Source of the DNA: a virus
Direction: 5' to 3' (one strand)
Length of the DNA stretch: 30,204 nt
IMG/VR virus record: IMGVR_UViG_3300009168_000094
Coordinates: 1-30,204 of that record
In this document: positions 1-30,204 of the stretch, piece after piece
Numbering within the stretch: position 1 is the first letter of the stretch
How the letters are laid out: each line of letters begins with the position of its first letter
Made by a program: the position numbers and the translations under genes
The notes under the pieces: generated by a model
Told to the model about the DNA's origin: nothing
Seen by the model: only the letters and a program-made list of their open reading frames with translations
The model's database searches: none

Positions 1-35
1 CCGCAAATCCCGCGGCGGATCTTGGCCGCTTTCGG

Positions 36-75
36 TTGTACGTACACCCTCACCCGTGCGTATAGTGTACGTACA
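36..75 (+). promoter_or_regulatory. Possible promoter with paired palindromic operators
   Basis: The perfect palindrome TGTACGTACA occurs at 37-46 and again at 66-75, starts 29 bases apart. The second copy extends to a 12-base palindrome at 65-76. A -10-like TATAGT (61-66) abuts the second copy and a -35-like TTGTAC (36-41) overlaps the first, with a 19-base spacer. This is the geometry of a repressor-controlled promoter reading rightward. The protein that would bind is not identifiable here. The palindromes are certain; the promoter is inferred. Confidence 0.55.
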
Positions 76-239
76 CACTGTCCTGAGTGGACAAAGGGCC
101 GGAGCGCCAGTCCTCAATCGCTAGAACCAGGCCGCTGGCGCTGATTCCCCTGCAATGAATTGCGATCGATGGGATTGGATGACGCTCCGACCAGATCCAG
201 TGTCCGCGTGAACCGCGCTCATGTCTAGAGGTGGGTAGC

Positions 240-277
240 GATGGGGTGCCGGAGTTCTAGGTCGACGACACCCCATC
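240..277 (+). other. Hairpin in the gene-free leader (1-394)
   Basis: Bases 240-248 (GATGGGGTG) are the exact reverse complement of 269-277, giving a 9-bp stem with a 20-base loop. No T-run follows, so it is not a classic intrinsic terminator; it could be an RNA structure in the leader of the gene at 395, or an actinobacterial terminator without a U-tract. Apart from this and the palindromes at 36-76, I see nothing coding in 1-394. Confidence 0.45.
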
Positions 278-394
278 TGCCGGCCCATGGGTGACTCTGC
301 CAGGAGTGGGCCTTCGGCCAGGCTGACACATGAATGCGATTCACGCTACCCCTCGCTACATCCGTTACGTACCAAGGGATTCCGGGGGGCATAC

Positions 395-619
395 GTGAAA
401 GTCTATCGCATGGAACGCGTCAATGACGTCACCGGTTTCAGTGGGACGGGCCATGTCGCCGACGTCGTGGAGTTCGACGATGGAACCACGGTCGTGCATT
501 GGCGTGGTGAGGATGCCTCCACCGTGGTGTGGTCAGGTTTGGCCAGCGCGATCAAGGTCCACGGCCACGGTGGCGCGACCAAGTTCGCCGAGATCATCCA
601 GGTGGACCTGTGCCCCTGA
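395..619 (+). CDS. Small conserved phage protein (74 aa), function unknown
   Basis: The start is GTG at 395, behind a G-rich ribosome site at 384-389. An upstream in-frame ATG at 287 would add 36 residues of low-complexity, non-phage-like sequence and has no good ribosome site. The protein is compact and acidic, with a VEFDDGTTVVHW core followed by STVVWSG and VHGHGGAT. That pattern (sequence-directed tyrosine, valine-rich strands, HGHGGAT) resembles short beta-rich hypothetical proteins common in actinophages. Its 3' end overlaps the convergent gene at 594 by 26 bases. No function can be assigned. Confidence 0.75.
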   Translation: MKVYRMERVNDVTGFSGTGHVADVVEFDDGTTVVHWRGEDASTVVWSGLASAIKVHGHGGATKFAEIIQVDLCP

Positions 620-800
620 GCGCCTGACGGATCCTCGGGTTGTCCTCGGCCAGGCCGTACAGATAGAGGCACAGTAGGGATCGGATCACCTCGGACTGGG
701 TGCGCAACTTCTCTTTGCGGACGACCTTGAGCGCCTCGTGGTACGTGGTCGGGATGTACGCCGAGATCATCGTCATCCCCTCAGGCGTTTGCTTGCCCAT
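594..800 (-). CDS. Ribbon-helix-helix-like small protein (68 aa)
   Basis: Last gene of the leftward operon. The ATG at 800-798 overlaps the upstream stop by one base (TGATG), which chooses this start over an upstream in-frame one. After a short N-terminus comes a beta strand (MTMISAYIP), then helices containing EALKVVRKEKLRTQSEVIRS, the spacing of an Arc/MetJ ribbon-helix-helix DNA-binding fold, where the strand reads the major groove and RTQSEVIR forms the second helix. It may be a small regulator of this or a neighbouring operon. It converges on, and overlaps, the rightward gene ending at 619. The fold is inferred by pattern only. Confidence 0.75.
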   Translation of the reverse strand: MGKQTPEGMTMISAYIPTTYHEALKVVRKEKLRTQSEVIRSLLCLYLYGLAEDNPRIRQALRGTGPPG

Positions 801-985
801 CAGGGCTGGACCTTTCGGAGCAGGTGATTGAGGCGGGCCTTCTGGTTGTCGGTCAGGTCGGGTGGATCCTCCGGAACCTGCCAATGCCTCTTCCTCAGCG
901 CCTCGGGTGGCGTGGTAATCCGGCCGTGAACCTTCTCGTCGTGGAAACCGTCAGCCAGGCCGCAGTGCGGACATGGGTTGTTCAT
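800..985 (-). CDS. Small CxxC zinc-knuckle protein (61 aa)
   Basis: The protein begins MNNPCPHCGLADGFHDEKVHG. One CxxC knuckle (Cys5, Cys8) is followed by histidines at about 15 and 20, enough ligands to bind one metal ion. The C-terminal half is charged, with a predicted helix near DNQKARLNHLLRKV. A moderate ribosome site (GGGAACG on the minus strand) precedes the ATG. It overlaps the upstream gene by 35 bases and the downstream gene by one, so it is translated in the leftward operon. Function unknown. Confidence 0.7.
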   Translation of the reverse strand: MNNPCPHCGLADGFHDEKVHGRITTPPEALRKRHWQVPEDPPDLTDNQKARLNHLLRKVQP

Positions 986-1175
986 GGTCGTTCCCGTCGT
1001 ACTTGCTGAGCCAGTCGATCAGGGCCAGGGCGATGATCCCGGACATGGACCGCCCTTCCGCCTCGGCGATGTCGCCGGCGCGGTCCCAGAGCGGTAGGTG
1101 GACGTGCTTGACGTAGATGGTCTTCGGTTCACCGCGCTCGGCCGCCCTAGTCATCGTCGAACCCCGGTTGCTCAT
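951..1175 (-). CDS. Ribbon-helix-helix-like protein (74 aa)
   Basis: The core reads KTIYVKHVHLPLWDRAGDIA then AEGRSMSGIIALALIDWL: a strand followed by two helices, typical of ParD/Arc-like ribbon-helix-helix DNA-binding proteins that act as dimers. Two starts are possible. ATG at 1175 has AGAGGG six bases upstream, and ATG at 1154 has a GGGG seven bases upstream and lies close to the upstream stop. I use the longer form. It is the second such protein in the operon, suggesting paired small regulators. No toxin partner is recognisable beside it. Confidence 0.75.
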   Translation of the reverse strand: MSNRGSTMTRAAERGEPKTIYVKHVHLPLWDRAGDIAEAEGRSMSGIIALALIDWLSKYDGNDHEQPMSALRPG

Positions 1176-1512
1176 CGAACGCCCTCTTGAACTCCGCCTC
1201 TAGCTGGTCGGCGATCTCCGGTCCCGCTCTCGCTGCCAGCCCGAACAACTGGGCCATGATGTCGCCCGCGCCGTCGAGACCGAAGAGGAACAGGATGCTC
1301 GCGTTCTCCGTGGTCTTGTTGATGCGACCGGACAACGACATCGCCACCACGGGACCCGTCGAGCCGTTCTTGAAGCTGACGCCCTCAACCAAGCTGACCT
1401 CACACTCGCTCAGCAAGACAGCGTCTCTGGGGTCGATCACCACGGAGTTGCGGTCGAAGGGTCCACCTGGGCCGGCGATACCGCCACCTGGGCGTCGAGG
1501 GTCAGTCGTCAT
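1147..1512 (-). CDS. Hypothetical phage protein (121 aa)
   Basis: The ATG at 1512-1510 overlaps the upstream stop by four bases (ATGA), indicating coupled translation. The N-terminus is glycine/proline rich and probably disordered for about 20 residues. A beta-rich middle (VVIDPRDAVLLSECEVSLVEG, then a valine/alanine strand) follows, and the C-terminus is a helix (DQLEAEFKRAFDEQ) with an acidic end. The next gene upstream has a similar plan, with a strand-rich core about a quantitative response and a final helix, and the two may be distant paralogues. No known domain is recognised. Confidence 0.7.
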   Translation of the reverse strand: MTTDPRRPGGGIAGPGGPFDRNSVVIDPRDAVLLSECEVSLVEGVSFKNGSTGPVVAMSLSGRINKTTENASILFLFGLDGAGDIMAQLFGLAARAGPEIADQLEAEFKRAFDEQPGFDDD

Positions 1513-1820
1513 AGCGCCTGCTCGGTCAGTCGGGTCATCCCGGTGTTCATGTACGCCATCGTCACCTCTGTCGGCACCTCGGCCCGTCCCAGCGCGTGCT
1601 CAAGCTGGACCAGCAGGCCACACGCCCGTTCGGTGTCCAACACCAGGGTGACGGTCTCGATGGTGCCGTCGTGGCTGTTCGCGTCGGTGGTCTCCATCCG
1701 CAACACCAGTAAGGCTGGCAACTCGTCGTCGTGCTCCTTGAAGACGGCTACCCCGAAACTGTCCGGCGCTCGCCAACCTCTCCGGTCGTCGAAGTCGATC
1801 TCTTCACGCGTGCCCCTCAT
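1509..1820 (-). CDS. Hypothetical phage protein (103 aa)
   Basis: The start is ATG at 1820-1818, which forms an ATGA overlap with the upstream stop and has a strong GGAGGAG eight bases upstream; a longer in-frame ORF reaching 1877 is therefore not used. The sequence begins with a charged stretch (REEIDFDDRRGW), continues with beta strands (SFGVAVFKEH, ALLVLRMETT, TVTLVLDTE) and ends in a helix containing LLVQLEHALGR. The order strands then helix resembles the gene just downstream (1147-1512). No enzyme motif is visible. Confidence 0.75.
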   Translation of the reverse strand: MRGTREEIDFDDRRGWRAPDSFGVAVFKEHDDELPALLVLRMETTDANSHDGTIETVTLVLDTERACGLLVQLEHALGRAEVPTEVTMAYMNTGMTRLTEQAL

Positions 1821-2152
1821 GGCTGGTTCTCCTCCACGCTGATCGCCCGTAGTTCTAACTCTTGTCGGATACGCCATTTGCGGTAGGCGCGCTTCACTCG
1901 ACCGCGGCGGTAGGTATTCAGCTTTGACGTCAGATGCCAGTTGTCACACCATCGGCAGCGGTAACGAACCACCGGGGCGGCATAGCGTTCCTTCTCGTTG
2001 ATGGCTTGAGCGACTTCGTCGGCGTCTGCGTACGCGGCATAAATTCGCTTGCTGTGGCAGATCGCTTGATCCCGTCCACACTTGCGGCAGTCGTCGAAGT
2101 CGTGACCGCGGTGACATTCCTTATGGTGGCGGAAGACTTGATCGCGGGTCAT
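1817..2152 (-). CDS. Double zinc-ribbon phage protein (111 aa)
   Basis: The ATG at 2152-2150 overlaps the upstream stop (ATGA); the longer ORF to 2269 is read-through into the neighbour. The N-terminal half holds HHKECHRGHDFDDCRKCG, with several Cys/His ligands. The second half has YRCRWCDNWHLTS, the C-x2-C...WHLT signature of short zinc-ribbon proteins common in actinophages. A very basic tail (RRGRVKRAYRKWRIRQ) suggests nucleic acid contact. It lacks the catalytic His-Asn pattern of an HNH nuclease, so I do not call it an endonuclease. Confidence 0.75.
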   Translation of the reverse strand: MTRDQVFRHHKECHRGHDFDDCRKCGRDQAICHSKRIYAAYADADEVAQAINEKERYAAPVVRYRCRWCDNWHLTSKLNTYRRGRVKRAYRKWRIRQELELRAISVEENQP

Positions 2153-2358
2153 CTCTCGAATCCAAAGGCCCGGTTGTGCTGTTCGGCGAACCGCTTGGCC
2201 AGCTTGCGATAGTGGGGTTGGGCGGGAAACCGCCGAGGCCAGGCGTAGTGACAGTTGGGGTTGGCGCACATCCAGAACAACGTGCCGGCGTACACCTCTG
2301 GCTTCGCCACGCCGATGACCTCATCGAGCGAACACCGCGGACACCACGTGCTGATCAC
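2149..2358 (-). CDS. Four-cysteine zinc-ribbon protein (69 aa)
   Basis: The start is GTG at 2358-2356, overlapping the stop of the upstream gene by four bases (GTGA). Two cysteine pairs, CPRC at residues 6-9 and CANPNC near 31-36, make a compact zinc ribbon with a hydrophobic strand (AGTLFWMC) between them. The rest is basic and helical (HYRKLAKRFAEQHNRAF). This is the third metal-binding small protein in the operon. It probably binds nucleic acid or a protein partner. Function unknown. Confidence 0.75.
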   Translation of the reverse strand: MISTWCPRCSLDEVIGVAKPEVYAGTLFWMCANPNCHYAWPRRFPAQPHYRKLAKRFAEQHNRAFGFER

Positions 2359-2486
2359 GACTTCCAGTATCCCGTCTCCCAGCGCTGCTCAAGATGAGCG
2401 GACAGCTTGGACAGCCCCATCGTGCAACCCCAATCCCCGTAACGCCACCATCGACCCTCGGTATACCGCGGTACCTTGTCCAGCAA
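2355..2486 (-). CDS. Small conserved phage protein, probably frameshifted (43 aa or more)
   Basis: The minus-strand frame ending at 2355 reads LLDKVPRYTEGRWWRYGDWG, then a helix and LEQRWETGYWKS. RW(W/Y)R-x-GDWGC followed by ERW-TG-W resembles short actinophage proteins. Its stop overlaps the next GTG (GTGA). The only start in this frame is a poor TTG at 2486. The expected coupled start, GTG at 2529 overlapping the upstream stop, begins a different frame reading RGFIVAMLEKLCC. Removing one base near 2485-2490 would join the two into one good protein of about 57 residues. So this is either a recent one-base insertion, a sequencing error, a frameshift, or a short gene using the TTG. Confidence 0.55.
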   Translation of the reverse strand: MLDKVPRYTEGRWWRYGDWGCTMGLSKLSAHLEQRWETGYWKS

Positions 2487-2525
2487 GGCAACACAGCTTC
2501 TCCAGCATCGCGACGATGAACCCCC

Positions 2526-2810
2526 TCACGACTTCCCCTTCTTGAAGAATTCCCGCCAACGCCGGAGGTTGCCCTGCCAGGTCCAGCCTCTGACGAACGT
2601 CGCCTGGAACGCTTGATATGAGGGATGCGTCTTGACCGCGGCTAGCTCATCCTCGGTGAGGGTCCGGAGATTGAGCCCGAACGGGCCTTGCTCAAACCGC
2701 GCGCAGGCACCACAGCTAGAGCAGAAACTGAAGTCGCCCGGCTTGGGGATCCTCGGCTTGTCAACGCTGTCCTGAACACTGTTGTCGGCGTAGCACTGTG
2801 GACAGATCAA
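2526..2810 (-). CDS. Zinc-ribbon phage protein with TTG start (94 aa)
   Basis: The start codon is TTG at 2810-2808, supported by an AGGAGG four bases upstream and a TTGA overlap with the preceding stop. The N-terminus has CPQC at residues 3-6, and CSSCGAC follows near 30-36, making a zinc ribbon. The second half (LRTLTEDELAAVKTHP, then a tryptophan/aromatic helix and a lysine-rich end) resembles a recurrent actinophage hypothetical protein. Function unknown; the metal site suggests nucleic acid or protein binding. Confidence 0.75.
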   Translation of the reverse strand: MICPQCYADNSVQDSVDKPRIPKPGDFSFCSSCGACARFEQGPFGLNLRTLTEDELAAVKTHPSYQAFQATFVRGWTWQGNLRRWREFFKKGKS

Positions 2811-2986
2811 CCCACCTCCTGGTGACCGAGATGGTGATAGTTGAGAAGGTAAATCATCACCATTTCCTGCGTGGACTTGTTACGGCTGATTCCCACGGAC
2901 GCGGCGGCAGCGATGAGTTCGGGCGTTATCCGTTCATCGCACTGAGGGCACTTCTTCACCTCGGCGCTTCGGTCACGTTTGACCAT
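2807..2986 (-). CDS. First gene of leftward operon, CxxC protein (59 aa)
   Basis: I read this gene directly on the minus strand. ATG at 2986-2984 has GAAGG nine bases upstream, and the stop overlaps the TTG of the next gene (TTGA). The protein starts MVKRDRSAEVKKCPQCDERI, a single CxxC knuckle, followed by a helical stretch (PELIAAAASVGISRNKS) and a hydrophobic helix (MVMIYLLNYHH). The serine-x-asparagine-lysine turn within the helices is helix-turn-helix-like. It heads the operon, so its promoter should lie in 2987-3060, overlapping the start of the divergent rightward operon; I see no clear -35/-10 there. Confidence 0.7.
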   Translation of the reverse strand: MVKRDRSAEVKKCPQCDERITPELIAAAASVGISRNKSTQEMVMIYLLNYHHLGHQEVG

Positions 2987-3047
2987 GACGACAGGCCTTC
3001 GTCACGTTGGTGTCCATGGTTCTCATCTTCCACGTCGGGGGGTGGAG

Positions 3048-3263
3048 ATGGCTGTCAGGCGTAAGACAAACCTGAACACATACTGGCAGACGGGTAAGGG
3101 CGGTCGCGTCAAGGTCAAGTGGAACACGCCGGGCGATTTCACGCGGTGCGTCAGGCATCTCCGCGGCAAGGTCCGCAACCCAGAGGGCTACTGCGCGTTG
3201 AGGCATAAGCGCATGACTGGCATGTGGCCCGGGGATAAGCGGAACAGGAGGCGGAAGCGATGA
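3048..3263 (+). CDS. Basic conserved phage protein (71 aa)
   Basis: ATG at 3048 follows GGGGGG at 3037-3042; a GTG at 3042 is the alternative. A longer ORF from 2979 overlaps the divergent operon and is not used. The protein is strongly basic. It carries TRCVRHLRGKVRNPEGYCAL near residues 32-51, then RHKRMTGMWPGDK and a terminal RNRRRKR. Two cysteines with neighbouring histidines could hold a metal. The GKVRNPEGYCALRH block is recognisable in short proteins near actinophage terminases, but its role is not known. Confidence 0.75.
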   Translation: MAVRRKTNLNTYWQTGKGGRVKVKWNTPGDFTRCVRHLRGKVRNPEGYCALRHKRMTGMWPGDKRNRRRKR

Positions 3264-3343
3264 ACGAGGTACTCCAGTGGGTGTTCATCGGGTTCCTGGG
3301 CTTCCTCGCCGTCATCTGGGCTACGGCCGGTGATCAGCAATGA
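3260..3343 (+). CDS. Tiny membrane protein (27 aa)
   Basis: This gene begins with an ATGA overlap at 3260-3263 and ends with an ATGA overlap at 3340-3343, so it is translationally coupled on both sides. It encodes one hydrophobic helix (VLQWVFIGFLGFLAVIWATA) with a short acidic start and a GDQQ tail. That is enough for one membrane span. A coupled reading frame with a perfect transmembrane profile is unlikely by chance. It may be a membrane peptide acting on holin timing or superinfection, but this is a guess. Confidence 0.65.
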   Translation: MNEVLQWVFIGFLGFLAVIWATAGDQQ

Positions 3344-3567
3344 CGACCATCTTCGGCGATGACGAGGAAGGCTTCCACCGCGGCTTCGTGGCCGGCATGT
3401 TCTGGCAGAAGCTGAGGGAGAATCGCGATCGGCTGGTCTGGGCTGCGCCTCCGAGCGAGGTCCGATTGTTCACCCTGATGGCTCAGGCCAACGGCTACCG
3501 CGTCCAGCACAAGCAAGACGTCCGTGGCTGGCACCAGATGACCTTCACGTCGACGCTCGGGGGGTAG
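3340..3567 (+). CDS. Hypothetical phage protein (75 aa)
   Basis: ATG at 3340 overlaps the preceding stop by four bases. The protein starts with an acidic segment (FGDDEEGFHRGFVAGMFW) that looks helical, then SEVRLFTLMAQANGYRVQHK, and ends in short strands (GWHQMTFTSTLGG). Nothing matches a known enzyme. It lies in the run of small genes just before the terminase, a place where many actinophages keep short accessory genes. The stop is two bases before the next ATG. Confidence 0.7.
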   Translation: MTTIFGDDEEGFHRGFVAGMFWQKLRENRDRLVWAAPPSEVRLFTLMAQANGYRVQHKQDVRGWHQMTFTSTLGG

Positions 3568-3569
3568 TC

Positions 3570-3752
3570 ATGACCGACAAGTTCATCACCCCGCTGGCCG
3601 AGGGTGCCACCAACATGCACGAGCTTTACCTGTCCTGGCTCAATGTCGGGTTCACCGAGGCTCAGGCGATGCAACTGGTCACCGCGTTCATGATCGAGGC
3701 GGTCCGGATGGGGATGGAGTCCAACAATGCCGCAACACCGCCACAGTCCTGA
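3570..3752 (+). CDS. Hypothetical phage protein (60 aa)
   Basis: ATG at 3570 is preceded by GGGG at 3561-3564. The protein is mostly helical (NMHELYLSWLNVGFTEAQAM, then LVTAFMIEAVRMGME) with a serine/alanine/proline tail. The pattern F-T-E-x-Q-A-M followed by a helix is a recurrent short actinophage protein found near terminases. It overlaps the terminase small subunit start by 26 bases. Function unknown. Confidence 0.7.
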   Translation: MTDKFITPLAEGATNMHELYLSWLNVGFTEAQAMQLVTAFMIEAVRMGMESNNAATPPQS

Positions 3753-4191
3753 ACTGAAACTTCTTCACGGCGTCGAGCCGCGGGAACTGGTCAAGACCTC
3801 GCCCAAACCGGCCCGTCGGGAGCCTGTAGCGCCTCCTACGCTGTCGTTGCCGGCCAGGGCTATCTGGAACACCGTGGTGGCCGAACTACGCGACATGGAC
3901 TCGCTCAGCGCGGCAGACACCTACGAGATCGCCGCCTACTGCACCCTGGTGTCCTACGCCGAGGCGCTGGCGTTGGAGTTGTTCGGGGCCAAGACCACGA
4001 TCCGTAACGAGGAGACCGGGATCCTGCACGCCCACCCGCTCATCCCGATGTACGACCGCCTAGTCGGTAGGGCTCACCTGATCGCCACCGGGCTGGGGCT
4101 CAACCCTCGTGGTCGGTCCTCCATCCACGGCTACTCGACCGCCAAGCCGGACACCGAGGCCGCCCAGATGGCTGACCCGTACTCCGCTTAG
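3727..4191 (+). CDS. terS: Terminase small subunit, P27-like (154 aa)
   Basis: The small terminase recognises phage DNA and hands it to the large subunit for packaging. The length fits the P27 family. The N-terminus is basic and flexible. The core has PPTLSLPARAIWNTVVAELR and SAADTYEIAAYCTLVSYAEA, then HPLIPMYDRLVGRAHLIATG and GLNPRGRSSI, matching the order P27 proteins show: L-x-x-A-x-x-x-W, a helix with Y-C, then L-GL-P-xR. GGAG lies eight bases upstream of the ATG. The large subunit follows after one small gene. Confidence 0.8.
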   Translation: MPQHRHSPELKLLHGVEPRELVKTSPKPARREPVAPPTLSLPARAIWNTVVAELRDMDSLSAADTYEIAAYCTLVSYAEALALELFGAKTTIRNEETGILHAHPLIPMYDRLVGRAHLIATGLGLNPRGRSSIHGYSTAKPDTEAAQMADPYSA

Positions 4192-4200
4192 GGGGCGGCC

Positions 4201-4461
4201 ATGCCCAACAAGGGTTACCTCTACGAGCGGACCACGGGTGAGATCGTCATCCTGATGCTGGCCTTCGTGGTCGTGGTGACCATCCTCATGGCCACGGTGA
4301 CTGTCGCCGTCATCGAGATCGTCTACCCGGACCAGAACACCGACGAGACCGTCCGGATGATCAACGACACCACCAACGTCATCCTCGGCGCGGTCATCGG
4401 CTACGTGGCCGGACGCAAAGAAGGCCTCTTCGACGAACCACGCCCACGGGTGCAGCCATAA
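4201..4461 (+). CDS. Two-span membrane protein, holin candidate (86 aa)
   Basis: A GGGGG ribosome site lies six bases before ATG at 4201. A long hydrophobic span occupies about residues 15-40 (a run of valine, isoleucine and leucine after GEIVILML), and a second, weaker span about 57-71 (TTNVILGAVIGYVAGR). The tail is charged and proline-rich. Two spans and a charged tail fit a small class II-type holin, and an M15-like lysin lies downstream at 6893. However, the two genes are not adjacent and holins have no diagnostic motif, so this stays a candidate. Confidence 0.6.
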   Translation: MPNKGYLYERTTGEIVILMLAFVVVVTILMATVTVAVIEIVYPDQNTDETVRMINDTTNVILGAVIGYVAGRKEGLFDEPRPRVQP

Positions 4462-4478
4462 CGCCGTAGGGGGTCTTC

Positions 4479-6161
4479 GTGATCCCCGCCTGCGATGCCC
4501 ACACCCATGAACGCTTCGCCCATCCGTGGCTCGGTAGCTGTAACGAGGTCGGCGAGCATCTGTGCCTTCCACGGGCCAGGCGGGTGTGCGGGTTCTTCGA
4601 CTCGGTTCTGGTCCACACCAAGGGCATGTGGGCTCGTAAGCCGTTCATCCTGGCCGACTGGCAGCGCAACGACATCATCGGCCCACTCATGGGCACCGTC
4701 GACTACAACGCCGACCTGGACCGCTACGTCCGACGGTATCGAAACGGCTGGATAGAGGTCGCGAGGAAGTGCGGGAAGTCAGAAGTCCTGGCTGGCCTTG
4801 CCCTGTACCTGCTCGCGTTTGATGGCGAGGAAGGCGCGGAAATCTATGGCGCCGCAAAGGATCGCGACCAGGCCCGCATCATCTGGGACGTGGCCAGCCG
4901 GATGTGTCAACTCTCGCCGAAGCTGGCCAACCGGGTAGGCCTACGCGTCCGTAACCACGACCGGCGCATCGTGGACACCCAGACGGGGTCGTTTTATGCC
5001 ATTTTGGCCCGAGATGCCCTGGGAAATCTAGGTTTGAACCCCTATGCGGTGCTGTTCGACGAGGTGATCGCTCAGCCGGACGACCGGCTCTGGACCACGA
5101 TGAGAACGGCGGCCGGGTCCCGTGCGGAACCGCTGATGCTGGCGGCTACCACAGCCGGCAACGACCCGTCAAGCTTTGCCGCCTCCGAGCACGCCGAGGT
5201 GGTCAAGGTCGCCGACGACCCTGATCGGGCACGCCACCGGTTCGTCTTCATCCGCAACACCCCGATGGAGGCCGACCCGTTCGACGAGGACAACTGGGCC
5301 TTCGCTAACCCGGCCCTGGGCGACTTCCTGTCCATCCAGGCGCTACGGGACGAGGCGGCCGAGGCGAAGAACGATCCGACCAAGGAGAACTCGTTCCGTC
5401 AGTTCCGGCTCAACCAGTGGGTGTCGCAGTCGACGCGGTGGATGCCGATGCACCTCTACCGCGAATGCACGGGCGATATCTGGCCTACCGCGGACTGGGG
5501 CCTGAAGCTGCTCCACGGTCGCGATGTCTGGTGTGGCCTGGACCTGAGCGCCAAGCTGGACCTCACGTCGTTGTGCCTGTTCACGCCAGCGCAGGGTGAC
5601 GACCCGGTAGGACATGCGATGTGGTGGCACTGGCTACCGGAGGAGGCTCTGCCCGCCCTGGACACGGTCACCTCGCACAAGGCGAGCCAGTGGGTAAAAC
5701 AGGGCTTCCTGCGCCTCATGCCGGGCGCGGTCATCGACTACACCGACCTGTGCGCCCAGATCGCCGACATCGTCAAGCCGTTCCGCGTACGCGAGGTCGT
5801 CTACGACAAGTGGTCCGGGATCATGGTCGCGCAGGAACTGGAACGCCGGCTCGGTAAGCGGGTGCCGATCATCCCCAACGAACCCACCTACGTCGGGATG
5901 ACGCTGCCCATGCGCGAGTTGATGAACCTCACCGTGGCGCACGAATGGAACCACCACGCCAACCCTGTCGCAACCTTTTGTTTCGACTCCGTGGAGGTCC
6001 GACGCGCCCTGGACAACTCCGACTTGCTCAAGCCGGTCAAGCCCGAACGTCTGCCCACCCAGGTCCGTATCGACGCGGTCATCACCACGGCGTTGGCGGT
6101 AGGGGCTTGGCGGGTTCGTGGTCAGCAGCAACCACCCACGCGTCGCGCCTACGGCTTCTGA
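4479..6161 (+). CDS. terL: Terminase large subunit (560 aa)
   Basis: The ATPase-nuclease motor that cuts and packages DNA. Start is GTG at 4479, with AGGGGG upstream. The N-terminal ATPase has Walker A ARKCGKSE at residues 95-102, Walker B VLFDEV at 191-196 and a coupling motif AATTAG at 222-227. The C-terminal RNase H-like nuclease has acidic residues in GLDLSAKLDLTS (Asp355, Asp361), VVYDKW (Asp443) and RIDAVITT (Asp532). Length and domain order match a full phage large terminase. Its 3' end overlaps a gene on the opposite strand by 13 bases. Confidence 0.93.
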   Translation: MIPACDAHTHERFAHPWLGSCNEVGEHLCLPRARRVCGFFDSVLVHTKGMWARKPFILADWQRNDIIGPLMGTVDYNADLDRYVRRYRNGWIEVARKCGKSEVLAGLALYLLAFDGEEGAEIYGAAKDRDQARIIWDVASRMCQLSPKLANRVGLRVRNHDRRIVDTQTGSFYAILARDALGNLGLNPYAVLFDEVIAQPDDRLWTTMRTAAGSRAEPLMLAATTAGNDPSSFAASEHAEVVKVADDPDRARHRFVFIRNTPMEADPFDEDNWAFANPALGDFLSIQALRDEAAEAKNDPTKENSFRQFRLNQWVSQSTRWMPMHLYRECTGDIWPTADWGLKLLHGRDVWCGLDLSAKLDLTSLCLFTPAQGDDPVGHAMWWHWLPEEALPALDTVTSHKASQWVKQGFLRLMPGAVIDYTDLCAQIADIVKPFRVREVVYDKWSGIMVAQELERRLGKRVPIIPNEPTYVGMTLPMRELMNLTVAHEWNHHANPVATFCFDSVEVRRALDNSDLLKPVKPERLPTQVRIDAVITTALAVGAWRVRGQQQPPTRRAYGF

Positions 6162-6349
6162 GGCAGGTCGAACTCACCGTTCATCGCGCCGTCTATGAAC
6201 TCGTTCCACCGTTCCCGAGGGAAGAACAGGATGTCGTTCGGTCGCTCAGCGCTTCGGATCGCCACGACGCCGTTGGACAGGAACGCGATCTGAACACCGG
6301 TGTCGGTATGTAGGCCATAAGCCGTGCGCCACTCGATCTCTTTAGCCAT
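6149..6349 (-). CDS. DUF397-like small protein (66 aa)
   Basis: Leftward gene overlapping the end of terL. Its second half, GVVAIRSAERPNDILFFPRERWNEFIDGAMNGEFD, read as two parts (GVVAIRSAERP and then FFPRERWNEFIDGAMNGEFD), follows the DUF397 pattern (VAVRDSKDPDGP...FTPAEW..FL.G...GEFD). DUF397 proteins are widespread in actinobacteria, usually next to helix-turn-helix regulators; here none is adjacent. It is cotranscribed with the gene at 6354. Likely an accessory (moron) gene acquired from a host. Confidence 0.6.
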   Translation of the reverse strand: MAKEIEWRTAYGLHTDTGVQIAFLSNGVVAIRSAERPNDILFFPRERWNEFIDGAMNGEFDLPQKP

Positions 6350-6353
6350 TCGT

Positions 6354-6833
6354 TCATCTTAATGCGTCTGCGACTTGGCGGGCCAGCCCAGTGACCTCGG
6401 CGCGGACGTAGGCCACGTCGCGATAGACCCCAAGGGGCGTGGTGCACACGGGGGATAGCCACGGCCGATCTTTGTAGAGGTCTTCGTAGCGCGGACACAG
6501 ATCGAAGGCGTGGGCACAGTCAAAACCCAGCCACCATACGTCTTTGGGTCGACCCGGCGCGGGGACGTGGCAGATGTGGCCGCCCTCATCGCAGGCGTCG
6601 GCGTAGGTCAATCCACCGTGGACGTCGACGTCAATCCTGTCGTAGTCCATGCCATGCCAGGGATGACCGGGCGGAACGCCGACGTAGCCACATAGTGCCC
6701 CTGATGGCCCGCGCGAGATGAGGCAGTCCAGGTCGGTGGCCGGGTCGATCCATTGGATCTTGTCTGGTTCGTCTTGCCATGGTCCAGGCGCGGTTGGCCG
6801 CTCGGGGAAGGTCCATGTCTGTTCTTGGGTCAT
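6354..6833 (-). CDS. Conserved phage/actinobacterial protein (159 aa)
   Basis: The start is ATG at 6833-6831, with AAGGGG five bases upstream; in-frame sequence reaching 6881 has no better site. The protein contains CGYVGVPPGHPWHGMDYD, VHGGLTY, DVWWLGFDCAHAFDL and YVRAEVTGLA. This order is a recognised family of phage and bacterial hypothetical proteins without known function; the histidine, cysteine and aspartate residues suggest metal binding. It is the promoter-proximal gene of a two-gene leftward cassette (a TATAAG at 6841-6846 could be the -10). The cassette opposes the structural genes. Confidence 0.8.
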   Translation of the reverse strand: MTQEQTWTFPERPTAPGPWQDEPDKIQWIDPATDLDCLISRGPSGALCGYVGVPPGHPWHGMDYDRIDVDVHGGLTYADACDEGGHICHVPAPGRPKDVWWLGFDCAHAFDLCPRYEDLYKDRPWLSPVCTTPLGVYRDVAYVRAEVTGLARQVADALR

Positions 6834-6892
6834 ATGCCCCTTATACACCACTACGCCGCTTAGGCCGGTCAGCGACACCACGGGGGTGAGCC

Positions 6893-7681
6893 ATGGCCAA
6901 CATCACCGACGCGTACACCTACCTGAAGAACGAACTCCTGAAGCTGTCGCCGGGATCCCAGTGGGGAGGCGACTTCGCAAACAAGCCCGGATATCACAAC
7001 TGCCGGGCCAACCTGCCCAGTTACGACTACTCGGTCACCGACAAGCCTCCAGACGGAGGTGGTTCATCCACGGTGGCCGGCGCGATCGACTGGACCTTCC
7101 CGGACGCTCAGCGTGGTGACTACTCGACCATCGCCAAGTACACCAAGCGGTTGTTCGCCTCGGCCACCGATCCCAACGATCCGCGGCTGGATGGCTTCAG
7201 GGAGTTCTACGGCCAGGCCGACGACGACAACTACGTCGAGGGCTATGACATCCGCTACAACGCCTACTGCACCTCGGATTCGAGCCATCTCTGGCATATC
7301 CATATCAGTGAGGACCGCGACAAGACGGCCTCCTACGAGAACAAAGACAACCTTCTGTCTGTCCTCCGTGGAGAGTCAGTCGACGATTGGGGGGGCGGTA
7401 TGCCATCCGCAGATGAAGTTGCCAAGGCGGTGTGGAACTACAACATCGCTTCTTCCGGTTCGTACAGCGGCAAGGGTGCGCTCTGGACCACGCTCAACCG
7501 GGCCGGCTACCTGGCCAACACCTTCGCGCCGGGCGTGGACAGCCAGCTTAAGACCATCAACACCAAGCTGGATCAGATCGCCGAATTGCTCAACACGTCC
7601 ACCAAGGCCAGCGATGAACAGGTGGCAGGCCTGCTCGCCGACATCCGGGCTCAGCTAGAGACGTGGGGAACCACGCAGTGA
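6893..7681 (+). CDS. Endolysin-like M15-family peptidase (262 aa)
   Basis: A peptidoglycan hydrolase for host lysis. Residues about 1-160 form a LAS-type metallopeptidase: GYHN at 33-36, GAIDW with Asp66 and HLWHIHIS with His135 and His137 as probable zinc ligands, the M15 pattern. After a glycine linker (about 166-169), residues 170-262 form a helical C-terminal region (PSADEVAKAVWNYN, then LDQIAELLN) that may bind the cell wall. GGGGG lies upstream of the ATG. It sits between terL and the portal, away from any clear holin, so a virion-associated role is also possible. Confidence 0.75.
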   Translation: MANITDAYTYLKNELLKLSPGSQWGGDFANKPGYHNCRANLPSYDYSVTDKPPDGGGSSTVAGAIDWTFPDAQRGDYSTIAKYTKRLFASATDPNDPRLDGFREFYGQADDDNYVEGYDIRYNAYCTSDSSHLWHIHISEDRDKTASYENKDNLLSVLRGESVDDWGGGMPSADEVAKAVWNYNIASSGSYSGKGALWTTLNRAGYLANTFAPGVDSQLKTINTKLDQIAELLNTSTKASDEQVAGLLADIRAQLETWGTTQ

Positions 7682-7869
7682 ACCGTTGGCGGGTGGGTCG
7701 CAAGCTCGGTCGGACGGTCTACATCGAAGGCGACAGCCCAGATCCCGACCACGACCACTTCGTCGGACTGATGGACACCAGCGACCTGGCCGAGTTCGTG
7801 GTCAAGTGCGTCAACATCTGCCTCGACGCGGCCGACGCGAAGAAGGAACAACTCAACACCGGGGGGTAG
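7678..7869 (+). CDS. Hypothetical phage protein (63 aa)
   Basis: GTG at 7678 overlaps the lysin stop (GTGA), which sets the start. Residues near the N-terminus are basic (NRWRVGRKLGRTVYI), the middle is acidic (DSPDPDHDHFVGLMD), and a helix with two cysteines (AEFVVKCVNICLDAAD) follows. The pattern GRTVY-x-x-G...G-MDT-x-xLA-x-VV resembles short actinophage proteins. It ends two bases before the portal start, so it is translated with the head genes. Function unknown. Confidence 0.75.
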   Translation: MNRWRVGRKLGRTVYIEGDSPDPDHDHFVGLMDTSDLAEFVVKCVNICLDAADAKKEQLNTGG

Positions 7870-7871
7870 CC

Positions 7872-9401
7872 ATGACGATCGCCGCGTTCGCTCCCCCCGG
7901 CGAGATCCTTGTCCATCACTTGCTGACCACCAACATGAACCCCGAGGAGATCGAGGGTCTGGCGAACCGGGCCGGACTGGTGCTGGGCCTGGCCACCGAG
8001 TTGAGTACCGACTTCGCGTTGCTCTACCCGCGCTGGCAACTGCTCGACGCTTACTACCGCGGTGACCCGCCCCTACCCAGGGATCCGGAGAGGCTGACCG
8101 CCAAGTACCGCGAACTGCTGGAGATGAGTCGTAGCAACTGGTGCGGGCTGGTCGTGGACGTGGTCAACGAGCGACTGAAGGTGGGCTCCATCTCGTCCAC
8201 CACCAACTCGGTCCAGGACAAGACCGCGTGGACCTGGTGGCAGGCCAACAACATGGACGGGCTATCGCCTCAGATCCACGCCGCCGCGTTGAAGTTCGGC
8301 CTGTGCTACGTCTCGGTGTGGCCTACCGCGGATCCGAAGAGGCCGAAGATTCTGGGCGAGTCCCCGATGACTTGCTATGTGCGGTGGAACCCGGAGTTGG
8401 ATATCCCCGAGGCGGCCCTTCGGGTCTGGCAGGACAACGTCTGTCACTGCATCTACGCCGACCTGACCTTGCCCGACTACCAGTTCCGGTTGGTCAGCCA
8501 GGACAACGTCACCGAACAACTGATGATCGACCAGACGGCGCTTCCGAGGCATGCGGTGACCGCCAGCCTGGACCAGGTCAAGTGGGGTTTCCGTGACGAC
8601 GTGGATCCGGTGGTCCGCAACAAGCTGGGCGTGGTCCCGTACGTGCGGATGCTCACCGAGCCGGACCTGATCGGCGGTTACAAGTCCGAGATCGAAGGCC
8701 TCATTCCCATCCAAGACAGGATCATAAAAACCAACTTCGATCGCATGCTGGCGCAAGGGTTCCAGAGTTTCCAGAGGGCATGGATCACCGGCATTGACGT
8801 GCCTACCGACCCGAAGACCGGTAAGCCCAAGGAGCCGTTTGACGCCGCGGTGGATCGGCTCTGGACGATCGAGAACGAGAACGCTCGGGTGGGCCAGCTT
8901 GACGGCGCCGAACTGGATGGCTACATCAAGGCCAACACTGCCGACGTGCAGGCGCTGGCCACCCAGTCGAGAACACCCCCGCACCACTTTATGGCCGGCA
9001 TGGGGCTGTTCCCGTCCGGCGAATCCGTCCGCGCTACCGAGTACGGGCTGAGCCGAAAGGTCGAGTCCCGCCAGCAGTCCTATGGGGATGGTTATTCGCA
9101 GATGTTGCGACTGTGCGGCATGGCCGTAGGCAACAAGCGCCTCGCCAATGATCTCGGTCTCAACGTGGTGTGGGACGACGTGGAAGCCCGCAGTGAAGGC
9201 GAACTCGTCGACGCCCTGCTGAAGATGAGCAACCTCGGTGTCCCGAACGCCGCCCTCTGGCAGCGCTGGGGCGCCAACCCCGAGGAGATCGCCTCCTGGC
9301 AGAAACTCCTCGACGAACAACCTGAACCACCAACGCCTTTGGCCACGCCTACCGACGCACAGACCGCGGTAGCCGCCAACGACAACACCCAGGCGCAGTA
9401 G
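7872..9401 (+). CDS. Portal protein, SPP1 gp6-like (509 aa)
   Basis: Twelve portal subunits form the ring at the head vertex through which DNA enters and leaves. Start is ATG at 7872 after a GGGGGG ribosome site; an upstream read-through frame from 7686 is not used. Length matches SPP1 gp6-like portals. Supporting stretches include RWQLLDAYYRGDPPLP near the N-terminus, SNWCGLVVDVVNERLKVG, then IPIQDRIIKTNFDRMLAQGF in the central stem/clip region and TRTPPHHFMAG near 380. The C-terminus is a charged, proline-rich tail. It lies between terminase and scaffold, as expected. Confidence 0.88.
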   Translation: MTIAAFAPPGEILVHHLLTTNMNPEEIEGLANRAGLVLGLATELSTDFALLYPRWQLLDAYYRGDPPLPRDPERLTAKYRELLEMSRSNWCGLVVDVVNERLKVGSISSTTNSVQDKTAWTWWQANNMDGLSPQIHAAALKFGLCYVSVWPTADPKRPKILGESPMTCYVRWNPELDIPEAALRVWQDNVCHCIYADLTLPDYQFRLVSQDNVTEQLMIDQTALPRHAVTASLDQVKWGFRDDVDPVVRNKLGVVPYVRMLTEPDLIGGYKSEIEGLIPIQDRIIKTNFDRMLAQGFQSFQRAWITGIDVPTDPKTGKPKEPFDAAVDRLWTIENENARVGQLDGAELDGYIKANTADVQALATQSRTPPHHFMAGMGLFPSGESVRATEYGLSRKVESRQQSYGDGYSQMLRLCGMAVGNKRLANDLGLNVVWDDVEARSEGELVDALLKMSNLGVPNAALWQRWGANPEEIASWQKLLDEQPEPPTPLATPTDAQTAVAANDNTQAQ

Positions 9402-9469
9402 CGCCACGCCTAAGGCCAGCCGGCCACCGGTAACGGCGTGAGTCCACGCCACGAAACACGAGGGATGCA

Positions 9470-10051
9470 ATGACCAACCCGAGCACGCCCGCCGACGCGG
9501 GCAACGCACCCGAGCCTGAGTCCCAGCCGGGACCAGTGCCGACCAGTGCGCCATCCGACCCGAAGGACTCCCGTATCGCCGAACTCTCCAACGAAGCCAA
9601 GGCGTGGCGTAAGCAACTACGCGACACCCAGGCCGAACTGGAAGCCATCAAGGCGGCCGGACAGTCAGACGCGGAGAAGGCCATCGCTGCCGCCAGAACC
9701 GAAGGTGCTTCCGAGTACCAGAAGAAATGGCGTGCCTCAGTGCTGGCCAACACCGCCTTGAGTGTCCTGGTCGAAAACGGCGTCACGGCAACAGAACCGG
9801 CTCTACGCAGTCTCGACCTCGACGACGTTGAGGTGGACGACGACGGCAAGCCGGACCGGGCCGCGATTGAGAAAAGGGTCACCGACCTGCTCACTCGCTA
9901 CCCGATCTTTGCCGGATCAACCGGGTCTCCCGTGGGCACCGCAACCGGCGAGGGACAACGCCGCGTGACCGCCGACCAGGTTCTCAAGCCAGGCATGAGC
10001 GACAAGCAACTTGAGGAAACTCTGCGCTGGGCGCTACGCGGCCCGAAGTAG
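9470..10051 (+). CDS. Scaffolding protein (193 aa)
   Basis: Directs capsid shell assembly and then leaves. The N-terminal 30 residues are disordered, proline/serine-rich; residues about 34-85 form a charged coiled coil (IAELSNEAKAWRKQLRDTQA, then LEAIKAAG); the C-terminus ends in DQVLKPGMSDKQLEETLRWA, which may bind the capsid protein. Position between portal and major capsid supports the call. AGGG precedes ATG at 9470. The 68-base gap before it holds a small GGCGTG/CACGCC hairpin at 9435-9450. Confidence 0.82.
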   Translation: MTNPSTPADAGNAPEPESQPGPVPTSAPSDPKDSRIAELSNEAKAWRKQLRDTQAELEAIKAAGQSDAEKAIAAARTEGASEYQKKWRASVLANTALSVLVENGVTATEPALRSLDLDDVEVDDDGKPDRAAIEKRVTDLLTRYPIFAGSTGSPVGTATGEGQRRVTADQVLKPGMSDKQLEETLRWALRGPK

Positions 10052-10083
10052 CCTCGCCTTTCGCCTGAGAGGCAACCAGCACC

Positions 10084-11244
10084 ATGGCAACGCCGTACAT
10101 CGGCAGGGACGACGCGCTCGCGTTCATCATTGAGCAGAGGTCCCCCGAAATCATCGAAATGGCCACCCAGCAGTCCGTGGCCCTGCAAACCTTCCGTCAG
10201 ATCCCTATCGGAACGTCGGTAGCCCGGTTCAGCCTGGCCGACACGTTCCCGACCGCGCAGTGGCTGGCAGCGACTCCACCGGACGACGTGGACATCGCCA
10301 CCAAGCCCGTCACCGAAATGCGTTGGACCACCAAGGACGTCCTCATCGAAGAGGCGGCCACCGTGGTCGTGATCCCGGAGAACGTGCTTGACGACGCCGA
10401 GATCAACCTGTGGAACGAGGTGCAGTCCAAGGCCGCCGAGGCGGTGGCCTGCCTCATCGACCAGGCGTGCTTCTTCGGCACCGCACCGTCTGGACCGTTC
10501 CCGGCGTCATTCCCGGTGGGCGGCATCGTGGGACGCGCCATCGCGGCAAACCACTCATACGAGTGGGGCACCGTCACCTCGACCGAGGATCTGGCCGAAG
10601 CGTGGAACCAGACGATGGCTCTCACCGAGGCGGACGGCTACGACGTCAACCAGTCCTACGCCAGCCGCGGTATCCGGGCCAGCCTTCGTGGACTCCGTGA
10701 CGCCAACGGCACGCCGCTCTACGTCACCAACCTGGCTGGCGGTGGCCCGACCGACTCCATGTATGGCGTACCCATCAACTACGTCACCAACGGCACCTGG
10801 GATCCGACCAGGGCGCTCGCGGTGATGGGGGACGCGCAGATGGCCGTCATCCTGATGCGTCAGCGACTGACCGCCAAGCGACTCGATCAGGCCGTGGTGG
10901 GCGACATCAACCTGCCCATGCAGGATGCTTTGGGCCTGCGCCTGAAGATCCGGCTCGGCTTCACCGTCATGGCGCCGAAGGGGCGTCCGGGCACTCAGAC
11001 GGCCAACCCGTTCCCGTTCTCGGTACTGGAGCCCAAGACCGCGGTCGCAGCGTCGGGCGCCACGATGGGTTCGCCGGGCACGTTCACCCCAGCCGGTGGC
11101 GAACTTCCGGCCACGCTCGCCGGGATGACGGGTATCACCGCGACGCCAGGCACGGCGTGGACCAGCGGCTCGTACGTGGTCCTCGGCGACGGCAGCTTTG
11201 CGAACTGGAACGCCACCGCGTGGGTGGCAGGCAAGCGGCCGTAA
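10084..11244 (+). CDS. Major capsid protein, HK97-like, with C-terminal extra domain (386 aa)
   Basis: The main head protein. The first 320 residues have the layout of actinophage HK97-fold capsids: an N-terminal arm (YIGRDDALAFIIEQRSPEII), SVARFSLADTFPTAQWL, an A-domain and QDALGLRLKIRLGFTVMAPKG near the end. Residues about 332-386 (GTFTPAG...LAGMTGITATPGTAW...WNATAWVAGKRP) form an added small domain that recurs at the C-terminus of the major tail protein at 16633. It probably projects from the shell surface as a decoration. A strong terminator-like hairpin follows at 11261. Confidence 0.9.
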   Translation: MATPYIGRDDALAFIIEQRSPEIIEMATQQSVALQTFRQIPIGTSVARFSLADTFPTAQWLAATPPDDVDIATKPVTEMRWTTKDVLIEEAATVVVIPENVLDDAEINLWNEVQSKAAEAVACLIDQACFFGTAPSGPFPASFPVGGIVGRAIAANHSYEWGTVTSTEDLAEAWNQTMALTEADGYDVNQSYASRGIRASLRGLRDANGTPLYVTNLAGGGPTDSMYGVPINYVTNGTWDPTRALAVMGDAQMAVILMRQRLTAKRLDQAVVGDINLPMQDALGLRLKIRLGFTVMAPKGRPGTQTANPFPFSVLEPKTAVAASGATMGSPGTFTPAGGELPATLAGMTGITATPGTAWTSGSYVVLGDGSFANWNATAWVAGKRP

Positions 11245-11260
11245 ATCCACCCTAGAACCG

Positions 11261-11313
11261 CCCCAGGGCTGGGGTCTCTTTCTGGTCATCCTTTCTCTCC
11301 CCCAGCCCTGGGG
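11261..11313 (+). terminator. Hairpin terminator after the major capsid gene
   Basis: CCCCAGGGCTGGGG (11261-11274) and CCCCAGCCCTGGGG (11300-11313) are exact reverse complements, giving a 14-bp GC-rich stem with a 25-base loop, followed by TTTC. Each arm can also fold on itself (CCCCAG/CTGGGG). Placed just after the major capsid stop, it probably limits read-through so capsid is made in excess over the fibre genes downstream. Confidence 0.8.
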
Positions 11314-11355
11314 TTTCACCATGTCCACATAAGACACGTTCCGGGAAGGTGACCG

Positions 11356-11712
11356 ATGTCCACACGCCAAGCTGCCATCGCGGTCGGCCGACTTCCCACC
11401 CAGGTGAATCTGAGCGTGTACCAGGGGGATGACTTCTTTCTCAAGATAACGGTGGACGACACCACGTCCCCGGTCGACCTCACCACGTACACCGCCAAGG
11501 CCGAGATCCGATCGTCCGGCTCGACTCCGACGAAGACCGAGTTCGACGTCACCATCGTGGACGCCGTCACGTTGCTGCTGCACCTGACCAACGCCAATTC
11601 GTTGCTGCTGACCGGCAACGGGGTCTGGGACGTACAGGTAACCGATCCGACCGGCCTGGTGACCACGCTCGCGGGCGGTTCCCTGACTCTGGTGAAGGAC
11701 GTGACCAGATGA
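11356..11712 (+). CDS. LtfC/BppU-like beta-sandwich protein, copy 1 (118 aa)
   Basis: Contains the strand pattern LSVYQGDDFFLKITV, SPVDLTTYTAKAEIRSS and VWDVQVTD...VTTLAGG, ending in VTR. This matches the small beta-sandwich domain (LtfC or BppU N-terminal type) that joins phage fibres to baseplates or virion surfaces. The 115-residue protein at 12656 is a paralogue, sharing GDDF, PVDLT, TAK-x-EIR, VWD-x-QVTD and VTTLAGG. Its stop overlaps the collagen-fibre gene start (ATGA), so the two are likely stoichiometric partners. No good alternative start; the ATG follows GGGAAGGTGACC. Confidence 0.75.
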   Translation: MSTRQAAIAVGRLPTQVNLSVYQGDDFFLKITVDDTTSPVDLTTYTAKAEIRSSGSTPTKTEFDVTIVDAVTLLLHLTNANSLLLTGNGVWDVQVTDPTGLVTTLAGGSLTLVKDVTR

Positions 11713-12623
11713 GCGACAACGAGATCACGGTCTCCGCGCCAGGCGGTCCGGTCGTCGCTGACATCGTCGAGGTCGTGGTCGGTCCGCCCGGACCTGAAGG
11801 TCCCGCAGGGCCAGCGGGTGGCTCAACCAGCCTCCTGCCCTACACCCTGTCCGCCTCCACGACCGCGCCACCCGGTGACGGCAACGTGGGCCTGGACAAC
11901 GCCACCGCCCAGTCGGCGACCGCGATCCGGGCCAGCCTCGTGACCGCGGACGGCCAGAGCGCGCAGACCTCGCTGTATTTCCTGGACGCCGGGGACGCGG
12001 TGTCGTTGGAGTGGACGACCGCGCCTGCCAGCATCGGCTACAGCGTGACCGGCCCCATCGTTCAGCAGACGGGCTACATCGAGATCCCGGTGTCGTGGGT
12101 CTACGGATCGCCACCTCCGACCGGCCCGGTCTATCTGGGCCTGTTCCGCGTCGGCCCACAAGGCCCGCCCGGGAGCGGTAGCGGTGGCGCTGTCACACGT
12201 CAGTACGTCCAGGTGCGTCAGGCTGGCGCTACCCAGGATCTCCCCAGTGACACGTTCACCAAGATCGAGTGGGACACCGAAGACTTCGATCCAGACGCGA
12301 TGTTCGACGCCGCCTCCCCGACGAGACTCACCGCGCCCGTCGCCGGCGTCTACCGACTTGGTGGCGCCATCGCCATCTCGTTTGACGGTAACGGCTACCG
12401 GGCCGCGCACTGGGGGGTCAACGGCTCGATCGTCGCGCAGAGTCCAGCGGTATTCGTCGGGTCCAACGCCACCGGTGCCCACGTCATGTGCGTGTCGCTA
12501 CTGGTCAACCTCAACGCCGGCGACTACGTGGAGATGTTCGTGTTCCAGAACAGCGGCGTACTGCTGACCACGGTGACGGCGCCCAACTATCAGAGCTTCA
12601 TCAACATGATGCGCGAAGTCTAA
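11709..12623 (+). CDS. Collagen-like fibre with C1q-like tip, copy 1 (304 aa)
   Basis: After an N-terminal adaptor stretch (residues 1-24) come G-x-y triplets (GPPGPEGPAGPAGG, about 25-38), a beta-rich middle, a second short collagen stretch (GPQGPPGSGSGG, about 149-160), and a C-terminal jelly-roll (about 170-304) with LTAPVAGVYRLGGAIAIS and LVNLNAGDYVEMFVFQNSG, typical of C1q/TNF-like trimeric tips. The protein should be a trimeric fibre binding a surface ligand. It overlaps the beta-sandwich gene before it. Whether it decorates the head or the tail is not shown; its place among head genes favours the head. Confidence 0.75.
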   Translation: MSDNEITVSAPGGPVVADIVEVVVGPPGPEGPAGPAGGSTSLLPYTLSASTTAPPGDGNVGLDNATAQSATAIRASLVTADGQSAQTSLYFLDAGDAVSLEWTTAPASIGYSVTGPIVQQTGYIEIPVSWVYGSPPPTGPVYLGLFRVGPQGPPGSGSGGAVTRQYVQVRQAGATQDLPSDTFTKIEWDTEDFDPDAMFDAASPTRLTAPVAGVYRLGGAIAISFDGNGYRAAHWGVNGSIVAQSPAVFVGSNATGAHVMCVSLLVNLNAGDYVEMFVFQNSGVLLTTVTAPNYQSFINMMREV

Positions 12624-12655
12624 AACTCCACAGAGGACACCCTAGGGAGGGTGCT

Positions 12656-13003
12656 ATGGCAGTCACAGTTGGTGCCCTCCCCGCGGAGGTGGACGTCGCC
12701 CTCTATGCCGGGGACGACTTCGAGATGACAGTCAAGGTCTCCAACGCCGACGGCACTCCGGTGGACCTCACCGGCACCACGGCCAAGTCGGAGATCCGCG
12801 CCAACGCGGCGGCCACCGTGGTCCTGGCCACCTTCACCGTCACCGCCGTGGACTCCTCCACGTTCAAGCTGGTCCTCGACGGTGACGTCACGGCCGCTCT
12901 GCCGGCCAGCGCGGTCTGGGACCTCCAGGTGACCGACGCCGCCTCCAAGGTGACCACGCTCGCGGGCGGCAAGGTCAAGGTAACCGCGGAGGTGACGCGA
13001 TGA
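12656..13003 (+). CDS. LtfC/BppU-like beta-sandwich protein, copy 2 (115 aa)
   Basis: Paralogue of the gene at 11356. It shares [15 protein letters not shown] with its neighbour's LSVYQGDDF, then [31 protein letters not shown] and the VTR ending. ATG at 12656 has GGAGG six bases upstream; the longer ORF to 12488 is read-through. It ends in an ATGA overlap with the second, longer collagen fibre, exactly as in copy 1, so the pair is a duplicated unit. Probably links its fibre to the virion. Confidence 0.75.
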
Positions 13004-14430
13004 CCGACCACATCGTCAACGTCACCGTTGCAGCCAAGCCGACCGCGTTCATCGGCGTCAACCCGGGCGACGAGGGGCCTCCCGGGCCAGTGGGGCCGGC
13101 CGGACCGCAGGGACCCAAAGGCGACACGGGCAACACCGGTCCGACCGGGCCAGCCTCCACGGTGCCGGGACCGCAGGGGCCGAAAGGCGACACGGGTGCG
13201 ACCGGCCCGCAGGGTGCCGATTCCACGGTGCCGGGTCCGCCCGGAGGCCAGTGGGAAGAGGTCCGCGCGTACACGGTCACCACGAACAATGTCCCCACAC
13301 CGGTTGGTATCGCGGGCGGGTACGTGACGACCATTGCTGCTGGAGCGGGTGGCGGATCAGGACGTCGTGGCGCCGCTGGCACTATCCGATGTGGAGGGGG
13401 TGGAGGCGCATCCGGTCCGGCATACGTCGACTGCTGGATTCCTGCCGCCTCGTGGGGTGCCACCTATAGCGTGACGGTTGGCGCCGGTGGCCCTGGCGGT
13501 GCCGCTAGGACTACCGACGACACTGACGGTGCGGTAGGCGGTCAGGGTGGAATTAGCAGCCTAGTCTCTGGCCCTTCGAGCATCCTTTCGCCCAACAGCA
13601 TTGCGGGGAATGGTGGGTCGGCTACTGCCGGTACGGGAGGGGCGGCGTACTCGTCCGGATTCCAGGGTGTGGCTGGCGGTGCGGCCAGTACGACAGGTGG
13701 CGCCGGTAACGGGGGCGGCTGGGCGATCAATCAGCCGGGTAGCGGTGGCGCAGGTGGCGGAATCACTACCGCGAACGCGGCTTCGACTGGCGGTTCTGGC
13801 GGTTCAGCGCGGCCATGGACAAACATTGGTCCTGGCGTTGGGAATGTTGACGGAGCGTTGCCGGGCGCTGGAGTCAGTATCGGTGGCGGGACACCCTCTG
13901 CTGGCTGCTCTGGTGGCTGGTCGTCCGTTACTCAGGCGGCTGCGGCCGGAGCTAGCCCTACCGCAACGTCGTACGGCGCTGGTGGTGGCGGTGGTGGCGC
14001 GAGCCTCAACGGGTTCAACTCCGGCAAGGGTGGCGACGGTGGGCCGGGTTACGTCCGGATCCGCTTCGTCTACAACCCGAGTGCCGCGCCGGTCGACAAC
14101 GTCGAGTCGTATGTGGACCTCGGCGATAAGGCCGCTGGCTTCACGCTCGACTACAAGGCTGGGCGCTGGCAGAAGTTCCGGCTGACCAACAGCATCTCCA
14201 TTAACGGAATCAACAATCTGCCGACTGGCCCGATCGTGGGCACCCTCTTCCTGATGATCCAGCAGGACGCAACGGGTAACCGGGGAATCACGTGGCCAGG
14301 CACGTTTAAGTGGCCGCAAGGTGGACCGAACCCATACATCTCCGTGCAGCCCGCAGCCGTGGACGTCGTGCAGCTTGTCGTTATCAACGGCGTGGTGTAC
14401 GGCACGGTCGGCGCCTGGGGGTATCTGTGA
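13000..14430 (+). CDS. Collagen/glycine-rich fibre, copy 2 (476 aa)
   Basis: Residues about 23-83 are G-x-y collagen triplets broken by ASTVPG and DSTVPG. Residues about 85-110 are a short beta segment. Residues about 112-355 are extraordinarily rich in glycine and alanine (GGxGG, GAGG, GGGG, GGAG runs), like the polyglycine-II lattice of phage adhesins such as S16 gp38 (by resemblance). The C-terminal 120 residues ([20 protein letters not shown] and [13 protein letters not shown]) form a beta-rich tip known from other phage fibres. Ends in a GTGA overlap with the CBM-like gene. Likely a receptor-binding or head fibre. Confidence 0.75.
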
Positions 14431-14930
14431 TCCGCGTGATGCCGCACATGTACGGGCTGGGTGAGCAGATTCACTTGGATCCGGGTTGCGAGAAGGGCGC
14501 CAACAGCCTGAACACCCGCTGGTGGGGAAACTACTTCAACTGCCCTCGTGTCCGTGAACAGGTCGATCCGCACGGCGGAAGCTGGAGTGTGCTTTACACA
14601 AAGGACAGTGGCGTCAACGCACAGGGTGCCGTCTGTTACGGGGAGCAGGTCTTCGGTCGAGGAACGTTCCGTGTGTCTGCCTGGGTTAAGGCGACCGCGG
14701 GCCTCAACCTCAAGATTTCCGTCCGCGCTTTTCGCCGGGGTACCGGGCTCATCACGGAGTCGGGCGCTCAGGTTCTTCTTGCTACGACCGGCCAGTGGCA
14801 ACAGATCCAGACCAACTCGTGGGTGCTTCCGCAGCCGGTTGTGGTGGCGTTGCAAATCGTCACCGACTCGACAGCGCCTATCGGAACCGCGTTTCGGGTC
14901 GACGACCTCAAGATCGAGCAGATCGCTTGA
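14427..14930 (+). CDS. Carbohydrate-binding-module-like virion protein (167 aa)
   Basis: GTG at 14427 overlaps the fibre stop (GTGA); a longer ORF to 14310 is read-through. Residues about 75-167 follow the CBM4_9 (CenC-type) jelly-roll pattern: [20 protein letters not shown], then [17 protein letters not shown], and a final [11 protein letters not shown]. These modules bind polysaccharide, so it may help recognise the host wall or a capsule. It is translated with the fibre gene and may sit at the fibre tip or act as a separate decoration. Enzyme residues are not evident. Confidence 0.7.
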
Positions 14931-14966
14931 CTACACCATAAGCGGAGTTATGCGAGGAGGTAAGCC

Positions 14967-15053
14967 ATGACCATCACCACGACGACCCTTTCCGTGGTCG
15001 CCATCGTCGTGTCCTGTGTGGCGCTCTACGTCGCATTGCGCCGGCGCCCTTAA
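14967..15053 (+). CDS. Tiny membrane protein (28 aa)
   Basis: ATG at 14967 has a perfect AGGAGG six bases upstream, so translation is well supported despite the length. The product is a threonine-rich start, one hydrophobic helix (LSVVAIVVSCVALYVAL) and an RRRP tail, i.e. a single span with a positive cytoplasmic end. It lies between the CBM-like gene and the head-tail connector. It could be a lysis or membrane-modifying peptide, but nothing identifies it. A CATAA/TTATG inverted repeat at about 14937-14952 lies just upstream. Confidence 0.65.
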   Translation: MTITTTTLSVVAIVVSCVALYVALRRRP

Positions 15054-15091
15054 CCATCGCCTTAAGCCAGACCAACTCACGGGGGTGAGGT

Positions 15092-15541
15092 ATGGCCAGC
15101 TACGCCTCTGTGGACGACTACGAACTCCGCACCGGCACCACGGTTCCCGACGACATGAAGCCCACCGTTCAGGCCCGCCTCGACGACGTCAGCAACATCA
15201 TCCAGTTGTATCTGGGCGATTGCGCCGAAGCGGTGGAAACCAAGTTCGCCGAGATCCTCACCTCGCTGACGGTGGCGCACACGTACAAGGCGTCGTCCAT
15301 TCCGGCCGGGGTGAGAAGCGAGTCGGTGGGCTCCACCTCGGTCAGCTACGACACCGAAGGCGGTACCACCACGCTGATCGGGCAGGAGATGGAACTCCTC
15401 GATCGCCTGATGGCCGACGCGTGTGAGGACTACGCCAACGATGCACCGGGCGTGGGGATGCTCGGCATCAAGATGGGCGGCGTCGGTGACGAGGAAGCCT
15501 ACAACCATTGGGCCAGGGACATCGATGTGTGGGTGATCTGA
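15092..15541 (+). CDS. Head-tail adaptor, Gp19/Gp15-like (149 aa)
   Basis: Starts at ATG 15092 after GGGGGTGAGG. The sequence begins MASYASVDDYELRTGTTVPD, then RLDDVSNIIQLYL and a helix, SVGSTSVSYD in the middle and helices in the C-terminal third. The ASVDDYExRTG start followed by DDVSNII-x-x-YL is typical of the adaptor (first connector) family that sits on the portal ring. Position just before two further connector genes supports this. It ends exactly where the next gene begins. Confidence 0.75.
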   Translation: MASYASVDDYELRTGTTVPDDMKPTVQARLDDVSNIIQLYLGDCAEAVETKFAEILTSLTVAHTYKASSIPAGVRSESVGSTSVSYDTEGGTTTLIGQEMELLDRLMADACEDYANDAPGVGMLGIKMGGVGDEEAYNHWARDIDVWVI

Positions 15542-15892
15542 ATGCCCACGCCCGCCTGGCTGGCGCGTCACCTCGATACGCCTTGCACGTTCTATCTCCG
15601 CGAACCCAACGGTGTCGACGAGTACGGCAACATCATCTACGCCGACCGCCCGATTCCCGCGATGTGCTTTATGCAGCCGGTGTCCCAACTCCAACTGGAG
15701 GACGGCCGGGCCAACATCGGCGACTTCCTGCTTCACACCGACGCCAGCATGGCCGGCGTGATCGACGGGTTCGTCCGGGTGGAGGTCTACGGGTCCTCGT
15801 TCGAGGCGGCAGCGCCTCCCGCGGTCTACCGCACCTTTGGCGACTCCCGTCCACATCACGTGGAGATCCAGGTCAGCCGGAGCACGGCATGA
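15542..15892 (+). CDS. Head-tail stopper-like protein (116 aa)
   Basis: Directly follows the adaptor. The start PTPAWLARHLDTPCTFYLRE and the strand YGNIIYADRPIPAMCFMQPV resemble stopper proteins that close the connector after packaging. Strands then carry GDFLLHTDASM, VRVEVYG and VYRTFGDSRPHHVEIQV. It overlaps the next gene by four bases (ATGA). Assignment rests on gene order plus strand pattern. Confidence 0.65.
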   Translation: MPTPAWLARHLDTPCTFYLREPNGVDEYGNIIYADRPIPAMCFMQPVSQLQLEDGRANIGDFLLHTDASMAGVIDGFVRVEVYGSSFEAAAPPAVYRTFGDSRPHHVEIQVSRSTA

Positions 15893-16212
15893 AGAACCGT
15901 ATCGATCGGGTCGGCATTGCCCGTCTGGAGTTCGGCCACAAGCTCAGAGACCAGATGTACAACGCCGCGATGGCCTGCCTGTTGCTGTCCATCAACTTCG
16001 GTCCGGTTCACCGCGGCTTCTACATCGCCAACCTCAACGCCAAGCGTGGTCGTGGTTCACGCGCCTACGCCACCTACGGGTCGCGGGACTTCAAGGCGCT
16101 GTGGATCGAGCACGGCAACTACACGATCCCACGCCACGCACCGTTGCGTAAGGCGGCCGACGCGTTGGGCCTACGGCTCAAGGGGGAGGGCCGTGCCTAT
16201 GACCGGCGTTGA
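15889..16212 (+). CDS. Tail-completion or minor capsid-like protein (107 aa)
   Basis: ATG at 15889 overlaps the previous stop (ATGA). The protein is basic and begins MKNRIDRVGIARLEFGHKLR, with a helix, then HRGFYIANLNAKRGRGSRAY and IEHGNYTIPRHAPLRKAADA. The HG-x-YT-IPRHAPLRKAAD block is found in HK97 gp10-type head-tail joining proteins of actinophages. It lies third in the connector series. Overlaps the next gene by 14 bases. Function is assigned mainly by position. Confidence 0.65.
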   Translation: MKNRIDRVGIARLEFGHKLRDQMYNAAMACLLLSINFGPVHRGFYIANLNAKRGRGSRAYATYGSRDFKALWIEHGNYTIPRHAPLRKAADALGLRLKGEGRAYDRR

Positions 16213-16606
16213 CGTGGAAGCCCTTCTCACCAACTATCTCCGCTCCGTCGCCGAGGTCGTCGCCATCGTGGACGACCGGGTCTACACCGACAAGCCGCAT
16301 GAGCGCACCTATCCGATGGTCGTGCTCAGTCGGGTGGGTGGCGGATTCGTCTACCGCGACTGGCTTGAGGCCGCGGAGATCGACCTGTCTTCCTATGGCG
16401 GCAGCCACAAGATGTCGCAGTCGCTGATGGCCACGTGCATCAAGGCGATGACCGGCGCAGTGGGAGGACATCCGGAGGGCGTGGTCACCAAAGTCACGCT
16501 TCTGTCCAATGTGTACGACCCCGAGCCGGACTCGGCTGACCCGTCAGGTCATGCCCGACCGCGCTTCACGGCGAGCGTCACAGTCCTGACGCATCCGACG
16601 CCGTAA
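16199..16606 (+). CDS. Tail terminator-like protein (135 aa)
   Basis: The start is ATG at 16199, with GGAGGG eight bases upstream (16185-16190); GTG at 16193 is too close to that site. The protein has EALLTNYLRSVAEVVAIVDD, RVYTDKPHERTYPMVVLSRV, an IDLSSYGGSHKM strand pair and a final VLTHPT. The order (small N-terminal helix, RVY...YP-VVLSRVGG, then S-x-S-x-GG) fits tail terminators, which cap the tail tube and join it to the connector. It precedes the major tail protein, as in most siphoviruses. Confidence 0.7.
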   Translation: MTGVDVEALLTNYLRSVAEVVAIVDDRVYTDKPHERTYPMVVLSRVGGGFVYRDWLEAAEIDLSSYGGSHKMSQSLMATCIKAMTGAVGGHPEGVVTKVTLLSNVYDPEPDSADPSGHARPRFTASVTVLTHPTP

Positions 16607-16632
16607 TCGCACAACAGTAAGGAGCCACGTCA

Positions 16633-17403
16633 ATGGCTATCATGACCGATTCGCAACCCATTGTCGGCGCCTACGGCGATATTTTCACTGCGCCTGAGGG
16701 CACTCCGGCACCGACTGCACTCGACGTCGACCCCACCGCACCCTGGGTGAAGCTCGGGATGATCTCCGAGGACGGGGCAAGCTGGACCCCGCCGGAGGAG
16801 GAAACCGCCGAGATCAAGATCTGGCAGTCTCTGTATCCCGCCCGCGTGGTGACCACGGGTCTGTCGTCGTCGCTCACGTTCGCCCTCGACGGCTGGAACC
16901 GCACCACGATCCCGTTCGCGCTCGGCGGAGGCACCTTCGAGGACAAGACCGACGTCATCGTCTTCCACCCGCCGGGTGCAGGCGAAAGCGTCAGCCGAGC
17001 CATCTTCCTCAAGGTGCTCGACGGCGACGTCAGCCTCGGCCTGTACTTCCCCAAGGGAAGGGTGATCGGCCGCGAGGACACAGTCTTCAAGCCGGACGAG
17101 GCCGCCCTACTCAACGTCGAGTTTGGACTGGAAGGTTCCGTCAACTACGAGCCGTACCAGTTGGTGTTCGACGAGGCTACGTTTCCCGACGTCGCTGTTG
17201 CGGCAACCGGAGCCACTCAGGTCTCAGGCGCAGCCGGCACCTGGACGCCTTCCGGAGCCACCCCGCCCGCCAATCTGGCCGGCATGACGGGGATCACGGC
17301 CACGCCTTCTACCGTGTGGGCTACCGACAGCCACATGGTGATGGGCGACAACGCACACACCTACTGGAACGCCACCGCCTGGGTTACCGGTGATGCGCCG
17401 TGA
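16633..17403 (+). CDS. Major tail (tube) protein with C-terminal extra domain (256 aa)
   Basis: Forms the tail tube. AAGGAG lies nine bases upstream. Residues about 1-190 are beta-rich, with TDSQPIVGAYGDIFTAPEGT, LGMISEDGASWT and SLGLYFPKGRVIGREDTVFK, typical of tube proteins. Residues about 202-256 (GTWTPSG...LAGMTGITATPSTVW...YWNATAWVTGDAP) form a small domain also found at the end of the major capsid protein; the two are identical at 33 of 55 aligned positions by hand count. The stop overlaps the next GTG (GTGA). Confidence 0.85.
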   Translation: MAIMTDSQPIVGAYGDIFTAPEGTPAPTALDVDPTAPWVKLGMISEDGASWTPPEEETAEIKIWQSLYPARVVTTGLSSSLTFALDGWNRTTIPFALGGGTFEDKTDVIVFHPPGAGESVSRAIFLKVLDGDVSLGLYFPKGRVIGREDTVFKPDEAALLNVEFGLEGSVNYEPYQLVFDEATFPDVAVAATGATQVSGAAGTWTPSGATPPANLAGMTGITATPSTVWATDSHMVMGDNAHTYWNATAWVTGDAP

Positions 17404-17798
17404 GCAACACTCTCAACCTTGACGCCAAGCGGGCTGCCCGCGCGGCTGCTCGCGGTGAGCCGATGCGGATGGTCCTGTCCGGGGAGACCTTCGATCTGGT
17501 CCCGGAGATGCCCATCGAGATCGGCGAACTGGCCAACGACAACCGCATCGGTGAGGCCTTCAAGCTGATGCTGGCCACGCCTGAGAACGACTGGGACCGG
17601 CTCAAGTCCTGCCGGCCGTCGTTCAACGACATCCTCGACGTGGTGGAGTTCTACGGTACCCAGTTGGGGGAATCTGTGAAGTCAGCCGAATCCTCAGCGA
17701 ACACTGGGGCGCGGTCGAAGCCGACTTCGCACGATATTACGACCGCGATCTCGCCAGCGCCGTCTATGGACAGCGAGGCCTTGACGCCCGCAGGCTGA
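17400..17798 (+). CDS. Tail assembly chaperone, short product (132 aa)
   Basis: Lambda gpG-like. GTG at 17400 overlaps the tube gene stop. The core LNLDAKRAARAAARGEPMRM, LVPEMPIEIGELANDNRIGE and PSFNDILDVVEFYGTQLGES is typical of actinophage chaperones that coat the tape measure. The C-terminal 40 residues after the slippery site have low complexity, and most of the coding signal shifts to the -1 frame there. The major product ends at 17798; the long product continues to 18127. Confidence 0.8.
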   Translation: MSNTLNLDAKRAARAAARGEPMRMVLSGETFDLVPEMPIEIGELANDNRIGEAFKLMLATPENDWDRLKSCRPSFNDILDVVEFYGTQLGESVKSAESSANTGARSKPTSHDITTAISPAPSMDSEALTPAG

Positions 17799-18127
17799 CG
17801 AATCTCATCCTCCACCTTCCACCGCAATCCGCGCTACGACGGGAACTCAACGCCGAATGGTCCCTTGAGGACGAACTTCTCGCGTTGCAGTTGGAGATCG
17901 CTCACGAGCAGTACCGCGCCACGTTCGCGGCTGCCGGGGTCAAACCGAGCCGTCTTCCCAAACCGTTGCGCATTCCACGCCCGGAGCCGCTTCGCGCTGG
18001 CACGTCGCCTAGCACGCCGGGTACGCCATCGCGATCACCTCGGCAACGGCCCAGTCGGCGACACGCGTCGTCGGTAGCCGAGGTGGTTGCGGTGGTCACC
18101 GCTGGATTCGGACCGTCTCGGAGGTAG
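17400..18127 (+). CDS. Tail assembly chaperone, frameshifted long product (242 aa)
   Basis: Read as join(17400-17672, 17672-18127), a -1 shift at GGGGGAA. The downstream segment reads ILSEHWGAVEADFARYYDRD, then GLDARRLTNLILHLPPQSAL and a helix before a basic, proline/serine-rich tail, the pattern expected for the T (GT) part of tail chaperones. It has no good independent start. Its stop is three bases before the tape-measure ATG. In lambda-type phages the G and GT forms at a fixed ratio recruit the tape measure and tube protein; that role is inferred here. Confidence 0.8.
17666..17672 (+). promoter_or_regulatory. Programmed -1 ribosomal frameshift site
   Basis: The heptamer GGGGGAA is in the zero frame as G GGG GAA, after TTG. 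Both the GGG and GAA tRNAs can re-pair one base back (GGG, GGA). Downstream codons in the -1 frame encode the expected chaperone extension. The same heptamer serves in tail chaperone genes of other actinophages. Confidence 0.8.
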
Positions 18128-18130
18128 TCC

Positions 18131-21100
18131 ATGGCCCGCGTTGATGTCGCCTACGTCGAGGTGCGCCCTGACCTCACCTTGTTCGGAGAGCGACTGAAGG
18201 CTGGCCTGGACAGCATTAGGGCTTCCGAGACGGTCCGCGTCGACGTGGACATGTCCAAGGCCGTGGTGGCATCGCAAACGATGAAGCGTCTCCGCGCCAA
18301 GGAGATGGCCGAACTCAGCAACGCCATGCAGCAACGGATCGCGGTGGCTGAGCAGATCGGCAAGGAGGAGTTCCGAATCCGTTCCTGGCTGGCCGGCCAG
18401 AACAAGCGACTCTCCGACGAGGAGCGCAAAGAAGAGGAACGCAAGGAAAAGTACCTGATGGGCGTGGCCCTGAGGATGCACCAAAAGATCGCCTCGGATC
18501 AGACCAAGCACATCGAGGACATGACCAAGAAGGAGATCGCCGCCCACGCGGAGAACGACCGTCGTGACCTCGCCGCGCTGGAGAAGATGCAACGGGCCGA
18601 GATCGTTGCCCACGGCATCAACGAACGCCTCGACGCCAAGTCAAGGGAAGAGTCGGAGAAGGCCGCTGAGGCCCACGAGAAGTACCTCTCCGGGGTCGCC
18701 ATCCGGATGAATCAGTTCGTCCACGCCAACAAGCAAGCCATCATCAACCAGGAGACCATCGACCGCGAGAAGAAGGAAAAGTACCTCGCCACCGTCGCGA
18801 TCTCGATGCATTCCATGGCGGCCAAGTGGAAGGCCAAGGCTGACGCCGACGCGGAGAAGGTCCGCAAGAAGTCGGCCAAGGATGCCCAGGCGGCGTCGAA
18901 GAAGCTTAACGAACTGATCAAGCGTCAGGCCACCTCGGCTGCGGCACCCTATCGTCGTATCGCCGCCGCGTTCAGTGGTCGTGGTCCGATCAGCGCGGGC
19001 ATGAAGATCCTGTTCGGTTCGGTGGGCCTGCTGACTGAGGCGGTCGGACTCGGCTTCGCGAAGACGTTCACCGTGGTCGGCCAGACCGGCGCCAAGATGT
19101 TCGCCAACCTCGCCGAGAAGGCGTCGGAGTTGTTCGGTGAGGCGGCCGGTGGAGGCGGTGGCGTCTTCGCCAAGATGAGTAAGGGCATGGCCGGCATGGC
19201 CGTCAGCGCCGGTGAGATGGGCGCCTCCATTGCTGCGGCAGCCGGACCAGTCGCCGCCATCGTGGCTCTCATCGTGGCCCTGGTCGCCGGTGCCGCCCTG
19301 GCAACCGCGGCGCTGGGTGCGTTCCAGATCGTCCTCGGTGGCCTGCTCGCCGTGGTGATCCCGTTGGTGGCCGGTATCGCCGCCCTGGTGGCTGAGTTCA
19401 CCGCTCTCGCTGCGGTCGGTGTCGGTGCCCTGGGGCTACTGCCGGGTGCACTGCTGGCAGGGGTGGCCGCGTTCGGGCCGCTCATCCTGGTCATGCAGAA
19501 GTTCCAGGATCTGTTCAGCAAGACCGCGGACAAGGTCGGCCCGCTCTACGAGGTGTTCGAGCGGCTCAAGAACGCCATCTTCGCGGTCATCTCCTCCGGG
19601 CTGGTGGAGTCGCTCCAGAATCTCGCCACCACGGTGCTGCCCAAGGTGGTCGACGGGATCGTCGCGGTCGCCTCGGCGTGGAACCGGCTGTTCATGTTCG
19701 CGGCTAAGTTCGCCACCACGGCCGGCGCCATCGCGGCCATGAACGGGCTACTGCAACTGGGCGCCAGATTCGTCAACGCCATGGCCGACGCGGCGCAGAG
19801 GCTAGGCCCGACTCTGCTCGGATTCGTCACCAAGTCCCTGCCGGTCCTCGACGGGCTGCTCAACATCGCCATCCAGCTAGCCGACGAGTTCGGGGCGTGG
19901 GTCGAATCCATGCTGAAGTCCGGCCAGCTTCAGGCTCTCTTTGCCCAGATCGGCACCGCGCTAGGGATGATCTCGCTCATCGCCAGGCAGGTCGGCCCGT
20001 ACATCGTCGGGTTCCTCAACGCGACGCTAGGCCCCGCCACCCAGTTCCTGGGGCTGCTCGGGTTGATCGCGGAGCGTTGGGCCGGGTTCATGAACTCCGC
20101 GGCCGGACAGCAACTTATTGGCCAGTTCTTCACCTCGATGAACCAGATCGTGACGGACCTGCTCCCGTTGGTGGAGCAACTGTTCATGGCCTTCCTGTCG
20201 CTGGGACCCACCTTCGCCGACCTCAACTCGGCCGCGGTCCCGGCCCTGATGGCCATCGTGGACCTGTTCATGCAACTGATGGATGCCATCGCGCCGTCGG
20301 TCACCGAGTTCCTCAAGAACTTCACCGCATCGCTTCAGGAACCGGCCACGCAGGAGGCGATTGGTCACCTCGGTACAGCGCTGTCCTTCCTGTTCAAGGA
20401 ACTGAGCGAGAACCAGTGGGCGATCAGCTTCCTGATCAATCTCATCTCCGGCATCGTCGTAGCGATCGGTGTCTTCATCGGCCAGATCGACATGCTCGCC
20501 GACGCGCTCAAGGGCATGTTGGGTGGACTGCAACTCATCGGCGCCCAACTGGGTGCGCTCGGTAAGCCGTTGCAGTGGCTGGGCGAGAAGCTGGGCATCT
20601 TCGCCACCGAGTCCGACCGGGCCGGTAAGGCCGCCAACGACATGGCCACCAACACCAGCAACGCCACTGGCCGCATGATCGGTGGCCTCAACGCGGTCGC
20701 GACAACGAGGTCGTGGGCGAACATCCGCGCGGCGGCTCAGGACACCGCCCAGTACATGGTCGACATGGCCAACAACGGCATCGCCGGAAACAACGCCCTG
20801 ATCGCGTCCCTGTCTGCCATGGGTGCGGCTGCCTATGCGGCCAAGAACGAAGTCGACATCCAGACCTTCGAGAAAGCGGTGACAAGGGCCTACACCGGTG
20901 CCTCTGGTGGCCTTTACCGCAACAACGTGGCCCTGTCCGGCTTCAAGGGTGCCGGTAAGGCGGCCGGGGACGCGTGGGGGTCGGGCTTTAGCTCCGCCGT
21001 GGACACCTCGGTGAAGACGTCGACAACGAAGACCACGAAGAAGAAGCCGTTCCTGTCCAACATGAAGCCGATGCTGTCCTCATTGGACGCGATGACGCTC

Positions 21101-22192
21101 ATCCTGGGGAAGAAGTCCTACGACAGCGGTAGGGAGATCGCCCGCTACCTGGCCAAGGGCATCACATCCGGGAGCAAGAACATCGCCAAGGCGGCTGACT
21201 ACATCTACAAGCACTACCGCGGCAAAATCAACGCGATCCTGACTTCGATCAAGAAGTTCAACTCTAACGCCAGCAAGGTGACCGCGGCGTTCACCAAGAC
21301 GCAGTTGGCCCAGTTCAAGAAGATCACCACGGCCAAGGACATGGACGCGTTCCTGGCCAACGTACAGAAGGGTTGGCAGCAGACCCTCGACGACATCATC
21401 GCGTTCAAGGGTGACATCACCTCGACCCTGCTGGCCAAGCGCGGGATGGTCAACTACTTCGGCTTCATCCCCACGCCGGAAGAGGTCAAGCAACAACTCG
21501 ACGAACAACTGGCGCAGGTACAGCGCTTCACCGCCAACATCGCCGCTCTTCAGGCCAAGGGCATCGACCCCGCTCTGGTCAAGGAGTGGATCCTGGCCGG
21601 GCCGGAGACCGCGGGCAACATCGTGGAAGGTCTCCAGACGGCCACCGCGACGCAGATCACCGGTATCAACAACCAGTACAAGGCGATCGGCAAGACCGCG
21701 GACACGTTCGCCGAACAGCAGTCGAAGATTTACTTCGGTGTCGGTCAGTCGACGATGCAAGGGCTCATCGATGGCGTCAAGTCGATGCGGACCGCGCTGA
21801 TCGCCGAGATCACCAAACAGATGAGCGATGCGACCAAGGCGGCCAAGGCGGCGTTGAAGTCCAAGAGCCCGTCGCGGGTCTTCGACGGCATCGGCGTGGA
21901 CACCATGCTCGGCTACATCCAGGGCGTGAACTCCAAATCGGCGGCGACCGTGGGCGCGATCAACGACGTCTACGGGGCGGTCACCTCACTGCCGCCACCC
22001 GCGCTATCGACACCGGCGCTGGCCAGGCCGGGCTACATAGCGCCCAACGCACTGGCTGGCATGGGCGCAGGTGAACAGCCGGTGAACGTGAAGGTGTACC
22101 TCGGAACGCGCGAGATCACCGACATCATCCGAGTCGAAGTCGACGGCTACGACGCCACCCGTGCGCGGGCACTGCTCACCGGTCGGAGGTAG
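18131..22192 (+). CDS. Tape measure protein (1353 aa)
   Basis: Sets tail length; at about 1.5 angstroms per residue the tail would be near 200 nm. Residues about 60-270 are a charged coiled coil with internal EKYL...VA...M repeats. Residues about 365-455 hold several hydrophobic spans rich in Ala, Val and Leu, which may insert into the host membrane for DNA entry. The C-terminus contains AALKSKSPSRVFDGIGVDTM, a usual tape-measure motif. It directly follows the chaperones and precedes the distal tail genes. No lysozyme or peptidase domain was recognised. Confidence 0.92.
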   Translation: MARVDVAYVEVRPDLTLFGERLKAGLDSIRASETVRVDVDMSKAVVASQTMKRLRAKEMAELSNAMQQRIAVAEQIGKEEFRIRSWLAGQNKRLSDEERKEEERKEKYLMGVALRMHQKIASDQTKHIEDMTKKEIAAHAENDRRDLAALEKMQRAEIVAHGINERLDAKSREESEKAAEAHEKYLSGVAIRMNQFVHANKQAIINQETIDREKKEKYLATVAISMHSMAAKWKAKADADAEKVRKKSAKDAQAASKKLNELIKRQATSAAAPYRRIAAAFSGRGPISAGMKILFGSVGLLTEAVGLGFAKTFTVVGQTGAKMFANLAEKASELFGEAAGGGGGVFAKMSKGMAGMAVSAGEMGASIAAAAGPVAAIVALIVALVAGAALATAALGAFQIVLGGLLAVVIPLVAGIAALVAEFTALAAVGVGALGLLPGALLAGVAAFGPLILVMQKFQDLFSKTADKVGPLYEVFERLKNAIFAVISSGLVESLQNLATTVLPKVVDGIVAVASAWNRLFMFAAKFATTAGAIAAMNGLLQLGARFVNAMADAAQRLGPTLLGFVTKSLPVLDGLLNIAIQLADEFGAWVESMLKSGQLQALFAQIGTALGMISLIARQVGPYIVGFLNATLGPATQFLGLLGLIAERWAGFMNSAAGQQLIGQFFTSMNQIVTDLLPLVEQLFMAFLSLGPTFADLNSAAVPALMAIVDLFMQLMDAIAPSVTEFLKNFTASLQEPATQEAIGHLGTALSFLFKELSENQWAISFLINLISGIVVAIGVFIGQIDMLADALKGMLGGLQLIGAQLGALGKPLQWLGEKLGIFATESDRAGKAANDMATNTSNATGRMIGGLNAVATTRSWANIRAAAQDTAQYMVDMANNGIAGNNALIASLSAMGAAAYAAKNEVDIQTFEKAVTRAYTGASGGLYRNNVALSGFKGAGKAAGDAWGSGFSSAVDTSVKTSTTKTTKKKPFLSNMKPMLSSLDAMTLILGKKSYDSGREIARYLAKGITSGSKNIAKAADYIYKHYRGKINAILTSIKKFNSNASKVTAAFTKTQLAQFKKITTAKDMDAFLANVQKGWQQTLDDIIAFKGDITSTLLAKRGMVNYFGFIPTPEEVKQQLDEQLAQVQRFTANIAALQAKGIDPALVKEWILAGPETAGNIVEGLQTATATQITGINNQYKAIGKTADTFAEQQSKIYFGVGQSTMQGLIDGVKSMRTALIAEITKQMSDATKAAKAALKSKSPSRVFDGIGVDTMLGYIQGVNSKSAATVGAINDVYGAVTSLPPPALSTPALARPGYIAPNALAGMGAGEQPVNVKVYLGTREITDIIRVEVDGYDATRARALLTGRR

Positions 22193-22194
22193 TC

Positions 22195-22983
22195 GTGGCC
22201 AACACCGTCCTCGCCGAGGCACATCAGGCCGACGCCTACGTGTCGCTCCAGATCCAGTTCGACCCTGCCGTCACCGGGGTGTCGGTGCAACGCAAAGATC
22301 CCGAAGGCTGGACCGAACTGATCCGCTCCGGCGCGACGGTGCCACTGTCCGGGGGCTTCGCGGTCATCTACGACTACGAGGTCCCCCTGGACGTGGAGGT
22401 CAGCTACCTGGTCACCCAGGTGACACCGACCACGCAGACGCCGGCCACCGCGTCCTCGGCGGTGCTGAGCATCTACTCCAACGGCTACACCTGGCTCAAG
22501 GACCCGGGGCTGCCCTCCCGCAACATGCGCCTCACCGAGGTGGAGGGGATCAAAGACCTGACCCGACCGGCCAGGGCGGGCGTCTTCCACATCATCGACC
22601 GGACCCACCCGGTGGTCATTTCCGCCCGCCGAGAAGGCCGTCAGGGCGAGTTCGTCTTCACTACGACCACCGACCAGGACCGGCTCGACACCATCCTCAT
22701 CCTCAGCCGTGGCACGGTCCTGCTGTTGCAGACGCCGGACGGCTACGGGATGGGCTCCATCTACGTCCACGTGGGCGATGTGACCGAGTCGCGGCCAGGG
22801 GCGCTGGGGACCGAGGCAACTCGACGCTGGACCCTGCCGATCATCATGGTGGACCGTCCGGCCGGGTTGGCCACGATGCCGGTCAACAACACCTGGCAGA
22901 ACGTGAAGGACACGTACCTGGACTGGCAGACCCTCTACGACACCCGGCTGCGGTGGTGGCAGGTGGCGGAGGGCCAGCTATGA
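22195..22983 (+). CDS. Distal tail-like minor tail protein (262 aa)
   Basis: GTG at 22195 follows GGAGG five bases upstream. The protein is beta-rich; residues 1-90 contain VSLQIQFDPAVTGVSVQRKD and later YLVTQVTPTTQTPATAS, like a fibronectin-type strand set; the second half has VFHIIDRTHPVVISARREGR and WTLPIIMVDRPAGLA. Location just after the tape measure is where distal tail (Dit) proteins lie, forming the hub at the tail tip. The ATGA overlap at the end couples it to the next tail gene. Confidence 0.72.
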   Translation: MANTVLAEAHQADAYVSLQIQFDPAVTGVSVQRKDPEGWTELIRSGATVPLSGGFAVIYDYEVPLDVEVSYLVTQVTPTTQTPATASSAVLSIYSNGYTWLKDPGLPSRNMRLTEVEGIKDLTRPARAGVFHIIDRTHPVVISARREGRQGEFVFTTTTDQDRLDTILILSRGTVLLLQTPDGYGMGSIYVHVGDVTESRPGALGTEATRRWTLPIIMVDRPAGLATMPVNNTWQNVKDTYLDWQTLYDTRLRWWQVAEGQL

Positions 22984-24167
22984 CCCGTTACAGTGATCCG
23001 TTCCTGGAAGCTCTCATGTACAGCCACCAGGTCAGTGTCCGCGGTGAGTTGTGGCCGATCGGGGCGGTACGGGGGCTACCGCTGGCGATCGTGTCGGGCT
23101 CCGTCTCGGCCGACCGTAACGCGGTAGTCCGCCGCACGGCCCAACTCACCGTGGACCCCACCTTCGCACCCGCCTCGATCCACGACGCGCTGACGCCCTA
23201 CGGGGCGCAGATCAAGCTCTGGCGTGGCATCCGCTACATCAACGGCGCAGTCGAGGAGTATCCGATCTTCAACGGTCGGGTCGAGTCGGTCGACAACTCC
23301 ATCGACGGCATCAATGTCCGCGGCTCCGACCGGGCGGCCGACATCGTTGACGCCAAGTTCGCCACGCCCGCCGAAGGGGTGGCCTACTACGGCACCGGTA
23401 CCACCAAGGTCACCGAGGAAGCGAAGAAGTTCATCCTCCAGGTGGTCCCCACCGCCACCGTCACCATCAGATCCACGTCGAGCGCCTACGTCGGCCGGGC
23501 GATGACCAACGACCAGGACCGGGCCGACCTGGTCACCACGCTGGTTACCGCGGCCGGCGCGGAGTGGTACGCGGACCCGACCGGGGTCTTCTACATCGAC
23601 CCGCTGCCCGCCGTCATCTCGCCGACCACCCAGCCGGTCTGGATCGTCGACTCCGGCGACGTGGGCGTCACCATCGACCGGGCGGCAACCCTTGACCGTC
23701 AAGGCGTCTACAACCAGGTCGTGGTGGACGGGGAGGCGGTCGGCGGAACCCAGGGCGCACACAGTTTCTGGCACGTGCCTGGCGTCGGTGAACCCGAGTT
23801 TGACCCCAACAACCCGATGTACTACGGCGGACCGTACGGCAAGGTCACCGGCTTCTTCAGTGGCCAAGCGGTCAACTCCACCCAGGCTGCGCTCGACCTG
23901 GCCAAGGTGCTGTGCCTGAACTCGATCGCCAAGACCCGCTCCATCCAGGTCACCTGCGTACCCAACCCGAAACTCCGCCTCGGTGAGGTGGTCCGCGTCT
24001 ACGGGCTGAGCGAGGGGATCGACGGCATGTACTACGTCCAGCAGATGGAGCTACCGCTCGGCCCCGACGACGCGATGACGATGAGCCTCAACGAATCCGT
24101 GGAGTTGACATCCGCCAGCTACCGGATGGCCGGCCGTCGTATTCCCGAGGGGGCGTCATGGCCCTAG
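22980..24167 (+). CDS. Minor tail protein, DUF5047-like (395 aa)
   Basis: ATG at 22980 overlaps the previous stop; a longer ORF to 22161 is read-through. The start RYSDPFLEALMYSHQVSVRG, AIVSGSVSADRNAVVRRTAQ and YPIFNGRVESVDNSIDGIN match the N-terminal half of DUF5047-type tail proteins of actinophages. The middle and end (TLDRQGVYNQVVVDGEAVGG; KLRLGEVVRVYG) resemble tail-hub proteins such as gp27-like baseplate hubs. It probably joins the tube tip to the fibre proteins downstream. It overlaps the next gene by ten bases. Confidence 0.7.
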   Translation: MTRYSDPFLEALMYSHQVSVRGELWPIGAVRGLPLAIVSGSVSADRNAVVRRTAQLTVDPTFAPASIHDALTPYGAQIKLWRGIRYINGAVEEYPIFNGRVESVDNSIDGINVRGSDRAADIVDAKFATPAEGVAYYGTGTTKVTEEAKKFILQVVPTATVTIRSTSSAYVGRAMTNDQDRADLVTTLVTAAGAEWYADPTGVFYIDPLPAVISPTTQPVWIVDSGDVGVTIDRAATLDRQGVYNQVVVDGEAVGGTQGAHSFWHVPGVGEPEFDPNNPMYYGGPYGKVTGFFSGQAVNSTQAALDLAKVLCLNSIAKTRSIQVTCVPNPKLRLGEVVRVYGLSEGIDGMYYVQQMELPLGPDDAMTMSLNESVELTSASYRMAGRRIPEGASWP

Positions 24168-24415
24168 GCCGGATCAACCTCGTCGACGCCATCGCACAGC
24201 GCTCGGAGGCCATCGCCAGACAGAAGACGCTGACCCTTCGCATCGGCGTGGTGCAGATACCGCCCGCGCTGGCCAACGGTCTGGTCAACGTGGTCGTCGG
24301 CGGTGGCGCCATCCCGTGCGCCTATCTCACCAACTACGCGCCCGTCAACAACGACAAGGTCGTCCTCATGAACGAACGCGACATCTGGATCGTGGTCGGA
24401 AAACTCGTCGCCTGA
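24158..24415 (+). CDS. Small tail-associated protein (85 aa)
   Basis: ATG at 24158 lies within the previous gene's end, with GGGGGCGT before it as ribosome site. An N-terminal helix (NLVDAIAQRSEAIARQK) is followed by strands (TLRIGVVQIPP, LVNVVVGGGAIPCAYLTNYA, DKVVLMNERDIWIVVGKLV). The final block (PVNNDKVVLM...D-WIVVGKL) is a common ending of small tail-tip proteins in actinophages and suggests an OB-like strand set. Probably a minor tail-tip part; unproven. Confidence 0.7.
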   Translation: MALGRINLVDAIAQRSEAIARQKTLTLRIGVVQIPPALANGLVNVVVGGGAIPCAYLTNYAPVNNDKVVLMNERDIWIVVGKLVA

Positions 24416-24425
24416 AAGGAAAGTC

Positions 24426-25064
24426 ATGCCCGGTACACCTACGCCGTACTACGGCTTTCCCATCCCGGCCGACAACGATCCCGCCGATGCTCCCCACGAC
24501 TTCCAGGCGCTCGCGCAGAAGGTCGAGGACACCCTGAAGAACGGGTACACGATCCCGAGCGGCAGCCTGACGATAGGTGATCCCGTCGCCGGCGTCGGTG
24601 CTCAGTATCTAGCGCTGTCAAAGAAGGTTGCCACTGATGTTCTGGAGTTGCGTTTCGTCTGGTACAACGACGGCCTGCTCATCCAGGGCAACAAGAACAA
24701 CGCCCAGGATCCGGCAAGGGCCAGCTACGTGCTCGGTACCGACGGCGCTATCACGGCCTACACCTACACGCCATCCACGGTAGGTCGCCCAGTTCCGTTC
24801 GCGATGTACGCCTACCAGGCAAGCGTGGTGTTCTCGAACGCGGTCGCAAGCACGGCCGTGGTCACTTATCCAGCGGGAAGGTTCACCCAGAACCCCACCG
24901 TGCAATGTACGTCGATGAACTCCAACTTTCACGCCACCTTGACGTCGGGAGCCACGACTTCAGTAACCATCGCGGCACGTCATGTAGACAACACCGCTTC
25001 TTCGGTCACCATCGGCGTTCAAGTTCTCGCCGTCCAGATGACGCCGACGTCAGGGCCGGGGTGA
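24426..25064 (+). CDS. Tail fibre/tip protein, copy 1 (212 aa)
   Basis: GAAAGGAAAGTC precedes ATG at 24426. The N-terminal 50 residues (TPYYGFPIPADNDPADAPHD and QALAQKVEDTLKNGYTIP) are nearly the same as those of the gene at 25231, so the two are paralogues. The rest is beta-rich (VTYPAGRFTQNPTVQCTS), ending QMTPTSGPG. Proteins starting with YYGFP-x-P-x-xNDP-ADAPHD are tail-tip proteins that begin with a short attachment segment. The linked small gene at 25064 corresponds to the C-terminal tail of copy 2. Confidence 0.75.
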   Translation: MPGTPTPYYGFPIPADNDPADAPHDFQALAQKVEDTLKNGYTIPSGSLTIGDPVAGVGAQYLALSKKVATDVLELRFVWYNDGLLIQGNKNNAQDPARASYVLGTDGAITAYTYTPSTVGRPVPFAMYAYQASVVFSNAVASTAVVTYPAGRFTQNPTVQCTSMNSNFHATLTSGATTSVTIAARHVDNTASSVTIGVQVLAVQMTPTSGPG

Positions 25065-25231
25065 TGACAGTGCAGCCAGATCAAGAACTCCTTGAACGAG
25101 TCGCGACCTGTCACACCGAGGATTGCGTCAACGTGGATATTCCGATCTCGGTCATGCTGGTGGACGAGAACACCGCGGTGTACTGCGGCCCGTGCGGTCA
25201 GCCTATTGACGATGTCGAGGAGGGGTCCTAA
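25064..25231 (+). CDS. Four-cysteine knuckle protein (55 aa), detached from copy 1
   Basis: ATG at 25064 overlaps the preceding stop by one base (TGATG); GTG at 25061 is an alternative. It encodes ATCHTEDC...VMLVDENTAVYCGPCGQPI. Two cysteine pairs (C-x4-C and C-x2-C) would bind a metal. The same sequence with small changes ends the fused paralogue at 25231. It may be incorporated into the tail tip as a partner of copy 1. Confidence 0.75.
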   Translation: MTVQPDQELLERVATCHTEDCVNVDIPISVMLVDENTAVYCGPCGQPIDDVEEGS

Positions 25232-26049
25232 TGCCGGATACCCCTACCGCCTACTACGGCTTTCCGATTCCCGCCGCTAACGATCCCGCTGATGCGCCGC
25301 ATGACTTCCGGGCGTTGGCGCAAAAGATCGAGGACACCCTGCACGACGGCTATACGATTCCCAACGGTGGCCTCTACATCGGTACTCCGACCACGCCTCA
25401 GTCTCGGGTCAGCCTCACTCTGGAAAGCCTGCTCTCCGGCGCCGACTTCATTGAGGGCCACTACCAAGGGGCATCGTGGAATGCGCCTACTCAGGACACG
25501 TCCGGCTTCGGCTCGGTATGGGTTCTCATCAAGAACGGCGCCGAGGTTAACCGCCTCGTTCTCGCTCAGGATGGCGCGGTCTACACCCGCACGGTAGCCA
25601 ACCTCTATCGGCCGTTCCCTTATGCGATGGCGACGGGTAGCGCTGCGCTTGCCATTACTGCTGCGGCAAGTGCCACGGTGGCCATCTCACACCCGAGTGG
25701 TCGATTCACGCAGAGCCCGATCTGCACGGCTGGGTTTGTCAGCAACGGCAACTACTACACGTGGATCGTCAGCGGAAGCACGACAAGCTGCACGGTCGGT
25801 GCCCGTCATTTCGATAACGCCGTGGCCACCTATACCGGCACGATGTGGCTACAGGCGATTCAGATGACCCCTACCGCGAGTGTGGGCTTGCGAGCATCGG
25901 CCGACGATTCGTCAACGCACCTGGCCACGTGTCAAACGGATGGCTGTATGAATGCCGGCGAGTCGCTGGGTGTCCTTCTCGTGGACGAGAACACCGCGGT
26001 GGTATGCGGTCCGTGTGGCCAGCCCATTGAAGACGTCGTGGAGGCGTAA
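25231..26049 (+). CDS. Tail fibre/tip protein, copy 2, with fused Cys4 knuckle (272 aa)
   Basis: ATG at 25231 follows GAGGGGTC and overlaps the previous stop by one base. Residues 1-50 (TAYYGFPIPAANDPADAPHD and RALAQKIEDTLHDGYTIP) closely match copy 1. The middle is beta-rich (SHPSGRFTQSPICTAGF). After a linker (about 220-230) the last 42 residues (ATCQTDGCMNAG...LLVDENTAVVCGPCGQPIED) equal the separate 55-residue protein at 25064. Thus two genes of copy 1 are one gene here. Function likely receptor contact at the tail tip. Confidence 0.75.
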   Translation: MPDTPTAYYGFPIPAANDPADAPHDFRALAQKIEDTLHDGYTIPNGGLYIGTPTTPQSRVSLTLESLLSGADFIEGHYQGASWNAPTQDTSGFGSVWVLIKNGAEVNRLVLAQDGAVYTRTVANLYRPFPYAMATGSAALAITAAASATVAISHPSGRFTQSPICTAGFVSNGNYYTWIVSGSTTSCTVGARHFDNAVATYTGTMWLQAIQMTPTASVGLRASADDSSTHLATCQTDGCMNAGESLGVLLVDENTAVVCGPCGQPIEDVVEA

Positions 26050-26078
26050 CGTTCATTTGTCGGTGGGGACCGACGCAA

Positions 26079-26127
26079 GGCCCCGTCTGGTGACCGCTTA
26101 ACCGCGGCGCTGGGCGGGGCCGTTTTT
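26079..26127 (+). terminator. Intrinsic terminator after the tail operon
   Basis: GGCCCCG (26079-26085) pairs with CGGGGCC (26115-26121), followed by G and TTTTT (26123-26127): a classic stem plus T-tract. A smaller hairpin (GTCGGT-GGGG-ACCGAC, 26059-26074) lies just before it. It ends the long structural transcript and separates it from the integrase. Confidence 0.8.
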
Positions 26128-26386
26128 GTCGTCTCTAGAGACAGTCGTCGATGATCGCGGGGAAAAATGTGTTTCCCAGCCCGACGAATTGAGGGGTTCG
26201 GGGGGTTATGTGAGGTGCCCGATATGCACTCTGGAGCACAGTCGAATCATGATTTTCCATCCCATAACCGAGCGAGGTGCAGTTCACCCGCTAAGATGCT
26301 GTAGCTCTCTGACCTGCGGTGATACAGTCTCTGGGAAAGCGTCAAATTTTCCCCGCGCACCGACGCAAATATTGAGAGGTATCACC
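26128..26386. other. Non-coding leader upstream of integrase
   Basis: About 260 bases without a supported gene. It holds a 12-base palindrome GTCTCTAGAGAC (26131-26142), one copy of the TGACCTGCGGT motif (26310-26320) and ACCGACGCAA at 26359-26368, repeated from 26069-26078. It probably carries the integrase promoter and perhaps part of attP. An in-frame upstream extension of the integrase begins in the terminator T-run and is not used. Confidence 0.6.
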
Positions 26387-27655
26387 ATGGTCTCCCCGGT
26401 CGACAGAGCCTACGGCTGGCAGGTCAAGTGGAAGCACCGCGACATCGACGATAATCACTGGCAGGCGGTGTCGTTCAGACGCGATGAAGGTCAGACCCGC
26501 ACGGATGCCAATAACCTGTGCGACTTCCTCGACGGCCCGATCCAGCGGCGCATCCCGGACACTCATCCGTGGATCGTTGAGCGTAAGTATTTGAAGTCAA
26601 GCGGAGTCGGCGTTCCAGCGTATGTGCGGCACTCGTTCCGTCAGGCCCTAGAGGCGTACACCGAGACCCGCGTGCGAACGCATGAGACTCAGAAGGGTGT
26701 CGACTGGGCGGTCAATAAATACTTCGCCGACTGGATGGCGCAGCCCGTTGGGGCCATCACCACCGCGGTGATTTACGCAGCCTGGCAAGACCTCACTCGC
26801 TCCAAGGATGAGGGTGGCTGGGGACTGGCGGAATCCTCCGCGCGAGGAGCGCTACGTCACGTACTGCCAGCGCTCACGTTTGCCTACGGCGAAGGTTGGA
26901 CTGACCGTGATCCCGTCGTACGGGAGAAGTTGAAGTTCCTCGCCCGGTCGCATAGCGACAACGAATACACCGACGAGGAGCCGCTACGCCAGGAGGAGTA
27001 CTACAAACTCCTCAATGTGGCCGAGAACTTCACGCCCAAGTTGGGCACCATCCCTGACTGGTGGAGCAACCCTCTCACTCCGGCCGAGACGATTCATCTG
27101 TCCACCGAGATCATGGGCGAGACCGGGGCGCGTATCGGTGAGGTTCTGGCCTTCGCCGTCGAGGATGTCGACTTTGATAAGCGCCTCTTTCACTTCGATC
27201 ATCACATCGTCCAGGGGAAGCGAAAGCCTGGCACCAAGGCGGGGGCCAAGGCGATCCGGACGGTGGCCTTCCCCGAGCACATGGTGCCCCGATTGGAGAA
27301 GGCGGTAGCTGGCCGACCACCACGTGAGCCGTTACTGCTCTCGGCGCAAAGGAAATTTCTTCGCTATAACGTCTGGCATAGCCGCCTCTGGCTACCGTTC
27401 GCCGACCAGGTTGAGGAGGCCGGCATCCTTCGGTCGAAGGTCAACTTCATCCCCCACCTTCTCCGGCATTCCTTCGCCACGTGGACCGCGCCACATGTTC
27501 CCGCCATGGTGCTGATGCAGATCATGGGCCATGCGCGGATCGCCACGACTCAGCGCTATTACCGCCGCGTCCACGAGGCCGTGGAGGTCGCTAGGCTGGC
27601 CAGAGGTGATTGGCACCAGCGTCACGGTCAGGGCCATATCACGGCCGCGTCTTGA
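26387..27655 (+). CDS. int: Tyrosine integrase (422 aa)
   Basis: Catalyses phage integration and, with Xis, excision. Start is ATG at 26387, with GAGAGG seven bases upstream. A SAM-like core-binding domain spans about 85-190. The catalytic domain carries TGARIGE (Arg249), a lysine in GTKAGAKAIRT (about 285-290), HLLRHSFAT (His357, Arg360), MGHARIATTQRYY (His382) and the nucleophile Tyr391 or Tyr392, so all catalytic residues are present. The N-terminal 80 residues may bind arm sites, and repeats that look like such sites lie just downstream. Xis follows at 27976. Confidence 0.93.
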   Translation: MVSPVDRAYGWQVKWKHRDIDDNHWQAVSFRRDEGQTRTDANNLCDFLDGPIQRRIPDTHPWIVERKYLKSSGVGVPAYVRHSFRQALEAYTETRVRTHETQKGVDWAVNKYFADWMAQPVGAITTAVIYAAWQDLTRSKDEGGWGLAESSARGALRHVLPALTFAYGEGWTDRDPVVREKLKFLARSHSDNEYTDEEPLRQEEYYKLLNVAENFTPKLGTIPDWWSNPLTPAETIHLSTEIMGETGARIGEVLAFAVEDVDFDKRLFHFDHHIVQGKRKPGTKAGAKAIRTVAFPEHMVPRLEKAVAGRPPREPLLLSAQRKFLRYNVWHSRLWLPFADQVEEAGILRSKVNFIPHLLRHSFATWTAPHVPAMVLMQIMGHARIATTQRYYRRVHEAVEVARLARGDWHQRHGQGHITAAS

Positions 27656-27700
27656 TCGGTGGCGGAATGGCAACGAAGTTTGTCGGTCGCAAGTCGTCCC

Positions 27701-27732
27701 CCGGAAGGGTGAATACTCCCTAGTAACTCCGG
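27701..27732 (+). other. Imperfect hairpin downstream of integrase
   Basis: CCGGA (27701-27705) pairs with TCCGG (27728-27732), and AGGG (27706-27709) with CCCT (27718-27721), leaving a bulge on the right side. There is no T-tract, so it may be a weak terminator for int or part of the attachment site. Confidence 0.35.
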
Positions 27733-27773
27733 ATATCCCCACACGCATTCTTGTATTCCCCGATGCCTCTGAA

Positions 27774-27935
27774 TGACCTGCAATAACCCTGAGTTTGTAA
27801 GGGAATCGGTCCACGATACCTAGGTGATCTCGGTGTTATTGCAGGTCACGTGGTGTTACTGAAGGTTAATCGGATGCCAAAGGTGAGCGTGAGTCGTTAT
27901 GGGGTTTTCGCTGCGAGCCTCTGACCTGCGGTAAC
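27774..27935. repeat. Cluster of integrase arm-like 14-bp repeats, probable attP region
   Basis: In the 320-base gap between int and xis the motif TGACCTGC(A/G)(A/G)TAAC recurs: 27774-27787 and 27922-27935 on the plus strand, an exact inverted copy at 27835-27848, and a weaker inverted copy (GTTACTGAAGGTTA, 11 of 14) at 27855-27868, exactly 20 bases after the previous one. A related copy (TGACCTGCGGTGAT) lies before int at 26310-26323. Repeated sites in both directions beside int fit arm-type integrase or Xis sites of attP. The crossover core is not identified. Confidence 0.7.
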
Positions 27936-27975
27936 AGGATCGAAACCGTTCGGTACAACCACGGACGGGGGGGCC

Positions 27976-28206
27976 ATGACGGCCACGATGACGAAGTTCT
28001 ACACGGTCACGGAGGCGGCTGAACGCCTCGGCGTGCATCCCAATACGGTCCGCAGACTTATCACCCGCGGCGAGTTGGCGTGTACCCGGATAGGCAAGCG
28101 CTGGATCCGCATTAGCGAGGACGACATCCTCGATTTCCTGAGCCGCGTTCACCAAGACGCCGTGGTCCCCCAGCAGCGTCATCGCCGAGAGCGGCCGGCG
28201 TCATGA
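27976..28206 (+). CDS. xis: Excisionase, MerR-type helix-turn-helix (76 aa)
   Basis: Residues about 8-58 (YTVTEAAERLGVHPNTVRRL, then GELACTRIGKRWIRISEDDI) are a winged helix-turn-helix of the excisionase/MerR family. It would bend attachment-site DNA and turn integrase towards excision. GGGGGGG lies upstream of ATG at 27976; a second in-frame ATG follows at 27988. The gene ends with an ATGA overlap, starting the early operon. A role as transcription regulator only cannot be excluded. Confidence 0.8.
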   Translation: MTATMTKFYTVTEAAERLGVHPNTVRRLITRGELACTRIGKRWIRISEDDILDFLSRVHQDAVVPQQRHRRERPAS

Positions 28207-28592
28207 ACTCCAACATCATCGAACCCGAGGGCGCCCCGGACGAGGGTAGACCCGTCTGGACCACGCTCAACGTGGACGGCTACCAGCACGTGCTCGCCTA
28301 CGACACCGCGCGGACCGCCATCGCCGGCTGGGAAGACACCAAGGCCAAGGCCAAGCACGCGGTCGCCGAGGTGATGGCCGAGGCCAACCGGGCCATGTTC
28401 AGCGGCAAGCACGTGGCCACTCTGTCGACTTCGCGTCCACGCCGGTTCAACCGGGCCGCGTTCGAGGCCGACCACCCCGACCTCTACGAGCGGTACCTGG
28501 AGCCCGCCAGCGAGCCGGAGACGCGCCTGTGGGTGCCCCGGCGCACGCTTCTGCCCGGCTTCACCAAGTACCCCCGGGGTGAGGAACCGTGA
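28203..28592 (+). CDS. Early-operon protein, probable exonuclease partner (129 aa)
   Basis: ATG at 28203 overlaps the Xis stop (ATGA). The second half, VATLSTSRPRRFNRAAFEAD then HPDLYERYLEPASEPETRLW, resembles segments found next to or in phage RecB/YqaJ-type exonucleases (R-x-D/N...HP-LYE-Y). A helical, lysine/alanine-rich middle (DTKAKAKHAVAEVMAEANRA) precedes it. A Cas4-like nuclease lies in the same operon at 29081, supporting a recombination role. The function is inferred. Confidence 0.65.
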   Translation: MNSNIIEPEGAPDEGRPVWTTLNVDGYQHVLAYDTARTAIAGWEDTKAKAKHAVAEVMAEANRAMFSGKHVATLSTSRPRRFNRAAFEADHPDLYERYLEPASEPETRLWVPRRTLLPGFTKYPRGEEP

Positions 28593-28786
28593 ACGCCTCC
28601 GCGGCCGGGCGTAACGAGCGCGCCTACGCCACCGCCATCTACGTATCCCAGCGCCGCGCTCAGGTGCTGGCCCGGCTGACCTTCATCCGCAAGGTGGTCG
28701 CCCAGGTCGCCTACACCGGCATGATCCTGGGGCTGCTCATCGCGATGGCCTTTTTTCTGGTGATCGTCACCGGGAGGTTGTCGTGA
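28589..28786 (+). CDS. Single-span membrane protein (65 aa)
   Basis: GTG at 28589 overlaps the previous stop (GTGA), and GTG of the next gene overlaps its own stop. The N-terminal 35 residues are basic (YVSQRRAQVLARLTFIRKVV); about residues 40-62 are one membrane span (MILGLLIAMAFFLVIVTG). Membrane orientation by charge places the N-terminus inside. Found in an early operon, it might act at the membrane (superinfection exclusion), but this is a guess. Confidence 0.65.
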   Translation: MNASAAGRNERAYATAIYVSQRRAQVLARLTFIRKVVAQVAYTGMILGLLIAMAFFLVIVTGRLS

Positions 28787-28992
28787 CCCGGCTGGTGACG
28801 CTCAAGCTGCGCAACGGTCCGCTCGACGGGTCCAGCTATGACTGGGACTCCGCGCGCAAGGGCGAGTTCCCGATGGAGATCCCGATCGGCGCGCTGGGGC
28901 TGTACCGCAAGGTGAGCGAGTCCGTCTCGAACAGCCGCAACGAGATCAGCCGCACCACGGTGGTCTACCACTGGATCGAGGGTGCCGGATGA
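28783..28992 (+). CDS. Hypothetical phage protein (69 aa)
   Basis: GTG at 28783 overlaps the previous stop (GTGA). A beta-rich start, RLVTLKLRNGPLDGSSYDWD, followed by GEFPMEIPIGALGLYRKV and RTTVVYHWIEGAG. The pattern LRNGPLDG at the start and Y-W...G at the end recurs in small phage and host proteins of unknown role. It overlaps the next gene by four bases. Confidence 0.72.
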   Translation: MTRLVTLKLRNGPLDGSSYDWDSARKGEFPMEIPIGALGLYRKVSESVSNSRNEISRTTVVYHWIEGAG

Positions 28993-29084
28993 TGACCGAA
29001 TCCCGGATCTTCCTGGGGCTGCTCTGTGCCCTGGCCGGCCTCATGCTCCTGTGGGCCTTGTGCGACTGGGTGGCGTGGAAGTGA
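28989..29084 (+). CDS. Tiny membrane protein (31 aa)
   Basis: ATG at 28989 overlaps the previous stop (ATGA), immediately followed by a second ATG at 28992; the end overlaps the next GTG (GTGA). A single hydrophobic helix (IFLGLLCALAGLMLLWAL) follows MMTESR, and the end is CDWVAWK. Coupling on both sides and the hydrophobic profile support it. Function unknown. Confidence 0.65.
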   Translation: MMTESRIFLGLLCALAGLMLLWALCDWVAWK

Positions 29085-29815
29085 GCGCGCCGTGGATCGC
29101 GCCCCCGGCCACCACGAAGAGGGCCACGCCTGAGCCCATCCCGGAGGACCCGTTCAGCCAGGCGTTGATCAGCCTGATCGAACTGGGCATGGTCACCTCG
29201 CCGCGGAGCGTCCAGCGTGGTATCGGGATGAGCCAGATCGGCCACGCCTGCGACCGGCGCATCGCCTACCAGACCACCGACACCCCGAAGACCAACTTCG
29301 GCGACCCGCTCAAGCTGCTGGTCGGTATCGGCGTCCACCTGGCGCTGAAGGAGGTCTTCGTCCGCCTCGACGGGGGCTCCGGCCGGTTCCTGGTCGAGGA
29401 GAGCGTCACCTACCGCGACATCCCCGGCAGCTTCGATTTGTTCGACCGCTGGACTAAGACGGTCATCGACTGGAAGACCACCACGAAGTCTCGGCTGTCC
29501 CAGTACCGCAAGGAGGGTCCACCCCGGTCCTATCTGGTCCAGGCGCAGGGCTACGCCGCCGCTCTCGCCTACCGAGGCGAAGACGTACGCCAGATCGCCA
29601 TCGTCTTCCTGCCGGTTGATGGTGCGCTGAGCGCGATCTGGGCTTACCGGGCCGGGGTGGACCCGAGCATCGCCGACGACGCGATCGACCGCGTAGACGC
29701 GCTGCGCGCCAAAGACCCCGCGCTGACACCGTCCACACCGGACAGACTCTGCCCCTGGTGTGACCACTACCAACCAGGTTCAACCAACCTGGAGATCGGC
29801 TGCCCCGGCAGCTAA
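29081..29815 (+). CDS. Cas4/RecB-like PD-(D/E)XK nuclease (244 aa)
   Basis: GTG at 29081 overlaps the previous stop (GTGA). After a flexible start comes IGHACDRR (Cys57), GIGVHLAL (His86), GSFDLF (Asp119), VIDWKTTTK (Asp130, Lys132) and QAQGYAAAL, the catalytic set of Cas4/RecB-family nucleases. The end, CPWCDHY...GCPG (Cys224, Cys227, Cys241), together with Cys57 can bind a 4Fe-4S cluster. The length suits a Cas4-like phage exonuclease. No CRISPR locus is in view, so recombination is the likelier role. Confidence 0.85.
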   Translation: MSAPWIAPPATTKRATPEPIPEDPFSQALISLIELGMVTSPRSVQRGIGMSQIGHACDRRIAYQTTDTPKTNFGDPLKLLVGIGVHLALKEVFVRLDGGSGRFLVEESVTYRDIPGSFDLFDRWTKTVIDWKTTTKSRLSQYRKEGPPRSYLVQAQGYAAALAYRGEDVRQIAIVFLPVDGALSAIWAYRAGVDPSIADDAIDRVDALRAKDPALTPSTPDRLCPWCDHYQPGSTNLEIGCPGS

Positions 29816-29842
29816 GCACAACCGTTACGGGGGTAACAACTC

Positions 29843-30204
29843 ATGTCAATGCCGTGGAAAAACCCGCCGCCCGCCACTAACGAGTTCGACCTGATCAACC
29901 TGGCCGGCGAGCTTGTCTTCATCGTGGTCGGTGGCTGCCACCCGGCTCAGAACACCCGCTTCGGCGTCAAGCCCGTCATCCGCGGTGCCGTGGTGATCCT
30001 GACCGGGCCGGAGGCGGGCAAGGAGTACGTCGACGTTCTCGTCTTCAACTCCAGGATCGTGCGCCGTCTTCGCGGCGTCCCCGGTGACGTGGTGCTGGGC
30101 CGGATCACTGTCGACCCGACCGGCGTCAACCGCGCGGTCGAACTGGAAGACCCGACTCCGGCCGACAGCCAGATCGCGCAGGGCTGGCACAACTACTACC
30201 CGAA
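29843..30204 (+). CDS. Early phage protein, partial (at least 120 aa)
   Basis: ATG at 29843 (or 29849) follows TACGGGGGTAAC; the reading frame runs open to the window end, so the C-terminus is missing. The visible sequence has a beta-rich core (ELVFIVVGGCHPAQNTRFGV; VVILTGPEAGKEYVDVLVFN; VVLGRITVDPTG) and LEDPTPADSQIAQGWH near the end. The LEDPTP...D-x-x-IA-x-x-W pattern is found in phage single-strand DNA-binding (OB-fold) proteins near nucleases, so that is my best guess. It could also be an unrelated small early protein. Confidence 0.65.
   Translation, partial: MSMPWKNPPPATNEFDLINLAGELVFIVVGGCHPAQNTRFGVKPVIRGAVVILTGPEAGKEYVDVLVFNSRIVRRLRGVPGDVVLGRITVDPTGVNRAVELEDPTPADSQIAQGWHNYYP

Follow-up and report, generated by a model that had tools for sequence, protein, structure and literature searches.

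Two adjacent sets of tail fibre genes were found in a 30,204-base viral DNA (the whole stretch analysed, referred to as the window), and they probably represent a tandem-duplicated receptor-binding cassette, in which a lectin-like tip is accompanied by a candidate zinc-binding Cys4 partner that would serve as a structural cap or folding clamp. The window offers a natural side-by-side comparison of a separate and a fused form of the Cys4 module.

Organisation of the duplicated fibre genes

The open reading frames coincided exactly with the layout proposed in an earlier note, with two genes in copy 1 (copies 1a and 1b) and a single gene in copy 2 (Table 1). The A of the copy 1a stop codon, TGA, opens the ATG of copy 1b, and this overlap is predicted to couple translation of the two proteins. 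The ATG of copy 2 in turn begins on the final base of the copy 1b stop codon. The hub protein encoded upstream shared 32% identity with the protein annotated as baseplate hub in Streptomyces phage Samy, and the order of hub, a protein of ~85 aa and a next tail gene is common to the window, Samy, Nesbitt and Shagrat. The Samy gene that follows gp24 is annotated as related to the receptor-binding protein of Listeria phage PSA. Since the genes upstream encode the hub and a protein positioned like Samy gp24, and the next gene in Samy is receptor-binding-like, the cassette appears to occupy a receptor-binding slot. Although gene order in Samy and Nesbitt is like that of the window, neither the lectin domain nor Cys4 was detected by HMM in the proteins occupying this slot in the two phages. 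Downstream of the cassette lies a gene for a tyrosine integrase.

Table 1. Positions of the fibre cassette, its parts and its upstream neighbours in the window
Feature	Position	Strand	Basis
Baseplate hub protein (DUF5047; PHROG 1887 tail protein), immediately upstream of the 85-aa protein and cassette	22980-24167	+	Pfam PF16466 E 2e-15; PHROG 1887 E 1e-38
Small tail protein of 85 aa, positioned like Samy gp24 (annotated as putative tail protein)	24158-24415	+	gene order; weak PHROG 12764 match
Copy 1a, tail fibre, 212 aa	24426-25064	+	ORF, copy alignment, lectin HMM
Copy 1a N-terminal anchor	24426-24578	+	
Copy 1a variable middle	24579-24728	+	
Copy 1a lectin-like domain	~24786-25061	+	lectin HMM 93.7 bits at 24789-25061
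TGATG, 1-nt stop/start overlap of copies 1a and 1b	25062-25066	+	sequence
Copy 1b, separate Cys4 protein, 55 aa; C16, C21, C41, C44	25064-25231	+	alignment, HMM
Strong Shine-Dalgarno-like gaggagggg for copy 2, within the copy 1b 3' end	25217-25225	+	sequence
Copy 2, fused fibre, 272 aa, single gene	25231-26049	+	ORF, alignment, AF2
Copy 2 N-terminal anchor, residues 1-51; 80% identical to copy 1a	25231-25383	+	
Copy 2 variable middle, residues 52-109; similarity to copy 1a undetectable, model confidence low in part	25384-25557	+	
Copy 2 predicted H-type-lectin-like tip domain, residues 127-214	25609-25872	+	AF2, fold matches, lectin HMM 92.6 bits
Copy 2 linker, residues 215-228, low model confidence	25873-25914	+	AF2
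Copy 2 fused Cys4 domain, residues 229-272; C234, C239, C259, C262	25915-26046	+	alignment, HMM, AF2

Similarity between the copies and age of the duplication

Pairwise alignment gave a local score of 418 for copy 1a against copy 2 (shuffled sequences: mean 38, maximum 72) and of 149 for copy 1b against copy 2 (mean 26, maximum 49). Similarity was thus far above that of shuffled sequences and not limited to short chance matches, and chance similarity of the copies is ruled out. The close matches described earlier in the first 50 residues and in the Cys4 knuckle were confirmed, with gapless identities of 80% over anchor residues 1-51 and 65% over a 40-residue Cys4 block. The earlier note had also described the middles as different. 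This was correct for a stretch of ~50-58 aa (copy 1 residues 52-101 against copy 2 residues 52-109), in which 56% of shuffles scored equally high, but not beyond it, where a third conserved block (RPxPxAM...GRFTQxP...ARHxDN...AxQMTP) had been missed. This block, 39% and 49% identical between the copies in two gapless pieces, scored 192 against a shuffled maximum of 67, and corresponds to the lectin-like domain (copy 2 residues ~127-214, ~40% identical to copy 1).

Synonymous sites have reached saturation between the copies (dS ~1.2 or more, with a dN of 0.13 in the anchor), which makes the duplication an old one. At residues conserved between the copies, the same codon was used at 21 of 40 positions in the anchor, where independent codon choice predicts 20.95, at 15 of 26 in Cys4 (13.5 expected) and at 12 of 32 in the lectin domain (13.6 expected); comparison of the ends with the lectin domain gave p = 0.13. 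Since codon identity equalled the expectation for independent choice, purifying selection, acting since an old duplication, explains why the ends are conserved. With same-codon use at saturation in the anchor, Cys4 and lectin domains, the ends were judged not to have recombined or undergone gene conversion recently, and the codon comparison of both copies showed no sign of a recent swap of modules. The idea of middles that are exchanged between preserved ends therefore found no support, codon identity being at the independent-choice level in both ends and in the lectin domain. Searches with either copy, the alignment of the copies or the adjacent hub protein retrieved no near relative of the window from viral contigs, nor was any found among genome contigs; one candidate relative (L008) was rejected as a 13-residue chance match.

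A predicted lectin-like domain at the fibre tip

Copy 2 was modelled with AF2 as a predicted monomer from a 42-row alignment. The pLDDT was mostly ~85-97 by block for residues 127-214 and ~90 for the Cys4 domain (229-272), and mostly <50 in the middle (49-90); the pTM was 0.40 and the linker pLDDT low, and the model did not clearly place Cys4 relative to the lectin domain. The AF2 model of copy 1b had a mean pLDDT of 90.4. The best fold match of residues 127-214 in the PDB was the C-terminal domain of the LKA1 gp49 tailspike, and the three top matches (Z 10.5, 10.1 and 9.4) were all tailspike C-terminal domains (LKA1 gp49, phi297 gp61 and AP22 gp54). Discoidin H-type lectin domains and snail agglutinins followed with Z scores of 7.7-8.8, and an R-pyocin fibre tip was also matched. 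Residues 127-214 are thus confidently predicted to fold as an H-type-lectin-like jelly-roll tip.

Among 42 relatives, Pfam H_lectin (PF09458) matched five (best E 8.3e-5) and Gp53-like_C (PF21882) four (best E 0.0088). The fibre proteins of the window had no significant Pfam match, and PDB sequence searches with profiles yielded nothing credible. The same structural relatives have been reported for the R-pyocin foot, which was proposed as the primary sugar-binding domain (PMC6363177) and has been termed lectin-like (PMC6116203). Since the C-terminal domain of the window fibres shares this predicted lectin fold with the R-pyocin foot, we consider that the conserved C-terminal domain, and not the variable middle, is likely to be the receptor-binding part. 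The R-pyocin foot, AP22 gp53/gp54 and LKA1 gp49 resemble the window in carrying a jelly-roll at the fibre C-terminus (predicted in the window; Z 6.4-10.5 over 75-85 residues), but the window lectin domains lack a Pfam match of their own and have a Cys4 module behind or fused to them. To our knowledge, a Cys4 module next to a lectin-like tip has not been reported for the R-pyocin, AP22 or LKA1 structures.

The Cys4 module is linked to the lectin-like tip

An alignment of Cys4 alone was used as the query and retrieved 56 IMG/VR loci, and all loci retrieved were scanned with two separate HMMs, one for the Cys4 domain and one for the lectin-like domain. From these loci, named Microbacterium and Brevibacterium phages and the window, 48 distinct instances of Cys4 were obtained, every one of which (48/48) was directly downstream of, or fused to, a lectin-like domain. 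This included 35 instances that were not seeds of the lectin HMM, yet had a lectin domain directly upstream or in frame. A lectin match beyond the Cys4-linked one was seen at only one of the loci (L064). The anchor domain of the window was present in only 28 of 61 Cys4-bearing sources, indicating that Cys4 follows the lectin tip and not the anchor; many relatives of ~120 aa lack the middle and keep the tip and Cys4. The earlier proposal that the small Cys4 protein belongs with the fibre is therefore well supported by gene linkage, and by fusions in three other contigs.

The lectin and Cys4 pair was present in Microbacterium phages Johnathan, Slay, Floof and Efeko and in Brevibacterium phage LuckyBarnes, where the lectin domain ends quite different proteins, such as a Sipho_Gp37 hub-type protein. 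In phages such as Johnathan and Slay, the minor tail protein gp18 and gp19 show a lectin-like tip followed by a coupled Cys4 gene, as in copy 1. However, the tip there ends a Sipho_Gp37 hub-type protein of ~656 aa in a single split copy, while the window has a small stand-alone fibre that is duplicated, with one copy fused. The Cys4 gene of the Microbacterium phages (gp19 and similar) is annotated mostly as 'hypothetical protein'. Strict linkage and natural fusions tie this small unnamed gene, carried by dozens of Microbacterium phages, to the putative receptor-binding tail tip.

A lectin tip lacking Cys4 was found between matching neighbours in Curtobacterium phage Buldak, so the partner is not required by every lectin tip of this kind. 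Buldak and Microbacterium phage Johnathan form a natural plus/minus pair for Cys4, sharing an upstream lectin-tipped minor tail protein and, nearby downstream, a YPFDAQ minor tail protein.

The Cys4 motif is CxTxxCxN...CGxC, with C16, T18, C21, N23, C41, G42 and C44 invariant in an alignment of 44 sequences, and the module is probably zinc-binding. No Pfam, NCBIfam or PHROG model covered the family well, the best matches being weak. In fold searches with Cys4 alone the best Z was 3.5 and no known fold was assigned, which does not imply that the fold is new. Full-text searches found no literature on the family, and zinc was not mentioned in two mycobacteriophage cryo-EM papers.

Separate and fused forms of Cys4

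The split form was seen in 44 of the 48 distinct instances and the fused form in four, namely copy 2 of the window and three other contigs (L023, L025 and L051). In split members the offset between the end of the fibre gene's stop codon and the Cys4 start was -7 to +28 nt. The window copies were each other's best pairwise match in both the lectin and Cys4 domains, whereas L023 and L051 were placed elsewhere in the trees, which suggests that fusion arose at least twice; these trees were built from short sequences and their support is weak, as it is for the nesting of L025 with the window lectin domains.

Proposed role of the cassette and alternative explanations

We propose that the N-terminal anchor attaches the fibre to the tail and that the short divergent segment would connect it to the tip, the H-type-lectin-like jelly-roll forming the fibre end and presumably binding cell-wall or surface glycans. 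In copy 1, Cys4 is encoded as a separate, translationally coupled protein, as is the norm in the family, and in copy 2 it is now the fibre's own C-terminal domain. In either form it may bind the lectin tip at ~1:1, in the finished fibre or during assembly, and with the duplicate the virion could bear two related tips whose sugar preferences have diverged. A stoichiometric, attached role of Cys4 is the more likely because a fused form exists. More speculatively, and with considerable doubt on our part, Cys4 might be an uncatalogued small zinc-binding family that caps the extreme end of lectin-tipped fibres, in actinobacterial phages and in many uncultured ones, aids receptor recognition and repeatedly switches between separate and fused states, both of which are seen here.

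Cys4 could instead be an assembly chaperone, either Tfa-like or C-terminal and intramolecular, responsible for folding or trimerising the lectin tip and absent from the virion, or present there only transiently; fusion would then yield an intramolecular chaperone. We regard this as possible but doubtful. A gene directly behind that of the fibre, with coupled translation, is typical of cognate chaperones, and Cys4 is indeed encoded directly downstream of the fibre or fused C-terminally. Chaperones that stay bound as caps have also been described, and Mu Tfa and the cap-retained chaperones of Alteromonas phage V22/A5 resemble Cys4 in being small proteins encoded just behind the fibre and thought to be located at the tip (PMC10579305). 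However, Cys4 has no sequence match to Tfa-type chaperones, is much smaller and has four cysteines in place of a chaperone fold; known intramolecular chaperones have a helical core and beta-hairpin tentacles (PMC10579305), which ~40 residues could not accommodate. The listed Pfam (E up to 0.5) and PHROG matches of the 42 relatives included no family of tail fibre assembly or intramolecular chaperones, and a fused Cys4, being stoichiometric and attached, also argues against a chaperone. It is very unlikely that the Cys4 gene is an unrelated passenger, such as a regulator, whose place beside the fibre gene is incidental. Small zinc-ribbon-like proteins often bind nucleic acids, and the weak best fold matches of Cys4 were ribosomal zinc ribbons, at a Z of ~3 that is not meaningful; set against this are the constant linkage to the lectin domain in diverse phages with differing downstream genes, and the in-frame fusions.

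The view that the variable middle binds the receptor and the conserved ends are structural, put forward in the earlier note, is in our judgement improbable. In phages, host range is often determined by variable regions, and the middle is the sole stretch without similarity between the copies. It is nevertheless short, is modelled with low confidence and is missing in many relatives that keep the lectin tip and Cys4, while the only region with a receptor-binding fold, as predicted, is the conserved C-terminal domain, which has a known sugar-binding fold and is itself only ~40% identical between the copies. Finally, the window derives from one virus record, with no second copy of the genome for comparison, and one indel would make the copies look alike, so that the split and fused states might reflect an error of sequencing or assembly. 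This is scarcely credible, given that the split form is the norm, that the fused form recurs in three other contigs with similar linkers and that the copies share no near-identical stretch of the kind left by misassembly. The tie between Cys4 and the lectin tip gives a specific partner protein to add in expression or imaging of such fibres, and a marker for locating the receptor-binding protein in uncultured phages.

Other duplicated modules

A second duplicated tail module was seen in the window, well upstream of the tape measure gene (11356-11712 with 11709-12623, and ~12653-13003 with 13000-14430). Its small proteins are clearly paralogous (local score 220, shuffled maximum 58), and directly behind each lies a larger fibre gene of collagen-like type (GxxGPxG). 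Another duplicated cassette was present at L064 (4900-6156), where two tandem lectin-tipped fibre genes share their N-terminal anchor but only one has a long middle; a single Cys4 gene follows them. In IMGVR_UViG_3300010970_000183, the fibre-Cys4 region occurs twice on a 24-kb contig (L019 and L020), ~14.9 kb apart and 94% identical over ~6.2 kb, which represents either a repeat or a chimeric assembly.
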